Shown here piece after piece: positions 1 to 64,000 of a DNA stretch of 64,000 bases. The notes beneath the pieces were generated by a model, which saw nothing but the letters and a program-made list of their open reading frames with translations, searched no databases and was not told the DNA's origin. Location of the stretch: assembly GCF_016097415.1 (NCBI RefSeq), contig NZ_JAEHGE010000001.1:3211157-3275156 (forward strand). Direction: 5' to 3'. A program made the translations under genes and the position numbers. The first letter of the stretch is position 1; each line of letters opens with the position of its first letter. This DNA comes from a sulfur-oxidizing endosymbiont of Gigantopelta aegis. Lineage in GTDB: Bacteria; Pseudomonadota; Gammaproteobacteria; GRL18.

Positions 1-520
1 TACGACGTTTAATTGACTCACTTTGCATACTAATTGCGTCATCAATTATACGTGAGATGTTCACATCACAAAGATCGGCTTTTAAATGTGAATAACGCAT
101 GTGTAAGGCTATGATACTGGCAATATGTTCCTGCTTGTCTCTAATATTTTCTACATCACTGATGTTTTGTGCATATTCTTCTTCTAAACCATCCGGTAAG
201 ACTTTAATGATTTTTAGTAATTTTTGTTTTTCGTCTTCTGCTAGTGGACAATCAGGAATAGCTATTTCTAAGGGTTGTAATATTTTTCTTAGATGATTAC
301 GTAAGGGGCTTTTATCTAAGCGTTGCAAGAGCATCGATACTGCAATTTTTGATGGTGTTAGGGTATTACCAATATTATGTAAAACACCCACTGATAGCTC
401 AGCGATTCCGGCTTCGTATTCTTGTTGTAAAAGCGTATTTTTTGCTTCCTCAAGTTCCATACTTAATTGCTCGACTTGAGTCTTTACGTTTTCATAGTCA
501 CTATTATTTTTATTTTCCAT
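1..520 (-). CDS. Sensor histidine kinase, N-terminal part (cut by window edge)
   Basis: Open frame running off the left edge; it begins at the ATG whose complement is at 518-520 and has no stop within the window. The translation opens with a short acidic coiled-coil-like stretch (MENKNNSDYENVKTQVEQ) followed by GVLHNIGNTLTPSKIAV, an H-box of the LHNIGN type found in the dimerisation/phosphoacceptor region of cytoplasmic histidine kinases. The ATP-binding domain would lie outside the window. No transmembrane segment is visible, so it probably receives its input from a partner protein. It lies 63 bp downstream of, and on the same strand as, the receiver-PAS-kinase gene at 584-2320, so the two are probably co-transcribed. 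The kinase call rests on the H-box only. Confidence 0.7.
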   Translation of the reverse strand, partial: MENKNNSDYENVKTQVEQLSMELEEAKNTLLQQEYEAGIAELSVGVLHNIGNTLTPSKIAVSMLLQRLDKSPLRNHLRKILQPLEIAIPDCPLAEDEKQKLLKIIKVLPDGLEEEYAQNISDVENIRDKQEHIASIIALHMRYSHLKADLCDVNISRIIDDAISMQSESIKRR

Positions 521-583
521 AGTCTTTTTGCTTGCCCATAGTTTCCAAAAATATGAAGATAATAAATCCTATCCTAATGCTAT

Positions 584-2320
584 TTATTTATAATCTATGT
601 TTTTATTCGCATACGGAATTTTAATGGTAAAACAAGTTCCTTTTCCAAGTTCCGATACCACTTGAATCGAACCATTATGATCTTTGGTTACAATAAAATA
701 AGATAACGAAAGCCCAATTCCTGTACCAATACCCACTTCTTTTGTGGTAAAAAAGGGTTCGAAAATTCTTTTTTTATTTTCATCACTGATACCGGGGCCA
801 TTATCTTTTATTTCTATACAAGCATGATTATTTTCCTGATAGAGCCTGATATGAATTTTAGACTGATGTGACTCTGGCATATCTTTCATGGACTGTGCGG
901 CATTTCTTAGCAAGTTCATAATAACCTGTTCCAACTTGGTTTTTTTGCAGGCTATTGCTTCCATTTCAGTATCATATTGAGTCTGTATATCAAAATCTCG
1001 AAAATGATAATTTTTTTTCATATCATAATCATTCATTGATAAATTAATGGCTTCATCAATCAAGTCTGATAATTTTTCTACCATCGTTGAACTACTTTGA
1101 TGGCTGAAGCTGAGCATACTCTTTACTAACTTGGACGTACGACCACCACATTCTCTGATACCATCAAGCAATTGGATGATGCCACGCTGTTGTAGATAGT
1201 CATGAATAATTTCCATCGTGACATTACAGGCTTCTGCTTGTTGTTGATTTTTTTTGTTATCCACTGCAACCCGGTTTGTGATCACCTGAGCATTTTGCAT
1301 AATACTACCCAAGGGGGTATTAATTTCATGTGCCATGCCTGCGGCCAGACCACCGACCATAAGCATTTTATCCGTTTGCAATAAGGCTTCTTCCAACTTA
1401 ACTCTCTCACTAATATCATCAATACGAATAACAGCACTATTCTTTAATATACTGGATTCTTCAGTGATAGAAATAGGATAAATAATAATATCACAGAGAA
1501 TGGATTTATCATGAAAGTGAAAGTTAAATTTTTCTTTTGTTTCAGTCGTAGAACGAATGACAGCACGATAAATCAAGTCATTGATACCTTCTAAAACAGG
1601 TAGAACTTGTTCTATGGGTTGTTTGAACACGCTTTCATAACTGAGTCCTGTAAAAATTTCAGTTTGAGTATTCCAGTGTGTGATCCACCCTTCACCGGTT
1701 ACTCCAATCAACATTGATGGCATTGAGTTAATCATACCATCGAGGTATTTCCTCATTTTCAGGTTTTCATTTAACAGTCTTTTTATTGCACCTTGTTGTT
1801 GCTGTTCTTGTTTATAGAGTTGCCATTTAGTGGTTAGTTGCAGTGCAATTTGCGCCAACTCATCATTATCAAAAGGCTTTCTTAGGTAGAGTAGTTTTTC
1901 TGGATGGCCAATTTTATTGACAATATGACTCCGTGAAACATCAGCATAGGCTGTGACTATGACAATTTCTATATCGGGATCAAGTTCACGTATTTTTTTT
2001 GCTGTTTCGATACCATCCCATCCCGGAGGCATCCTAATATCAATAAAAGCCACTGCATAAAACTGAGATAAGGATTTTTTTTCAAGTACCTCTTTATAGG
2101 CATTTTCACCCTGAGAAAAAAAGCTTAAATCATAATCTGCGATATGATCATTCGGCTTCAGCACATCTTCGTCATTGTCTTTTTCATCAGTATCATCATC
2201 AAAGAGGTCTATTAATTGATTTAAGTCTGTTTTAGGCAGAGGTGCAGGCGTCAGAACTGTTTTATAAGCTGTCCATAATTCATGGTCATCATCAACAACC
2301 AATATTTTCTCTCTAGTCAT
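584..2320 (-). CDS. Receiver-PAS-histidine kinase (hybrid signalling protein)
   Basis: 578 aa soluble signalling protein. Domain order: receiver (about 5-165; acidic pair VVDDD, phosphoacceptor in FIDIRMPPGWDG, VTAY, and K in LRKPF), PAS (about 195-310), HisKA with H-box GMAHEINTPLGS, and HATPase with N-box NLLRNAAQSM, G1 IKDNGPGI and G2 GIGTGIGLSL. All catalytic motifs look intact. The receiver carries an unusual acidic insertion (DLFDDDTDEKDNDEDVL) between its first strand and the phosphoacceptor. The start overlaps the end of the upstream receiver-GGDEF-EAL gene by 8 bp, so translation is probably coupled. The arrangement suggests a phosphorelay in which the N-terminal receiver is controlled by another kinase and feeds the c-di-GMP protein beside it; that link is inference. 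Confidence 0.9.
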   Translation of the reverse strand: MTREKILVVDDDHELWTAYKTVLTPAPLPKTDLNQLIDLFDDDTDEKDNDEDVLKPNDHIADYDLSFFSQGENAYKEVLEKKSLSQFYAVAFIDIRMPPGWDGIETAKKIRELDPDIEIVIVTAYADVSRSHIVNKIGHPEKLLYLRKPFDNDELAQIALQLTTKWQLYKQEQQQQGAIKRLLNENLKMRKYLDGMINSMPSMLIGVTGEGWITHWNTQTEIFTGLSYESVFKQPIEQVLPVLEGINDLIYRAVIRSTTETKEKFNFHFHDKSILCDIIIYPISITEESSILKNSAVIRIDDISERVKLEEALLQTDKMLMVGGLAAGMAHEINTPLGSIMQNAQVITNRVAVDNKKNQQQAEACNVTMEIIHDYLQQRGIIQLLDGIRECGGRTSKLVKSMLSFSHQSSSTMVEKLSDLIDEAINLSMNDYDMKKNYHFRDFDIQTQYDTEMEAIACKKTKLEQVIMNLLRNAAQSMKDMPESHQSKIHIRLYQENNHACIEIKDNGPGISDENKKRIFEPFFTTKEVGIGTGIGLSLSYFIVTKDHNGSIQVVSELGKGTCFTIKIPYANKNIDYK

Positions 2321-4604
2321 GTTCTTGTTGTCGATTGTTTAACATTTCTTTAAACGTCTGAGCATTGACTGCTGGACTATAATAATATCCCTGATATGAG
2401 AGACACCCTTTGGCTTGTAATAGTTCAAGTTCTTCTTTTGATTCCACTCCCTCGGCGATAACATCAAGTTCCAAATGATTGCCCATCGAAATAATCATTT
2501 CCACAATGGCTTCATCATTACTGTCAGTACTAATATCCTTAACAAATGAGCGATCAATTTTTAACTGATCGATGGGTAATTTTGTCAAATAACTCAGCGA
2601 TGAATAGCCTGTACCAAAATCATCCAATGAAAAATTAATCCCCATGATTTTTAGTTGTTGCATTTTTTTGATAATATCATCAATATTTTCAATAACCGTC
2701 CCTTCTGTTAACTCTATCTTCAATAATGAAGGGGGTAATTTAACTTTCTTAATAATTCCTTTTACCAAAGTAACAAAATTTTTATGTCTAAATTGCAATG
2801 GGCTTACATTGACTGCAAATTGATCATTATCGTTTAATAATTTCTGATCGTACCATTGCTTTATTTGCTCTATTGAGGTTTCTAATACCCACTCGCCAAT
2901 ATCTAGAATCAAGCCTGTTTCTTCTGCAATTGGAATAAAATCAGCAGGCGACACCCAACCACGCTCGGGGTGTTGCCAACGCAACAATGCTTCTGCACCG
3001 ATGATTTTATTATCAGCCATCATGACTTGAGGCTGATAGTAAAGCATCATTTCATTTTTTATTAGTGCCTGACGTACATCTTTTTCAATTCTTAAACGTT
3101 CATCTACAGCTTTTTGCATATCTGGCAGATAAAACTGGCAGTCATTGCCTCCTTGAGTTTTAGCGCGGTACATGGCTGTATCAGCATGTTTCAATAAGTC
3201 AGTAGCACTATCGCCATCTTCAGGAAAAAAACTAATGCCAAGGCTGGCAGTCATAAAGTAATCATGTAGTTTAAGCACATAAGGTCGAGATATTACATCA
3301 CTGATTTTTTTCGCTATCATTTGTGCATTCTGTGCTGCAACATCAACAGATTCTTGTTGTTCTAAAAGCAATATCACAAATTCATCACCGCCAATACGGG
3401 CAATCATATCTTCTGAGCGCATTAAGTTTTGCAAGCGCTTACCCACTTGTATTAGTAATTCATCACCAATAATATGACCCAGTGCATCATTGAGATTTTT
3501 AAAACGGTCAAGGTCAACAAATATCAATGCACCATGCCAGCCATGGCGCACAGTAATGGTGATATCTTGTTCTAAACGACGTAATAACATTGAACGATTA
3601 GGTAAACCCGTTAAGGAATCATGATAGGCTAAATATTGAATTTCTTTTTCAGCATCAAACTTTGCCAGTCCCATACTTAAAATATCTGAGATTCTCGACA
3701 TAAAGGACTTTTCATTTTCTTCTACCTGACAATTAGGGGGATAATAAATAATAATCAGAGCAAATACAGCACCTTTTAAATAGGCTGGGGCAACACAAAA
3801 ATGATGTTCAGTCTTATGATTTTCGAGTAAAGATTTCTGTTTGGATGCATGATATTGATGGAATAATTCCTGAGCAAAAGCCGGATTTTTACATTGCTGT
3901 TGATGCGCTTCAGAAAGATGACAACCATAGGCTAATTCCATGGTTTTTTCTTTGTTCGATTGGGTGAATAAAGCCCCTTCAATGCTTTGCTGATTACAGG
4001 AAAATTGCTCCACCATGGCTTTGATTGAAGCTAATAAAAACTCATTTTCATCTTTAGATTGTAAGCTCAACTTTAACAGTTGAGAGACAACTTGTTCTTC
4101 TAAATTTGCTCGTTTTATATGCTTTTGATTGTCCAGCAAGGTGGCATTAACTTGTTTTAATGCCAGGGTTCTTTTTTCAACTTCTTCCTCAAGGTGAGTC
4201 TGATAGTGACGCGTTTTATTTAATAGCTCTACCCGTTCAAGGGCCTTATTAACTGCATACTCTAAAACAGACAGGTCTTCAATCGGCTTGAAGATATAGT
4301 CCCATGCTCCCTGACGCAGGGCTTCTGCTACATCACTGATAACACCTGCACCGGAGATAATTATTATCGGAATTTCAATTTTATGCGCTTTTACCCAACT
4401 CAATACCTCTAAACCCGTCATTTCCGGCATATAGAGATCCATCAGAATCAAGTCTGGCTGATGTTGGAGAATCATCTCTGTACCGATACGACCATTTTCT
4501 GCTTCTTTGATATTAAAATCGCAATCTTCAAGAAAAAAGCGAATACTATCGCGAAAATATTTTTCATCATCTATAAGCAGTATATTCTTATTTTCTATCA
4601 GCAT
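2313..4604 (-). CDS. Response regulator with GGDEF and EAL domains
   Basis: 763 aa. N-terminal receiver (LLIDDEKYFRDS; phosphoacceptor in LILMDLYMPEMTG; K in IFKPIED), a helical linker (about 130-175), a poorly defined GAF-like region (about 175-330), then GGDEF (RIGGDEFVILL with inhibitory RxxD site as RSED) and EAL (EALLRW, NVSPLQF, ELTEG, DDFGTGYSSL, LKIDRSF, AEGVES). Both enzymatic cores keep their catalytic residues, so the protein could make or degrade c-di-GMP under control of phosphorylation. It overlaps the following kinase gene by 8 bp. Upstream, before the IS4 insertion, it would have followed the TPR gene of the TonB2 operon by about 70 bp in the same orientation, so it may once have been transcribed from that operon. 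Confidence 0.93.
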   Translation of the reverse strand: MLIENKNILLIDDEKYFRDSIRFFLEDCDFNIKEAENGRIGTEMILQHQPDLILMDLYMPEMTGLEVLSWVKAHKIEIPIIIISGAGVISDVAEALRQGAWDYIFKPIEDLSVLEYAVNKALERVELLNKTRHYQTHLEEEVEKRTLALKQVNATLLDNQKHIKRANLEEQVVSQLLKLSLQSKDENEFLLASIKAMVEQFSCNQQSIEGALFTQSNKEKTMELAYGCHLSEAHQQQCKNPAFAQELFHQYHASKQKSLLENHKTEHHFCVAPAYLKGAVFALIIIYYPPNCQVEENEKSFMSRISDILSMGLAKFDAEKEIQYLAYHDSLTGLPNRSMLLRRLEQDITITVRHGWHGALIFVDLDRFKNLNDALGHIIGDELLIQVGKRLQNLMRSEDMIARIGGDEFVILLLEQQESVDVAAQNAQMIAKKISDVISRPYVLKLHDYFMTASLGISFFPEDGDSATDLLKHADTAMYRAKTQGGNDCQFYLPDMQKAVDERLRIEKDVRQALIKNEMMLYYQPQVMMADNKIIGAEALLRWQHPERGWVSPADFIPIAEETGLILDIGEWVLETSIEQIKQWYDQKLLNDNDQFAVNVSPLQFRHKNFVTLVKGIIKKVKLPPSLLKIELTEGTVIENIDDIIKKMQQLKIMGINFSLDDFGTGYSSLSYLTKLPIDQLKIDRSFVKDISTDSNDEAIVEMIISMGNHLELDVIAEGVESKEELELLQAKGCLSYQGYYYSPAVNAQTFKEMLNNRQQEHD

Positions 4605-4695
4605 TGCTTAACCCATATCGTCCATTTTTATGCTAAGTTCATATTTTTCAAGTATAGTCACACATTCAATTTCCCACAAGTTTAGTGGGTAATAT

Positions 4696-6030
4696 CTGAG
4701 GGATCCCCACGAATTTTTTAACAAATGTCAACAACTTGTTGCGTAAAATTTGAAATATTTTCAAAAACCATTTTAATTTCCTTCTTTTTAATTTTATACC
4801 GTTTATCTCGAATAATTTGAATCCCAATATAAACGTTAGAAAGCACAGTTCTATGCCTGATTGTATTGGCTTGTAAGTCATAGTGATATTTTTTATTCAC
4901 AGCAACTTTGCCAATACACCAAAGTAAAAACTGTGTCAGTGCTGCGACTAATAATAAATTATTATATCGCTTTGCAGATTTAGATTTTGCTTGTGCAAGA
5001 CCAATACCATACTGTTGATTTTTTGTATCTCTGAAACCTTCTTCAATTTGCATGCGAAATTTATACAGCCTAACGACTTTCTTTGGCTTGTTGATTTCTT
5101 TAGGTAAATGAGAAACTAATAGCCAGGGTTGTTTTGCTTTTTAGAATAGTAAAGGCTCTTTGCATCTTGAGAAATTCCTCCACGTTTTTCTTTTTATGTT
5201 TTCCTTTTCAGTCCCATGAAATAAAGTACCCTCACAAGGAAATGCTGTGCTTTTGCTATAGAAGATCGTACCTAATCCTGTTGGCGTTGTGGTCGCTTGC
5301 TTCATTATAGTAGTACAACCTTCAAATTTTTCACCCTCTAATGAGATCTGTACATTGCCCCGAACTCGACCAACCCAAAACCATCCCTTTGCTTCAATTG
5401 TTTCAAACCAGGGTGTTTTAAAAATTGCATCGGATAAGATAATGGGTTGGCAACCCTCTGGCAATATTGCTTCAAGTTCATCCAGAAAAGTATTATGAAC
5501 CTGAGTATTATTCAATTTCTTTTCTTCGAAACATTCTTCATAAATAGTAAGTGAACGACCACCCATTGGTATGGATATTCTGAGTAGTTGAAAAATTTCA
5601 CTACCTGGTATTGGCGACCAATCAGCTATAAGAACAGGGTGCTTTTGTTCACCAACCAATTGCAATGTCAAATACTGATAGAGATCTTTACGTTCATTGT
5701 GCAGGTGTATATTGCCAATTAATCTGTCCATTCTTTTGATATCATGCTTTGTTTTCGTTTTTGAATGAGCCCTCAAGTTTCTGCCCAAGCCAGTCACTGT
5801 TACCTGATGCTCAGATATTGCTGAATTAACACCTGCGATGAGTGCCTTTAATCTGATTTTATGCATATCAGGGCATGCAGATAATAATTTTTTATGTAAT
5901 AATTGTGTTGCTTTCATGGCGTTCTCCAAATTGCTTTGTGGTGAACTAATTTGATCATAGTTCGCCATGAAAGTCGATCAATTTCTAAAATTTCAACGAG
6001 TTACTAAAAAAATTCGTGGGGATAACTCAG
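4696..6030 (-). mobile_element. IS4-family insertion sequence with 9-bp target duplication
   Basis: A 1335-bp element. Left end at 4696-4719 and right end at 6007-6030 are inverted repeats sharing CTGAG, then ATCCCCACGAATTTTTT, with two mismatches. It is flanked by identical 9-bp direct repeats GGGTAATAT at 4687-4695 and 6031-6039, the duplication length typical of the IS10/IS4 group. The only gene inside is a damaged transposase. Exact target repeats and nearly intact ends indicate a recent insertion. It lies at the 3' end of the TPR gene at 5993-7252. Confidence 0.93.
4718..5968 (-). pseudogene. IS4-family transposase, disrupted
   Basis: A DDE transposase of the IS4 family read from 5968 to 4718 in one frame, interrupted by a TAA at 5141-5143. 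The N-terminal part has the first and second catalytic acids in LIADWSPIPG and LSDAIFKTPWF; the C-terminal part has the IS4 signature Y-x2-R-x3-E-x6-K (YKFRMQIEEGFRDTK). Between about 5185 and 5135 the expected protein (KRGGISQDAKSLYYSKK, then PWLLVSHLP) is read in another frame, so an extra A in the A-run near 5185 is compensated by a missing A near 5135. Together these two indels create the stop. Natural decay or homopolymer sequencing errors both fit. As written the protein would not be functional. Confidence 0.85.
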
Positions 6031-7252
6031 GGGTAATATAGCTAACTTGTTCCAACCAACTATCTGCTTTTTTCTGGTATTTTTTATATCCTAATGCTTT
6101 CTTTAATGCTTGCTGTGCTTTTTTGGGCTCTTTGGCATAGTAAGCACTAATTCCCTGTAGTAAATAAGCATGCCCTTTTGAGCTTAATTTTTTTGTTTGG
6201 GCAAGTTCAAATTTCTCATAGGCCGCTTGCCACTTACCTTGTTCCATTAGTAGGCGTCCTATTTTAAATACATATTGACCATTTTTAGGCTCTAGTTGAG
6301 CAATTTTTTGCAATGTTTTGATTGCCTGATCATATTCCTGAGCCATAATCCAGGCATCCACTAATTTGAGCTGATTTTCTTTATTTGCCTTTATAGCACC
6401 TGATAGTAAACTGGATTGTAATAATTCTGCGGCATGAAATGGTGAATCAACGTATAAATATAAATTAAACAAGCGAAGATAATCTTCCTCCACATTGAGT
6501 ATCTGCTGTTTGTTAGCCAACTCCAGCACTGATAACGCCAGCCTGGGTTGCTGAGTTTGCATATAAAGTCCCGATAATTGCTGCCAGTCTGCTTTATTCG
6601 GTGGATAATTTTTTATTAGAACTTGATACAATTTAATTGCCTGATGATAGTTTTTTTGTTGTAAATATAAAGAAATGGATAATTGATACCAGGATTTTGG
6701 TATTGCCAGTCGGCTCTTTTTCTGTGCTTTAATGGCTTGATTCACATGCTTAATTGCTGACTTATATTGCTTGTCTTGAGAAAATACCGTCGCAGCAAAA
6801 ATATGTTGCTGCACAGTAATTTTTCCCTTGCTTAAAGCCAGCCAGCCCTTTAGTGCTTGTAGACTCTTCTTAAGTTTGTTTTCTTGTAAATACAATTGTG
6901 ACAAATTGTAGCGGATATTACGACTGATAAAATTGGGTAAAACCTTAAGGGCATTGGCTTGTTCTAAATAAGTAATAGCAGAATAATATTGCTCTCTTTG
7001 TATTGCAAGCTGTGCGGCAGTTTGCAAGAAAATTGCCTGAGTATAGGCATTATGCTTACTCGCTAAAAATTGTTCCAGTTGTTTGTTGGCTTGAGTCAGT
7101 TGATTTTTTTCAATCATTTTATGGATTGACTGGAGCTTTTTATAATGGCGTTCCGTTAGCGTGCCACTTGCATAAAGATTGCAAGAAAAAATGATTAGAC
7201 TAATGAGTATGATTAGTGCTTTCAATTGCGCTATGATTCTGTGTATGCTCAT
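5993..7252 (-). CDS. TPR-repeat protein of the TonB2-type operon
   Basis: 419 aa with an N-terminal signal peptide or anchor (hydrophobic IILISLIIFSCNLYAS) followed by helical tetratricopeptide-like repeats to the end. It is probably periplasmic, serving as a scaffold for the TonB machinery; TPR proteins occupy this position in Vibrio/Shewanella-type TonB2 clusters. Its ATG overlaps the tonB stop (ATGA). The C-terminus is altered by the IS4 insertion: after QVSYIT the frame reads PELSPRIFLVTR from the IS end. Removing the IS and one target repeat gives TAT ATT ACC CAC TAA, so the native protein ended QVSYITH. The insertion therefore swaps one residue for twelve and probably leaves the protein functional. 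Confidence 0.85.
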   Translation of the reverse strand: MSIHRIIAQLKALIILISLIIFSCNLYASGTLTERHYKKLQSIHKMIEKNQLTQANKQLEQFLASKHNAYTQAIFLQTAAQLAIQREQYYSAITYLEQANALKVLPNFISRNIRYNLSQLYLQENKLKKSLQALKGWLALSKGKITVQQHIFAATVFSQDKQYKSAIKHVNQAIKAQKKSRLAIPKSWYQLSISLYLQQKNYHQAIKLYQVLIKNYPPNKADWQQLSGLYMQTQQPRLALSVLELANKQQILNVEEDYLRLFNLYLYVDSPFHAAELLQSSLLSGAIKANKENQLKLVDAWIMAQEYDQAIKTLQKIAQLEPKNGQYVFKIGRLLMEQGKWQAAYEKFELAQTKKLSSKGHAYLLQGISAYYAKEPKKAQQALKKALGYKKYQKKADSWLEQVSYITPELSPRIFLVTR

Positions 7253-7950
7253 TTGCTTAGTTTAAAATTAATTTGCTGTTGTGCTGTTCTAGAGACAGCC
7301 TTACCAGCAACTATTTTAGGACGAAAACGCCAGCGTTTCATTGCTTTAATGGCCGCACGATTAAAAATATTTTCAGGTTTTGCTGCTAACACCTTAACGC
7401 TTTCAACTCGTCCCGATTGATTAATTAATATTTCCATTTTCACCCAACCCTCAATACCAATTCTAGCCGCTCGGGAAGGATAAATCGGAGCAATTCGAAC
7501 CAAGGCCACCACTTCTTCATCAAGCATAATTTCGTTGATGATAGATTTATTGATGATAGCTTTGCTCTCATTGCTAATAGGGGTTGCTAAAGTTTGATTC
7601 GGTGTAAAGTCACCTAAATAAAGTGCCTCATTCAGGTTCAGTTGTGTCTTAATTTTTGGCATAGGGGAAACAATAGGCGCAAGTTGTGGTTTCATCACCT
7701 GTAGCGGGGGAAGTTTAGGTGCTGGTGGTCGATTATCAGGCAAGTCGGGTTGTTTGGGAGGCTGCACTTGCTGCGGCTTTTTTTCTGTCGTCTGCTCACG
7801 GATCAGGCGGACAAAATCCAGCCCGTTTAAGCTTATCGTACTCTGTTTTTCTACTTGCTTAAATGTCAGCATTTTTTGCATCACAACAAACAAAAGTAAG
7901 GTAAATAAGGCACCAATAACAAAGGTGCTGAAGTAGCGTATGATTGGCAT
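7249..7950 (-). CDS. tonB: Energy transducer TonB (TonB2 type)
   Basis: 233 aa. One N-terminal transmembrane helix (STFVIGALFTLLLFVVMQK), a proline-rich periplasmic spacer (PPKQPDLPDNRPPAPKLPP), and a TonB C-terminal domain (YPSRAARIGIEGWVKMEI, then AIKAMKRWRFRP). TonB transmits proton-motive force from ExbB/ExbD to outer-membrane receptors for siderophores, haem or other ligands. Gene order DUF3450, TtpC-like, ExbB, ExbD, TonB, TPR matches the TonB2 systems of marine gammaproteobacteria. A 96-bp gap separates it from exbD, holding a short hairpin (GATGGGCACTGCCCACC) that might attenuate or stabilise the transcript. No receptor gene is in the window, so the substrate is unknown. Confidence 0.92.
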   Translation of the reverse strand: MPIIRYFSTFVIGALFTLLLFVVMQKMLTFKQVEKQSTISLNGLDFVRLIREQTTEKKPQQVQPPKQPDLPDNRPPAPKLPPLQVMKPQLAPIVSPMPKIKTQLNLNEALYLGDFTPNQTLATPISNESKAIINKSIINEIMLDEEVVALVRIAPIYPSRAARIGIEGWVKMEILINQSGRVESVKVLAAKPENIFNRAAIKAMKRWRFRPKIVAGKAVSRTAQQQINFKLSK

Positions 7951-8046
7951 AGTTATGTTTTATTAATACAATATATAGGATGGGCACTGCCCACCAAAAG
8001 AGTTAGCGTTAATTATTCATAAACCAAGCACTAAGATGTCAAACAG

Positions 8047-8454
8047 CTAAGGTTTGCTTGCTGCAATGGATATATTACTAATACCCGCCAAACGCACTTG
8101 ATCAATAACTTTAATTAAAACCCCAGTCTGGGCAACCGCATCTGCCTGGATAATCACTGAACCCTCTGGGTTTTGTGCCTTAAGTCGTTCAATGTTCGCT
8201 CTGACTGAGTGTGTTTCTACTTGACGCCTATCAATCCAGATAGTACCTTTTTTGGTAATGGCCACTAAAATGTTGCCCTGTTCATGACGTTCGGCTGTTT
8301 TTGCTGTAGGTCGATTAATTTCAACCCCCGTTTCTTTAACAAATGAGGTGGTGACAATAAAAAAAATCAATAGAATAAATACCATATCAATCATTGGGGT
8401 CAGGTTAATGTTAACCGGACGTTTCATTGGATTGTTGATATGACGTTTTCTCAT
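8047..8454 (-). CDS. exbD: ExbD-family biopolymer transporter
   Basis: 135 aa, the normal ExbD size. A short basic cytoplasmic N-terminus precedes one transmembrane helix, LTPMIDMVFILLIFFIVTT, containing the conserved proton-carrying Asp. A periplasmic domain with the typical alternation follows (TKKGTIWIDRRQV, then VIIQADAVAQTG). ExbD combines with the ExbB-type proteins encoded just upstream to form the proton-driven motor energising TonB. Its start overlaps the exbB stop by 4 bp. The lack of any long N-terminal extension and its position distinguish it from TolR. Confidence 0.93.
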   Translation of the reverse strand: MRKRHINNPMKRPVNINLTPMIDMVFILLIFFIVTTSFVKETGVEINRPTAKTAERHEQGNILVAITKKGTIWIDRRQVETHSVRANIERLKAQNPEGSVIIQADAVAQTGVLIKVIDQVRLAGISNISIAASKP

Positions 8455-9005
8455 TTTTGATCACTTTCCTGGTCGGTCATTTTATCTGTGACTTGCAGCA
8501 TTTTTTGTTCTGCCTGTTGCTGCAACAAACTACTCATAAACAAGCCTGGAATAGCACTTAACAAGCCTGCTAAGGTAGTGATTAAGGCCTTAGAAATACT
8601 GGCGGCTAAAGCTCTGGCATTGCCAGTCCCATAGAGATTTAAAATCTCAAAGGTTTCGATCATTCCGATCACAGTACCCAGTAGCCCTAAAATAGGCAAG
8701 AGTTCAACTGACACATGAATAGTACTAAGATGTTGATTCAGCCGACTATGTAACTTTGCCAAAATCATTGTTTTAATACTCTTGGCATACCATGATTGGT
8801 GCTCTTTTCTTTCCTGCCAGGGACGTAATTTTTGTTCTGCTAACAAGGGGAAATTGTAGCGAAAAAACCAATGGCGCTCTACGACCAACATCCATAAAAC
8901 TATATTAAGAAAAAAAATACTCCATAAGACATAACCACCCGAATACATGAAGTCGAGTAATTGCCAGATTGCATTCTGTGCTAGTTGTAAGTATTCACTC
9001 AGCAT
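8451..9005 (-). CDS. exbB: ExbB-family proton channel (short ExbB2 form)
   Basis: 184 aa with three hydrophobic segments and the MotA/TolQ/ExbB core LLPILGLLGTVIGMIETF, followed by ALITTLAGLLSAIPGLF. Together with ExbD it forms the inner-membrane stator that uses proton flow to drive TonB. It is the shorter of the two ExbB-like proteins in this operon, as in TonB2 systems where ExbB2 pairs with TtpC. The start is 33 bp downstream of the ttpC-like stop and the end overlaps exbD by 4 bp. Confidence 0.92.
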   Translation of the reverse strand: MLSEYLQLAQNAIWQLLDFMYSGGYVLWSIFFLNIVLWMLVVERHWFFRYNFPLLAEQKLRPWQERKEHQSWYAKSIKTMILAKLHSRLNQHLSTIHVSVELLPILGLLGTVIGMIETFEILNLYGTGNARALAASISKALITTLAGLLSAIPGLFMSSLLQQQAEQKMLQVTDKMTDQESDQK

Positions 9006-9038
9006 GGCATCTATTCGTTCCGTATGAATATATCGACA

Positions 9039-10415
9039 TCAGGCTTGCGGATCATTTTGCTCAGCAAGTTGCGCTATATAACCAGCACTTTCTTCATCCA
9101 GTATTTGGATCAGTCGATTACTTTTCGTTTGCAAAAAGCCATGCAACAATACTGCAGGCACGGCAACAATCAAACCCAGCCCCGTTGTCACTAATGCCTG
9201 TGAAATACCTCCAGACATCAGCTTAGGATCGCCAGTACCAAATAATGCAATTGACTGAAATGTTTCTATCATACCAATCACAGTGCCCAGCAAGCCTAAT
9301 AAGGGGGCTACCGTGGCAAACAGTCCGAGCATAACCAAACGACGTTCCAGCTTCGGTGTTTCTGATAAAATAGCTTCATCTAGTTTCAAGCTCAATGTTT
9401 CAATTGAGTGCTGCGCTTTAAACTGATGGTATACCGTCATGATTCGCCCCAGAGGATTGTTCATGGATGGCTGATTGGACTTTCTTTGTCTGGTCATTTT
9501 AAAACCAATCGTTGCTAAATAGAAATAACGCTCCAAGGCGATAAGCAAGGATAAAGTGCCAATGAATAAGATAATATAACCAATAATGCCACCCTGTCTG
9601 ATCCGTTCTTGAATATCCGGCATCTGGCTAAGCAGTGAGAGCAGCGTGCCTCCTGAAGGATCAATAGCCAATGCTATTTCACCTTTTTGGGATGTATTAG
9701 TCGCTATTTCCAATTGTGTAATCTGATTAAGAAAACGTTGTGGCGGTTGTTGATTAAGTTCTACCAGTTGATTGCTTTTTCTCAAATATTGTAAATAATG
9801 TCCATCACTCAAACTGTTAAATTCACCAATACGGGTAACAAGTCGTTCTTCTTCATTACCCTCAGCAGTGATTATCATTTGTTTGAATTGAACATTTTTA
9901 CCTGACTGAGTCATTTGTCGCTGCATTTCATACCAAAGTTGTTTTAAATCGGTAATGGCGGGCAGTGAACGGCTATCTGATAATTGCTTTAGTAGAATGC
10001 CGCGCTGTGAATACTGAATAGAGATGATAGAATTATTAAAACGCGCATAGGTTTCACCTGATATCTGTCTGACAACACCAAACAACTCACCCAGATTAGC
10101 TCCTTTTTGGCTTATATTAACATCGATGTCTGCCAGTTTTTTATCATTGTTCTGCAATTGTTTTTTAAGTGTTTCTGAGCGTTGTAGTGCCAGCGCTAGC
10201 TCTTCTTTTACCTGTGCTAATAATTTTTTTCGTGCATGATGCTGTTGCTTAAAGCGCTGTTCCCGGGCTTTATTTTTTTTATCACTGAGCAGGCCAGACT
10301 GTTTTACCTCTTTCAAGAGTGTATCTAAGTCATTCGCCTTTGAAAAAGCCCATTGAGTCCAGACTAAAGTGGTGAAGGCAATAATCATTAATAAGCAATT
10401 ACGTTTATTTATCAT
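9039..10415 (-). CDS. TtpC-like MotA/TolQ/ExbB channel with long periplasmic region
   Basis: 458 aa. A signal sequence (LLMIIAFTTLVWTQWAFSKA) is followed by a long helical, probably coiled-coil periplasmic region (about 30-260), a transmembrane helix (GGIIGYIILFIGTLSLLIAL), and a C-terminal MotA/TolQ/ExbB domain (LFATVAPLLGLLGTVIGMIE; ALVTTGLGLIVAVPAVLLH). This layout matches TtpC, the additional component required by TonB2 systems of Vibrio. It overlaps the DUF3450 gene by 4 bp. The TtpC identification rests on size, domain order and context. Confidence 0.87.
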   Translation of the reverse strand: MINKRNCLLMIIAFTTLVWTQWAFSKANDLDTLLKEVKQSGLLSDKKNKAREQRFKQQHHARKKLLAQVKEELALALQRSETLKKQLQNNDKKLADIDVNISQKGANLGELFGVVRQISGETYARFNNSIISIQYSQRGILLKQLSDSRSLPAITDLKQLWYEMQRQMTQSGKNVQFKQMIITAEGNEEERLVTRIGEFNSLSDGHYLQYLRKSNQLVELNQQPPQRFLNQITQLEIATNTSQKGEIALAIDPSGGTLLSLLSQMPDIQERIRQGGIIGYIILFIGTLSLLIALERYFYLATIGFKMTRQRKSNQPSMNNPLGRIMTVYHQFKAQHSIETLSLKLDEAILSETPKLERRLVMLGLFATVAPLLGLLGTVIGMIETFQSIALFGTGDPKLMSGGISQALVTTGLGLIVAVPAVLLHGFLQTKSNRLIQILDEESAGYIAQLAEQNDPQA

Positions 10416-11191
10416 TTTTCTTCCTCCACTCTTCGAGGAATACTAACCGGTAAAGTAATAAATTCAGGTGCCAACTGTTTTCTAGCCATGCGCAAGCCAT
10501 GCTCTAGTGAGGCGTAATATTGAGATGACAGAGGTACGTATTGCGCTTTATCTTTAGACCAGTAAAAAGAATTTTTTTTATCCAGACTTTGATAAACTAA
10601 CACCACCCGTCCCATACGAAAATAATTCACTACCGCATTGTACTTTTCTGGATGACTGCCCTGCCATGTTTCAATGGTATGACCATATTCCATTTCTTGT
10701 AAAAATGTTTCCATGATCTGACGGTATTTTTCTGCACTGCTGACATCCGATTGATCCATTAATTGTTTTAACTCTCTGACGTTTTCTGAACGTTCTTGTA
10801 CTAGAAAGGGCATGTCTAATTGAATAAATTGCTCTAATGTATTTATCATTTGCAACATTAAGGGCACTATCGCTTGTTCAGTTTGTTCTATACTATTGAG
10901 TTGCTGAGTGCGCGTGATGACTAAATCATTTTGTGATTGAACTAATTTGCTGAGTTGTTGGTTGTATATTGTTAGGGTGTTAAGTTGTTCAGAGACTTGC
11001 TGATATTCATGTAACATATCAGTTGACTGTTCACTGAGCATGTTAATTTTTTGTTGAGATTTTATTGCCTTATTTTGCACCTTGTTTTGAGCTTCAATGT
11101 TGGCTTTAAGTGTAGCTGCATTGAGAGGATTCAGACTGATAAAAATCAATAAGCATAAACTCAGTATAAGTATTTTTATTGGCTTGTTCAT
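10412..11191 (-). CDS. DUF3450 periplasmic coiled-coil protein
   Basis: 259 aa. Signal peptide (ILILSLCLLIFISLNPLNA), then a long helical segment (about 25-135) and a C-terminal region with EKYRQIMETFLQEMEYGHTI and VNYFRMGRVVLVYQSLD, which I recognise as the DUF3450 family. Such proteins precede ttpC in TonB2 clusters; their molecular role is not established. The ATG shares its first base with the stop codon of the upstream GGDEF-EAL gene (TAATG) and the end overlaps the ttpC-like gene by 4 bp, so the whole block from the permease-PAS gene to the TPR gene may be one transcript. Confidence 0.85.
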   Translation of the reverse strand: MNKPIKILILSLCLLIFISLNPLNAATLKANIEAQNKVQNKAIKSQQKINMLSEQSTDMLHEYQQVSEQLNTLTIYNQQLSKLVQSQNDLVITRTQQLNSIEQTEQAIVPLMLQMINTLEQFIQLDMPFLVQERSENVRELKQLMDQSDVSSAEKYRQIMETFLQEMEYGHTIETWQGSHPEKYNAVVNYFRMGRVVLVYQSLDKKNSFYWSKDKAQYVPLSSQYYASLEHGLRMARKQLAPEFITLPVSIPRRVEEEK

Positions 11192-12441
11192 TATGATTGC
11201 AAAGCCCCTAAAAGCAATACTTCCATTTCTATTGCAGGCATGGGTCTGGCATAAAAATAGCCCTGAATATTTTCACAACCATTGCTGACTAGAAAATCCT
11301 TTTGTTGCATCGTCTCCACTCCTTCCGCAATCACATCTAAATTAAGGCTTTTGGCTAAGGCTATCACTGCACGGCTAATACCGGCATCTTCATCATCACT
11401 CGGCAAACCTCGAATAAAGGATTGATCTATTTTTAGTTTATTAATAGGCAAACGTTTTAGATAGGAAAGCGATGAATAGCCCGTGCCGAAATCGTCCACA
11501 GATATGACAACACCCATCGCACTGAGTTTTTCCAAAATAGCAATTGCATCCTCAGGATTAGACATAATCTGTCCTTCGGTCACTTCCAAACCCAGCCATT
11601 CAGGCTGGAAATTCATGGTCTTTAATATTCCCTGCAAGTATTGTGTAAACTCCTTGGTATAGAGTTGCTTAATCGCGAGATTTAAAGAAAGCACACCTGG
11701 ATTTAAACCTTTCTCATGCCATTGTGCCACTTGTTTGATCGCCGTTTTCATGACCCATTGATCGATGGGCACAATTAAGCCTGTTTCTTCTGCAATGGGG
11801 ACAAATTTATTCGGTGGAACCATATCCGATTCCGGATCATTCCAACGAATTAAGGCTTCCATGCCTATTATTTTTCCGGTCACAGCATTGACCTGTGGCT
11901 GATAATACACAACAAACTCTTCTTGCGCTAAAGCCTGACGTAACTTTGTTTCCATCACAATATGCTCAAAAGCTAATGCCGTCATTTCTGATGAATAAAA
12001 CTGAAAATTATTACGACCTTCGTCTTTTGCCTTATACATCGCTGCATCTGCATATTTAAGTAAATTGTGCATATCTATATCATCTTGGGGATACAGGCTA
12101 ATGCCAATACTGCTTGAAACAAAGAGTGTATGTTCATCAATGTAAATGGGTTCTGCCAGACTTTGCAGGATTTTTTTGGCTAATAAAGAGGCATCTTGTC
12201 CTCGTTCCAGTTCTTCAATTAAAATAGTAAATTCATCACCGCCTAGCCGGGCAAGACTATCTTCTTTACGGATCGCATTTTTTAAACGCGTTGCCACTTC
12301 TTGTAGCACTTTATCGCCTGTCACATGCCCAAGTGAATCATTAATTTTTTTAAAGCGATCCAAGTCGATAAAGAACAGTGCTAATTCATTATTCTGTCGT
12401 TTAGCTCGTTCGATGGACTGTGATAAGCGGTCATTGAACAA
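11191..12441 (-). CDS. GGDEF-EAL module, downstream half of a frameshifted transporter-signalling gene
   Basis: 416 aa from the first ATG, but the GGDEF domain begins upstream of it: the same frame encodes LDYQAHHDALTGLPNRVL immediately before MFNDRLSQ. GGDEF core RLGGDEFTIL with inhibitory site RKED; EAL core EALIRW, EVTEGQIM, DDFGTGYSSL, LKIDQSF and AEGVET. Adding one A to the A-run at about 12519-12525 joins this frame to the permease-PAS reading frame, giving EERKATEKKLHEQKNSLDYQ. It is therefore most likely the C-terminal half of a single protein of about 1240 aa. Translated alone from the internal ATG, the GGDEF domain would lack its first helix. Its stop overlaps the DUF3450 start by one base. 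Confidence 0.85.
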   Translation of the reverse strand: MFNDRLSQSIERAKRQNNELALFFIDLDRFKKINDSLGHVTGDKVLQEVATRLKNAIRKEDSLARLGGDEFTILIEELERGQDASLLAKKILQSLAEPIYIDEHTLFVSSSIGISLYPQDDIDMHNLLKYADAAMYKAKDEGRNNFQFYSSEMTALAFEHIVMETKLRQALAQEEFVVYYQPQVNAVTGKIIGMEALIRWNDPESDMVPPNKFVPIAEETGLIVPIDQWVMKTAIKQVAQWHEKGLNPGVLSLNLAIKQLYTKEFTQYLQGILKTMNFQPEWLGLEVTEGQIMSNPEDAIAILEKLSAMGVVISVDDFGTGYSSLSYLKRLPINKLKIDQSFIRGLPSDDEDAGISRAVIALAKSLNLDVIAEGVETMQQKDFLVSNGCENIQGYFYARPMPAIEMEVLLLGALQS

Positions 12442-12488
12442 TACTCGATTGGGCAGTCCTGTGAGTGCATCATGATGTGCCTGATAAT

Positions 12489-14768
12489 CTAAGCTATTTT
12501 TTTGTTCATGGAGTTTTTTTCTGTGGCTTTTCGTTCTTCAATATCTTTAAACACCGTATGTAATACTTGCTTGCCATCTATAACAATAGGCGTTAGAGTC
12601 ACTTCGATCCAAATATCAATATTATTTTTTGTTAAATGCTTCCACTCAAATGTATGCGAACCATTTTTAACGGCTAGCGCGATCATTTCATAAGATTTCT
12701 CATCACTCTTTCGCCCATCAGGCTGAAATTCTGGAGATATTTGTGCCGGTTCAAGATTTAAAACCTCTTTTTTAGAACCCCGCCTGAGAATTTTTAGTGC
12801 TGATTCATTACAGTCAATAAATTGATTACTTTCAATGTCCAGAATTAACACGCCACTCATGGTTTTTTTAAAAACCAACTCATAGAGTTCCTTCTGTTCG
12901 TCCAGTGCTTGCTTCTGATATAAAATGGCCTCTTGTGATTCTTTCAACGCTTTATTTTGTTGCTCTAAATCATTCTCTGCCAATTCTCGACTCTCCTGTA
13001 GGAGTAAGACCCACCAGACCAGCGTACAAACCATAATTGAGATTAGAAAAAAGAAGGTAATAAAAGCTTGCTCAAGATAAATAATCGAGTCATCCGACAT
13101 GACTTCAAGTTGTGCAGAATAAACCATCCAGGCAATGACTGCCAACAGAAACAAAAGTCCGAAGCTAATGCTGATAAAATCCTGAAGCCTTAAACAAGCC
13201 TTAAACGAAACCTGACCAGCACTGAGTTTATGGCACCAATATGCCAGTTTTTTTCTCAAAGAGAATTCACTTTTTTCTTTACAAGCATCATGGCAAAGTG
13301 AATCCAATGAGCAGCAAAGAGAACAAATTTTCACCTCATGAAAAGAGCAATAGGCCATGTCTTCCTGCTCATATTCGTTATCACACATTTCACATTGATG
13401 CGTGACAATGGCATTTGCTGGCGAGCGATGATGAGTGTCTTTATATAAGTCATTGCTGCGGGCAATATAATATTTTCCGCCACTGAACCAGGCAAACAAG
13501 GGGGATAAAATGAAAGCTAAGAACATTGCAATCAATGCCGAATAACTTTGCGCCATATCACCAAGAAAGCCCATAAAAGCAATAATGGCGACTATTGAGG
13601 CAATGCCCATACTACCGACACCCACTGGATTAAAACTGTATAAGTGGGCGCGTTTGAATTCTATTATTTTGGGACTCAACCCAAGGGGTTTATTAATAAT
13701 CAAGTCCGCCGTGATCGCGCCAATCCATGCAATAGCGACATTGGAATACAAGCCGAGCACTTTTTCCAACATATAAAAAAGACCGAGTTCCATTAATAAT
13801 AGCGCGATAGCAATATTAAAAACCATCCAGACAACGCGACCCGGGTGGGAATGTGTGACTCGAGAAAAAAAGTTTGACCAGGCCAATGAGCCAGCATAAG
13901 CATTGGTTACATTGATCTTGATTTGGGAAATGATGACAAAAAAGGTCGATGCCGCCAAGGCAACTTCGGGGTTCTCAAACACATATTGATAGCCTATGTA
14001 GTACATCTGTATCGGTGTTTTTGCTTCATGTAATGATAAGCCCGCCAATAAGACGACACTGGCTAGAAAAATACCTCCCAACTGTTTTAGAAAGCCCAGA
14101 ATAATCCACCCCGGCCCGGCAAGTAGCATGGCTGCCCACCACTTAAAACGATTATGCTTTTCCAATGGTGGCATAAATCGAAGGTAGTCAACCTGTTCAC
14201 CAATCTGCGCAATGAGCGATAAAGAGATACCGATAGCGAAGCCAAAGTAATAAAAATTAAACTCTGAACTCTCTGAAATGCTGCCCGTGAAACCAAGCAT
14301 CGCCGTTATTGCTTCTGGCTCTTTAAGCAACACGGCAATAAAGGGCAATAGCATCATGGTGATCCAGATTGGCTGGGTCCACATTTGTAATTTATTAATA
14401 AAAGTGATGCCATAAAACACCATGGGAATAATGATGAGCGAGCTAAAAAGGTAGCCCCACGCCAAAGGCAGACCAAAATAAAGCTCCAGCGCCTGCGCCA
14501 TAATGGCTGCTTCAAGCGCAAAAAAGATAAAGCTAAACGAGGCATAAATAAGTGATGTAATGGTAGAACCCACATAGCCAAAGCCCGCACTTCGAGTGAT
14601 CAAATCTATATCGATATTATAGCGAGCAGCGTGATAGCTGATGGGAATCGCCGTTAAAAAAATAATGACTGATGCAGTGAGAATAGCCCAGAATGCGGTT
14701 TGAAAACCATAGTGAATGGCAATAGTCGCACCAATGGCTTCCAATGCCAGAAACGAGATACTGCCCAA
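12489..14768 (-). CDS. NCS1-type permease fused to Cys-rich and PAS domains, upstream half
   Basis: 759 aa from a TTG, though homology continues 50 codons upstream. Roughly 12 transmembrane segments of a nucleobase/cation symporter-1 (cytosine permease-like) transporter occupy about 1-430. A Cys-rich segment follows (HQCEMCDNEYEQEDMAYC, CSLCCSLDSLCHDAC; about 445-490) that probably binds zinc, then two more membrane helices (about 520-590), a coiled coil and a PAS domain (about 635-750). The frame ends at a TAG just after the PAS domain, where a one-base loss in an A-run separates it from the GGDEF-EAL half. Upstream, KNARRQYNHLV and SLRYTPKSFRKWSEFL belong to the NCS1 N-terminus, but an in-frame TGA at 14919-14921 and an out-of-frame ATG at 14920-14922 suggest a second one-base indel. 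Function inferred: a transporter-like sensor of a nucleobase-type ligand controlling c-di-GMP. Confidence 0.8.
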   Translation of the reverse strand: MGSISFLALEAIGATIAIHYGFQTAFWAILTASVIIFLTAIPISYHAARYNIDIDLITRSAGFGYVGSTITSLIYASFSFIFFALEAAIMAQALELYFGLPLAWGYLFSSLIIIPMVFYGITFINKLQMWTQPIWITMMLLPFIAVLLKEPEAITAMLGFTGSISESSEFNFYYFGFAIGISLSLIAQIGEQVDYLRFMPPLEKHNRFKWWAAMLLAGPGWIILGFLKQLGGIFLASVVLLAGLSLHEAKTPIQMYYIGYQYVFENPEVALAASTFFVIISQIKINVTNAYAGSLAWSNFFSRVTHSHPGRVVWMVFNIAIALLLMELGLFYMLEKVLGLYSNVAIAWIGAITADLIINKPLGLSPKIIEFKRAHLYSFNPVGVGSMGIASIVAIIAFMGFLGDMAQSYSALIAMFLAFILSPLFAWFSGGKYYIARSNDLYKDTHHRSPANAIVTHQCEMCDNEYEQEDMAYCSFHEVKICSLCCSLDSLCHDACKEKSEFSLRKKLAYWCHKLSAGQVSFKACLRLQDFISISFGLLFLLAVIAWMVYSAQLEVMSDDSIIYLEQAFITFFFLISIMVCTLVWWVLLLQESRELAENDLEQQNKALKESQEAILYQKQALDEQKELYELVFKKTMSGVLILDIESNQFIDCNESALKILRRGSKKEVLNLEPAQISPEFQPDGRKSDEKSYEMIALAVKNGSHTFEWKHLTKNNIDIWIEVTLTPIVIDGKQVLHTVFKDIEERKATEKNSMNKKIA

Positions 14769-15010
14769 TGCTGTATTAGCGATGAGAAATTCTGACCATT
14801 TACGAAATGATTTGGGGGTATAGCGCAGCGAATAATCTTCCAGTGTTTCCGTTGCAACCAGGTGGTTATACTGGCGACGCGCATTTTTTAATGCTTTGAT
14901 GTTATCTTCCTTGCTTGATCATGCAGGCGGTTTAAATTCTTATATTTAAATATACTACAAATTTTGAAATTTTATACTTTGAAAGGAAGTTTTAACTTAG
15001 TATTGAAAGA

Positions 15011-17125
15011 CTAAAGACGAGTCAGAGTGGCCACGATAGCAAGCAATCTCAGATTACGCATAATATCCGCCAAATGGGTTCTATCACGTACAGACAAGGT
15101 AAAATCGAGGGAGTAGAGCTGATCTTCTCTATCAGCGGTCACGACATGCTCAATATTAGCTTCGCAATCTGCAAGTGCTGAGGCGATGGTCGCCAAGACA
15201 CCTTTTCTGTGTTCAACTACCACTCTCAAGGTCACACTGAATTCAGCACTGATATCATCACTCCATTCAACATCAATCCATTTTTGAGCTTGTTTAAGAT
15301 AATCTTTAGCATTTTTACAGGACTTGGTGTGAATAACAATACCACGCCCTGAGCTAATAAAACCGACAATTGGATCACCGGGAATAGGATGGCAACAGCG
15401 TCCATAATGAACCACCATCCCTTCTGTGCCTCGAATATTCAATAATGGCCCATGCTCTTGACGCGCCTGATCAAGCGCATCACTTTGCTCTGGTAATAAG
15501 TGCCGCACAACTAACTGTGGAATACGATTACCCAAACCCACTTGATGTAATAATTCATCCATTGAATTGAGTTCATAGTCTTTTATCACCCGTTCAATGC
15601 GACTTTGAGATAAGTCTTGTACCGACATATTGACGTTGCCCAGGCACTTGTTCAATAAACGAGTTCCCAAGGCAATGGACTCATCGCGTTGGAGATTTTT
15701 CAGTATATTGCGTATGCTACCACGCGCCTTAGCTGTAAAAACAAAATTCAGCCATGAAGGATTGGGCGAAGCACCCGGTGCGGTGATAATTTCAATGGTC
15801 TGACCATTCTTCAATTGCGTGCTTAAGGGCGCATGTTGATGATTGATTTTACCGGCAACACAAGAACTACCCACATCGGTATGTACGGCATAAGCAAAAT
15901 CAACGATGGTTGCCCCTCGGGGTAATTCCATGATCAGCCCTTTGGGCGTAAAAACATAGACTTCCGACGGAAATAAATCAACTTTAACACTTTCTAAAAA
16001 CTCAATGGAGTCACCCGCATTTTGCTGCAAATCCAATAAACTTTTCAGCCATTCTCTAGCCTTGGCCTGAGCAATTACGCCGCCGTTATTCTCGCTTTCT
16101 TTATAACCCCAATGAGCGGCAATACCATTTTCTGCGACGCGATGCATATCACTTGTGCGCAGTTGAACTTCAATGGGTACGCCAAAGGGGCTGAATAATA
16201 TAGTGTGTAATGACTGATAGCCATTAATTTTAGGGATGGCGATATAATCTTTGAATTTTCCAGGAACTGGCTTGTATAATGCGTGAACAGCGCCTAATGC
16301 ACGGTAACAGCTATCAACAGTATCGACCACAATCCGAAAGGCATAGACATCATAAACTTCTGAAAAAGGCAGATTCTTATTCTGCATTTTTCGATAAATA
16401 CTATACAGGTGTTTTTCTCGCCCGAGGACGTCACATTGGATACCTTCATGTGATAAGCGGTTTTCCAGCGCTTCCTGAGTTTTTTTCACCAGGGTCTTAC
16501 GATTGCCACGCACTTTATTAACAGATTCTTTTAACACTCGATAGCGCATGGGATAGTAAGCTTTAAAACCCAGCTCTTCCAACTCATGACGCATTACATT
16601 CATGCCCAAGCGATTAGCAATCGGAGCATAAACGTCTAGTGTTTCACCGGCAATGCGACGAGCTTTATCGGCCCGCATAATGCCCAGAGTACGCATATTG
16701 TGCAGACGGTCAGCCAATTTGATGAGAATGACCCGAATATCCTTCACCATCGCCAGAATCATTTTACGAAAACTTTCCGCCTTGGCTTCTTGCTTGTTGT
16801 CAAAATGAATATGATCTAACTTGGTGACACCATCGACAATTTCGGCGACTTCTTCGCCAAAGAGTTTGGCAATCTGTTCTTTATGGGTTTCAGTATCTTC
16901 GATGACATCGTGCAGAATAGCGGCAATGAGAGTGTTTTCATCCATGCGCATTTCAGCCAGAATCCTGGCCACAGCAATGGGATGATAGATATAGGGTTCA
17001 CCCGTCATCCGCGTTTGCCCTTCATGGGCTTCGGCACCAAACAGATAAGCATGGTAGACAGCACTCACCTGATCTTCATCGAGATAAGCGTTCAGCATGG
17101 CGCAGAGATCACTGATGAGAAACAA
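15011..17125 (-). CDS. spoT: Bifunctional (p)ppGpp synthetase/hydrolase SpoT
   Basis: 704 aa, matching E. coli SpoT (about 702). Domains: HD hydrolase (HDVIEDT, LADRLHNMRTLG), synthetase (GREKHLYSIYRKM, IPKINGYQSLHT, EVQLRTSDMH), TGS (VYVFTPKGLIMELPRGAT) and C-terminal ACT. The intact HD motif indicates a hydrolase-competent SpoT rather than RelA. The start is a TTG: the first residues MFLISDLCAMLNAYL line up with the E. coli SpoT N-terminus, whereas the next ATG would remove nine residues. It follows rpoZ and gmk on the same strand, the standard gmk-rpoZ-spoT order. Role: making and degrading the stringent-response alarmone according to nutrient supply. Confidence 0.97.
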   Translation of the reverse strand: MFLISDLCAMLNAYLDEDQVSAVYHAYLFGAEAHEGQTRMTGEPYIYHPIAVARILAEMRMDENTLIAAILHDVIEDTETHKEQIAKLFGEEVAEIVDGVTKLDHIHFDNKQEAKAESFRKMILAMVKDIRVILIKLADRLHNMRTLGIMRADKARRIAGETLDVYAPIANRLGMNVMRHELEELGFKAYYPMRYRVLKESVNKVRGNRKTLVKKTQEALENRLSHEGIQCDVLGREKHLYSIYRKMQNKNLPFSEVYDVYAFRIVVDTVDSCYRALGAVHALYKPVPGKFKDYIAIPKINGYQSLHTILFSPFGVPIEVQLRTSDMHRVAENGIAAHWGYKESENNGGVIAQAKAREWLKSLLDLQQNAGDSIEFLESVKVDLFPSEVYVFTPKGLIMELPRGATIVDFAYAVHTDVGSSCVAGKINHQHAPLSTQLKNGQTIEIITAPGASPNPSWLNFVFTAKARGSIRNILKNLQRDESIALGTRLLNKCLGNVNMSVQDLSQSRIERVIKDYELNSMDELLHQVGLGNRIPQLVVRHLLPEQSDALDQARQEHGPLLNIRGTEGMVVHYGRCCHPIPGDPIVGFISSGRGIVIHTKSCKNAKDYLKQAQKWIDVEWSDDISAEFSVTLRVVVEHRKGVLATIASALADCEANIEHVVTADREDQLYSLDFTLSVRDRTHLADIMRNLRLLAIVATLTRL

Positions 17126-17209
17126 TAGCTGGAGTCCCTGTCAGAATTTGATAAAATGACATTTGTAATAACTCAGCGTAATGAGAACTACGCCTTGCTG
17201 ACAAAAATC

Positions 17210-17482
17210 TTATTCTTCGCTAGTCATCTCTTGACCCGCTTCTTCTACTGAAGTCAACGAAGCACCCATGTGCGCCATCGCCGATACTTCAGTCAGAATT
17301 TCAGGACCAATTTTACCTTCAGCAATTTCACGCAAGGCAATAACAGTAGGCTTGTCGTTTTCAGCTTCAACTAAAGGTTCCTGACCATTGGCAATTTGGC
17401 GAGCGCGTTTAGTTGCAACCATCACCAGTTCAAAACGGTTTTCTACATTATCCAGACAATCTTCAACTGTCACTCGTGCCAT
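17210..17482 (-). CDS. rpoZ: RNA polymerase omega subunit
   Basis: 90 aa, the usual length. It opens [20 protein letters not shown] and contains [14 protein letters not shown], the conserved omega core that wraps the C-terminus of beta-prime and helps assemble RNA polymerase; in enterobacteria omega also contributes a ppGpp site. An acidic C-terminal tail is present. It sits between gmk and spoT, 113 bp from gmk and 84 bp from spoT. Confidence 0.97.
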
Positions 17483-17595
17483 TGGTGTTATACCCCTAGA
17501 AATTAAATAGTCGATAGTGAACTAGTCATTATACTCAAGCGCTGAGAATGACACAAGATATAATGCTTAATTAAAAACCATATATTTGTTGAGGT

Positions 17596-18231
17596 TTATA
17601 CCAACAAAGCCTCAATAAGATTGTGATGACGGCGACATTGTGGCGATTGGCGTAAACGGAAGGCATAAATCAAGGCTTTAAGCTCGCCCAACGCATGGGA
17701 AAATTGATCATTAACAATTAAGTATTCAAATTCATCGTAGTGTGACATTTGTTCTATCGCTTCATTCATACGCTTACTAATCACTTCATGGGAATCCTGC
17801 CCGCGTTCCGTCAAGCGTGATAAGAGTTCTTGTCGTGAAGGGGGCAAAATAAACACATTAGTACAGGTATCAAATTGTTTACGTACCTGCTGAGCACCCT
17901 GCCAGTCAATTTCCAGAATAATATCGATGCCCGCAGTTAATTTTTCTTTAATTTGTTTTTTTGATGTACCATAAAAATTGCCAAACACTTCTGCATGTTC
18001 AATAAACTGTTGTTCAGCAATCATCTGCTGAAAAGTCTCATGACTCACATAATGGTAATCAATGCCCTCACGTTCACCCGGACGTTTTTCTCGTGTCGTA
18101 TAGGAAACTGAAACCTCAATCAGGTCGGTTTCTTCTAATAAGGCTTTAAGCAGACTGGTTTTACCGGCGCCCGATGGCGCACTAATGATATACAACATAC
18201 CGCAATCGGTTTCAGGGCTGTGGTTAAACAT
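17596..18231 (-). CDS. gmk: Guanylate kinase
   Basis: 211 aa. P-loop in SAPSGAGKTSLL, substrate motif SVSYTTREKRPGEREG, and DIILEIDWQGAQQVRK, all classic guanylate kinase features. It phosphorylates GMP to GDP, supplying GTP and the precursor of ppGpp, consistent with linkage to spoT. Start MFNHSPETDCGMLYII gives a leader of eleven residues; starting at the internal ATG (MLYIIS) would also work. A GAGAA element precedes the first ATG, which I prefer. Confidence 0.97.
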   Translation of the reverse strand: MFNHSPETDCGMLYIISAPSGAGKTSLLKALLEETDLIEVSVSYTTREKRPGEREGIDYHYVSHETFQQMIAEQQFIEHAEVFGNFYGTSKKQIKEKLTAGIDIILEIDWQGAQQVRKQFDTCTNVFILPPSRQELLSRLTERGQDSHEVISKRMNEAIEQMSHYDEFEYLIVNDQFSHALGELKALIYAFRLRQSPQCRRHHNLIEALLV

Positions 18232-18377
18232 AGTTTATTCTCTTTTTTAATACTTTTTTGGACAGAATTTATTGGTGTATTATACCCCTGATATTTAGAA
18301 ATGCACCCTGAGAGCATTTCATTCAGGACGATTTTCAGCCAAAGACAAATTTATCCTCTTGACACTCATATTACGCC

Positions 18378-18587
18378 CTAGCTTGCTAGTTTTTTTGATA
18401 TTTCAATATCTTTTTTTAGCAAAGAATTAATTGTTTCATTTAAAGAGAATTTCTGTTTTTTATCACGAATTTTCTTTATAAAAAAATCCTTCACTTCTTT
18501 ATCCAGATATATCGGAATATCCAACTCATCCAGAGGTCTGTAGAACTTACCTTGTTCTGCATTAGTAAAATCATATTCATCTTTCAT
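18378..18587 (-). CDS. BrnA-like antitoxin
   Basis: 69 aa: KGKFYRP-type N-terminus (YDFTNAEQGKFYRPLDELDI) followed by a ribbon-helix-helix-like C-terminal half (PIYLDKEVKDFFIKKI, then SLNETINSLLKKDIEI). This pattern fits antitoxins accompanying BrnT/DUF497 toxins. Its ATG overlaps by 4 bp (ATGA) the stop of a fragment carrying the C-terminal end of such a toxin, the normal toxin-antitoxin order. The antitoxin appears complete while the toxin does not. Family call by pattern and context. Confidence 0.7.
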   Translation of the reverse strand: MKDEYDFTNAEQGKFYRPLDELDIPIYLDKEVKDFFIKKIRDKKQKFSLNETINSLLKKDIEISKKLAS

Positions 18588-18709
18588 TTTTTACACCTTT
18601 GTTGGTATGAATGCAGTTCTTTTTTAGATGCTTTTCTTGCGCTAATAATTCTCACATATTCAATGTTATTATCATCTTTAAATGTGTGTACGACAGCATC
18701 CAAAAACAG
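18584..18709 (-). pseudogene. BrnT/DUF497 toxin, C-terminal remnant
   Basis: 41 codons, without a start, directly after the yicC stop and in the same frame. The translation contains AVVHTFKDDNNIEYVRIISA, followed by RKASKKELHSYQQRCKK. The RIISARKASKKE segment is the hallmark C-terminal strand-helix of BrnT (DUF497) ribonuclease toxins. About half of a normal toxin, including the N-terminal strands, is absent. It is followed by the antitoxin gene with an ATGA overlap. Interpretation: a deletion joined the 3' end of the toxin gene to the end of yicC, leaving a solitary antitoxin. Confidence 0.7.
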
Positions 18710-19600
18710 CTATTCAATATTCTGTATCTGCTCACGCATTTGCTCTATCAATACTTTCATCTCGACTGAAGCTGCCGTGGTGATTTCTGAGATAGATTTT
18801 GAGCCGAGGGTATTGGCTTCGCGATTGAGTTCTTGCATAAGGAAATCCAGGCGGCGGCCAATGGCTTCGTTGTCGGGAATGTCAGCGGAAATATTGCGTT
18901 CAATTTCAATCAGGTGAGTCTGTAAGCGGTCAATTTCTTCATCCACATCGGCTTTGTGTGCCAATAACACCATTTCTTGTTCTAGTCGGCCATTTTCGGC
19001 TTCAAGCGATAGGTTTGCTTGCACATGTTGCAGTTTTTCTTCTAATCGTTGGCGTTGTAATTGAAGAATTTTCGGCATTTTTTCTTTGACCTGATCAATC
19101 ACCGCTCGCATGTCAGCGATGCGCTGAGCAATCATTTCGCCTAAGGCCTGGCCTTCTCTTTGTTTGCCCTCTAAGAGTTCAGCCAATGCCGAATCTAATA
19201 CGGGAAAAACAGAATCATTGATAGCATTTTGATCGATGTTACGAGCATCCATTACCCCCGGCCAATTAATAATATCCACCGCGCTCACGGGTGCGGCATT
19301 GTAAATTAACTTATCGATTTCATGTAGTGTTTTGGCTACTTGTTCCGCCAAGTCATGATTGAAGGCTAGGAGCTGTTGGTTATTTTCGTCAATATTTAAA
19401 CGAATAAAAACGTCCAGTTTACCCCGTTGAAATCGGGCTTTAATCCGCTCTCTGATTTGCATTTCCAACGCCCGCAATTCATCTGGCATTTTAATGCTCA
19501 AATCCAAAAAACGGTGATTGACACTGCGCAATTCGATGGCCATCACGCCCCAGTCCAGTTTTGCTTCCTGTCGGGCATAGGCAGTCATACTTTTAACCAT
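18710..19600 (-). CDS. yicC: YicC/YloC-family endoribonuclease
   Basis: 296 aa from the ATG at 19600, which has GGAG six bases upstream; an in-frame ATG 18 bp earlier is less likely. N-terminus MVKSMTAYARQEAKLDWG and C-terminus LDFLMQELNREANTLGSKS match the YicC family (YicC N domain and DUF1732 C domain), reported as an endoribonuclease involved in RNA turnover. It sits near gmk, as in many gammaproteobacteria, separated here by the decayed toxin-antitoxin pair. Confidence 0.93.
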   Translation of the reverse strand: MVKSMTAYARQEAKLDWGVMAIELRSVNHRFLDLSIKMPDELRALEMQIRERIKARFQRGKLDVFIRLNIDENNQQLLAFNHDLAEQVAKTLHEIDKLIYNAAPVSAVDIINWPGVMDARNIDQNAINDSVFPVLDSALAELLEGKQREGQALGEMIAQRIADMRAVIDQVKEKMPKILQLQRQRLEEKLQHVQANLSLEAENGRLEQEMVLLAHKADVDEEIDRLQTHLIEIERNISADIPDNEAIGRRLDFLMQELNREANTLGSKSISEITTAASVEMKVLIEQMREQIQNIE

Positions 19601-19845
19601 AGAGACTCCAAGTGTCATAAGTAGAGGTGATATTTCTGGGACAGATCAAATAAGCCCATTTGGTTTTACATTTGTAGGATGTGCGAAGCAGGTTGATCGA
19701 TCCCATATTTCTTCATCCTAGAAGAATAATTTCAACGATTGTTATAGATTGTAGCATAACCCATAGAAATTCTGCGTTTATCTCACTATACTCTCTTATA
19801 CACTCATGAATTTTTACCGGAAGTTAATAGGATTAACAAACGCCC

Positions 19846-20799
19846 ATGGCGCATAATATAGCCCCTCTTGCACAAGGAACCCAGGTTGATGAATACATTA
19901 TCGACAATGTAATGGGCGGCGGCGGTTTCAGTATAGTTTATAACGCCCATAGTGTTGCAGACAAAAAACACACCGTACTGATTAAAGAATATATGCCGAA
20001 AAAACTGGCCGTCAGAGTCAATGATACGGATGTCACCAGTTTAGATCCTTCTGCACCTGAATCCTATAACAAAGGCCGTAAGCTTTTCTTTCAGGAAGCC
20101 AGTACCCTAGCAACACTCAAACACCCTAACATTGTTGATGTGACTAACTTTTTTCAGACCAATGGCACGGCTTATATGGTGATGAAAGATGAAAAAGGGG
20201 TCAACCTGCAAGATTATATTCGCAAGTACAAAGGCAACCTCAGTGAAAGATTATTACGTAAAGTCTTCCCGCAATTATTGTCTGGAGTAAAGTTATTACA
20301 TGACAAGGGCTTATTACATCTGGATATCAAGCCCAGCAATATTCACTTGCGCCAAGGGGGCAGGCCTTTGTTATTAGACTTTGGTGCGGTCAGGGAAACC
20401 ATGAAAACCCGTCTATATGATGCTCGTGTCGTGGCCACCGCTGGTTTTGCTCCCATTGAACAAGTGACTGAACGTGGCTATATGGGGCCTTGGACTGATA
20501 TTTATGCCATCGGCGCTACCATGAGAAGTTGTATTGAGGGTGTACCGCCACCGTCAGCCAACAAACGCAAGGACGACGATCCAATGAAACCGGCGGTCAA
20601 TGCATTTAAGCGCAAATACAGTCAGATACTTTTGGAGGCTGTTGATTGGTCGATGGAGCCGGATCAGCGTCTGCGCCCGCAAAGTTGTGATGAATTACTG
20701 GAAATGTTGGAAAAGATGCCCGATGAAAACGAGTCTAAGTCAATCTTGTCCAAGCTTAAGCTGGATCAGCTCTCGAATCTATTGCCTTGGAATAAATAA
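19846..20799 (+). CDS. Ser/Thr protein kinase (Hanks type), cytoplasmic
   Basis: 317 aa. Glycine loop GGGGFSIVYNA, ATP-binding Lys in VLIKEYMPKKLA, catalytic loop HLDIKPSNIHL, metal-binding LLLDFGAVR and a P+1/APE-like segment (AGFAPIEQVTERGYMGPWTD). The catalytic core is complete, so activity is expected. HLDIKPSN replaces the more usual HRDIKPxN, a form seen in bacterial kinases of this group. No transmembrane or sensor domain follows the kinase domain, unlike PknB-type receptors. Neighbouring genes are on the opposite strand or unrelated, so partners are unknown. Confidence 0.93.
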   Translation: MAHNIAPLAQGTQVDEYIIDNVMGGGGFSIVYNAHSVADKKHTVLIKEYMPKKLAVRVNDTDVTSLDPSAPESYNKGRKLFFQEASTLATLKHPNIVDVTNFFQTNGTAYMVMKDEKGVNLQDYIRKYKGNLSERLLRKVFPQLLSGVKLLHDKGLLHLDIKPSNIHLRQGGRPLLLDFGAVRETMKTRLYDARVVATAGFAPIEQVTERGYMGPWTDIYAIGATMRSCIEGVPPPSANKRKDDDPMKPAVNAFKRKYSQILLEAVDWSMEPDQRLRPQSCDELLEMLEKMPDENESKSILSKLKLDQLSNLLPWNK

Positions 20800-20818
20800 G
20801 CACACAGCGATAAAAAAT

Positions 20819-21226
20819 TTAACTCGCGCCCTTTGCTAACAAAAACTGGCCATAGTCTTTATCGGTTTTTAGAATATGGTTGAGCAACCAGTCTTTTAAA
20901 AAAACCATCACTTCAACCCCAACTAAAAAATCACCATCAGCCATTTTTTGTCGTAACTTCTGAACCTGCTCAATCATTGCATGATGCTCATTGATATGAG
21001 ACTCTGTTTGCTCATAAGCATGTTGAGCAAATAACTTTTCCTCATAACCAAAATGGCTCACTGTATAATCCGCTAAATCATCAAAAATAGCGATTAGGGC
21101 CTCATTGGCTTCACCTTCTGCCAAGGCCTCATTAAGTGTATTGATCATATTGATGAGTTTTTTATGCTGCTCATCGATTGAGTCAATACCCACACTTAAT
21201 TCATTATTCCATTGGATCAACAACAT
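20819..21226 (-). CDS. Bacteriohemerythrin
   Basis: 135 aa, the standard single-domain size. Di-iron ligands are visible: IDEQHKKLI, HFGYEEKLF, HINEHHAMI and NHILKTDKDY. Bacteriohemerythrins bind oxygen reversibly at a non-haem di-iron centre; in methanotrophs and microaerophiles they buffer or deliver oxygen. It converges on the Ser/Thr kinase gene, with 19 bp between the stop codons. A second, different hemerythrin-like protein is encoded at 58523-58951. Confidence 0.94.
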   Translation of the reverse strand: MLLIQWNNELSVGIDSIDEQHKKLINMINTLNEALAEGEANEALIAIFDDLADYTVSHFGYEEKLFAQHAYEQTESHINEHHAMIEQVQKLRQKMADGDFLVGVEVMVFLKDWLLNHILKTDKDYGQFLLAKGAS

Positions 21227-21384
21227 GTATTCTCTCTGCTAACATTATTAAAAAACAATTCTTTAGCAGTATGAGGCATTCAATGAAGAAATCCAGACTA
21301 TAATAGCCGTAGTATTGACTTTTATCAGCATTTTGCTGTGTTTTATATAAACAAACTTACTTCTGAACTCAAGGGGAAATCTTA

Positions 21385-21427
21385 TATTCACATTTCAGCG
21401 TGGGCACAAAAAACGTGCTCACCCTAC
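21385..21427. repeat. Dispersed GTGGGCAC repeat (partial copy)
   Basis: Contains GCGTGGGCACAAAAAACGTG and then CTCACCCTAC. The same unit, with GTGCCCACCCTAC, occurs at 31711-31757. The core GTGGGCAC / GTGCYCAC is an inverted pair, giving a REP-like hairpin. Only one half of the larger palindrome at 31668-31757 is present here. Confidence 0.6.
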
Positions 21428-21539
21428 GCCTCATTCCTTCTGAGGCTTTTTACTTGAGAGTAAATGTCGGTGAATTCGTATATTGCGTAGCAGTTCACTG
21501 GTACGCAATAATGTGAAGAACTAGAAAATAAAAATATTC

Positions 21540-21570
21540 TTGCAGTTTTCTACGCTCTAAATGTTATAAT
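21540..21570 (+). promoter_or_regulatory. Possible rph promoter
   Basis: TTGCAG at 21540-21545 and TATAAT at 21565-21570 with a 19-bp spacer, 84 bp before the rph start. The -10 is perfect; the spacer is longer than ideal. Alternative weaker pairs exist closer to the gene. Confidence 0.35.
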
Positions 21571-21653
21571 TTTAGCACTTATAACAGGCTAAATTAAACA
21601 TCAATAAAGCCTGTTGACAATATTTATATTTTTACATCACAGGAAACCACTCT

Positions 21654-22385
21654 ATGAGTTCCAGCGGTACTACACGCCCTAGCGGTCGTGCTAACGATGA
21701 ACAGCGCACAGTCAAAATCACTCGTCACTATACCAAACATGCAGAAGGCTCAGTATTAATTGAAAGCGGTGAAACCCAGGTGCTTTGTACTGCAACCGTA
21801 GAAACCAGAGTGCCGGGCTTCCTACGAGGCAAAAAGCAGGGCTGGGTAACAGCAGAATACGGTATGCTACCCCGTGCAACGGGCAAGAGAATGCGTCGTG
21901 AATCATCTGCGGGCAAGCAAAGTGGGCGCACTATGGAGATTCAGCGTCTTATTGCTCGTTCGTTACGGGCGGTGATTGATCTCGAAGCATTAGGCGAAAA
22001 TACTATTACGCTGGATTGTGATGTCATTCAGGCCGATGGCGGCACCCGCACGGCCTCAATTACTGGCGCTTATGTCGCCTTGGTTGATGCCGTGAACTAC
22101 ATGCTAGAGAAGAAAATCATCAAAAAGAACCCGCTGCACGGTCATGTTGCCTCTATTTCAGTTGGTATTTATAATGGCGAACCGGTATTAGATTTGGATT
22201 ATGCTGAAGATTCCTGCGCTGAAACCGATATGAATATTGTCATGAATGAAGTCGGGGGCTTTATTGAAATTCAAGGGACAGCTGAAGGCCATGCTTTTCA
22301 ACCAGAAGAACTCACCGCCATGTTAGCATTAGGCAAAAAAGGCATCGAACATCTGATTGAAAAGCAGACTGAAGCACTGGCTTAA
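21654..22385 (+). CDS. rph: Ribonuclease PH
   Basis: 243 aa. It begins [20 protein letters not shown]; typical RNase PH motifs include [50 protein letters not shown] and [17 protein letters not shown]. RNase PH is a phosphate-dependent 3'-5' exoribonuclease that trims tRNA precursors. Its length is close to the family norm (about 238). It precedes rdgB by 200 bp, a common pairing in proteobacteria; a strong palindromic repeat lies between them. Confidence 0.97.
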
Positions 22386-22449
22386 TCATCTAAGCAAACA
22401 CTTAGTAAACAGAGAATGGCATAGCTCAAACCTTTTTTACACTTCAGAT

Positions 22450-22530
22450 GTAGGATGTGGTGAGGCACGAACCGCATCAATGGCTTTAAATGTACGTCTT
22501 TGATGCGGTTCGTTCCTCACCGCATCCTAC
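22450..22530. repeat. Palindromic intergenic repeat (GTAGGATG type)
   Basis: Two 31-nt arms, 22450-22480 and 22500-22530, are inverted copies with two mismatches (GTAGGATG, GGTGAGG, ACGAACCGCATCAA). The 19-nt loop is AT-rich. It may fold into a long RNA hairpin in the rph-rdgB transcript. The GTAGGATGCGGTGAGG unit resembles widespread small palindromic elements of gammaproteobacteria. There is no open frame. Confidence 0.8.
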
Positions 22531-22585
22531 TAATGTAAAGATATATAGCTTATTTAATCTGTCCCCAAAAAATAGAGAATGAAAA

Positions 22586-23224
22586 ATGAATTTAGATAAA
22601 AAAATTGTTTTAGCGAGTGGTAACAAAGGTAAAGTCAGGGAATTTGTCAAAATGTTCACTGATCTGGGTCTCAATATCGTGCCACAAACGGAACTCGGTG
22701 TGGGTGATGTTGAAGAAACCGGCACCACCTTCGTGGAAAACGCCATCATCAAAGCACGTTATGCCGCAGAAATCACCGGGATGCCAGCCATTGCCGATGA
22801 TTCCGGCATTGAAGTTGACTACCTGAATGGTGTTCCCGGTATTTATTCCGCGCGTTATTCAACCTTAGCAGGCAGTGGCGAATACGGGGGTGACTCTAAG
22901 GATGCGAATAATAATTTAAAGTTATTAGATGCCCTAAAAGACGTAGACGATGATGCCTTACGTACTGCACGTTATCAATGTATTCTGGTTTATATGCGTC
23001 ATGCTGCTGATCCAACACCGATCATTTGCCAAGCTGCCTGGGAAGGTATTATCATGCGCGAAGAAGTAGGTGATAATGGTTTTGGCTATGATCCACTATT
23101 CTGGGTGCCCGAGCACCAGCTATCATCAGCACAACTCGACCCTGACATTAAAAATGGCATGAGCCATCGTGGTAAAGCATTGCGTTTATTACATGATGAA
23201 CTCACTGCATTGTATGCAAAATAG
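22586..23224 (+). CDS. rdgB: XTP/dITP pyrophosphatase RdgB (HAM1)
   Basis: 212 aa. LASGNKGKVREF at the N-terminus, IADDSGIEVDYLNGVPGIYS, ARYS and GFGYDPLFWVPE are the signature motifs of the Ham1/RdgB family. The enzyme hydrolyses XTP, ITP and dITP to the monophosphate, keeping deaminated purines out of DNA and RNA. The gene follows rph and overlaps the acetyltransferase gene downstream. Confidence 0.96.
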   Translation: MNLDKKIVLASGNKGKVREFVKMFTDLGLNIVPQTELGVGDVEETGTTFVENAIIKARYAAEITGMPAIADDSGIEVDYLNGVPGIYSARYSTLAGSGEYGGDSKDANNNLKLLDALKDVDDDALRTARYQCILVYMRHAADPTPIICQAAWEGIIMREEVGDNGFGYDPLFWVPEHQLSSAQLDPDIKNGMSHRGKALRLLHDELTALYAK

Positions 23225-23741
23225 CACACTGAGTTTTCGTCAGGCAACATCATCTGACTTGGAGGCGATTTTAAATTTCCCCCAAGACAAAACCGAATTA
23301 TTTTATTTCTTCCCCTCTGCCAGCTACCCTTTAACCCAAGCACAACTTGAAGCACAACTTAGCGAACGCTATGAGTCCACCGTTATGCTTGATCTTAAGC
23401 TTGCGCCTAAACAACAAGTTATTGGCTTTGCTAATTTTTATAATGTAGAAAACCATAATATTGCCTTTATCGGCAATGTCATAATCAAACCAGAAAAGAG
23501 ACAACAGGGCTTGGGGAAAAAATTAGTGCAGACAATGGTGGCGATTGGCTTTCAACAATTAGGTCTCAATGAAGTACACCTCTCTTGCTACAGCCAAAAT
23601 ACTAAGGCTCTATTGTTTTATCAACATCTGGGATTTAAGCCCTATGCTATTGAACAGCGCAAAGATTTTAATCAACAGTCAACGGCGATGATACATTTTA
23701 AAATTAAGCGTAAAGCGTTTTTAGCGACTTTCCAAAGCTAA
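23214..23741 (+). CDS. GNAT-family N-acetyltransferase
   Basis: 175 aa from the ATG at 23214, which overlaps the rdgB stop by 11 bp; earlier in-frame starts would overlap rdgB by over 50 bp and add residues outside the GNAT fold. The fold is visible as LSFRQATSSDLEAI, acetyl-CoA loop EKRQQGLGKKLVQTM and YSQNTKALLFYQHLGFKP. Substrate unknown. The gene end overlaps the convergent kinase gene end by 21 bp. Probably co-transcribed with rdgB. Confidence 0.88.
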   Translation: MQNSTLSFRQATSSDLEAILNFPQDKTELFYFFPSASYPLTQAQLEAQLSERYESTVMLDLKLAPKQQVIGFANFYNVENHNIAFIGNVIIKPEKRQQGLGKKLVQTMVAIGFQQLGLNEVHLSCYSQNTKALLFYQHLGFKPYAIEQRKDFNQQSTAMIHFKIKRKAFLATFQS

Positions 23742-24941
23742 TTTTAGATCAAAGCTAAAGAGTGAACCTTTGCCAGGCTGACTTTTAACCATCAACTCAC
23801 CATCCATAAGTGTTACCAATTGTTTGCTTATGGCTAAACCAAGTCCCGTCCCCCCATATTTGCGGGTGATCGAGCCATCACCCTGAGAAAATGATTCAAA
23901 TATTTTATCCTGATCGCTTTCAGAAATACCAATCCCTGTATCTTCAACACTCACATTAAGAATCAGTTGTGATTCATTTTGACAGAGGATCGTCATGGCA
24001 AGAACAACTGAACCTTGTTCGGTGAATTTAGCAGCATTATCCAACAAACTAATTAAAACTTGTTTTATTCGGCTCTTGTCTCCAATCACAATTTGAGGAA
24101 TATTTTCATCAAATTTAATATCAAAGTGTATTTGTTTGAGCATTAACTTAGCCCGTATAATACGATCAATATCATCAATTAAGTCTCTAAAATTAAATGC
24201 TTTCGCATTCAGTAATAATTGCTTGGAATTAATTTTGCTATAATCCAGCACATCATTAACAATACCTAATAAGGTTTGACTCGACACATTGAGTGCTTTG
24301 ATATAAGTCTTGGCATCTTCGTCTAAATCACAATAATTGAGCAGTTCAGTCATGCCCATAATACCATTAAGCGGTGTCCTGATTTCATGGCTGATATTGG
24401 CTAAAAACTGTGACTTGGTATAACTGGCAATTTCAGCCAAACGACGTGCCTCACGTATGGATTCTTGAGCACTTTTACGCTCATTGATATGTTTTTCGAG
24501 CAATTTTTCCCGCATCACACTCGCTGTCACATCGCTGATATGAATTAAACAAAAAACCTCGTGTTGCTCTTGTTCATCATCCAAACGAATTTGGGTAATT
24601 TGAATATGCTGCAACAAGGGTGTTTTTTCTTTATCTTCTTTATTGGTGTTCACATACAGTGGCAAGGGTGAATGGTTAAAAACATTAGAGATAACAGCCG
24701 GCATTCCCAACTCAAAATTAACTTCAATGGCCTGATGAATACGGGTATTTTTTAATTCAGGAAAAACTTGCAACAAGCTTTGCTGGTAAACTTGAGTAGC
24801 GCTTAGACCACTGGCATTGGCAACCCAACGATTCCAGTGCACAACCCGTAAATCCTGATCCAGAATGATCAAGCCCGTATTGATAGCATTCAATAAAACC
24901 TTACAATGCTTAAAGAGTCGATTGAAAGCAGAATCAGACAT
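23721..24941 (-). CDS. PAS sensor histidine kinase of a CheC cassette
   Basis: 406 aa from MSDSAFNRLFKH at 24941; a start 60 bp further upstream would only add sequence overlapping cheC. PAS domain (about 10-160; GLIILDQDLRVVHWNRW), then HisKA (ANISHEIRTPLNGIMGMTEL), N-box SLLDNAAKF, G1 VEDTGIGIS and G2 YGGTGLGLAISKQ. No membrane segment. The start overlaps the CheC-family gene by 8 bp, and the response regulator precedes that, so the three are one operon: receiver, CheC phosphatase, kinase. It likely phosphorylates the neighbouring stand-alone receiver; the stimulus is unknown. Confidence 0.92.
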   Translation of the reverse strand: MSDSAFNRLFKHCKVLLNAINTGLIILDQDLRVVHWNRWVANASGLSATQVYQQSLLQVFPELKNTRIHQAIEVNFELGMPAVISNVFNHSPLPLYVNTNKEDKEKTPLLQHIQITQIRLDDEQEQHEVFCLIHISDVTASVMREKLLEKHINERKSAQESIREARRLAEIASYTKSQFLANISHEIRTPLNGIMGMTELLNYCDLDEDAKTYIKALNVSSQTLLGIVNDVLDYSKINSKQLLLNAKAFNFRDLIDDIDRIIRAKLMLKQIHFDIKFDENIPQIVIGDKSRIKQVLISLLDNAAKFTEQGSVVLAMTILCQNESQLILNVSVEDTGIGISESDQDKIFESFSQGDGSITRKYGGTGLGLAISKQLVTLMDGELMVKSQPGKGSLFSFDLKLALESR

Positions 24942-25569
24942 TTTCAAGCATTTTATTGAGTTGTAATTTAATACTATCCATCGACACTGAACCAAGAACA
25001 AAGGCTATATGACCACTTATTTGATTAGTCGTCAGGGTAAGATCCACTTGCATCGACATAACAACCTGATTGGTATTAAAATGACTGTTTTTAAATAGGT
25101 TTTCGGCTTTATCATCACTGAATTGTGGTAACTTGATAACAAAATTGTCATCCAGCATTTTGGCAATAATACCAATACAGGCATTCAGCACAATATTACC
25201 AATTTCAGTGAAAGCCTCCTGCTGTAGTTCAGTGGCCATTTCATCACTCAGATGATTGCCTAACATGGCACGGATCACATTGAGACTACCACTCACGGGA
25301 AACAGCAACATGGATTGCATGTCAAAGGGACCCGAAATATCCTGAGACACCGTGATAATGTTTTCATCATTGGGGAATCGCTCAAGCAATTCATCGACAC
25401 TACAAAAAGAAATCTCTGGTACTGATAATTGGATTTCCTGATGCAACATTTCACTTAATGCTGCTGCCGAGCGTCCAATCCCCACATTGAAAAGTTCCGT
25501 CAATAGGTCAAATTCCATCTCAGTCAAAGTAACGGCTTGTTTTTCTGGCGATATATTATTGGTCATCAC
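24934..25569 (-). CDS. CheC-family phosphatase
   Basis: 211 aa. It carries both CheC active-site signatures: E-x2-N-x22-P in ELFNVGIGRSAAALSEM and the following residues to P of VPEI, and again in EIGNIVLNACIGIIAKM to P of LPQF. Members of this family dephosphorylate CheY-like receivers. No other chemotaxis gene (cheA, cheW, mcp) is nearby; instead it lies between a single-domain receiver and a histidine kinase. It overlaps the kinase start by 8 bp. I infer it shortens the phosphorylated lifetime of the adjacent receiver. Confidence 0.88.
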   Translation of the reverse strand: MMTNNISPEKQAVTLTEMEFDLLTELFNVGIGRSAAALSEMLHQEIQLSVPEISFCSVDELLERFPNDENIITVSQDISGPFDMQSMLLFPVSGSLNVIRAMLGNHLSDEMATELQQEAFTEIGNIVLNACIGIIAKMLDDNFVIKLPQFSDDKAENLFKNSHFNTNQVVMSMQVDLTLTTNQISGHIAFVLGSVSMDSIKLQLNKMLENV

Positions 25570-25590
25570 TGCTTCTCATCCGAAAATTCA

Positions 25591-25965
25591 CTAGGGTGCT
25601 TCATTAAAATAAGCGACCAGTTGCTCAATTGATTTTTCAGTGATGGGTTTATTGATGCATCGACCATTTAATGCGGTGGTTTTTTCTTGAATGGAATCTT
25701 GAATATTCGCTGTTAATAAGGCTTTGGGTGCTTCTGGAAAGTTTTGATTCAGTTCAGCCATCAGTTCTAAACCATCCATACCCGGCATATTAAAATCAAT
25801 ACTAAACAAATCAAAGATGTGTTCTTTGGTTTGTTCAAGTGCTTCATCAGCATTCTTGGCTTCGGATAATTGCCATTGTGGGCAGAGCGCTTGCAAGCCC
25901 TTTTTGATCATCATTCTCGACACTAGACTATCATCGACAATCAGCACATGTTTTGCTTCGGACAT
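25591..25965 (-). CDS. Single-domain response regulator (CheY-like)
   Basis: 124 aa from MSEAKHVLIVDDS at 25965; an upstream ATG at 26010 would add 15 hydrophobic residues with no receiver homology. Acidic pocket VDDS, phosphoacceptor in LFSIDFNMPGMDGLEL, T in ALLTANIQ and K in CINKPITE. No output domain, so it acts through protein contacts. First gene of the receiver-CheC-kinase operon, 21 bp ahead of the CheC gene. Confidence 0.9.
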   Translation of the reverse strand: MSEAKHVLIVDDSLVSRMMIKKGLQALCPQWQLSEAKNADEALEQTKEHIFDLFSIDFNMPGMDGLELMAELNQNFPEAPKALLTANIQDSIQEKTTALNGRCINKPITEKSIEQLVAYFNEAP

Positions 25966-26255
25966 TATTTTCTCAATATTTAAAATGCTAATAAAAATGT
26001 AACTCTTCAACGTGTTTAGATATAAATAACGACGAAATTAAATAAAGGGTGAATACGCTGAGTAGTTACATTAAAATTTAGTTGAGAATGTCCAAATTGG
26101 CAAGCTAAGATAAGAAAAGAGTGCTATTTTTACTCTTGTGAAAAATGAGTACGAATAAAATCATAAAAATATGCACTTCATCCGTCTCTTTCATTACATG
26201 AATGCCATCACGTTTTTGACTATAAGTAGCCCGGTGTTGGTATTGTTCCGAAACA

Positions 26256-27638
26256 CTATATTAATTTGGAAAAACGTTGGGTTTCTTCATCGGGTTTAAT
26301 ATAACGATCAAACACCATGCAGATGTTACGAATCAATAAACGCCCCCGTGAGGTCACTTCGATACCCTGTTTATCCAGTACAATTAAACCATCTTCCACC
26401 ATAGTGGCATAACGCTCTAATTCTGTTGCAAAATAGACTTTAAAGTCGATCTTAAAGCGCTCACCGACTTTGGCAAAATCAAGTTTAAAATGACAGATCA
26501 ATTGCATAATGGCTTCACGACGAATCAAATCATCATCGTCAATTTCAACCCCACGGAAAATCGCTAACTCACCCTGATCAATCAAGGCATTGTATTCATC
26601 CATGGTACGAGCATTTTGAGCAAAGCTATTGGCAATGGTGCCTATTGAAGTAATGCCTATACCCACTAAATCACAGTCAGCATGGGTCGCATAGCCCTGA
26701 AAATTGCGGTATAACTCACCGTTTTTCTGAGCAATGGTTAGCTCATCATCGGGCTTGGCAAAGTGATCCATACCGATATAAACATAGCCCGCTGCCGTGA
26801 GCTTATCCATACAATGTTTAAAAATTTCCAGCTTTACCGCCGCAGAAGGCAGTTCACTTTCATTGATACGACGCTGTGGTTTAAAACGCTCGGGCAAATG
26901 CGCATAATTAAAGACCGACACCCGATCAGGACTGATTTCAATGAGTTCATCCAGAGTTTGATCAAAGCTTTCGACCGTCTGCAAGGGCAGTCCATAGATC
27001 AAATCAACGCTGATGGATTTGAAATTTTCTTCCCGTGCCGCAGTCATTGCAGCCAGAGTTTCCTCTCTGCTCTGAATTCGATTCACCGCTTTTTGTACCG
27101 CCGGATTAAAATCCTGCACTCCCAGACTCATGCGATTAAAACCTAGCTCGCGTAATAGTTTGATACTCTCACGGGACACTTCACGCGGGTCAATTTCAAT
27201 GGAATATTCACCACTATCATCATCATGCAAATTAAAATGCTGACGGGTCACTGCCATCAATTCACGCATTTCGTCATGACTGATAAACGTCGGTGTACCA
27301 CCACCCCAATGCAATTGATCGACTTTACGAGAGGGATCAAATAACTTTGCCTGCAGGGCAATTTCTTTGTGTACTCGCTCCAGATAAGGCGCAGCTTTAG
27401 AACGATCCTTAGTCACCACCTTGTTGCAACCGCAATAAAAACACACGGTATCACAAAAAGGAATGTGAAAATAAAGCGAGAGGGCCTTATCAGACTGATT
27501 GGATTTTTCCGCAAACTTGCGATAGCTGTCAGCGGTATAATCATCACAAAATTGTACTGCGGTAGGATATGATGTGTAGCGTGGTCCTGCTTTGTCATAT
27601 CGTTTAATGAGCTGTGGATCAAACTCAACATTTGCCAT
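26256..27638 (-). CDS. hemN: Oxygen-independent coproporphyrinogen III dehydrogenase
   Basis: 460 aa, the HemN length. N-terminus KRYDKAGPRYTSYPTAVQF; radical-SAM cysteines in FCDTVCFYCGCNK (C-x3-C-x2-C plus the following Cys typical of HemN); LHWGGGTPTFIS; SIEIDPREVS; and the C-terminal RLLIRNICMVFDRYI. It converts coproporphyrinogen III to protoporphyrinogen IX without oxygen, implying growth under low-oxygen conditions. It is the last gene of a same-strand run thiS, thiG, trmB, hemN; only 28 bp separate it from trmB. Confidence 0.96.
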   Translation of the reverse strand: MANVEFDPQLIKRYDKAGPRYTSYPTAVQFCDDYTADSYRKFAEKSNQSDKALSLYFHIPFCDTVCFYCGCNKVVTKDRSKAAPYLERVHKEIALQAKLFDPSRKVDQLHWGGGTPTFISHDEMRELMAVTRQHFNLHDDDSGEYSIEIDPREVSRESIKLLRELGFNRMSLGVQDFNPAVQKAVNRIQSREETLAAMTAAREENFKSISVDLIYGLPLQTVESFDQTLDELIEISPDRVSVFNYAHLPERFKPQRRINESELPSAAVKLEIFKHCMDKLTAAGYVYIGMDHFAKPDDELTIAQKNGELYRNFQGYATHADCDLVGIGITSIGTIANSFAQNARTMDEYNALIDQGELAIFRGVEIDDDDLIRREAIMQLICHFKLDFAKVGERFKIDFKVYFATELERYATMVEDGLIVLDKQGIEVTSRGRLLIRNICMVFDRYIKPDEETQRFSKLI

Positions 27639-27666
27639 AATTTTTTATCCTGATACGGGAATTGTA

Positions 27667-28395
27667 TTAATTTATTTTTTCAAAAAGTATGTCCCAAACA
27701 CCATGTCCAAGGCGTTCGCCACGGCGCTCGAATTTGGTTCTGGGTCGGTATTCTGGCCTAGGAATATAACGCCCCTCTACAGCACAATTGTCAAACCCCG
27801 GAGCATTTAACATGCTTTCAAGCATCTGTTTAGCATAATGTTCCCAATCCGTTGCCATGTGAAACTGCCCATGAAGTATTAATTTTTTCCGTAACAACTG
27901 GATAAAATCATCTTGCACAATGCGCCGTTTATGATGTTTTCTCTTGTGCCAGGGATCGGGAAAAAACAGATAAACAGCACTCAGACTATTGTCCTGAATT
28001 TGATTTTTTAGCACCTCAATGGCATCAAACCGCATGACTCTGAGGTTAGTGAGTCCTTGCTCACCTATATTGCCCAATAAACGTCCCACACCGGGACGAT
28101 GCACTTCAATACCAATATAGTTATTTTCCGGATGTCGGGTAGCGGTTTCAATTAATGAATCCCCCATGCCAAAACCAATTTCCAGTATAACAGGCGCCTG
28201 ACGGGAAAATAATTGTTCAAAATCAAGCTTTGCCTCAGGTTCAATACCAAAGACAGACCAGAGATCGGCAAAGGCTTTTTCCTGTCCCAGCGTCATCCGC
28301 CCCGAACGTACCACATAACTTTTGATCGCACGGGGGTGCTTAACTTGTTCTGAACTTTCTTTCACTAGCAGCCCCCTTTCACTTTTCACTTTCAA
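27667..28395 (-). CDS. trmB: tRNA (guanine-N7-)-methyltransferase
   Basis: 242 aa. SAM-binding motif [15 protein letters not shown], then [32 protein letters not shown] and the C-terminal [17 protein letters not shown], all diagnostic of TrmB. It methylates G46 in the variable loop of several tRNAs. It begins 2 bp after the thiG stop, the frequent thiG-trmB linkage in gammaproteobacteria. Confidence 0.96.
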
Positions 28396-28397
28396 AC

Positions 28398-29180
28398 TTA
28401 GAAAAACGTACCATCAATGGGTGAAGATGCACTGGCGTAGGCTTTTTTCGGCATACGTCCGGCTAAAAAGGCTTCACGCCCCCCTTCAATGGCTTTTTTC
28501 ATTGCCGAAGCCATCAGCACCGGCTTGTTAGCCGCAGCAATGGCGGTGTTCATTAACACCGCATCACAACCAATTTCCATGGCAATTGCCGCATCAGAAG
28601 CCGTACCCACACCGGCATCAACTAAAATAGGCACTGTGGCATTTTCTTTAATCAGACGAATATTATGCGGATTACAAATGCCCAAGCCTGAACCAATTAA
28701 ACCAGCCAACGGCATGACCGCCACACAGCCCATTTCTTCCAACTGTTTCGCCATAATAGGATCATCACTAGTATAGACCATGACTTTAAAACCATCTTTG
28801 ATCAGAATCTCTGCGGCTGCAATGGTATCAATCATATTGGGATAGAGTGTTTTTTGATCACCCAGCACTTCAAGCTTCACCAAATCATGACCATCAAGCA
28901 ATTCACGGGCTAGCTGACAGGTTCTCACCGCATCTTTAGCGGTATAGCAACCGGCTGTATTAGGTAAAATAGTGTATTTATCAGGCGAGATAACATCCAG
29001 CAGATTGGGTTCATCAGGGTTTTGACCAATATTGGTACGACGGATAGCCACCGTGACTATCTCTGCACCACTGGCTTCAATTGCCTCACGGGTTTCATCC
29101 ATGTCCTTATATTTGCCAGTACCGACGAGTAAACGTGAGTGATACGCTTTGCCAGCAATGATCAGCTTGTCATCTTGCAT
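28398..29180 (-). CDS. thiG: Thiazole synthase
   Basis: 260 aa. Motifs: [20 protein letters not shown], the active-site Lys in [30 protein letters not shown] and [19 protein letters not shown]. ThiG assembles the thiazole phosphate of thiamin from 1-deoxyxylulose 5-phosphate, dehydroglycine and sulfur carried by ThiS. ThiS lies upstream but is separated by a 176-bp mobile repeat, so an originally tighter thiS-thiG operon has probably been stretched. Confidence 0.97.
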
Positions 29181-29218
29181 AGTATGTCCTGATAATTAAG
29201 TGTTCTGGGTAAATTAAA

Positions 29219-29394
29219 CCTAAAAAAATCAGTTGAACCTACTGCGACCGCCTTATGCACTGAATCTTAAGGATTTTCCAGAACATTTTGACTTCACCCG
29301 TAGGGTGACTACGAATAAAGCCCAAATAACCTGTAAAACCCTTAATCTTCAGCACCTAAGTCGCTCTCGCTACGATTCAACTGATTATTTTAGG
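29219..29394 (+). repeat. 176-bp MITE-like element, copy 1
   Basis: Ends are inverted repeats: CCTAAAAAAATCAGTTGAAC at the left and the complement of CCTAAAATAATCAGTTGAAT at the right. A second full copy in opposite orientation is at 63597-63772 and a 56-bp left-end fragment at 44269-44324. It encodes no credible protein. It lies between thiS and thiG. Confidence 0.88.
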
Positions 29395-29469
29395 TTAAAG
29401 GCGCATTATAGCCTAAAAAGTGCATGATAATAGCAGTTGCTGAGCTTAACATGATATATCGCAAAGACT

Positions 29470-29670
29470 TTAGCCACCGCCAATTGCATGGACAATTTCC
29501 ACTTTATCACCGGCATTAAATAAATATGTATCATGACGGCTTTTTGAGACAATTTCTTCATTCACTTCAACGGCTAAACGCTGACCGACAATGTCCATCT
29601 CAGCGAGTAAATTCTGCACAGAATAGCCGTCTGACACCTTTTTGGCATCACCATTTACGAAAATTTTCAA
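29470..29670 (-). CDS. thiS: Sulfur carrier protein ThiS
   Basis: 66 aa with the ubiquitin-like fold pattern and the required C-terminal Gly-Gly (VEIVHAIGGG). The start is TTG at 29670, preceded by AAAGGAGC; no nearby ATG would give a full-length protein. ThiS is adenylated and thiocarboxylated at its terminal glycine and donates sulfur to ThiG. No TPP riboswitch motif is recognisable in its leader. Confidence 0.95.
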   Translation of the reverse strand: MKIFVNGDAKKVSDGYSVQNLLAEMDIVGQRLAVEVNEEIVSKSRHDTYLFNAGDKVEIVHAIGGG

Positions 29671-29799
29671 AAAAAGCTCCTTTATTTACGATAAAAACGC
29701 CCATTCAAGGGGTTTTCCTACTCGAATTGACTGTTAGATGTGTTATATTTTACACGGAAACTAGCAGACGTTAAATATAACTTCCCAAGGAATTACTGC

Positions 29800-31626
29800 A
29801 TGCTCGCCAGTTCTCAAGATAAAATAATAAGTTTACAACAAGCCGTTACTTTAGATGGCTTGTTTTATGAACGCACAGTACGTTCTGCCGATGATATTGC
29901 CTATATACAATATAACAAACAAAAAAAGCACACCCCAGACGAAGCATGGGAAGAAACTACCTGGAATGAAATGGCCGTGCTGGTCGGTCGCTGGCAAAAA
30001 GCCATCGATGCCGAAGAGTTAGAAAGTGGTGATCGCGTTGCCATTTTGATGAAAAACAGCAAAGAATGGATAGCAGTTGATCAAGCTGCACTTGGCTTAG
30101 GTTTAGTTATCGTACCATTGTATCTTGAAGATCGCCCGGATAATATTGCTTATATTCTTGAAGATTCAGCAATCAAATTATTAGTCGTTCAGGATAGCAG
30201 TCAATGGGGTCGTTTACGTGATAATTGTGCTGATAACACTTTTTTAAAGCGGGTGGTTTTGGTTGATGCGACAGAACAATTAGAAAATGAACTCGACATC
30301 GTGACCACCATGCAACAATGGCTACCGGAAGAAGGCCATGTCATGCATAAGCGCGATGGTGATCCCAATGAATTGGCAACCATTGTTTACACCTCTGGCA
30401 CAACGGGCAAGCCCAAGGGTGTGATGCTTAGCCATAATAATATCCTATCCATCGTATCCCCTTCTGCCGCCGAACTGAAAGTTCGCTCAGACGACTTATT
30501 TCTATCTTTTTTACCCATATCCCATACCTTTGAGCGCAGCCTCGGTTATTACCTGACCATGATGGTCGGTTGTCGAGTGGCTTTTGCCCGCTCAATTCAA
30601 GTGCTTGCTGAAGATTTGGTGACACTGAAGCCCACCATTCTAATTTCTGTGCCACGTATTTATGAACGAGTCTATGCCAAAATTGAAGGGACTCTATTAA
30701 AAGGCTCGCCTATCAAACGGCTACTATTTAAACTCACGGTACAGGTCGGTTGGAACCGTTTCTTATACAAACAAAAACGTTCTAGCCTATGTTTATCCTG
30801 TCTTATCTGGCCAATACTCAGACGCATTGTTGCCGATAAGGTGATGCAAAAATTTGGTGGTGAACTCAGGCTGGCAGCAACCGGTGGCGCTGCTATTCCA
30901 TTTCCTGTTGCGAAAACCTTTATTGGTCTTGGGCTAACGCTGATTCAGGGCTATGGTCTAACAGAAACCAGTCCTGTCGCGACATTTAATCGTATCGACA
31001 ATAACGACCCGCGTTCAATTGGTCATGCCCTACAGGGCATTGAACTCAAAATTGGTGATAATGATGAACTGCTCATCAAAAGCCCCGGGGTGATGATGGG
31101 CTATTGGAACAATCATGCCGCTACCGCACAGGCCATTGATCCTGATGGCTGGTTTCATAGTGGTGATCAGGCACGTATCGATAAAAACAGCGGCCATGTT
31201 TATATCACTGGTCGTTTAAAAGATATTTTGATTATGTCCAATGGAGAAAAAATTCCTCCCACAGACATTGAAAATACCATCGTGATCGATCCACTATTTG
31301 AACATGCCATGTTATTAGGCGAAGGTCAGGCCTATCTCAGTGCGGTACTGGTATTGAATTCTGAAGAATGGGTACAGATTGCACAGAAAAACAACTTAGA
31401 TCCCTTTGATAAAAACAATCTTCATGATAAGGCTGTCAATAGTCAGATTGTGCGCCATTTAAGAACCGTTTTACACGATTTTCCAGGTTATGCCAAAATT
31501 CGTAAAGTGGTTCTAAGCCTCGACCCTTGGACAGTTGATAATGGTATTTTGACCCCCACTCTTAAAGTCAAACGACCCAAGGTAATGGAGCAGTTTAAGA
31601 AAGAAATTAAGAGCTTATATAGTTAG
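29800..31626 (+). CDS. Long-chain acyl-CoA synthetase (AMP-forming, FAA1 type)
   Basis: 608 aa from MLASSQDKII at 29800, chosen because AAGG stands nine bases ahead; an in-frame start 60 bp earlier lacks this. Adenylation motifs: TIVYTSGTTGKPKGVMLSHN, GYGLTETSPVATF, GDQARIDKNSGHVYITGRLK and MSNGEKIPP. It activates fatty acids to acyl-CoA for lipid synthesis or degradation. It diverges from thiS and stands alone, with a repeat-rich gap downstream. Confidence 0.92.
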   Translation: MLASSQDKIISLQQAVTLDGLFYERTVRSADDIAYIQYNKQKKHTPDEAWEETTWNEMAVLVGRWQKAIDAEELESGDRVAILMKNSKEWIAVDQAALGLGLVIVPLYLEDRPDNIAYILEDSAIKLLVVQDSSQWGRLRDNCADNTFLKRVVLVDATEQLENELDIVTTMQQWLPEEGHVMHKRDGDPNELATIVYTSGTTGKPKGVMLSHNNILSIVSPSAAELKVRSDDLFLSFLPISHTFERSLGYYLTMMVGCRVAFARSIQVLAEDLVTLKPTILISVPRIYERVYAKIEGTLLKGSPIKRLLFKLTVQVGWNRFLYKQKRSSLCLSCLIWPILRRIVADKVMQKFGGELRLAATGGAAIPFPVAKTFIGLGLTLIQGYGLTETSPVATFNRIDNNDPRSIGHALQGIELKIGDNDELLIKSPGVMMGYWNNHAATAQAIDPDGWFHSGDQARIDKNSGHVYITGRLKDILIMSNGEKIPPTDIENTIVIDPLFEHAMLLGEGQAYLSAVLVLNSEEWVQIAQKNNLDPFDKNNLHDKAVNSQIVRHLRTVLHDFPGYAKIRKVVLSLDPWTVDNGILTPTLKVKRPKVMEQFKKEIKSLYS

Positions 31627-31639
31627 CATCCATCCATTT

Positions 31640-31665
31640 TATACCCATGATATTTGGAAAAGCAG
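31640..31665. repeat. Half copy of TATACCC-type repeat
   Basis: TATACCCATGATATTTGGAA followed by AAGCAG, matching one arm of the 127-bp inverted repeat at 32968-33094. It lies just past the acyl-CoA synthetase stop. A looser match, TATACCCCTGATATTTAGAA, is near 18281. Confidence 0.55.
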
Positions 31666-31667
31666 TA

Positions 31668-31757
31668 GTAGGGTGGGCATGGCTTTATCTGCCCACGCTG
31701 ACTCAATACCTTGTATTCACATTTTCAGCGTGGGCACAAAAAGCGTGCCCACCCTAC
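31668..31757. repeat. Palindromic GTAGGGTGGGCA repeat
   Basis: Begins GTAGGGTGGGCA and ends TGCCCACCCTAC, with inner arms CTGCCCACGCTGA and TCAGCGTGGGCA. The result is a nested inverted repeat of about 90 bp between converging genes. A partial copy is at 21385-21427. Probably a REP/BIME-type element that can also act as a transcript end. Confidence 0.75.
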
Positions 31758-31807
31758 AGTCACTGAAAGTGTAAAAGACCCTATCTACAAATGGATACTA
31801 CTGAGCA

Positions 31808-32956
31808 CTAAAACAACTCAATGTCACCTTCATTGACCTGTTCCTGCAATTCGCCCTGTGCCACCAATGTTTCGTACAAGGCGATATTATTGCGCCCATG
31901 TTCTTTGACGTAATAAAGCGCATTGTCGGCACGGTCGATAATTTCACTTTGCATTTTGCTATTGTCTAATTGCGTCACACCAATACTGATCGTGACTTGG
32001 CCCACCGAGGGAAAATCATAGTTCTCAATGTGTTTTCTAAAACGATGTAAAATGGTCTCAACCATATCAGAGCCGACATTTTTTAGCAGCACTACAAACT
32101 CCTCGCCACCATAACGAAAAAGCCAGTCATCGTCTCGAAATACTTTTTGCATCTGTTGGGCAAAATGTAGCAAGACTTCATCACCATACAGGTGTCCATA
32201 AGCATCATTAATACGCTTAAAGTGATCAATATCTAAAATAGCCAGATAACTATGCTTACTTATTTCAGGCTTATTCATTTCAGCCTGACGGCGTAATTGA
32301 TGCTCACTTTCCAAGGATAATTGGTTCATCTTGCGATCAAAAAACTTTCGATTATACAAGCCCGTCAATGCATCCTTATCATTCAATGAAATCAATAATT
32401 GATGATTGCTATAAATTTCGGAGAGATAGTGGACTAATTGCAAGACAATGGAACGAATTTCTATGGGTAAATCGTTGCTGGATAATGAGTGAATCTCAGC
32501 ACCAACTTGAGCGGAAAACTGATAAGCCATAAAAAAGCTGGTTTGCTTATCCTGATTCATTTTCTTGAGTAATAGGCTTACCGTTTCTGTGCTTACCGAT
32601 TCAACAGCAAGCGCACAATCATTTAGTTCGCTATTTTGTACAATTGCCTGCTGACACGCCTCAAGTGACTCGACACTCATGGCATGTTGGCCCAGCTCAG
32701 CCAAGTTATTAGCGATCAGTGATGTTTGCGAAAGCTCCAAACCATAGCAGGCCTTTCTATCCTGATAAGCTTCTACAGAAATAGAGGCATCGTTATGCAC
32801 TCGTTCGAATTTCAATAAAACAATGCTTTCCAAGGCATCAAACTGCTGCATCATCACATCAAAAAAGACAGCCACTAGGGACTCTTCATCTCGATAAGAT
32901 GTTAATAAAGCACTTTTTTTTAAAATTTCACTACAAAAATCGGTCATATTAAACAC
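31808..32956 (-). CDS. Diguanylate cyclase (GGDEF), cytoplasmic
   Basis: 382 aa (possibly starting three codons later at MTDFCSEI). The N-terminal 200 residues form an uncharacterised GAF-like sensory region; the GGDEF domain starts near DKDALTGLYNRKFFD and has FRYGGEEFVVLLKN with inhibitory site RDDD upstream. Active-site residues are intact, so it should make c-di-GMP and be product-inhibited. No membrane segment. Monocistronic between repeats. Confidence 0.92.
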   Translation of the reverse strand: MFNMTDFCSEILKKSALLTSYRDEESLVAVFFDVMMQQFDALESIVLLKFERVHNDASISVEAYQDRKACYGLELSQTSLIANNLAELGQHAMSVESLEACQQAIVQNSELNDCALAVESVSTETVSLLLKKMNQDKQTSFFMAYQFSAQVGAEIHSLSSNDLPIEIRSIVLQLVHYLSEIYSNHQLLISLNDKDALTGLYNRKFFDRKMNQLSLESEHQLRRQAEMNKPEISKHSYLAILDIDHFKRINDAYGHLYGDEVLLHFAQQMQKVFRDDDWLFRYGGEEFVVLLKNVGSDMVETILHRFRKHIENYDFPSVGQVTISIGVTQLDNSKMQSEIIDRADNALYYVKEHGRNNIALYETLVAQGELQEQVNEGDIELF

Positions 32957-32967
32957 AAAATTGGCTA

Positions 32968-33094
32968 TATACCCATAATACTTGGAAATGCAGGCTTCGT
33001 TCTTTTAACTAAAATCCTCAATCATGTAGTGCTTATACACTCAATCGGCTCTTAGTCAAAATGCCTCGCTGCACTTCCAAGTATCACGGGTATA
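32968..33094. repeat. 127-bp inverted-repeat element (TATACCC type)
   Basis: Arms 32968-32993 (TATACCCATAATACTTGGAA plus ATGCAG) and 33069-33094 (complement: TATACCCGTGATACTTGGAA plus GTGCAG) are inverted copies with three mismatches. The interior is non-coding. It lies between the diverging diguanylate cyclase and asmA genes. Half copies are at 31640 and possibly 18281. Confidence 0.78.
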
Positions 33095-33192
33095 GAATAG
33101 GTTGCTATTGTTAGTTTTATATATTTTAATACATATATTATGTGAACATTTCCATGCTCTTTTTTACAACATCTTATCACTGGTAAAAATAT

Positions 33193-35355
33193 ATGACAAA
33201 ACTACTTAAAATATTACTCTGGCTTATCGCATCATTTGTAATTGTAATTGTTCTGGCTAGCGTCCTATTACCAATCCTTGTTGATCCAAATGACTACAAA
33301 GATGAAATTGCCCAGCAGGTCTATAACAAAACTGGTCGAACCCTGACAATTGACGGCGATATTGACTTATCCATCTCTTTGCCGCTCTCCGTATCGCTGG
33401 ATTTAGGCAAAATTGAACTCAGTAATGCCAAGGGATTTACTGATACGCCCTTTGCCCGAATGCAAGGCGCGTCGCTCTATGTTGCCATTATGCCATTACT
33501 GACTTCCAACCAATTGGATATCGGTGAAATTCAACTGAATGGCATGGAATTGAACCTAATAAAAAATAAACAGGGGCAAACTAACTGGGCTGATTTATCT
33601 TCTCCCCCAACCACAGCCGATCCAGCCAAAGAAGCACCCGCTTCTACCAGTAAAGCAAACCAAGCAGCTTCCTCTGAAAGTAGCTCTATGCCAGCCATTA
33701 GCGTTGCTGGACTCAATATCAAAGATGCCATCATTAATTGGACTGATGAACAAGCTGGACAAAAAATCAGTTTATCCAAAAGTAACATTAGCATCAGTGA
33801 GTTAATTGAAGATAAGCCCTTTGAGCTGAAAATAAGCACTTATATTCAAAGCAGTCAACCGGCCATAAAAGGTGACTTTAGTTTAACCAGTAGCCCAACA
33901 ATCTCATTATCAAAGCAACAATTCAGTTTACCTGATACTTTGCTCTCATTGGATTTAACCGGCGATGCCCTCCCCGGTGGTGCTAACAAAACCACTCTGG
34001 GTGGCGATATTCATTTTGATGGCAATAAGCAAGTGCTTGAAATCAACAAAATGAAACTCACTTCCTTTGATATGGTCATTAATGGCTTATTCCATACGGC
34101 CAAGCTAGATAGCTCCCCCGTATTTAATGGTGAAGTCAGCATTGAACAGTTTTCACCCAAAAAATTAGCCCGTACCCTCGGTGCTGCATTACCCAATATG
34201 AAAGAAGCTAAGGCGCTTAATAGTGCTGATGCTAAAATGACATTTAACGGCAATGCAGACTCAGTCACCATCAGCGCTTTAGAAGCCAACCTTGATGATA
34301 CGGCTTTAAAAGGAAATGCCTCGATTAAAAACTTTAAAGCACCTCGCTATGGTTTTGATTTAACACTCAATCAATTAAATCTAGACTTTTATGCCATGGC
34401 AGCGCCTGCTGATGTCAGCACGACAGCAAAGACAGACACGAAAACTAAAGCTGCTCCAACAACTAAACCCAAGCCAAGCAAAGCCCCTGTCAAAACAGCT
34501 AAAAGTGCACCCATTTTTCCTGTTGAAACACTACGCAAGTTAAACCTCAATGGTAAATTAAGCATTGCTGAGTTTATCGCCGGTGGTGCCAAAATGACTG
34601 ATGTGGTTATTGTCTTAAAAGGTAATAAAGGCTTGGTACAATTAGCCCCACTCAGTGCCCAAATATATCAGGGCAGTATTAACCTAAAGGCAGACATTGA
34701 TGCCCGAGGAAAAACCCCAAAGGTAAAAATCAACAATGTCTTGAAAAATGTGCAAATCGGAGACCTATTACAAGCCACTACAGGCTCACAAGAATTCACC
34801 GGTACTGCTAACATTAGTGCTAACATCACTTCTATCGGCAATGATAAAAATAGACTGGTAAAAAACAGTAATGGTAATATGAAATTACTCATCACTGATG
34901 GTCATATCAAAAAGCTGGATATTTTAAACACCCTAAGAAAAGCCGATGCCTTACTAAAAGGTCGTACGGCACCATCCGGCTCACAAGAACAGAACACTAA
35001 GTTTACTGAATTAAAAGGGACGTTTAATATCAAAAATGGCGTGATGAAAAACAACGATCTTTCCAGCAAATCACCTTTGATGGAGCTTACGGGCAAGGGT
35101 TATGCTGATTTTCCCAAAGAATATCTTGACTATACTCTCTCGGTTAAACTCTTAAATAGTTTAAAAATTGATGGCAAGTCACAGGGTACTGACTTTAAAG
35201 GCAAAGAGATCCCTTATACCATCAAGGGTAAGTTTTCTGAATTATCAGAAGAAGCCAATCTCAGCAAGCTCATTGAAGGTGAAGTGAAAAAGAAAGTCAG
35301 CAAAGAATTAGAAAAAAAGTTTGGTGACAAACTCAAAGGCTTTCTTAAGTTCTAA
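33193..35355 (+). CDS. AsmA-family protein
   Basis: 720 aa. An N-terminal membrane anchor (ILLWLIASFVIVIVLASVLL) is followed by the AsmA opening PNDYKDEIAQQVYNKTGRTL and a long periplasmic beta-rich region. Ala/Thr/Lys-rich low-complexity linkers occur at about 136-160 and 405-440. The C-terminal AsmA-like region includes LKGTFNIKNGVMKNNDL. AsmA-like proteins bridge the envelope and influence phospholipid transport and outer-membrane assembly. A strong terminator follows. Monocistronic. Confidence 0.92.
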   Translation: MTKLLKILLWLIASFVIVIVLASVLLPILVDPNDYKDEIAQQVYNKTGRTLTIDGDIDLSISLPLSVSLDLGKIELSNAKGFTDTPFARMQGASLYVAIMPLLTSNQLDIGEIQLNGMELNLIKNKQGQTNWADLSSPPTTADPAKEAPASTSKANQAASSESSSMPAISVAGLNIKDAIINWTDEQAGQKISLSKSNISISELIEDKPFELKISTYIQSSQPAIKGDFSLTSSPTISLSKQQFSLPDTLLSLDLTGDALPGGANKTTLGGDIHFDGNKQVLEINKMKLTSFDMVINGLFHTAKLDSSPVFNGEVSIEQFSPKKLARTLGAALPNMKEAKALNSADAKMTFNGNADSVTISALEANLDDTALKGNASIKNFKAPRYGFDLTLNQLNLDFYAMAAPADVSTTAKTDTKTKAAPTTKPKPSKAPVKTAKSAPIFPVETLRKLNLNGKLSIAEFIAGGAKMTDVVIVLKGNKGLVQLAPLSAQIYQGSINLKADIDARGKTPKVKINNVLKNVQIGDLLQATTGSQEFTGTANISANITSIGNDKNRLVKNSNGNMKLLITDGHIKKLDILNTLRKADALLKGRTAPSGSQEQNTKFTELKGTFNIKNGVMKNNDLSSKSPLMELTGKGYADFPKEYLDYTLSVKLLNSLKIDGKSQGTDFKGKEIPYTIKGKFSELSEEANLSKLIEGEVKKKVSKELEKKFGDKLKGFLKF

Positions 35356-35386
35356 ACATAGACCAGCACCTTAATCAGCACTAACA

Positions 35387-35409
35387 AGCCGGGTATTACC
35401 CGGCTTTTT
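35387..35409 (+). terminator. Intrinsic terminator after asmA
   Basis: AGCCGGGTATTACCCGGCT forms an 8-bp GC-rich stem with a three-base loop, followed by a T-run. It lies 32 bp past the asmA stop. Confidence 0.93.
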
Positions 35410-35447
35410 CATTAGCGACTTTTTTTACGCTTCACTTAACGGATAAC

Positions 35448-36521
35448 ATTATTATCAGCAAACAAACACCGGCCCAATTTGCTAAAGCACTACTCAAATG
35501 GTTTGACCAACACGGCAGAAAAGATCTCCCCTGGCAGAAAAATAAAACCCCCTATCGCGTCTGGATTTCTGAAATCATGCTGCAACAAACGCAGGTCAAA
35601 ACCGTCATTCCTTACTACCAGCGATTTATGCACAATTTTCCTGATCTCGATGCGCTGGCAAAAGCCCCTCATGACGATGTACTGCATCTCTGGACAGGAC
35701 TGGGCTATTACGCCCGTGCTCGCAACTTGCATAAAACAGCTCAAATCATTGCCCAAGAACATGCCAGCCAATTTCCCGATGACAGAGAAGCATTACAAGC
35801 CTTGCCCGGCATCGGGCGTTCCACAGCCGGTGCGATTTTATCCTTCGCCAAAGGTCAGCACCATGCTATTCTTGATGGCAATGTGAAACGAGTCCTATGC
35901 CGCTATTACCGCATACAAGGCTGGAGTGGCCACTCAAAAACACAACAAGCACTTTGGACATTATCTGAAAACATCACCCCTAAGAAACGCTGTGATGACT
36001 TCAATCAGGCCATGATGGATTTGGGTTCAAGTTTATGCAGTCGTAGCAAGCCCCAGTGCTCACTATGCCCCTTACAAAAAGGCTGTGAATCATTTCAGCA
36101 TCAGCAACAGAACTTATACCCACAAGCTAAGCCAAAGAAAACAATGCCAGTTAAAAGTGCTTATTTGCTCATGCTACTTACCCCAGAAGGTGAAGTGCTA
36201 CTGGAAAAACGTCCTGAACACGGTATTTGGGGCAGTTTATGGTCCTTTCCACAATGTGAAAAGCATGATGATATTCAAGTCTGGTTGGATAAATATCATT
36301 TTAAGACGATTAACGATATTGTCATACAAACAGAATTTCGCCACACATTTAGTCACTACCACCTGCAAACAAGTCCTGTTTCCATTACCATAGCCCCCCC
36401 TTCAAGCGTGATGGATGATCAACATTTCATCTGGTTCAACCCTCAAAAACCATTGAAATTAGGTATGCCCACCCCCATTACAAAGCTTATATCACAATTG
36501 AATAGCAGTACTAACAAGTAA
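35448..36521 (+). CDS. mutY: Adenine DNA glycosylase MutY
   Basis: About 357 aa. The frame contains [29 protein letters not shown] (with the catalytic Glu of ISE), helix-hairpin-helix [16 protein letters not shown], catalytic Asp in [11 protein letters not shown], iron-sulfur cysteines C-x6-C-x2-C-x5-C ([17 protein letters not shown]) and a C-terminal NUDIX-like domain. The first ATG in frame (35577) lies after the catalytic Glu and cannot be the start. Upstream there is no ATG, GTG or TTG at the right place; ATT at 35448 or 35451 (or ATC 35454) gives the expected N-terminus, with GGAT just ahead. It removes A opposite 8-oxoG. It is followed by yggX, the usual order. Confidence 0.9.
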
Positions 36522-36566
36522 AGAGCATTTAAAGAACAACTAAAAGAACGATAAAAAGGTAAGAAT

Positions 36567-36836
36567 ATGTCACGAATGGTAAACTGTGTAAAATTAGGAA
36601 AAGAAGCCGAAGGCCTCGAACGATTAACTTATCCTGGTGAGCTGGGCAAACGAATTTTTGAAAATATTTCCAAAGAAGCATGGGCGGGATGGGTAAAACA
36701 CCAAACCATGTTGCTCAATGAATATCGCCTATCCCCCATTGATCCTGAACACCGAAAATTCTTAGAAAAAGAAATGGACAAATTTCTCTTCAGTGATGAA
36801 GAGCCAGCAAAACCAGACGACTATAAGCCTCAGTAG
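36567..36836 (+). CDS. yggX: Oxidative damage/Fe(II)-trafficking protein YggX
   Basis: 89 aa. [36 protein letters not shown] and [14 protein letters not shown] are the YggX family signature, including the conserved N-terminal Cys. It protects iron-sulfur clusters and may act in iron trafficking. It lies 45 bp after mutY and is probably co-transcribed, as in enterobacteria; both genes act against oxidative damage. Confidence 0.96.
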
Positions 36837-37012
36837 TAGCCCTTTCTGAGCCACTAACTCGCGATATAATGATTTTTTCTCATGCCTGAGTAAAAATCAT
36901 TATTATTCAAATACTTTCCTTATTCCTTACAGCAAAAAAATTCCCATAGAAAATTCTTTTTAGTCTATACTTTATGTTTATCTCTTTAACAGCCCTTCAT
37001 TAGAGACCCTAT

Positions 37013-38455
37013 ATGTGGAATAGAAAATTACGCTTTGTCGCATTATTAACAAGCTTGCTACTCGTTGGATTTTTATCAACCAGTTATATCAGTTACTTTG
37101 TCGCACACGAATCAGTTATCAACCAAATTGAAAAAACTACCTTACCACTCACTAGCGATAATATTTACTCTGAGATACAACGCGATCTATTACGCCCCAT
37201 CTTTATTTCATCAATCATGGCACAAGATACCTTTGTACGAGACTGGATTATAAACGGTGAACAAGATGAAAAGGCTATCATTCGATTTTTAAAAGAAATT
37301 CAGATTCAATATGGCACTATCACCAGCTTTTTTGTGTCTGAGAAAACACGTAAATATTACCATTCCAGCGGCGTTTTAAAAGTTGTCAGTAAAATAAACC
37401 AACAAGATAGCTGGTACTTTCGCGTACAAAACATGCATCAGGATTATGAAATTAACGTTGATGTTGATACCGCAAAAAAACAAGCTTATACCATCTTTAT
37501 TAATCATCGTGTTTATGACTACAATGGTGTTTATCTTGGCGCTATTGGCGTAGGCTTGGCTGTTGAAGCGGTTAAAAGTCTAATTGAAGACTACAAAAAT
37601 CGCTATGGGCGACAAATATATTTTATTGATACCCAAGGCAACCTCACTTTACGAGGAACCTCTCATCACGGCACAGAAAACATACGCCAGGAACAGGGTT
37701 TATCAATATTTGCCAACGAAATTCTTAGCTCAGCCAATAGCTCGTTCAATTATGAAAAGGAGGGTAAAAAAACCTACTTAAATAGCCGCTTTGTACCCGA
37801 ATTTGATTGGTATCTTATTGTTGAACAGCAACAAGATGAGGATGAAATGCGTATTCAAAACACCCTCATCATCAACCTGCTGGTCAGCGCAGTTATTTCA
37901 CTCATTATTATCTTCCTAGTCTACTTGCTCATCAGCCGCTACCAACACAAATTGGAAACTATGGCAGCAACCGACAAATTGACAGGCGCCGCTAATCGTC
38001 AAATCTTTGAAATGCTTTTTTCACAAGCGCGCACTCAGGCCAAACGTCGCGATAGCCACCTATCAATGATAATGCTTGATATCGACTATTTTAAACAAGT
38101 CAACGACACTTATGGCCATCCCACCGGTGACGTAGTGTTAAAAAAACTAACCCATATTATCAAAGAAAACATACGTGAATCCGATATATTATTTCGCTGG
38201 GGAGGTGAAGAATTTCTTATTATTTTACCTGAATGCGATCAACAAAAAGCCGTTTATATTGCTGAAAAAATTCGTAGTTCGGTGGAAAATGAAAGCATAA
38301 AATTTGCCGGAAAATCCTTATCCATTACAATAAGCCTTGGCGTAGCAAGTCTTTTAGCAAATGATCATGCCGATGAATTAGTGTCACGTTCAGATAAAGC
38401 ACTCTATAAAGCTAAAGAGAATGGACGCAATAGAGTTGAGATGGGCATAGTATAG
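37013..38455 (+). CDS. Membrane diguanylate cyclase with periplasmic Cache-like sensor
   Basis: 480 aa. First transmembrane helix (FVALLTSLLLVGFLSTSYIS), a periplasmic region of about 235 residues resembling dCache sensors (SWYFRVQNMHQDYEINVDVD, VYDYNGVYLGAIGVGL), a second helix (LLVSAVISLIIIFLVYLLIS), then GGDEF (AATDKLTGAANRQIF; FRWGGEEFLIILPE; inhibitory site RESD). It should produce c-di-GMP in response to a periplasmic small molecule. It lies 136 bp ahead of another diguanylate cyclase gene on the same strand. Confidence 0.93.
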   Translation: MWNRKLRFVALLTSLLLVGFLSTSYISYFVAHESVINQIEKTTLPLTSDNIYSEIQRDLLRPIFISSIMAQDTFVRDWIINGEQDEKAIIRFLKEIQIQYGTITSFFVSEKTRKYYHSSGVLKVVSKINQQDSWYFRVQNMHQDYEINVDVDTAKKQAYTIFINHRVYDYNGVYLGAIGVGLAVEAVKSLIEDYKNRYGRQIYFIDTQGNLTLRGTSHHGTENIRQEQGLSIFANEILSSANSSFNYEKEGKKTYLNSRFVPEFDWYLIVEQQQDEDEMRIQNTLIINLLVSAVISLIIIFLVYLLISRYQHKLETMAATDKLTGAANRQIFEMLFSQARTQAKRRDSHLSMIMLDIDYFKQVNDTYGHPTGDVVLKKLTHIIKENIRESDILFRWGGEEFLIILPECDQQKAVYIAEKIRSSVENESIKFAGKSLSITISLGVASLLANDHADELVSRSDKALYKAKENGRNRVEMGIV

Positions 38456-38591
38456 CCCCCTCTATAAAGAGTTGTTAATTCATCTCAATGTTATATACTG
38501 CCAATAAGGTATTGACTTACTAACTCCAGATAGTCACTGTCAATTTTGGTTTTTTATTCCCCATGATTTAAACACATAGGTTTAATCATAT

Positions 38592-40292
38592 ATGGCTCGC
38601 AAGTTACTCCAACTCTTATTAATTATTCTTATTGCATCCAGTGCATTATCTTTTACCAGTTTTAATTTCATAGTTTCTGCTATTGAGAAACATGAGCTAG
38701 CAAATGAAAAACTCTTGCTCAATGACATCCGTGCGCAAATTAACCTTTCTTTTAACCTGCTTGATAAACTACTCCTTCAGAAAAAAAATAATTATTTAGA
38801 ACTACATCAATTTGCCCAAGAATTTCTGCAAAAAAACAAAACACCTGCCGATTTTGTCGAACTACAAACAATCTTAAAAGAAAAATCCGGCTTCCCAATT
38901 GAGTTATATATTATCAATGCTGATTTTAAAATCATAAAAACATCATTTCCCCCCGACCTAGGCTTGGATTTTGGTGCAGCACCTTTTAAAAATATAGCCC
39001 ATTATTTAAAAAAAATCAGACGAACCAAACAAATCATGGTCGGGCAACCCAATATAGAATTCATTAGTAAAAAAGTGAAAATTTATTCTATGTCGGTGCT
39101 TGATGACAATCACTATCTGGAACTCGCCTTTATCGATCCGGATATCAATGAATATTTTAAAAAATTAATTGACTATACTTCTCACAGAGACGGCGTACAA
39201 ATCTCCCTATTTGTTGAATTTTGGAATAACATGCTCATACCCATGACCTTTATTCCCGAAAAAAACAGTAATAAAAAAATTGCACTTTTTCAAGAATTGG
39301 AGTCAAAGACTAAAAGTGATCAACAGGCCTTTAATAAAATCATCAGCGAAAAAGTCCCCTATCAAGTTCAAACAATCGCGCCTCAAGGGCACAAAATAAA
39401 TAGCTATTATCTCCAACTAGCCGGTTTTTCAAGTCCTTACATTAAGAAATATTCCTCAAAATACCTTGCCAAGGTTGTTTTTGATCAACACAAGATTTTA
39501 CTCATTAAAGAACAATTTAAACTCTTCCTGATATTGTCATTAGGACTGACCATATCTGCAATCATCATTTTTGCACTTTATATTCGCAACTGGCTGATAA
39601 CGCCAATTAATCTAGTACTCAGTGCCATCCAAAAAAAATTACCCGTTGACATAAAAAAACCATTGGCCGATTCTCATGAAATAAAAGAAATCGCTCTCAC
39701 CTATAATGAAACGCTTGAACACCTCAAGCAAACCATGAATAAATTAGAGCAACGTTCAAGCAAAGATCCTATGACTGGACTTGATAATAGAAGAAAGTTT
39801 ACTGAATCATTTAAGCTGGAAGTTCAACGAGCAAAACGTCATCAAACCCATCTCGCATTAGCAATGATTGACCTTGATGGCTTCAAAAAATACAATGATT
39901 TTTATGGTCACCAAAAAGGCGATCAACTATTAATCGAATTTGCTCAACAAATGCAACAACGTTTTCTACGACCATCGGATCACCTATGCCGAATGGGTGG
40001 CGATGAATTCAGCATATTACTCGTTGCTATAGAGCCAACTCACATAATCTCAACCTTTAATGAGTTTCAAGAAACATGGAATACTCACTACCGTGACAAT
40101 ATCATAAACGTTCAAGATGATTCTCAGATTGTAGTGACCGCTTCTATTGGCATTTATACTTTTAGCAGCCAGAATTCACCTGATTGGGAAACGGCTTATC
40201 AACAGGCTGATATAGCCCTGTATCGAGCTAAAGACAAGGGGCGGAACCTTATTGAACTCATAGAAGATGCTCCATTGCTTGTCTCAGAATGA
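38592..40292 (+). CDS. Membrane diguanylate cyclase (GGDEF)
   Basis: 566 aa. N-terminal helix (LLQLLLIILIASSALSFTSF), a periplasmic region of roughly 280 residues with no family I recognise, a second helix (LFLILSLGLTISAIIIFALY), a short HAMP-like linker (NWLITPINLVLSAI) and GGDEF (SKDPMTGLDNRRKF; CRMGGDEFSILLVA; inhibitory site RPSD). Catalytic residues intact. Start ATG at 38592. The signal sensed is unknown. Confidence 0.9.
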   Translation: MARKLLQLLLIILIASSALSFTSFNFIVSAIEKHELANEKLLLNDIRAQINLSFNLLDKLLLQKKNNYLELHQFAQEFLQKNKTPADFVELQTILKEKSGFPIELYIINADFKIIKTSFPPDLGLDFGAAPFKNIAHYLKKIRRTKQIMVGQPNIEFISKKVKIYSMSVLDDNHYLELAFIDPDINEYFKKLIDYTSHRDGVQISLFVEFWNNMLIPMTFIPEKNSNKKIALFQELESKTKSDQQAFNKIISEKVPYQVQTIAPQGHKINSYYLQLAGFSSPYIKKYSSKYLAKVVFDQHKILLIKEQFKLFLILSLGLTISAIIIFALYIRNWLITPINLVLSAIQKKLPVDIKKPLADSHEIKEIALTYNETLEHLKQTMNKLEQRSSKDPMTGLDNRRKFTESFKLEVQRAKRHQTHLALAMIDLDGFKKYNDFYGHQKGDQLLIEFAQQMQQRFLRPSDHLCRMGGDEFSILLVAIEPTHIISTFNEFQETWNTHYRDNIINVQDDSQIVVTASIGIYTFSSQNSPDWETAYQQADIALYRAKDKGRNLIELIEDAPLLVSE

Positions 40293-40662
40293 ACATTAAA
40301 CTTTCACATTATTACTACACTAACTTAGGTCATACCACTCAGCACACCATCTTACAGTCCAACTCAATATTTCTGTCCACATTCGGCAAAACCTAACAAA
40401 CACAAACAATATTGGCAATTAATTCTCTATACACATGAAATTTAACAAGTTTTTATTATTTTTAAAAAAAATATTACCCTTTGAATAAATATTACATCAA
40501 TAAGTCAAAAATATTTCATTTTTTGCTTGACAGAAACGGGCAAAAACGACAGAATACACGCCGTTGATTAAGCAAATAATCACGCCATTGAAAAGCAAGC
40601 CATTTTCTTCTCAATATCAGTAATAACTGCAACACACGCAACAATTAATTAGTAGCATCGTT
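40293..40662. other. 370-bp AT-rich gap before tRNA-Phe
   Basis: No open frame of note. It contains runs of A and T around 40450-40520 and the probable tRNA promoter at 40527-40555. No hairpin terminator is evident for the preceding cyclase gene. Confidence 0.6.
40527..40555 (+). promoter_or_regulatory. Probable tRNA-Phe promoter
   Basis: Perfect -35 TTGACA at 40527-40532, then a 17-bp spacer to CAGAAT (40550-40555) as -10. A start near 40562 would give a leader of about 100 nt before the tRNA. Confidence 0.5.
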
Positions 40663-40738
40663 GCCCGGATAGCTCAGTCGGTAGAGCAAGGGACTGAAAA
40701 TCCCTGTGTCCCTGGTTCGATTCCAGGTCCGGGCACCA
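40663..40738 (+). tRNA. tRNA-Phe (GAA)
   Basis: 76 nt with encoded CCA. The acceptor arm GCCCGGA pairs with TCCGGGC; D arm GCTC...GAGC; anticodon stem GGGAC/TCCC region with anticodon GAA at 40696-40698; T arm CCTGGTTCGATTCCAGG. A short pyrimidine-rich tract follows. No attachment-site repeat of the tRNA 3' end is seen elsewhere in the window. Confidence 0.97.
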
Positions 40739-40829
40739 TTTCCACTTTTTCCACCTGATTTTTCATTCTATATCCCAAAATCTCTTCAAAATAAATAATT
40801 TTTTAAAAATGTCCTGTTCGGTCAAGTTT

Positions 40830-40846
40830 TTGTCCTGTATAGACAA
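40830..40846. promoter_or_regulatory. Possible operator upstream of the zinc-ribbon gene
   Basis: TTGTC-N7-GACAA inverted repeat, 84 bp before the start at 40930. A direct repeat of TGTCCTGT occurs at 40810-40817 and 40831-40838. It may be a regulator site; no regulator gene adjoins it. Confidence 0.35.
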
Positions 40847-40929
40847 GTAATATTCTCCTTAAGCTTATACAATATATCCTATAACAAATTACTAAAAAAA
40901 TTTACAACTCACTATAGGGATGATTTTTT

Positions 40930-41382
40930 ATGAGCAAAAGTATTATTCAGGGAGTCACTCCTGAAGAAAAGGAATTCAGTGACAATAATATTACCTGGCA
41001 TAAGGGTGTATTATTGGGAATTGAAAAAAATACCAGTTGGAAATACGTTACTAATCTTGGCATAAACTTTAAATATTGTAGGGAGCAAAGTAACACGGCT
41101 GAAGATTTTATCGAGCAAGCAAGAATTAATCATGCTATTGATGTACAGAAAAAAGTTCAAAAAACAAAACCTTCCAACAATTCTAATGCTAGCAATGACA
41201 TTAACAGCAATAAAATTTCAAGCATACATAAAATAAAAAAAAGTGCTACACCTCAACAGCAGTTTACAAGTTGTAGTCATTGTTCACATCATATCAGTCA
41301 GACATTAAATAAATGTATGATGTGTATACATTTTAGTCTAGTTGATAATTTTACTCCAAGAAAAACAAGTTATTCAGCATAA
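40930..41382 (+). CDS. Uncharacterised protein with C-terminal zinc-ribbon motif
   Basis: 150 aa, family not recognised. The N-terminal 60 residues look folded (EKEFSDNNITWHKGVLLGIE, then TSWKYVTNLGINFKYC). The middle (about 75-110) is Ser/Asn/Lys-rich and probably disordered. The C-terminus has two CxxC pairs, SCSHCSHHISQ and NKCMMCIHF, which probably bind a metal. No signal peptide. It stands alone between tRNA-Phe and the SoxB-like gene. Base composition is more AT-rich than the neighbours, so horizontal acquisition beside the tRNA is possible. Confidence 0.7.
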   Translation: MSKSIIQGVTPEEKEFSDNNITWHKGVLLGIEKNTSWKYVTNLGINFKYCREQSNTAEDFIEQARINHAIDVQKKVQKTKPSNNSNASNDINSNKISSIHKIKKSATPQQQFTSCSHCSHHISQTLNKCMMCIHFSLVDNFTPRKTSYSA

Positions 41383-41572
41383 TACACCAAGCCTGACCCT
41401 TTCAATTTTTGGTAATCCAATAGATTTCCACTGTTCAATCTAGGGTACGCCCTAGATTAGCATCGGGTACGCTCCGGTTACATCCTTGCATCAACTCCCC
41501 TAGTATATTCTTGGCGTTATTAGCGATGTCTAATAACCATTCATAAAAAAAACAGAACATAGGGAGTTAAGT

Positions 41573-44152
41573 ATGTTTTTTACAAGACAACGAAGGTTAT
41601 CTCAAGCCGTATTTGCCATGCTTGCAGGTACAGCACTGACCTTATCGGCATCCGCCTTTGCTGATGATAAACACGATAATGACAACGATGACGATGATAA
41701 AAATGAACGTAAAGTCTATATCATGCATTCCGGTGATTTACATGGTGACACCGAATCTCACCCAAATGCCAGAGCAGATGCCACGGGTAGACTTGAAGGT
41801 GGACTCGCGCGTGCTGCGACTGTTATTAAGAAATTAAAGAAAAAACATAAGGGTAAAATAATCTGGGGGCACACAGGCGATACCATTCAAGGTAGCGCAG
41901 TTGCCACCTACACTCAGGGCAAAGCATTGGTTGATGTCTGGGATGCGCTAGCCCCTGATGTGTTTGCAGCAGGTAACTGGGAGTTTGTCTACGGTCTGTA
42001 TCGTTATCAACAACTATTTGGCAGTGATGGCGATATTCGCCCTATTACTGAAGCTGAATATGGCCAGATGTTTATGAAACCATACGATCCTAGTGGCAAT
42101 ATCTATCAGGGCTTTAACCCTGAACACGCCATTAAGGCTGATCAGAATGGAGAAAAGCGTCGCTGGCGTTCAATTTCTGCTAATGCCTATTATAATGGTT
42201 TGAATGTTGGTCCTGGTGTGAATGGTAAAACAGCCGGTGAACATTTTACTGATCCTTATTATATTAAGGAAGTAAACGGTATTAAAATTGGTTTCATTGG
42301 CTGTACGACCAATCGTGGCCCTCAAGTTGTTAGCTCTAATGTCACAGCCGGTCTGTCATTCTCGAACTGTATGGGTGGTGTCAAATTCCCACAAAACAAA
42401 GCCATTGGCTGGGCGGATGATCACCCCAATCGAAATGCAGCTAAAGAAAAGAGTGTACAAAATCCTTTGGGTAAGGAAATGCCACAATGGGGCTCTACCG
42501 TTGGCTTCCACACCGTACCTGAAATCATAAAATTCACAGAAATTTTACGTGCTGATAAGGGGATAGATACGCAATACATTAACTCTGCTACCGGTACGCC
42601 TTGGCAAGGTGAAGGTGTTGACTTAGTTGTGGTTATGTCTGAAGCGGGCATTCCTGAAAATCTATGGAATGCTGAACATGCAACAATGCCTGAAGGTGTT
42701 CGTTTCCCAGAGATTATTCTCTCCTCTGACACGCATGAGCGTACCCGTTACCCTGTTGTTGCCACCAATATCGACGGCAATAAAACAGTCATCATCGAAG
42801 AAGGTGAAGATGGTATGCAAGTGGGTTTACTCGAGCTTGAATTTGAAGGTGGTGAGCTAAAAGAATGGGAATGGAAGCGTTATGATATTGATGATAGCAT
42901 CCGTCCTGACAGTGAAATTGCTGACTTAGTCAAAGATGCTCGCGCACCCTTTGTTAGTGTTGCAGGCGGTGGTGACTGGGTTCCAGGTGATGAATTCCTG
43001 AATCCTTTCAATGGTTATACACTGACTGTGCCCATTGATTATCAAATGGCAAGTACAGAAGTTGTTCTGGAACGTAATCGTTTCTCTTATGAGCATGATC
43101 CTGCAAACTTAAAAATGCCTGCTGATATTGAAGGGACTTTACATGATGTCTATGCTGATGCTTTCCGCGCTCTAACCGATGCCGACGTAGGTGAGATACG
43201 TGGTTTCCGCTACAACAATACTATTATGCCTGGTCCTATTACTGTGAAAGATGTTTATCATAGTTTGACTATTGGTGCGATGATTGCTCGAGGCAATATT
43301 CCTGCTTCACCTGAAGCAGAAGCTGCCGCTGGTACTTGTATCTCGGATAAAACCGATCCTAACTATAAAAACCACACCAAGAATGATTGTCATTTCCTTG
43401 GCTGGCCCCGTAGCTTAGTGCAAACCCTGGAACTTTCGGGCAATGGCACACAGCAGGCTAGAATCCCTGGATGGAGTGGTGGTTGGTTCTTCAATTATTC
43501 AGGTGTGAACTTTGATCTGGATGTGTTTAAACCAAACTTTGATAAGTATGGTTCAAAACTACGTTCACGTACTTCCAATGTACGCTTGGTGGATGCAGAG
43601 ACCGGTTTAGACAAGGGTGGAAACTTACCCAGTCATATTGATATTGCTGCTTACTATTTTGATGGTGACTTCAATCGCATTAACCGTAATCAGATTGTGT
43701 CTAAGCTAACTTGTAAGAAAGCCGGCTATCCTGGTGTGACTCGTGCTTGTGCCGATGAGAAAATGTTAATTCTGGTTAAAGTGGGCAAGGCTTATGGCGC
43801 TCAAATGGCCTGGGTTAACTCTACTCAATTCAGCCAGCGTGAAACTGCAAGCATTGATGGTTATGACATCTTTCCTCTGGATGTCGTTGAAGCCTTTGGT
43901 CGCTATGTCAACGAGGCAGACATCAATATCCTTGACCTGCGTAGTGGCACGGCAGAAACCGTTACCGTTTCAGGTTTAGGTGGTGCTGTAACTGTCGCGA
44001 ACCTATCGCCTACCTTCCCACGTATCAATCTATTAGAGCAGTTGCCTGATGGTCGTGATGAATTTGGTTTCAGTGTCATTCAACCAATGCGTGGTGCGAC
44101 TTTAACACCGGCCAATCGTGTTGATGCACCTGACGATGAAGGTGATTTTTAA
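41573..44152 (+). CDS. SoxB-related 5'-nucleotidase-family metallophosphoesterase, exported
   Basis: 859 aa. Sec signal peptide (AVFAMLAGTALTLSASAFA), an acidic linker (DDKHDNDNDDDDKNERK), then a metallophosphoesterase domain: MHSGDLHGDTESHP, GHTGDTIQGSAVATYTQG, AAGNWEFVYG and ILSSDTHERTRYP, and a C-terminal 5'-nucleotidase-like region. GDTxQGSAxAxxTxGxxxVD and the WEF motif resemble SoxB, the thiosulfate-oxidising hydrolase, more than ordinary 5'-nucleotidases (GNHEF). It differs from SoxB in length (SoxB is about 560 aa) and in lacking a Tat signal, and no other sox gene is nearby. Substrate unknown: a sulfonate-ester-like or nucleotide phosphoester. A terminator follows. Confidence 0.8.
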   Translation: MFFTRQRRLSQAVFAMLAGTALTLSASAFADDKHDNDNDDDDKNERKVYIMHSGDLHGDTESHPNARADATGRLEGGLARAATVIKKLKKKHKGKIIWGHTGDTIQGSAVATYTQGKALVDVWDALAPDVFAAGNWEFVYGLYRYQQLFGSDGDIRPITEAEYGQMFMKPYDPSGNIYQGFNPEHAIKADQNGEKRRWRSISANAYYNGLNVGPGVNGKTAGEHFTDPYYIKEVNGIKIGFIGCTTNRGPQVVSSNVTAGLSFSNCMGGVKFPQNKAIGWADDHPNRNAAKEKSVQNPLGKEMPQWGSTVGFHTVPEIIKFTEILRADKGIDTQYINSATGTPWQGEGVDLVVVMSEAGIPENLWNAEHATMPEGVRFPEIILSSDTHERTRYPVVATNIDGNKTVIIEEGEDGMQVGLLELEFEGGELKEWEWKRYDIDDSIRPDSEIADLVKDARAPFVSVAGGGDWVPGDEFLNPFNGYTLTVPIDYQMASTEVVLERNRFSYEHDPANLKMPADIEGTLHDVYADAFRALTDADVGEIRGFRYNNTIMPGPITVKDVYHSLTIGAMIARGNIPASPEAEAAAGTCISDKTDPNYKNHTKNDCHFLGWPRSLVQTLELSGNGTQQARIPGWSGGWFFNYSGVNFDLDVFKPNFDKYGSKLRSRTSNVRLVDAETGLDKGGNLPSHIDIAAYYFDGDFNRINRNQIVSKLTCKKAGYPGVTRACADEKMLILVKVGKAYGAQMAWVNSTQFSQRETASIDGYDIFPLDVVEAFGRYVNEADINILDLRSGTAETVTVSGLGGAVTVANLSPTFPRINLLEQLPDGRDEFGFSVIQPMRGATLTPANRVDAPDDEGDF

Positions 44153-44185
44153 TCTCACATCAATAATAATTATGCGTTAATCTTT

Positions 44186-44212
44186 AGCCCGCTCTTTGAG
44201 TGGGCTTTTTTA
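44186..44212 (+). terminator. Intrinsic terminator after the SoxB-like gene
   Basis: AGCCCGCTC TTTG AGTGGGCT forms a stem with one mismatch, followed by TTTTT. It lies 34 bp after the stop codon. Confidence 0.85.
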
Positions 44213-44268
44213 TAGGACATAAACATTTTTTATGTTTTAATGAATTTTCTCATTTAAACAATAATAAT

Positions 44269-44324
44269 CCTAAAAAAATCAGTTGAACCTACTGCGACCG
44301 CCTTATGCACTGAATCTTAAGGAT
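44269..44324 (+). repeat. Fragment of the 176-bp MITE-like element
   Basis: 56 bp identical over nearly all its length to the left end of the element at 29219 (CCTAAAAAAATCAGTTGAAC through CTTAAGGAT). The right end is missing. It stops 12 bp before the truncated lipoprotein gene, so it may now form part of that gene's leader. Confidence 0.85.
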
Positions 44325-44336
44325 AATAAATAACTT

Positions 44337-44720
44337 ATGAAGAATATAAAATTTAATAAAAAATATTTGCTTATCACTGGTAGTTTTATAATTATCACAG
44401 GTCTTAATGGCTGCTCCAAAAACACCGATAATCAGCCCCAGCAAACAATCCAAACCGAACAAGTCGATAGTCAGAAAGACTACTTTGGTGAAGCCAACCG
44501 CATCCAAAAATTTTCTGCCGACAAAAAATATCAAGCGGCTCTTTATACCAATGCTTTTCCTCTCAAAACAGGTGTCATTCATAGTTGGATATTACAAGTC
44601 ACTACACCCGATGGACAAGCTGTAGAAGCAAAGAAGATTTATGTGCATGGCGGTATGCCTATGCACCAACATGGATTTCCAACCACCCCTAGGACCCAGT
44701 ATTTGGGCAATGGCCTGTAT
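44337..44720 (+). pseudogene. Lipoprotein (YtkA/FixH-like domain), truncated by transposon junction
   Basis: Signal peptide with lipobox LNGCSKN (acylated Cys at about residue 23) followed by a domain with FPLKTGVIHSWILQV and IYVHGGMPMHQHGFPTTP, matching YtkA-like periplasmic domains. Homology stops at about YLGNGLY (44720); the frame then runs into transposase DNA and ends at 44780 with an unrelated tail. The native C-terminal part (usually a short strand with GWW-type ending) is absent. Likely non-functional. Confidence 0.7.
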
Positions 44721-45891
44721 GTATTTTCAAGAGCCTTCCCTTGCACAGTTTCAGTTGCGAATGGAAGAAGAGCTTCATAAAAATAATTTACGAACCCTCT
44801 TTGGTGTTGAGAATATACCTCAAAACAGTCAACTGCGAAAGATACTTGATGCTGTGCCCAGTGAAGGGTTCGCCCCCATTTTTAAAGATTTGTTTGAACG
44901 TCTGAGACGGCACAAACATTTAGAAGATTATGCTATTTTTCCCAATATATTACTGTGCGTAATTGATGGCACCCAGTATCACAGTTCAAAAGACATTCAT
45001 TGTGAACAATGCCTGCATAAAGAACATAAAAGCGGTGAAATCACTTACAGTCATGCCGTATTACAAGGTGCCATCATGCACCCAGATAAAAAACAAGTGT
45101 TACCAGTCATGCCTGAAGCCATCCAAAATAAAGATGGTACAGAGAAACAAGACTGTGAGATCAATGCCAGCAAACGCTTCATTGCTCAATTGAAAAAAGA
45201 CCACCCTCGCCAAGGCTTTGTTATCTGTGGTGATGGACTGATGTCACACCAACCGATGATTGAAACCATTAAAGATAATAAAATGCATTATCTTCTGGTG
45301 ACCAAACCAGGTGATCATAAATATCTTTTCGAATGGCTCAATGACTTTACTGAATTGTCCTCATTTGAAACCATCGATGAGAAAGGTCGTACCCATCAGT
45401 ATCGTTGGAAAAATGCAGTTCCATTACATGGTGAAGCTGATGCCGTCACCGTTAACTTCCTTGAGTATCATCTCATCAATTCAGAAGGAAAGATCACCTA
45501 TCGTAATAGCTGGGTGACTGACTTTCAAGTCAGTGAGCACAATATTATCCAACTGGTTCAGGCTGGGCGTTGTAGATGGAAGATTGAGAATGAGTGTTTT
45601 AACACGCTGAAAAATCAGGGCTATTCTATAGAACATAATTATGGTCATGGTAAACAACATCTCAGCTATAACATGTACCTACTTACCTTGCTGGCCTTTT
45701 ACTTTCATCAAATATTTGAGCTGACCGATGGGGCTTATCAGGCCTGTCGAACTAAAGCAGGTTCTAAGCGGTATTTGTGGGAAATGTTCAGAGGGACTAT
45801 TCAGTTTCTTGTCATGGATTCATGGGAGGAAATGATGGATTTGTATTTAAATCCAGATGACTACGAGGTAACGAAAACGAAAAAATCTTAA
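44710..45891 (+). pseudogene. DDE transposase, 5'-truncated
   Basis: Reads ACMYFQEPSLAQFQLRMEEE to the stop at 45891. Contains LLCVIDGTQYHSSKDIHCEQ (first catalytic Asp), FVICGDGLMSHQP (second) and RWKIENECFNTLKNQGYSIE (Glu), a pattern of the IS4-like DDE transposases with a Cys pair after the first Asp. The first 40 or so residues expected before the PSL-x-FQ motif are missing, and the DNA before it belongs to the lipoprotein gene. The right end of this element is interrupted by IS21 12 bp past the stop. Confidence 0.75.
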
Positions 45892-45985
45892 ACCCAACTA
45901 TTAGGCGACAATTAACTTGTCCGGTCGGCGACAACTAGCTTGGCCGGTTTGATACACTCCAGACACATTAATCGAGAAGGATTTT

Positions 45986-47479
45986 ATGTCTGGAAAATCA
46001 ATTACCCAAGAACAGGTCAAGTTATACATGTCACATCGAAAACAACCGAATCACACTCAAGCTTCATCAGCAGCCAAAGCAGGATTTTCAGAAAGATCAG
46101 CGCGACGCATTGATACAGGTAAGCACCCCGGCGGCACCACACAGCCCAGACAGTACAAAACTCGAAAAGATCCCTTAAATGGTGCTTTTGAACAACATTT
46201 AGTGCCCTTACTTGAGATTGAGCCCAAACTACAGCCCATTACCTTATTAGAAGCACTGGAAGAGCTAGAACCCGGTCAATTTGACAACACTCACCTAAGA
46301 ACACTGCAACGCCGAGTCAAACGCTGGCGTGCTCAGGAAGGACCGGAGCAAGAAGTTATTTTTCAACAAAAACACATTGCCGGTGATATGGGTATTTCAG
46401 ATTACACCTGGGCTAATGAGCTTAAAATCACGATTGACGGAGAAGAGTTTAAACACAAACTTTATCACTACCGATTGGTTTATAGTGGCTGGACTTATGT
46501 TCAAGTTGTCTTAGGTGGAGAGAGCTTTGAATCTCTTTCTTCAGGCTTACAAAATGCGCTATGGCAATCAGGCGGTGTCCCTGTAAGCCACCGAACCGAT
46601 AGCCTAAGTGCTGCATTTAACAATCATTATGAACAAGAAAAGCTGACCGAGCGTTATGAAAAATTATGTCAATACTATGGTATAAAAGCCACTCGAAACA
46701 ATAAAGGCATTGCCCATGAAAATGGAGCCATTGAATCCCCTAATGGTCATTTAAAACGCCGAATCGAACAAAAGCTACTCCTTCGTGGCAGTCGAGATTT
46801 TACCGCCTTATTGGATTATGAAGCCTTTATTGATGACATCGTTCGCCAAATAAACATACGCTGTAAAACACGATTTAATGAAGAAAAAGCACACTTAAAA
46901 CCGCTTCCCAGCCGCCGCACCAATGGCTTTAGTGAGCTCTATGTTAAAGTCACCACAAGGAGTACCATTTCAGTTAAACGAGTCACTTATACCGTACCCT
47001 CCCGATTGATTGGTACCACGTTATTGATCCATATTTATGATCAACATTTAGATTGTTTCTATGGTCATGAATTGACCTTAAGTTTAAAGCGTATTTATGC
47101 ACACCGCCATATCCGTTCGCGTTCAATCAATTATAAACATATCATTCACTCGTTAGCCAAAAAGCCCAATGCCTTTAAATCATCGGCTTACCGAGATGAT
47201 ATTGTCCCAGAAGGTGATTTCACCCTGATTTGGGAAAATCTCAAACAAACGGGCATTCATGATGATGATTGCCGTTATATGGTGAGCTTGCTGTCCATTG
47301 CCGATGCCTATGATTGTGAAGCAGCGCTGGGTCGTTTTGTCTTAGCCTCGTTAGAAGCCGGCAGTCGAGTTTCCATCAAAGCGTGCCGTGACTTTTTTGC
47401 GCCCATGTCGGTTGATAGACCTCAGTACACCAGTCAGCAACATGACTTATCGACCTACAATGTATTACTGGGGAATTAA
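45986..47479 (+). CDS. istA: IS21 transposase IstA
   Basis: 497 aa, full length for IstA. N-terminal helix-turn-helix (SSAAKAGFSERSARRIDTGK), a DDE integrase core with TYVQVVLGGESFESL and NKGIAHENGAIESPNGHLKR, and a C-terminal beta domain (KRVTYTVPSRLIGTTLLIHI). Start ATG with GAGAAGG ten bases ahead. It catalyses strand transfer with IstB as ATP-dependent helper. Confidence 0.93.
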   Translation: MSGKSITQEQVKLYMSHRKQPNHTQASSAAKAGFSERSARRIDTGKHPGGTTQPRQYKTRKDPLNGAFEQHLVPLLEIEPKLQPITLLEALEELEPGQFDNTHLRTLQRRVKRWRAQEGPEQEVIFQQKHIAGDMGISDYTWANELKITIDGEEFKHKLYHYRLVYSGWTYVQVVLGGESFESLSSGLQNALWQSGGVPVSHRTDSLSAAFNNHYEQEKLTERYEKLCQYYGIKATRNNKGIAHENGAIESPNGHLKRRIEQKLLLRGSRDFTALLDYEAFIDDIVRQINIRCKTRFNEEKAHLKPLPSRRTNGFSELYVKVTTRSTISVKRVTYTVPSRLIGTTLLIHIYDQHLDCFYGHELTLSLKRIYAHRHIRSRSINYKHIIHSLAKKPNAFKSSAYRDDIVPEGDFTLIWENLKQTGIHDDDCRYMVSLLSIADAYDCEAALGRFVLASLEAGSRVSIKACRDFFAPMSVDRPQYTSQQHDLSTYNVLLGN

Positions 47480-47480
47480 T

Positions 47481-48228
47481 ATGGCCAATGCACAAAGTTT
47501 ACCGTTTTTACTCAAAGAATTACGTTTAACGACCATGGTCAAACAATGGCAGCAGGTTTCACAAAAAGCCATTGAATTAGATTGGGAGCCTGAATTATTT
47601 TTAGCCCATTTATGTGAATTAGAAACCAGTTACCGGCATGACAATAAATTAAAGCGCTTATTAAGAGAAAGCAAACTACCCATTGGTAAACAGTTATCAC
47701 AGTATGACTTTAATGAAATAACCGGTGTGACAGCCCAACAGCTCAAACAAAAAATTACTCAGTTAGACTGGCTCAGGCAAGGACATAATCTGCTTTTATT
47801 TGGTGCCAGTGGTCTGGGGAAAACGCATTTAGCCGCCGCTATTGGTTACGCACTCATCGAGCAATCAGTGCGGGTTAAATTCATGAGCAGCACTTCATTG
47901 GTGCAAATGCTTCAAAAGGCAAAAGAAGCGTTATCTCTGGAATTTGAACTGAAAAAGCTGGATAAATATGAGTTACTTATTTGATGATATTGGCTATGTC
48001 AAAAAAACCAATAGTGAAAGCCAGGTACTATTTGAATTAATTGCGCACCGATATGAACGCAATAGCTTGCTCATTACCTCAAACCAGGCTTTCAGTGAAT
48101 GGGATAGTATCTTCACTGACAATATGATGACAGTGGCTGCCATTGACCGACTCATTCATCATGCGTCTATTTATCAAATTGAAGGCGACAGTTATCGTAG
48201 AAAACAAGCGATGAAAGGCTTAGATTAA
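47481..48228 (+). pseudogene. istB: IS21 helper ATPase IstB, frameshifted
   Basis: It begins MANAQSLPFLLKELRLTTMV with Walker A LFGASGLGKTHLAAAIGYA. At LDKYELLI (47984) the frame hits a stop, while the +1 frame continues DDIGYVKKTNSESQVLFELI to the normal end at 48228. Removing one T in CTTATTTGATG (near 47978) restores a single IstB of about 248 aa, with the Walker B region at the break. As written IstB is inactive and the element non-autonomous. Confidence 0.85.
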
Positions 48229-48619
48229 TGGCTAACTCATTGATCGCTGAACATTTTAAAAGCAAGATAAAAAGCATAGAGCGGGCGAAAAGCCAAAAAG
48301 CTCAAAGTGGCCTCGTGCAAGAGCAAAAGCCGCACATCGGTCGCTTTTCGCCCTAGAGCCAGATCAAGAGCAGCGACTAAAGAAAAATCAAGTTAAAAAG
48401 AAGAGCAGACAATTAAAGGAGAATAATCGATTGTAAAAAACTCACTATGAATAAAATAAATTAGAAACCGGCCAAGCTAATAATTCGCCAACCGGACAAG
48501 GTAGTTGACGCCAGATACCCAACCGTTTGAAGGAATGCACTTGAGTGTGTAGCTCGACCCGTGCCTGCCATTTAGTGGTGCAAACGTGAGCCACTCAAAG
48601 AAAGTGCCATAAATTTTTA

Positions 48620-49661
48620 CTTGATTACCCATAAAGCTCCGCCATTTTTAGGAGCTTTCCATTCATAGGTGGCGTTTTCATCGCCACGCATAAAAACCTT
48701 GGCATCATGTCTTTTAAGTTAAAGCGTCTATTAAACCGATAACAAAATTCAGCAAGATACCGAGGTAAATGTTTTGAGTTAATGGAATGATAGCTTCCCT
48801 TCATAGAGTTTTTAATATTACCTATCATAGTGTTAACCCAGATAAACTCAATTTTATCAACACTTGCCGCACCACCACCCGTGACGATTGGAACATGCTT
48901 ACAGTCAGCTTCTTTAACCGCAGGAAAACAATTTAACCCATCTGAGTAAACAGTACTTCCAGGTGTTAAATGAGTTTGTGCCCATCGTTTTATTTCACTG
49001 GATTTAAACCCTTTAAGCACATTTAAATTCATTGCAATCGGGTGTCCATCTTCATTAGTAGAAACGGCTGCAACGAACGGTGTTTTATTTTCTGAACCAC
49101 GACCTCTGGAGCCGCCTCTGTGCTCACCACCCCAGTAGGCATCATCAATTTGAATGATGCCTGATAAAGGTTTACTGTCATCACGTTCTTTCATAACCTG
49201 CATGATCTTTTGTTTCATACTCCAGGCTGTATTGTAGCTTACCTTAAGCTGTCTCTTTAATTCTAATGCTGAAACCGCTGTCTTCAATTGAGTCATAAGA
49301 TGAATCGCTAAAAACCACTTAGATAAAGGCAGTTTGGTACTATCAAATATTGTCCCACAGGTTGCTGATGTCTGATGATGACAATGGTGGCACTGATAAA
49401 GATGGCGATGTTCTAGAGTGCAATAAGTCTTATTGCCACACTCTGGGCAAACAAATCCATCAGGAAATTTCCATTTAAATAAGGCTTGTCGGCACTGTTT
49501 GTCAGTGCCATAATCATTAAAAAGCTCAAATAAACTATAACCTTCTTGAAACTGAATTTTATTTTTTGACATCATTCTACTCCACACATAATCTATACTT
49601 TAATTATAGTATAATTATAGTATAATTATCGAAATATGGCGGAGCTTTGTGGGTAATCAAG
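48620..49661 (-). mobile_element. IS1595-family element, complete
   Basis: 1042 bp. Inverted ends CTTGATTACCCATAAAGCTC (48620) and the complement of CTTGATTACCCACAAAGCTC (ending at 49661). Exact 8-bp target repeats AATTTTTA at 48612-48619 and 49662-49669, the length expected for this family. It carries one intact transposase. A shortened derivative of the same element is at 58972-59379. Confidence 0.95.
48625..49575 (-). CDS. IS1595-family transposase
   Basis: 316 aa from ATG 49575, with GGAG four bases ahead. N-terminal zinc ribbon (VCPECGNKTYC, CHHCHHQTSATCGTIF), catalytic acids in IIQIDDAYWGGEHRGG and STVYSDGLNCFPA, then VNTMIGNIKNSMKGSYHS, where an Asn seems to stand in place of the usual third acidic residue. 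It appears uninterrupted and, given the exact target repeats, was active recently. It could mobilise the mini-element at 58972-59379 in trans. Confidence 0.93.
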   Translation of the reverse strand: MMSKNKIQFQEGYSLFELFNDYGTDKQCRQALFKWKFPDGFVCPECGNKTYCTLEHRHLYQCHHCHHQTSATCGTIFDSTKLPLSKWFLAIHLMTQLKTAVSALELKRQLKVSYNTAWSMKQKIMQVMKERDDSKPLSGIIQIDDAYWGGEHRGGSRGRGSENKTPFVAAVSTNEDGHPIAMNLNVLKGFKSSEIKRWAQTHLTPGSTVYSDGLNCFPAVKEADCKHVPIVTGGGAASVDKIEFIWVNTMIGNIKNSMKGSYHSINSKHLPRYLAEFCYRFNRRFNLKDMMPRFLCVAMKTPPMNGKLLKMAELYG

Positions 49662-49744
49662 AATTTTTAAAAAGCATGAACTTGGCTAATTGATGAGGTT
49701 TAAGTGGGTTCACCGATTTTTGCTGAAGTAGTAACTTAAAACTT

Positions 49745-49773
49745 GCACAGTAACATCACTAATGTTATCGTGC
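49745..49773. promoter_or_regulatory. Palindromic operator of the AbiE-like module
   Basis: GCACAGTAACAT-CACTA-ATGTTATCGTGC: twelve-base arms with two mismatches, centred 46 bp before the start at 49805. No T-run follows, so it is not a terminator. The HTH protein encoded downstream is the natural candidate to bind it. Confidence 0.6.
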
Positions 49774-49804
49774 AATTACCTTGTTATTAACAATTATTAG
49801 GATA

Positions 49805-50812
49805 ATGACTAATTTAATTGAAACACTTAAAGTCTACGTTAATGAAGTACTAGGAGAAATAACAGAAGTACATCAATGGCCTGAGGCTTCAGACATGCCT
49901 TTTTATCTACAGGAGTTATATGAGTTTTATCATATTCATATCCTTAATAGGCCTTGTTTACTTATGGTTTCATTGAATTCTAATGATGAATCTCCTGCCA
50001 TAGTGAAAAAGCATTGGAATGCTGTAGCCAAAAAATACGCTGGCGATATCATTTACATCGTTGGGACAATCACTTCTTTTAACCGTAAACGTCTGATTGA
50101 ACAGAATGTGCCTTTTATTGTGCCAGGCAATCAACTCTATTTGCCTACTATGGGTTTAGATTTACGAGAATATTTTAAATCTGCAAAAGAATCCGCTCTA
50201 AAACCTTTAAGTTCAGTCTCTCAAATACTCCTACTTCGATATATTCTGGGATATTATAAAACCTCACTTCCTGGCAAAGAATTAGCAGAAAATTTAGGCT
50301 ACAGTCGGATGACATTAACTCGGGCAATTAAAGAGCTTGAAGAGAAGGGATTAGCCAGCTCTATAATAAAAGGTAGAGAAAAGCACCTACTCTTTCCTTT
50401 AGAGGCAACAAAATTATGGTCAATAGCTCAACCTTATTTTAACAACCCTGTTAAAAAGACTATTTGGATCACTCAACCTGATAGCACATTCCCTGCTCTT
50501 ATATCTGGTGAAAGTGCATTGGCCAACTTGACCATGATTGCAGAGCCCCATAATTCAGTTCTGGCGCTTTTTGTTAATGAATGGACTGGTCTCAAAAAAT
50601 TATTGAAACTGAATGAATGCGATAAAGGTGAGCCGCACTGCACTAAACTGGAACTATGGCGTTATAACCCACACCTTTTAACAGAAGATCATATTATTGA
50701 TCCGTTGTCACTTTGGCTAAGTCTCAAATTAACACCTGTAAGTATAAATGACGAACGCATAGATCAGGCATTAGAAGAACTCATAGAAAAATTTTGGAGT
50801 AATAAATTATGA
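49805..50812 (+). CDS. Winged-helix regulator/antitoxin of an AbiE-like module
   Basis: 335 aa from MTNLIETLKVYVNEV at 49805 (AGGAT just ahead). The N-terminal half has no family I recognise (LLMVSLNSNDESPAIVKKHW, DIIYIVGTITSFNRKRLIEQ). The middle is a winged helix (LPGKELAENLGYSRMTLTRA, IKELEEKGLASSIIKGREKH). The C-terminal 120 residues are uncharacterised. Its stop overlaps by 4 bp the start of a nucleotidyltransferase gene. Layout resembles AbiEi/AbiEii type IV toxin-antitoxin pairs, where the first protein is both antitoxin and autorepressor. Role inferred from fold and context. Confidence 0.72.
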   Translation: MTNLIETLKVYVNEVLGEITEVHQWPEASDMPFYLQELYEFYHIHILNRPCLLMVSLNSNDESPAIVKKHWNAVAKKYAGDIIYIVGTITSFNRKRLIEQNVPFIVPGNQLYLPTMGLDLREYFKSAKESALKPLSSVSQILLLRYILGYYKTSLPGKELAENLGYSRMTLTRAIKELEEKGLASSIIKGREKHLLFPLEATKLWSIAQPYFNNPVKKTIWITQPDSTFPALISGESALANLTMIAEPHNSVLALFVNEWTGLKKLLKLNECDKGEPHCTKLELWRYNPHLLTEDHIIDPLSLWLSLKLTPVSINDERIDQALEELIEKFWSNKL

Positions 50813-51576
50813 TAAGAGGTCTGGATTATTTTCGAGAATATTTTAATGAATTCCAGGAAAGTTATGTTTTGATTGGTGGCGTGGCCTGCTATCTTGCTTT
50901 AGAAGAGGCTGGTATTGATTTTCGTGCCACCAAAGATCTTGATATTGTTTTATGTGCAGAAGCCATGGATGTGGCTTTTGTAAGAAAATTTTGGGAATTT
51001 GTAAGAGAAGGCTCTTATGAACATCAGGAAAAAAGTACTGGGGATAAACAATTTTATCGATTTAGCAATCCTGAAAATAAAGAATTCCCTTTTATGTTAG
51101 AACTTTTCTCACGAAAACCAGATCAATTAAAATATGAGGGCAATGGACATCTAACCCCGATTCCAATGGATGAAAATGTATCCAGCTTGTCAGCCATTCT
51201 GCTCAATGACGATTATTATCAATGCATCCATGAAGGAAAAGTGATCATTGATAGCATATCAATACTTGGGCCAAGTTTCATTTTACCGTTCAAAGCTCGA
51301 GCCTGGCTTGATTTGACTGCCAGGAAAAAAGCAGGTGAACGCATAGACTCAAAAAATATAAAAAAACATCGCAATGATATTTTTCGAATATTTCCATTAT
51401 TGTCACCAGGCCAAACCATTAATATTGCTGAATCTATAAAATCAGATTTACGTCAATTTCTTGATGCAATGGAGCAAGAAAAAGGGATTAATTTGAAAGA
51501 TTTTAATATCAAGAATTTATCTTTGTCTGAGATTATATCTAACATCCAGTCTATTTATGGGTTAGAAGAAAAATGA
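50809..51576 (+). CDS. AbiEii-like nucleotidyltransferase (putative toxin)
   Basis: 255 aa. VLIGGVACYLALEEAGIDF followed by RATKDLDIVLCAEAMD gives the GG...D-x-D active-site pattern of DNA polymerase beta-type nucleotidyltransferases of the AbiEii/DUF1814 group. Later features: FMLELFSRKPDQLKY and LPFKARAWLDLTARK. AbiEii-type toxins inhibit growth by transferring nucleotides (for example to tRNA) and can abort phage infection. Start ATG overlaps the upstream stop (ATGA), so translation is coupled. A defence role is inference. Confidence 0.78.
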   Translation: MIRGLDYFREYFNEFQESYVLIGGVACYLALEEAGIDFRATKDLDIVLCAEAMDVAFVRKFWEFVREGSYEHQEKSTGDKQFYRFSNPENKEFPFMLELFSRKPDQLKYEGNGHLTPIPMDENVSSLSAILLNDDYYQCIHEGKVIIDSISILGPSFILPFKARAWLDLTARKKAGERIDSKNIKKHRNDIFRIFPLLSPGQTINIAESIKSDLRQFLDAMEQEKGINLKDFNIKNLSLSEIISNIQSIYGLEEK

Positions 51577-51840
51577 CAATGTAGCATAGTTCTATCTATA
51601 TTTTGAACAATTTTCCCATTCAAACAAGTACGAACACAAATCATTGAACAGCCAATATCAGTCCGATGAAGTCAAAAAAACGTATAAAAAAGTCTCCTGA
51701 TGATCAATGCTGTTACAGCAATATTCTAATTGCTTGACAGTCGATTTTTTGCTATAATATTACGATAAATTATTAGGAAAAAGCACTTCTAAGTTATTGT
51801 TCCGTATAGGGCTTTATTGGGTCTTTTAGGAAAAACAATT
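51577..51840. other. 264-bp gap holding the probable original msrP leader
   Basis: No gene. It contains a promoter at 51730-51758 and, at its right end, TTAGGAAAAACAATT, a ribosome-binding-site-like sequence that is cut by the left end of IS66. The downstream coding body of msrP resumes on the far side of the element at 55174. Confidence 0.55.
51730..51758 (+). promoter_or_regulatory. Promoter, probably the original msrP promoter
   Basis: TTGCTT at 51730-51735, 17-bp spacer, TATAAT at 51753-51758. It reads into the left end of the IS66 element 82 bp later. A TTGACA at 51734 is only 13 bp from the same -10 and so is less suitable. Confidence 0.55.
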
Positions 51841-52246
51841 GTAACTTCTCAATAAGTCTGTGCATTTAAACAGCACAAACTTTACCTTTCAGCAACTCAG
51901 GCAGATATGGGATCAAATTTCTCTTGCTGATCCGGTCATTAATAAAATCCCAGAATGAAATTCCTTGTTTCAAACAAGTTTTCTTTAAACTGATGTGTCA
52001 ACACTTTTCCGGACAGTTTTCTAAATATTTTTTTGGCTGTTTCAAGTGATTTTTGTCATTTTGTATTTCCTATCATTTTAGTTTCTCATGTTAACTTTAA
52101 ACAGATGAAGAGAAAGGGCTTTGCCCTCTGGAACGATAGAGCCGTTCCATTCACCCAAGGTATTTTCACAACGGTAATGATCCTGTTACAATATCTTCAC
52201 GGCACAGGCTGAGGAGCCGATGGCCGTCAACGGTAATGGGCGGCAT

Positions 52247-53050
52247 TTATGTCGCCCGATTATAAAATACCTCAATATATTCAAATATTGCCTGCTTTGC
52301 TTCTACTCTGGTTTTGAATCGACAATGGTGCGTCAATTCAGTTTTCAAACTATGAAAGAAGCTCTCTGATACAGCATTGTCCCAGCAATTTCCTTTGCGG
52401 CTCATAGACTGAATTATGTTATGATCCGACAATATTTTTCTATGACTATCAGAGGCATATTGGCTACCTCGGTCAGTATGCCAAAGCAATCCATCCATTG
52501 GTTTACGCTTCCATATGGCCATCAGTAAAGCATCATTGACTAGCTTGGCTTTCATTCGCTCATCCATCGACCAGCCAACAATTTGCCTAGAGAATAAGTC
52601 AATGACAACCGCTAAATATAACCAGCCTTCCTTGGTGGCAATATAGGTAATATCACCCACATAGTAGCGATCAGGTTGAGAGACAGTAAACTCTCTTTCC
52701 AGTAAATTTGGAGATATACGCTTATTATGCTTGGAATTAGTCGTCGCTTTAAAGCGTCTCTTCGTTTTACAAAACAAACCGGCTTTTTTCATTAATCGAC
52801 CAATTCTCCGGCGGCTTATATGAACGCCTTTTTCAGCCAGTTTTCTTTTTAAGACGACGGGTTCCATAAGTCTTGCGACTGTCTTCAAACAGTTTTTTAG
52901 CTGCTCAGTAAGCGCTTCATTTTCTTTCTCTCTATCCGTTTTAGGAGAGCTAACCCAATCATAATAGCAACTACGGGAAACATCCATAAAACGGCACAGA
53001 ATCGTTACCGGGTAATCTTTAGCCTGATCAGTTATCCATGCGTACTTCAC
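52247..53050 (-). CDS. IS3-family transposase OrfB (C-terminus shortened)
   Basis: 267 aa from a GTG at 53050. DDE integrase core: [34 protein letters not shown] and [20 protein letters not shown]. It ends [12 protein letters not shown], some 20-30 residues short of the usual C-terminus (normally continuing after YNR with an RRH segment and a GY-x-SP motif). The next frame reads RRHKCRPLP, hinting at a one-base insertion in GGGCGACAT. The catalytic triad is complete. Confidence 0.87.
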
Positions 53051-53348
53051 AAAGTTTCCCTTGCAAAGTACGCTGTGGCCTTTTTAATAAATCACGCTCC
53101 TGAATCACTTTTGCCAATTCTTTTTTCAGACGTTTTACTTCATCATAAATGTGTTCATCACTTCTATTGGCTACCGTCTTCACCGGTTTGGAATATTTAC
53201 TGATCCAGGTATGTAGAGTATTTACATTAACACCTAGCTCCCTGGCAGTCTGAGAAACGGGTTGATCCGTCTCATTAGCTAATTTGACAGCTGATTCTTT
53301 AAATTCTGATGTATAGCTTTTATTCGGTTTTTTTGTTTGATCATTCAT
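53028..53348 (-). CDS. IS3-family transposase OrfA (frameshifted end)
   Basis: 106 aa. Helix-turn-helix [37 protein letters not shown] and a leucine-zipper-like coiled coil ([20 protein letters not shown]). The final residues [17 protein letters not shown] are atypical; one more A in the A-run at about 53081 would give [15 protein letters not shown] and a stop, the family norm. The A-run is also where IS3 elements use programmed -1 frameshifting to make OrfAB. Confidence 0.85.
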
Positions 53349-53379
53349 TTTAGGTCACACTTTTTATCTTTTAGTTATT

Positions 53380-54920
53380 TTAAGTTGTGTGTCCGGTTAA
53401 GTATAGCCACATTAAACTGACAAAGGTATCTCTGCAAAGTTGCCCATCCTTTGAGCGTGTACTACCACTAATTTTACGCTTAATAACATATTCTCGAATA
53501 TCATTTTCACTCAAATTATTATGAAGAGGAATATCAGGCCGTTCCAATACCAGCAGTAATTCTGTTTTATTTCTTGCCAATCGTTTCAGTGCCTGATTCA
53601 ACGTTTCAAAGCTTGTTTTAGTCCGGCACAATTCATCAAAATGTTCAGCAATCGCTGACTTCAACGGATCATCTGGCTCAAGTTTATATTGTTTGAGATC
53701 ATAAAATAGTTCCCAAATCTGAGTATGTACCCAGTTCAGTTCTTTATCATGTCGCTCATTGAGTGGTAGTATCCGCTGAAACACTCTGTCTGCATGTATC
53801 CAACATAATGCGTGCAACAAAATATCAAATTGTCCTGCATCATCACTCACAATCACCAAATCACTTGGAAAGCCACTGTTAATTAATGCCCCCAGTAAAG
53901 CGCCTTCTGTGGCAATGCGAACATGCCGTTGTGTTATGATACTATTGTTCTGCAGATAGTATTTCCAGGCTTCTTCATTATCAAAGCAAGTCTGATGACT
54001 TTGTTCAATAACGCTCAATGGCTTGTGAGGTAATTTTTCTGCTCTCATATAATCAAGTGCTGCATCGTTGAGCGTATAATCAACAGCAGCACCTCGTAAC
54101 AATTGTAGAAAATTAATCCGGCTCTTATATCGAGTACTTGAAAACCAGGCAAAGGTTTCATTGCCAACGTGAGTACAATAACCATTCTTTCCATCATGAC
54201 GACTACCCGTATCATCAACATGGATATAAGTACTATTGTTGATACCGGCAGTTAGCAATGTATTTTTTTCAGTATGAAAATGGTCTTTGTCATGGATTAA
54301 AATCTCATTGATCTGACCCGTTGAAATATCAAAACCTAATTCTGTTAATTGTTGTATTATCAATGGCTGAGTCACTCTCTGGTGATAATATTGATAAACG
54401 ATATAACTCTGTAATGTATGGCCAAAATGTCCTATATGTGTATCAAAGCTCAATTTTCCTATACAGGTATCACCATCGGGTGTTTTATAGCGAGCCAATC
54501 GATAACGAGTATTGAAAGGCTTAATCAGCAGCTCCTGAACAAAATAATCCTGATACCCTAAAAAACGTGAATGTTCTGGCAGGTTATCTGGTTTGATAAC
54601 GGTGGTTTTATGAATAGCCAATTTCTTCTTTCGTTTACGACTTTTACTAGTCCCATTTCCTGAGTTGTTTTTCTTGCTTCCTGAATGACCTGTCGGATTA
54701 TCATTGTCATCATCCTTTGGCAATTTACTGGCTCTTATTTTAGGCTTTGGAGGTGCTTTTTAAGCTTAGCAACTTCTGTTTTAAGGGCATCGATTTCAAC
54801 CTGTTGGTTTTGAATGATTTCCTGTTGTTGCTCCATGAAAGCAAGGAGTAATCGGACTACCGGTGTCTTTTCTTCTTCAGGTATCTCTGGAATTGGAGGT
54901 AATTTTTTCACTATAATCAA
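53380..54920 (-). pseudogene. IS66-family transposase, broken by frameshift and IS3
   Basis: N-terminal coiled coil (FMEQQQEIIQNQQVEIDALK; 54735-54920) and main body (53380-54723) are in different frames; one extra A in the A-run near 54762 would give KLKAPPKPKIRASKLPKDD and a continuous protein. Catalytic motifs: YIHVDDTGSRHDGKNG, VIVSDDAGQFDILLHALCW and NNLSENDIREYVIKRK. The body ends at DTFVSL where IS3 is inserted. The missing C-terminus (KKTCLKQGISFWDFINDR to a stop at 51866-51868) is found on the other side of IS3. Confidence 0.88.
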
Positions 54921-55161
54921 TACAGGTTGTTTTCAATAAAACAATTGTATCATGGCTTTTTAAGGCTCTTTAGTTTGCCCTGTGTTGATCAAACTCCCTC
55001 TCAGTTAAGATAATATTCAAAAATATTCTATTTCGATCTGAGACAGATCGACAGGATCATTTATAGGGATAAATTACATGGGGCAGTGAAAATGCAATTT
55101 TTGTCCTCTAAAATGCTGTCAAGACTTTTTTTGTTTTTATTTCAAGTTTTGCACAGACTTA

Positions 55162-56178
55162 TTGAGAAGTTACAAAAAGACTAGTTATTCTAAGCACTCC
55201 CACACGAACGAAATAGAAAACGAAGTCACTGATCAAAGTCTCTATTTAAACCGCCGGGCATTTATTGAAAAAAGTAGCCGTACCATCGGCGCCTATTCTC
55301 TCGGTGCAATGACTCTTGGCAGTAGCAGCTCTCTTCTATTAGCCAATTCCTCACTTGCCTGTGAAAACCTTGGTCAACTAAATAAGAGTCAACTAGATAA
55401 GGGGCAACTACATAATATAACTCAGGATAAAAGTAATAGCCTGAGTGAGATAACCCGTTACAATAATTATTATGAATTCTCCACCAATAAAGAGGCGGTG
55501 ATTCATTTAGCCAAGGTATTAACCACCGAACCTTGGACTTTAACCATTGAAGGTGAAGTTGAAAAACCAATAATCCTTGATATTGATAAAATTTTATCCT
55601 CCATGCCCATTGAAGAGCGTATTTATCGTTTACGTTGTGTCGAAGGCTGGTCTATGGTCATCCCCTGGTCTGGTTTTTCTTTATGCCATTTATTAAAATT
55701 AGCACTACCGACATCAAAGGCCAAATACGTTGAGTTTGTCAGCCTATTACGCCCTGAAGAAATGATTGGTCAGCGTATTGACTCTCTGGATTGGCCCTAT
55801 CGTGAAGCACTGCGTATAGATGAAGCAATGCATCCACTCACCTTAATTGCCACCGGCTTATATGGACAGGATTTACCCAAGCAGAATGGTGCGCCCTTAC
55901 GTTTAGTGGTGCCTTGGAAATATGCTTTTAAGAGCATTAAGGCCATTACTCATATTCGTTTACTAGAAGAGCAACCTATTAGTAGCTGGAGTAAAGCGGC
56001 TTCATCCGAGTATGGTTTTTATGCCAATGTTAACCCCAAAGTCGCCCACCCGCGCTGGACACAGCGCCGTGAAAACCGCATTGGGGAAATAAAAAAACGC
56101 CGTACCCAAATGTTTAACGGCTATGCTGAACAGGTAGCCCATCTCTATAAAGGGATGAATCTTGAAAAAAATTATTGA
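55162..56178 (+). CDS. msrP: Methionine sulfoxide reductase catalytic subunit MsrP, start replaced by IS66
   Basis: About 335 aa of native sequence from KKTSYSKHSH (55174) onward. Twin-arginine signal (NRRAFIEKSSRTIGAYSLGA), molybdopterin-binding oxidoreductase fold, and the Mo-ligand Cys in YRLRCVEGWSMVIPWSGF; WKYAFKSIKAI near the end is typical. MsrP repairs oxidised methionines in periplasmic proteins, with electrons from MsrQ. No ATG precedes the body: the frame enters the IS66 end (a TTG lies at 55162 inside the repeat). A native ATG just before AAA AAG ACT was apparently lost. Expression may depend on that TTG or be abolished. Confidence 0.85.
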   Translation: MRSYKKTSYSKHSHTNEIENEVTDQSLYLNRRAFIEKSSRTIGAYSLGAMTLGSSSSLLLANSSLACENLGQLNKSQLDKGQLHNITQDKSNSLSEITRYNNYYEFSTNKEAVIHLAKVLTTEPWTLTIEGEVEKPIILDIDKILSSMPIEERIYRLRCVEGWSMVIPWSGFSLCHLLKLALPTSKAKYVEFVSLLRPEEMIGQRIDSLDWPYREALRIDEAMHPLTLIATGLYGQDLPKQNGAPLRLVVPWKYAFKSIKAITHIRLLEEQPISSWSKAASSEYGFYANVNPKVAHPRWTQRRENRIGEIKKRRTQMFNGYAEQVAHLYKGMNLEKNY

Positions 56179-56902
56179 TTTGGCTCCCAAAAAAAAGCAT
56201 CGGACAGCATTTTCCATCTCGCTCTTTCTAAAAAATAATTTTCGTTCAACCTGGTGGTTCGCCGTTCTTATTTCCCTATTACCACTTGCCAGCCTAAGCT
56301 ATTCTTTTGCTATTGATCAATTAGGCATCAATCCCTTAGAAACCCTCACTCATAGCACCGGGAAATGGTCTCTCATTTTTCTGATTCTAACCTTATTAAT
56401 TACACCTTTACGTAGAATAGTCGCTTGGTTAAGCCGTAAAGTCCATGCATCTTATGGCAAGCGTATGGCTGACTGGAATTGGATTATTCGTCTAAGACGC
56501 ATGTTAGGTCTCTATTGTTTTTTTTATGCAGTCTTGCATCTGCTGATTTATTTACACTATGATTTAGGCTGGGAATGGCAATATTTATGGGAAGATATTG
56601 AAGAAAAAAATTATCTCTTGATTGGCCTGATTACTTTTACCCTACTGACATTATTAGCCATCACTTCGCTCAATAAAATCATTCGCTGGATGGGCAAATA
56701 TTGGCGTCGATTACACCAACTTATCTATCTCATTAGCATTTTAGTTTTGGTGCACTTCTGGATGCTAGTTAAGGTCGGCGTTTATTCTCCCTTGCCTTAT
56801 AGCATCATGATTGCTTTATTATTGATCTATCGTGTGATTGCTCATTTTGGGCTGTTGTTTAATAAGCCTAAAGATCAGGGTGAAATACTCATTGAGCGTT
56901 AG
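56162..56902 (+). CDS. msrQ: MsrQ haem-binding membrane subunit
   Basis: 246 aa, starting at a TTG (56162) with GGGATG just ahead and overlapping the msrP end by 17 bp. Multi-helix ferric-reductase-like membrane protein (WWFAVLISLLPLASLSYSFA, GLYCFFYAVLHLLIYL, LHQLIYLISILVLVHFWMLV) with His residues in the helices as haem ligands. It passes electrons from the respiratory chain or flavin to MsrP. It appears intact, unlike the 5' end of its partner. Confidence 0.92.
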   Translation: MKKIIDLAPKKKHRTAFSISLFLKNNFRSTWWFAVLISLLPLASLSYSFAIDQLGINPLETLTHSTGKWSLIFLILTLLITPLRRIVAWLSRKVHASYGKRMADWNWIIRLRRMLGLYCFFYAVLHLLIYLHYDLGWEWQYLWEDIEEKNYLLIGLITFTLLTLLAITSLNKIIRWMGKYWRRLHQLIYLISILVLVHFWMLVKVGVYSPLPYSIMIALLLIYRVIAHFGLLFNKPKDQGEILIER

Positions 56903-56937
56903 TCATTTCACCCCGAAACGGGCGCTATATCAAAAAA

Positions 56938-58383
56938 CTATGCTTTAAGGCCAAGGGCATCTGCAATACCGTTACCATAGGCGGGATCAGCTTTAAGACA
57001 GTTAGCGATATGACGTTTTTGCACATCTATTTCTGCACCGCCAACAGAACGCGCTGTATTTTCAAACAGTACTTGTTGCTGCTCTTTAGTCATTAATCTA
57101 AATAAATCACCTGCCTGTGTGTAATAATCATTATCATCTTCACGATGATCCCAATGATCAGCAGAACCATACAAATCAAATGCGGGCTCTTTTGTTTCTG
57201 GCTGTTCTTGCCATTCACTCTGACTATTAGGCTCATAACCTATCGTACTTCCCATATTGCCATCAACACGCATCGCGCCATCACGATGATAACTATGGTA
57301 TGGGCAGCGAGGTGCATTGACCGGTATCTGAGAATGGTTAACACCTAGGCGATAGCGTTGTGCATCACCGTATGAAAACAAGCGACCCTGCAACATTTTA
57401 TCGGGTGAAAAACCAATGCCCGGAACAACACTCGCAGGATTGAAAGCCGCCTGTTCGACTTCTGCGTGATAGTTGTCAGGATTACGTTGTAACTCCAACA
57501 CACCCACATCAATAAGCGGATAATCACTATGTGACCAGATTTTGGTAAGGTCAAATGGGTGAAAGCGATAATCTTTCGCATCCTTTTCAGGCATGATTTG
57601 TACTTTAAAATCCCAACGTGGAAAATCACCCTGCTCAATGCTTTCATACAGATCTTTTTGATGACTTTCGCGATCCTGACCAATCAAGATTTCAGCTTCT
57701 TCATCAGTCAAGTTTTCAATACCCTGCTGTGATATGAAGTGGAACTTCACCCAGAATCGTTCATTGTCTTTATTGATAAAGCTAAAAGTGTGACTACCAA
57801 AACCATGCATATGCCGATAGCTACGCGGGTTGCCCCGGTCACTCATTAAGATGGTGATCTGATGCAAAGCTTCGGGCAATAGTGTCCAATAATCCCAATT
57901 ATTTTGGGCGCTACGCATATTGGTGCGTGGGTCACGCTTAACAGCATGATTAAGATCAGGAAATTTAAGCGGATCTTTTAAGAAAAACACGGGGGTATTG
58001 TTACCAACCATATCCCAATTGCCTTCCTCAGTGTAAAACTTTAGCGCAAAACCTCGAATGTCGCGTTCTGCATCAGCGGCACCACGTTCACCGGCTACAG
58101 TCGAAAATCGTGCAAAAACATCCGTTTTTTTACCGACTTCAGAAAATATTTTTGCCTTAGTGTATTGGCTAATGTCGTTAGTGACTGTAAACACCCCGTA
58201 TGCCCCCGAACCCTTGGCATGCATACGACGTTCGGGGATGACCTCCCTGTCAAAATGGGCAAGCTTTTCAAGAAACCAAATATCTTGAAGTAGCATTGGT
58301 CCTCTGGCACCGGCTGTTAACACATTTTGATTGTCTGCAACGGGACATCCATTTGTCATTGTTAATTTCGATTTGTTACTCAT
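56938..58383 (-). CDS. katA: Monofunctional haem catalase
   Basis: 481 aa from [20 protein letters not shown]; the start has AGGAG seven bases ahead, and an in-frame ATG 33 bp earlier lacks a site. Catalytic His in [18 protein letters not shown], Asn in [16 protein letters not shown], and the proximal haem Tyr in [12 protein letters not shown]. Small-subunit clade 3 catalase with NADPH-binding region. It decomposes hydrogen peroxide. It converges with msrQ (36 bp apart) and follows the hemerythrin gene, forming an oxidative-stress block. Confidence 0.96.
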
Positions 58384-58522
58384 TTCATTCTCCTGTGAAC
58401 GTATACATGAAAACATATTTACATTGTGAAAATCTAGAGTAACAAACCCAACATGATTTGTATAATTGATTAATTCTATATCATCAATAGGTTTTTTCGA
58501 TAACTCATAGGCTCATTATTTT

Positions 58523-58951
58523 TCAACTTGATGCGCTAAAAACACTTTGTAATTGTTCTTCAGTCATGACATCTTCCAGCAATGGAAATAATTGCCGTTC
58601 TTCCATTCGGGTATGCTTTTTTAATAGTATGCCAAAATCGCCCAAAACAGTATAATCTGCATTTTTCATTTGCTCATAATAAACATCCATTTGTCGATGC
58701 TCTTGCTCTAACAACTGGCACAACTGCGAGACCTCAGAAGTCTTTGATTCTGAAAAAAGTGCAAAGATGGTTTCTTCTTCCACCTGAAAATGCTTCATCC
58801 AAGTCAGCGGATAATCTTGCACTATTGTCTGACAGAGTGCCTCAATTGTCTCGGCATTTTGTGCCTCATGGGTTTTAATGGCTTTTTGTGCCAAACTCAA
58901 TGACTGATGGTGTTCTCGTGAAAGATTTTGTAATTGTTCAATACGCTTCAT
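58523..58951 (-). CDS. Hemerythrin HHE-domain protein
   Basis: 142 aa, helical. Putative di-iron ligands: LSREHHQSLSLAQ, MKHFQVEEETIFAL, LLEQEHRQMDV and LLKKHTRMEERQLFPLL. This pattern matches the HHE cation-binding family more than the oxygen-carrying bacteriohemerythrin at 20819. Such proteins have been linked to iron, oxygen or nitric-oxide stress. It lies upstream of katA on the same strand, with 139 bp between. An IS1595-derived element sits 20 bp upstream of its start codon, so its native promoter may have been displaced. Confidence 0.88.
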   Translation of the reverse strand: MKRIEQLQNLSREHHQSLSLAQKAIKTHEAQNAETIEALCQTIVQDYPLTWMKHFQVEEETIFALFSESKTSEVSQLCQLLEQEHRQMDVYYEQMKNADYTVLGDFGILLKKHTRMEERQLFPLLEDVMTEEQLQSVFSASS

Positions 58952-58971
58952 AAGTGAGCCTCATAAGCTTT

Positions 58972-59379
58972 CTTGATTACCCATAAAGCTCCGCCATTTT
59001 TAGGAGCTTTCCATTCATAGGTGGCGTTTTCATCGCCACGCATAAAAACCTTGGCATCATGTCTTTTAAGTTAAAGCGTCTATTAAACCGATAACAAAAT
59101 TCAGCAAGATACCGAGGTAAATGTTTTGAGTTAATGGAATGATAGCTTCCCTTCATAGAGTTTTTAATATTACCTATCATAGTGTTAACCCAGATAAACT
59201 CAATTTTATCAACACTTGCCGCACCACCACCCGTGACGATTGGAACATGCTTACAGTCAGCTTCTTTAACCGCAGGAAAACAATTCTTGATTACCCACAA
59301 AGCTCCGCCATATTTCGATAACTATACTATAATTATAGTATAATTATCGAAATATGGCGGAGCTTTGTGGGTAATCAAG
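58972..59379. mobile_element. Non-autonomous IS1595 derivative with palindromic end
   Basis: 408 bp. 58972-59285 equals the transposase-end side of the IS1595 element at 48620-48933. It is then joined to 59286-59379, a nearly perfect 94-nt palindrome made of two opposed copies of the other IS end (CTTGATTACCCACAAAGCTC at each extremity). Exact 8-bp target repeats TAAGCTTT flank it at 58964-58971 and 59380-59387, showing that it transposed in this form. The remaining transposase fragment (58977-59300) is not functional. Confidence 0.93.
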
Positions 59380-59481
59380 TAAGCTTTATCTAATTCTTCA
59401 CAGCCTAGCATAAAAATCAGTTTTACAGCAAATGCTAATAGTGTATAATACATAACCAATTTTACTATAATAGTGCCTTGT

Positions 59482-59667
59482 ATGGATCATCAAAAACTAA
59501 CTGAATGCCTTGAAACACTTTGCCAAAGTGGCTGTGAAACAGTCAATGCAACCATTGTGGCAATGGAAGAAAATCAAACTATCAGTGCAGTTGATGGCCT
59601 GAATGCTGATGAATACCAGCGAGTACTGCAAGAACTAAAAGCGATTATGTCGGTTTACCAGCACTAA
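59482..59667 (+). CDS. Small uncharacterised protein upstream of pilU
   Basis: 61 aa from MDHQKLTECLETLCQSGCET, predicted mostly helical, with two Cys early on (ECLETLCQSGC has three). No signal peptide or known domain recognised. It is 125 bp upstream of pilU on the same strand. The ATG at 59482 is preferred over an in-frame GTG 9 bp before. Codon use looks ordinary, which supports a real gene. Confidence 0.6.
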   Translation: MDHQKLTECLETLCQSGCETVNATIVAMEENQTISAVDGLNADEYQRVLQELKAIMSVYQH

Positions 59668-59792
59668 CTGCTTCACAGCTTTCATCAACACTGCCCCCTA
59701 CCCCTATATTTATCACTATTGCTTGCTATAATAAGCAAAAATACAATATACCTTTCACACCTTTAGCAAAAGATAAATCTTGAAGGCAAGCT

Positions 59793-60890
59793 ATGGATAT
59801 CACTAAATTTCTACAACTGATGGTCGATGAAGAAGCCTCTGATATTTTCTTCAGTACCCATGCTTCCGTATCAATGAAAGTAATGGGAAAAATCAGACCC
59901 GTCAGTAAGCAAACATTAAGCTCATCTCAAATCGAATCCATCCTCTCTAAGCTCGTTGATGAAGAACAACTGCAGGAATTTCATGACACGCTGGAATTAA
60001 ATTTTGCTATTTCAGTCTCTGAAGTGGGTCGTTTTCGTGCCAATGCTTTTCGCCAGCGCGGTGACATTGCTATGGTTATCCGCCATATTAAAACCGATAT
60101 TCCAACTACTGAACAGATGCATCTGCCTTCAACACTCAATGATCTAGTCGCCAGCAAAAATGGTCTCATTATGGTTGTCGGTGCGACTGGCTCAGGAAAA
60201 TCAACAACTTTAGCCGCCATGGTCGGTTATCGAAATTCCAATATTGGCGGCCATATTCTCACTATTGAAGATCCGGTAGAGTTTATTCACGCTCATAAAA
60301 AAGCCATTGTAAATCAGCGGGAAGTGGGACTTGATACCCTAAGTTATGGCAATGCTCTGAAAAATGCCATGCGTGAAGCACCCGATGTTATTCTCATTGG
60401 CGAAGTGCGTGATGCAGAAACCATGGAACACGCAATGGCCTATGCTGATACGGGACATCTCTGTTTAACCACCTTACACGCCAGCAATGCCATTCAGGCG
60501 TTGGATCGCATTTTTAACTTTTTTCCTAAAAATGCGCATCGACAATTGTCGGAAGATTTATCACGTAACTTACGTGCAATTATTTCTCAGCGCTTGATTC
60601 CCGGTAAGGATGGCAATTTATACCCCGCAGTGGAAATATTGATCAACACCCCTTATGTCACGGAAATTTTACAACAAAGTAAATTAGAAAAATTACCCGA
60701 AGCCATGGAACAAGGCTCAAAGTATGGTATGGCAACCTTTGATGATGTGCTTTACAGGATGTATAAAGCCGGTACGATTGATGTTAAAACCGCACTGGAA
60801 TACGCCGATTCTTATAATAACTTACAATTGAAAATTCGCATGAGTGATGGTAGTGCTGGCGATGAAGTATTTACTGATATTGATTTTTAA
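59793..60890 (+). CDS. pilU: Type IV pilus retraction ATPase PilU
   Basis: 365 aa. MDITKFLQLMVDEEASDIFF at the N-terminus, Walker A VVGATGSGKSTTLAAM, Asp box LTIEDPVEFIH, Walker B APDVILIGEVRDAETMEHAM and His box HLCLTTLHASNAIQALDRI. NFFPKNAHRQL and the short C-terminal tail after the ATPase core mark it as PilU rather than PilT. PilU assists PilT in pilus retraction for twitching and DNA uptake. pilT is not in the window. Confidence 0.93.
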   Translation: MDITKFLQLMVDEEASDIFFSTHASVSMKVMGKIRPVSKQTLSSSQIESILSKLVDEEQLQEFHDTLELNFAISVSEVGRFRANAFRQRGDIAMVIRHIKTDIPTTEQMHLPSTLNDLVASKNGLIMVVGATGSGKSTTLAAMVGYRNSNIGGHILTIEDPVEFIHAHKKAIVNQREVGLDTLSYGNALKNAMREAPDVILIGEVRDAETMEHAMAYADTGHLCLTTLHASNAIQALDRIFNFFPKNAHRQLSEDLSRNLRAIISQRLIPGKDGNLYPAVEILINTPYVTEILQQSKLEKLPEAMEQGSKYGMATFDDVLYRMYKAGTIDVKTALEYADSYNNLQLKIRMSDGSAGDEVFTDIDF

Positions 60891-60907
60891 GATTGTGTCA
60901 ATAGTGC

Positions 60908-61783
60908 TTACAAAAACTGATTCCAGGGAATGGATTTATCACCAAAGACAAAAAATTCGGGGTTCAATAAAGACGCTTTAGTATTGTAGCGCAAAGGTCG
61001 CATTTGGGTATCGGTGATTAAACCACCGGCTTCCTCAACAATACACTGTGCCGCACCCGTATCCCATTCTGAGGTAGGGCCAAGCCGTGCATAGAGATCT
61101 GCTTCACCCGCTGCCACTAGGCAGGATTTAAGAGAACTGCCTAAGAATTTCATTTCACGGCCATTAAACTCAGCATCCAAATTAGCAAAAAAACGCTGCA
61201 AGGCACTACTGCGAGCTGAGCGCGTACCGGCAACAACAATATTTCTGGATTGTTCACCCACAACAGGCGTACATTGAGCGCAGACTTGAATAGGCTGAGA
61301 TTCATTCACATCATTTAACTGAAAAGCACCACTCCCCTTGCAGGCATAATAGCCCACCTTCTGTACCGGACTATAAACCACCCCGATAACAGGCTGTTGA
61401 CGGTAAATCAGGGCAATGTTGACACTGAATTCACCACTTTTTTCAATAAAAGCACGCGTACCATCCAATGGATCAACCAGCCAATAGGTTTCCCATGTAC
61501 TCCGTTCTGTATAGGGAATTTCATCTGATTCTTCTGATAAAATAGGAATATGCGGCGTCAAAGCAGAGAGTGTCGCCACAATAAGCGCATTCGCTTCCAG
61601 ATCGGCGGTAGTAACAGGGGTATTATCTTTCTTATTGCTGATCTGAAAATCAGTTTCATAGATCGACATGATTTTTTCACCCGCCAAACGTGCCAACTCA
61701 ATAGCACTGGGCAGGACACGACGTAATTCCGCTTTCACGGAATCAGGCAGTTTTTGTTCGGAATTCATTTCATTGAATGACAT
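60908..61783 (-). CDS. cysQ: 3'(2'),5'-bisphosphate nucleotidase CysQ
   Basis: 291 aa. Inositol-monophosphatase fold: TPVTTADLEANALIV, LSEESDEIPY, WLVDPLDGTRAFIEKSGEFS and TSEWDTGAAQCIVEEAGG, the CysQ pattern. It hydrolyses PAP to AMP, recycling the by-product of sulfate assimilation. The start codon is at 61783; an internal ATG (MNSEQKLP) five codons later is also possible. It follows nudE by 40 bp, the usual nudE-cysQ pairing. Confidence 0.95.
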   Translation of the reverse strand: MSFNEMNSEQKLPDSVKAELRRVLPSAIELARLAGEKIMSIYETDFQISNKKDNTPVTTADLEANALIVATLSALTPHIPILSEESDEIPYTERSTWETYWLVDPLDGTRAFIEKSGEFSVNIALIYRQQPVIGVVYSPVQKVGYYACKGSGAFQLNDVNESQPIQVCAQCTPVVGEQSRNIVVAGTRSARSSALQRFFANLDAEFNGREMKFLGSSLKSCLVAAGEADLYARLGPTSEWDTGAAQCIVEEAGGLITDTQMRPLRYNTKASLLNPEFFVFGDKSIPWNQFL

Positions 61784-61823
61784 GAATAATCACTATGTTC
61801 ATTTTTAGCTCACCATAGCGCAT

Positions 61824-62369
61824 TTATTGACGTTGCTCTAATATGGCTTTCACCATGTAGGCTGCGGCAATCGTTCTGGCCTCGCTGACATCTTCACGTA
61901 TTGATAAGTCATCGATATTATCTATTTTCCAAGACACCACCTCTAAAGGTTCAGGCTCATCCCCTTCTAAGGTAGCGGGATATAAATCTTCTGCTAATAC
62001 CACATGGGTCTGATGCCCCATATAGCCCGGCGCCAAAGTCATGGATTTGATCAAGGTCAGCTCTTTTGCCGCATAGCCCACTTCTTCCTGAAGCTCACGA
62101 TTAGCAGCTTCCAGAATCGGCTCATCATTTTCAATGCGTCCCTTGGGGAACATTAATTCATAACCTTCAACGCCGACACCGTATTCTCTCACCATTAAAA
62201 AACTATCACCCTGGACAGCCACCACCAAAACACCACCACGGCTGGAGCCTTTGAGACGTTCATAAACCACCGCTTCACCGTTGGAGAAGGTCAAATCAAC
62301 TTGCTCAATACGAAACAATCGACTCTGGGCAACGACCTTACAGGCTGTTATTTCTGGTTTTTGTGACAC
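61824..62369 (-). CDS. nudE: ADP compounds hydrolase NudE
   Basis: 181 aa. Nudix box G-x5-E-x7-REUxEE-x-GU in GRIENDEPILEAANRELQE and EVGY; the preceding MVREYGVGVEGYELMFPK fits NudE. It hydrolyses ADP-ribose, NADH and diadenosine polyphosphates. It is divergent from yrfG, as in E. coli where yrfG, nudE and cysQ-type genes are neighbours. Confidence 0.93.
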   Translation of the reverse strand: MSQKPEITACKVVAQSRLFRIEQVDLTFSNGEAVVYERLKGSSRGGVLVVAVQGDSFLMVREYGVGVEGYELMFPKGRIENDEPILEAANRELQEEVGYAAKELTLIKSMTLAPGYMGHQTHVVLAEDLYPATLEGDEPEPLEVVSWKIDNIDDLSIREDVSEARTIAAAYMVKAILEQRQ

Positions 62370-62545
62370 AATAGCTTCCTAAAAACTGGGTGGTTTCCTA
62401 AATTTTTTAAGCCATAACGAGAGCATCCGCACGGCTGGAAACTTGCTATAATAGCAGTTTTCTTATACGTTTAGGACATTAGAGGTCGGTTAATCTTTCA
62501 TTTACCCCCTAATTTACTTCTTTTTACCCCAATAAAGGCTGAATT

Positions 62546-63202
62546 TTGTTAAATTGGAATGATATAGACAGTGTATTTCTTGATATGGATGGCACTTTAT
62601 TGGATCTGCATTTTGATAATCACTTCTGGCTAGAGCATGTCCCAATGCGCTATGCTGAAAAACACGGCATTTCCAAAGCCGAGTCACTGGCTATTTTGAT
62701 ACCGCTGTTTAAGTCGATTGAAGGCACTATCAACTGGTATTGCGTGGATCATTGGAGCAAGGAGTTGGACTTAGACATTGCCCTGCTCAAAGAGGAAGTA
62801 AAACACTTGATTCAAGTGCATCCATTTGTGGTGGAATTTTTAGAAAACTTAAAAAAATCCGGTAAGCGCCGGGTATTAGTGACCAATGCGCATCAGAAAA
62901 GTCTCGCTCTCAAAATGAAAAATACCCCTTTGGGCGGTTTGTTGGATCAGGTGATCAGCGCCCATCAACTGGGCATCCCCAAAGAAGAAATTCGTTTCTG
63001 GACACAACTGGAAAGTTTAGAAAGCTATGATCCACAGCGCACGCTATTGATTGATGACAACCTTCACGTCCTCCGCTCCGCCCAAAGCTATGGCATTAAG
63101 CATTTACTCGCCATCTACAAGCCCGATAGCCGCTCAGGATTAAAAGATGTTGAAAGTTTTCCCGCCATCCATTCCTTTGCAGAAATTTTGCCCGACTATT
63201 AA
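62546..63202 (+). CDS. yrfG: GMP/IMP nucleotidase YrfG (HAD family)
   Basis: 218 aa from a TTG (62546), preceded by AAAGG; MLNWNDIDSVFLDMDGTLLD aligns with the YrfG N-terminus. HAD motifs: DMDGTLLDL (I), LVTNAHQKSL (II), PKEEIRFW region (III) and TLLIDDNLHVLRSA (IV). YrfG dephosphorylates GMP and IMP. It converges with the DUF3392 gene (20 bp between ends). Confidence 0.92.
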   Translation: MLNWNDIDSVFLDMDGTLLDLHFDNHFWLEHVPMRYAEKHGISKAESLAILIPLFKSIEGTINWYCVDHWSKELDLDIALLKEEVKHLIQVHPFVVEFLENLKKSGKRRVLVTNAHQKSLALKMKNTPLGGLLDQVISAHQLGIPKEEIRFWTQLESLESYDPQRTLLIDDNLHVLRSAQSYGIKHLLAIYKPDSRSGLKDVESFPAIHSFAEILPDY

Positions 63203-63222
63203 ACTAGAATAATCAGTTAAAA

Positions 63223-63555
63223 CTAAATGTGATTATTTCTCTCTGCAAAACTACCCAGGGCGATAAAAATACCGACCACCAAGGGTCCAAGATATATCAT
63301 CCCCATTGAGGCCAGCAATTGTGTCAACATGGGCGTTAAATAAATCAAAACCGCACCATAGCCAAAGGTGCAAAGCAAAATAAAAATCACGGTGCGCAAG
63401 ATAAAATGCCAGCCACCGATTTGACGCTTAATCATGCGATTTAGCCTGCCACCAAAAATCACTAACAAGGTCGCCATAATGGCCATAGAGATTTCACCCA
63501 ACCACGGATATAACCATTGTGACAACTGAATAATTAGGTTTTTTATTTCATACAT
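63223..63555 (-). CDS. DUF3392 inner-membrane protein
   Basis: 110 aa with three hydrophobic segments (ISMAIMATLLVIFGGRL, FILRTVIFILLCTFGYGAVL, GPLVVGIFIALGSF), matching the DUF3392 family, which has no known function. Start ATG 63555, just beyond the MITE-like element at 63597-63772. Confidence 0.85.
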   Translation of the reverse strand: MYEIKNLIIQLSQWLYPWLGEISMAIMATLLVIFGGRLNRMIKRQIGGWHFILRTVIFILLCTFGYGAVLIYLTPMLTQLLASMGMIYLGPLVVGIFIALGSFAERNNHI

Positions 63556-63596
63556 ATTGGTTTTATTCTCATATTGCTTCGATGGCTTGATTTCAA

Positions 63597-63772
63597 CCTA
63601 AAATAATCAGTTGAATCGTAGCGAGAGCGACTTAGGTGCTGAAGATTAAGGATTTTACAGGTTATTTTGGCTTTATTCGTAGTCACCCTACGGGTGAAGT
63701 CAAAATATTCTAGAAAATCCTTAAGATTAAGTGCATAAGGCGGTCGCAGTAGGTTCAACTGATTTTTTTAGG
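63597..63772 (-). repeat. 176-bp MITE-like element, copy 2
   Basis: Full-length copy of the element at 29219-29394, in opposite orientation, same length and few differences. Ends CCTAAAATAATCAGTTGAAT and the complement of CCTAAAAAAATCAGTTGAAC. Between the DUF3392 gene and the partial YkgJ-type gene. Confidence 0.9.
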
Positions 63773-63783
63773 TTCAAGTATTA

Positions 63784-64000
63784 TTATTGTACTTTTTCCA
63801 TTTTCTTAAGCTTCTTGTCCCATTTTTTAAAACGCTTGCGACAATAAGCCAGCAATTCATCATGAGTCTTAAAATACAGGTCAAAACTCTCTTCAGCAGG
63901 CGAATCATATTCACAATAATCATTGGAATATTCCCGGCAAATATCAGGACGTTGATGATAAATGCCACACTCGCCATTGCTTTGTAATTGTTCACAAGGC
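63784..64000 (-). CDS. YkgJ-family Cys-cluster protein, C-terminal part (cut by window edge)
   Basis: The frame runs in from the right edge to a stop at 63784-63786. The translation includes PCEQLQSNGECGIYHQRPDI and CREYSNDYCEY, a cysteine pattern of the YkgJ (zinc- or iron-chelating) family, then a basic helical tail (FKKWDKKLKKMEKVQ). The N-terminal cysteines would lie outside the window. Function unknown; thought to bind a metal cluster. Confidence 0.75.
   Translation of the reverse strand, partial: PCEQLQSNGECGIYHQRPDICREYSNDYCEYDSPAEESFDLYFKTHDELLAYCRKRFKKWDKKLKKMEKVQ

Follow-up and report, generated by a model that had tools for sequence, protein, structure and literature searches.

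A distinct SoxB-related clade with altered metal ligands, and a candidate polythionate hydrolase, in an endosymbiont of Gigantopelta aegis

This analysis places a gene of a sulfur-oxidizing endosymbiont of Gigantopelta aegis in a distinct clade, hereafter T, which, as judged from sequence, is of common ancestry with the thiosulfohydrolase SoxB. We propose, with a probability of about 0.46 and thus at slightly less than even odds, that its product is a periplasmic metallohydrolase, probably binuclear and sharing ancestry with SoxB, that acts as a SoxYZ-independent polythionate hydrolase; its metal, substrate and activity are what we infer. No description of the T clade was found in the open-licence papers searched. 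An original prediction, made on the window (the whole 64-kb stretch of DNA analyzed, C1:3.211-3.275 Mb), had proposed a SoxB-like phosphoesterase, possibly of a separate branch; its observations were partly confirmed and its interpretation was partly supported.

Materials and Methods

Among 176 candidates, 145 matched the profile; removal of 13 of them (10 SoxB frames that were extra or partial, together with L089_8, L089_10 and L066_0) left 132, of which 79 entered the tree, the ligand columns being excluded from its construction. Motif patterns served to find the named loci, a procedure that favours GNW[DE] and SSD[MT]HE, not Glu357. Selection was on Glu plus Asp for the 76 E+D rows (the window protein among them) and on the first His for the 36 SoxB rows, so that these letters are given by definition in these sets. 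The ligand letters are better tested by the 44 T rows of the tree, by a set of 12 proteins retrieved by a protein search that used no motif patterns and by the 59 rows of alignment A2, which were chosen by hand (58 of 70 listed), outliers being already left out. The nucleotidase class comprises nine of 11 GNH rows, L151 and L165 being left out because several of their ligands are missing. Neighbour counts omit six of the 79 motif-pattern loci (L066, L094, L099, L115, L120 and L130), in which no ORF passes both motifs, and neighbour clusters are named after one or two scanned representatives each.

Results

The T-clade gene is an uninterrupted ORF that encodes a protein of 859 aa (Table 1). The sole match of this protein in a Pfam scan is PF02872 (5_nucleotid_C), with 24.8 bits, just above the cut-off of 23.6; PF00149 (Metallophos) gave no match up to E = 1. 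The protein had been described as about 300 residues longer than SoxB, which holds against the crystal chain of the Thermus SoxB (562 aa), whereas the excess is about 220 residues when compared to the SoxB proteins of the host (637 and 639 aa). Likewise, the GDxxQG core of the GDTxQGSAxAxxTxG block said to be shared with SoxB is also present in human CD73.

Table 1. Features of the T-clade gene and of its downstream region (positions counted from the first nucleotide of the window)
Feature	Position	Strand	Basis
T-clade gene; predicted periplasmic protein with two-domain SoxB/5'-nucleotidase fold	41573..44152	+	ORF, tree, model
Predicted Sec-type signal peptide, residues 1-30, no twin-arginine motif	41573..41662	+	Sequence; cleavage site by eye; motif count; model helix 4-24
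Acidic low-complexity stretch, apparent tether, residues 31-45	41663..41707	+	Comparable stretch in 8/76 E+D rows; pLDDT <50 at 27-39
Codons of Asp55 and His57, presumed ligands of metal site 1	41735..41743	+	D and H in 76/76 E+D rows; roles by UshA alignment
Codon of Asp103, predicted bridging ligand	41879..41881	+	D in 76/76 E+D rows
Codons of Asn135 (site 2) and Trp136 (position of the nucleotidase catalytic His)	41975..41980	+	N and W in 76/76 E+D rows and 44/44 tree rows
Codon of Glu357, in place of a site 2 His of SoxB and nucleotidases	42641..42643	+	E in 44/44 T rows and 59/59 rows of alignment A2; H in 36/36 SoxB and 9/9 nucleotidase rows
Codons of Asp386 (in place of the second site 2 His) and His388 (site 1)	42728..42736	+	Asp386 column: D in 44/44 T rows and 59/59 A2 rows; H in 36/36 SoxB and 9/9 nucleotidase rows
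C-terminal domain, 5_nucleotid_C type with insertions, approximate limits	43040..44050	+	PF02872 at residues 519-572; structural matches up to residue 826
Terminator-like hairpin 3' of the T-clade gene, 9 pairs and a T-run	44186..44206	+	4 such sites in the 64-kb window vs 3.5 expected by chance
5' part of a YtkA-like lipoprotein gene, usual downstream partner in the subclade, cut near 44713-44726	44337..44726	+	YtkA profile, end of homology, alignment
Insertion element, ORF 44641-45891	44713..45898	+	Near-identical copy at C1:2563293-2564457; many 73% copies

The best-scoring NCBIfam profile for the window protein is that of SoxB (TIGR04486), with 94 bits against a cut-off of 550. Two short relatives score 204 and 193 bits, also below the cut-off, and the two SoxB proteins of the host reach 727.9 and 713.5. 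In the tree, 44 of the 79 rows, including the window protein, form the single T clade (SH-aLRT 100), the E+D row L063_6 falling outside it, and the 17 SoxB rows form another clade, also supported at 100, that excludes the window protein. The nucleotidases split off at 100 and T groups with SoxB rather than with them, the branching order among T, SoxB and the GNV group being weakly resolved. The window protein thus lies neither within ordinary 5'-nucleotidases nor within canonical SoxB, and the suggestion of a separate branch stands. A plain SoxB and a plain 5'-nucleotidase are both ruled out by profile, ligands and tree.

The AlphaFold model of the window protein (pLDDT 88.1, pTM 0.89) displays the predicted two-domain fold of the 5'-nucleotidase/SoxB superfamily. 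Its top VIA structure match is the Thermus SoxB 2wdc (Z 32.4, rmsd 2.2, 476 aligned residues), with the nucleotidases 3ivd (Z 32.2) and 2z1a (Z 32.0) tied with it, and Foldseek ranks nucleotidases first.

The GNWEF motif, noticed initially as a hybrid, is present at residues 134-138; it is not an isolated hybrid, since its Asn and Trp are found throughout the clade and two more ligand positions are altered. All 44 T rows of the tree carry Asn, Trp, Glu and Asp at the four key positions, the Trp occupying the position of the catalytic His of nucleotidases and the Glu and Asp those of two metal-binding His, and these positions are also invariant in the 12-protein set. Four rows have the Glu exchange only, without the Asp. 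By contrast, both further His ligands (in SHxG and HTH) are found in 36/36 SoxB rows, which have His-Trp where the window protein has Asn-Trp. From the alignment, site 1 is retained (Asp55, His57, Asp103 and His388, the roles of Asp55 and His57 being those that we assume from UshA numbering) and site 2 is changed to Asp103, Asn135, Glu357 and Asp386. Since Glu and Asp replace the two His ligands in every T row, metal site 2 should be all-oxygen.

These columns also bear on whether the protein could still carry out phosphate chemistry in the periplasm, as a phosphatase, nucleotidase or phosphodiesterase in which nothing but the metals has changed. We consider this unlikely, although nucleotidases fit the model as well as SoxB does and 5_nucleotid_C is the only Pfam domain matched. 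In UshA, we take H117 and D120 as the catalytic His-Asp dyad and F429 and F498 as the two base-stacking aromatics. At the dyad columns the window protein has W136 and V139, so that a dyad of the UshA type is absent; the first position is Trp in 76/76 E+D rows, and in the 73 of these 76 rows for which the second was read it is V, L, S or T. Concerning base stacking, the first aromatic is lost (I567) and the second is kept (F696): Ile occupies the F429 column in 65/76 E+D rows and Pro or Ala the N431 column in 76/76, whereas the F498 column is Tyr or Phe in 73/76, which would suit a phosphatase. The Arg residues of the C-terminal domain aligned ambiguously with UshA, and nothing is concluded from them. 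An alkaline-phosphatase-like gene (152.7 bits against a cut-off of 540) also lies upstream of T in L059, a locus of the window gene's subclade. However, the splitting off of nucleotidases in the tree and the recurrent neighbours of T, which include TsdA, DsrE and SulP, speak against phosphate chemistry. A phosphate-starvation context was considered and rejected, since cluster 5, which groups histidine kinases with response regulators from 13 loci, was formed by single linkage and is mixed. In one locus (L072), its member looks PhoR-like by eye.

As predicted originally, the protein has a putative Sec-type signal, i.e. a secretion-type N-terminus devoid of a twin-arginine motif according to motif counts. 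The strict motif [ST]RRxF is found in 0/76 E+D rows compared to 21/36 SoxB rows, and the loose twin-arginine motif in 2/76 compared to 33/36. The acidic linker that follows had been suggested as a possible cation binder. The stretch itself exists, residues 31-45 being acidic; its role as a metal site is rejected, because only eight of the 76 E+D rows, including the window protein, have at least six D/E per 15 residues there, with letters that differ among rows. Moreover, the close relative L058 is devoid of the linker and residues 27-39 have a pLDDT below 50 in the model. Poor conservation, absence from L058 and low pLDDT make the linker look like a flexible tether.

Examination of the neighbouring genes in relatives revealed 25 TsdA-type ORFs in 20 of 74 T loci, 24 of them within 5 kb and 23 on the same strand (raw counts); several of these loci may be closely related. 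A representative matches a solved thiosulfate dehydrogenase at 2e-50. Tetrathionate hydrolase homologues are found in 6/74 T loci, all within 5 kb (representative against 6l8a, 5e-52). Only in L063, which belongs to the window gene's subclade, do a TtrS-like sensor kinase and a response regulator adjoin T, on the opposite strand; both are below their family cut-offs and the regulator is closer to FixJ than to TtrR. None of these three tetrathionate-type neighbours occurs in 22 of the 36 loci of at least 18 kb. The altered ligands, together with the tetrathionate-type neighbours of some relatives, make the different substrate anticipated by the original prediction plausible.

In the flanks examined, no member of the TsdA or tetrathionate hydrolase clusters was seen in the window gene's subclade, where T is usually accompanied by YtkA and a MauG-like diheme protein. 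The order T-YtkA-MauG is found in L058, L061 and L062, and a YtkA-MauG fusion adjoins T in L138; an ORF of the MauG cluster in L070 does not follow T and is not included among the partners. Co-occurrence with MauG was rejected as proof of the pair: a relative at 1e-50 is found in 17 of 369 genomes, 13 of which are not T-positive. Among these 17, the best two (in G056 and G322) adjoin T, and G103 and G111 carry short T genes. The pairing therefore rests on gene order and on the fusion. This arrangement, together with the loss of two His ligands, could indicate that T is non-catalytic and serves the MauG-YtkA pair as a binding protein or in maturation, for instance as a target of side-chain oxidation. 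We regard such a role as improbable: the ligand positions are all invariant in the clade, as would befit a functional metal site, no residue was identified as a target and four of the 11 subclade rows (L059, L060, L064 and L065) have neither YtkA nor MauG in the flanks examined.

A divergent but functional SoxB acting on SoxY-bound thiosulfonate, i.e. a SoxYZ-dependent thiosulfohydrolase, also has a low probability. The common ancestry, Trp136 as in SoxB and two SoxY matches in the host (C1 0.508 Mb and C2) would agree with it, as would the presence of a true SoxB in at least 14 of 18 T genomes compared to 134 of 351 others (p = 0.001), an association that also favours the polythionate hydrolase. 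However, the host already has two canonical SoxB genes (C1:2.578 Mb and C1:3.335 Mb), and in the Campylobacterota locus L088 a canonical SoxB is encoded close to T and in the same orientation, suggesting a separate job. Furthermore, two T-positive genomes of the window gene's subclade (G059 and G150) show no SoxB match at 1e-20, which also counts against the polythionate hydrolase. The statement that no other sox genes are nearby holds for SoxB and SoxY: apart from weak SoxB matches of the T gene itself, neither was found in the window, the search being limited to these two. As the host encodes both SoxB and SoxY twice, missing sox neighbours are no argument against a sulfur role.

In the window genome, the usual partner operon is broken. 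The YtkA-like gene (22.6 bits, below the profile cut-off of 25.9) is cut by an insertion element: its homology stops at residue 128 of 162 and identity of the element with its near-identical copy starts at 44713. The ORF of this element has no Pfam match and encodes a transposase by inference; a second repeated element starts directly after it. No close MauG relative was found in this genome, nor any TsdA match in a search run without a positive control.

Discussion

In the proposed polythionate hydrolase, site 2 would hold a hard cation (Mn2+, Ca2+, Mg2+ or Fe) taken up after Sec export, and a metal-bound hydroxide would attack a small S-S-SO3 compound, such as tetrathionate or another polythionate, at its terminal sulfonate and without a SoxYZ carrier. 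Where TsdA belongs to the operon of relatives, it could supply tetrathionate from two thiosulfates. Since some relatives lie beside genes that make or split tetrathionate, T is possibly a new enzyme cutting S-S bonds. The substrate of the window gene itself is less certain, because the usual partners of its subclade are YtkA and the MauG-like protein instead; by analogy, this diheme partner with a YtkA domain may oxidise or condition the substrate. As the partner operon is broken in the window genome, the enzyme may now work alone, work with the Sox system of the host or be on its way to loss.

More tentatively, T may constitute a third family of S-S-bond hydrolases beside SoxB and tetrathionate hydrolase (TTH). 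Its members would be periplasmic polythionate hydrolases that need no SoxYZ and have an all-oxygen second site, and they would descend from an ancestor resembling SoxB in which one His gave way to Glu and another to Asp step by step. The partner would be TsdA in several sulfur oxidisers and the YtkA-MauG diheme protein in the window gene's branch, possibly for another sulfur compound there. TTH folds as a beta-propeller. T differs from it (PDB 6l8a) in fold, and no sequence relation is claimed; the likeness lies in the proposed reaction and in the gene neighbourhood of the six loci. A review of TTH counts few hydrolases among the enzymes of reduced-sulfur oxidation, "only TTH and SoxB", and describes the tetrathionate route as widespread and the purified TTHs as those of acidophiles (PMC10859504). 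The T clade, often located beside TsdA in other sulfur oxidisers, is a candidate further hydrolase.

Compared to SoxB (TIGR04486; PDB 2wdc and 4uwq), in which a dimanganese centre serves to hydrolyse thiosulfonate bound to SoxY, T has the same two-domain fold, Asp-His-Asp ligands and Trp after the Asn/His position, the same side of the tree relative to nucleotidases and the same top NCBIfam profile. It differs by Asn in place of the SoxB His, by its Glu and Asp ligands, by the lack of a Tat-type motif and, for the window protein, by the extra length. With 5'-nucleotidases (UshA, CD73), T shares the fold, the Asn of GNH and a C-terminal domain match just above the Pfam cut-off; it differs by Trp in place of the catalytic His, by the two replaced His ligands, by a first base-stacking Phe that is mostly Ile and by its position in the tree.

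A pathway that resembles the T loci is that of Erythrobacter flavus 21-3, where TsdA and a SoxB homologue are reported to convert thiosulfate to zero-valent sulfur via tetrathionate (PMC7608252). Two further SoxB-domain proteins in the cluster are deletable without effect on sulfur globules and, according to the authors, have the ligands typical of SoxB, an argument against assigning them to T; unlike T, the SoxB that matters there is judged close to other SoxBs (PMC7608252).

Finally, these proteins offer natural stages in the successive exchange of two His ligands of a binuclear centre, on which the choice of metal and the switch of reaction can be tested. The haloarchaeal proteins L170 and L171 resemble T by their GNW motif and Glu replacement, whereas they keep the second His (SAHTHE) and lie outside the T clade; public records label them "bifunctional metallophosphatase/5'-nucleotidase".

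Ligand exchange in a clade separate from SoxB and nucleotidases

The window gene is intact (859 codons) and encodes a protein with an N-terminal Sec-type signal, an acidic tether (residues 31-45) that the original prediction over-read as a cation binder, and a two-domain metallohydrolase. Its sole Pfam match is 5_nucleotid_C (24.8 bits, cut-off 23.6), and its top NCBIfam match is SoxB, with 94 bits, well below the 550-bit cut-off. We aligned 132 rows comprising SoxB, nucleotidases, intermediates and the SoxB-related group containing the window protein (hereafter T). Glu is found at position 357 (window numbering) in 80 rows, 76 of which also carry Asp386, and Asp386 does not occur without Glu357 in any of the 132 rows. 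Asp55, His57, Asp103, Asn135, Trp136 and His388 are present in all 76 Glu + Asp rows. The original prediction was correct on the odd GNW motif but overlooked the larger ligand change at Glu357 and Asp386. Thirty-six rows have the SoxB His, then Trp, His, His and His; in nine nucleotidase rows the series reads Asn, His, His, His and finally His, Gln or Asn; and two additional GNH rows lack several of these residues. Since the 76 rows were selected by Glu + Asp, fairer tests are provided by the 44 T rows of the tree, which all have the key letters, and by 12 proteins retrieved by protein search and not by motif, in which all key positions are invariant.

UshA numbering is used only for orientation, the alignment columns themselves being computed. 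Site 2 of UshA, which we take to be D84, N116, H217 and H252, would become Asp, Asn, Glu and Asp in T, i.e. oxygen ligands throughout, as read from the alignment. Some relatives outside the T clade show a partial change: two haloarchaeal proteins (L170 and L171), L118_6 and L121_15 combine the Glu with a retained His, and L098_3 has just the Trp. Therefore, a stepwise replacement of the His ligands is plausible.

When eight key columns are left out, a 79-row tree shows T as a single clade (44 rows, support 100) and SoxB as another (17 rows, 100), with the eight nucleotidases split away at 100, which bears out the separate branch proposed from the sequence. The branching order of T, SoxB and the GNV group is poorly resolved, support for the order among intermediate rows is weak (80-91), four rows (L148, L098_3, L121_15 and L118_10) have long branches, and L063_6 falls outside T despite its Glu + Asp. 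The window protein groups with its nearest relatives, L057 and L058, at 100, inside a subclade of 11 long proteins, also at 100. L149, L150, L152 and L153, with GNVD/GNVE, SHMG and AHTHD motifs, form their own clade (100) on the SoxB side. Structural modelling gave a confident model (pLDDT 88.1, pTM 0.89) but did not choose between SoxB and nucleotidases: VIA-align ranked Thermus SoxB top (Z 32.4, rmsd 2.2 over 476 residues), with nucleotidases level at Z 31-32, and Foldseek placed nucleotidases first by E-value. The fold is undecisive; the ligands and the tree decide.

Occurrence of T and of true SoxB

The window genome carries two true SoxB genes above cut-off (637 and 639 aa) and two SoxY. 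Among 24 genomes of its order, it alone has a full-length T match; matches in the others reach at most 25 bits, and those of their frames that were aligned show SoxB motifs. Eighteen of 369 genomes sampled from the class, including the window genome, have a T match at 1e-30. True SoxB is commoner in these (at least 14/18, or 15/18 if G111 is counted) than in genomes without T (134/351, p = 0.001). Scanning named genomes with motif patterns yielded 79 loci; in many cases the organism's name points to a sulfur oxidiser (Thiogranum, Thiobacillus, Sulfuriferula, Thiohalobacter, Thiosymbion and Beggiatoa relatives). L057 and L058, 65-70% identical to the window protein, come from metagenome genomes of Chromatiales and of another proteobacterium.

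Gene neighbourhoods and proposed function

BLAST clustering of neighbours covered the window and 73 relatives, the 74 loci in which a T gene could be recognised; six of the 79 loci were lost. Twenty loci contain 25 TsdA-type ORFs, 24 within 5 kb of T and 23 on its strand; all have two CxxCH motifs, the Cys of RxxxCF is conserved across the set, and a representative matches a solved thiosulfate dehydrogenase at 2e-50. In 13 loci, some perhaps closely related, genes for a c-type cytochrome, TsdA and SulP form an unbroken same-strand run ahead of T, with DsrE between SulP and T in nine. A cytochrome gene immediately ahead of tsdA, the arrangement seen here, has been reported as tsdB in Halomonas and others (PMC9237845). 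A tetrathionate hydrolase homologue (5e-52 to 6l8a) lies within 5 kb of T in six loci. L063 has, beside T but on the opposite strand, a kinase resembling TtrS (312 bits, cut-off 750) and a regulator matching FixJ (230 bits) and TtrR (158 bits), both under cut-off. Overall, 24/74 loci (14/36 of those of at least 18 kb) have at least one of these three tetrathionate-type neighbours, and the remaining 50 (22/36) have none of them.

Established for T are its sequence, its place in the tree, a fold prediction and the gene order; its metal, substrate and reaction are inferred. The likeliest reaction is hydrolysis of a small S-S-SO3 compound in the periplasm, where the metal pair of T would activate water. 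PMC5336275 gives SoxY-bound thiosulfonate as the presumed substrate of SoxB and a pair of manganese ions as its presumed metals, and stresses that direct demonstration of the Sox reactions was still missing. In Erythrobacter flavus, PMC7608252 describes conversion of thiosulfate to sulfur via tetrathionate by TsdA and a SoxB homologue, two other SoxB-domain proteins, reportedly with SoxB ligands kept, being dispensable. The substrate of the window gene is less certain than that of the TsdA-linked relatives.

The window locus and its subclade

A YtkA-like protein carrying a GGMPxHxH motif is encoded downstream of T in L057 (where the contig stops within the gene), L058, L061, L062 and L063. Behind it, in L058, L061 and L062, comes the gene for a diheme protein resembling MauG (CCP_MauG, 131.7 bits); this pair may act with T. 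Both are absent from the inspected flanks of L059, L060, L064 and L065. In L138 the two parts appear fused, as called by eye from the translation and a MauG-like query match. In the window, YtkA homology stops at residue 128 of 162, where a repeated element starts. This element has a near-identical copy elsewhere on the host contig C1 (common sequence from 44713 onward) and the genome holds many further copies at 73%; as Pfam gives no match for its ORF, a transposase is only presumed. No close relative of MauG turned up in the window genome, where the best match is 32% over 110 residues, and a search run without a positive control gave no TsdA match.

Table. Features of the window and of comparison loci
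Sequence	Position	Strand	Feature
Window	40663-40738		tRNA-Phe gene
Window	40930-41382		150-aa ORF
Window	41573-44152	+	T gene
Window	44337-45960		YtkA-like lipoprotein gene interrupted by repeated element
Window	45986-47479		ORF of a second element directly after; Mu-type transposase domain just over cut-off
C1	2563293-2564457		Near-identical copy of repeated element
L088	2163-9602		Campylobacterota locus (also L089): canonical SoxB, DsrE-cluster ORFs and T, all on same strand
L138	10671-12548		625-aa YtkA-MauG fusion ORF directly behind T
L170	5335-7122		Haloarchaeal plasmid protein with GNW, annotated bifunctional metallophosphatase/5'-nucleotidase
L171	5341-7125		As L170; MBL-fold hydrolase gene immediately behind

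The T gene itself is uninterrupted, and its dN of 0.23 against L057, with a saturated dS of about 4, fits long-term selection on the protein, which is no proof of present use. Its GC content is 44.5%, compared to 39.7% for the window, and it was likely acquired by transfer. The tRNA-Phe gene, 0.8 kb upstream, may be an integration site. One end of the 150-aa ORF is rich in Cys and His (CSHCSHH...CMMC), and neither Pfam nor NCBIfam gave a match at 0.01.
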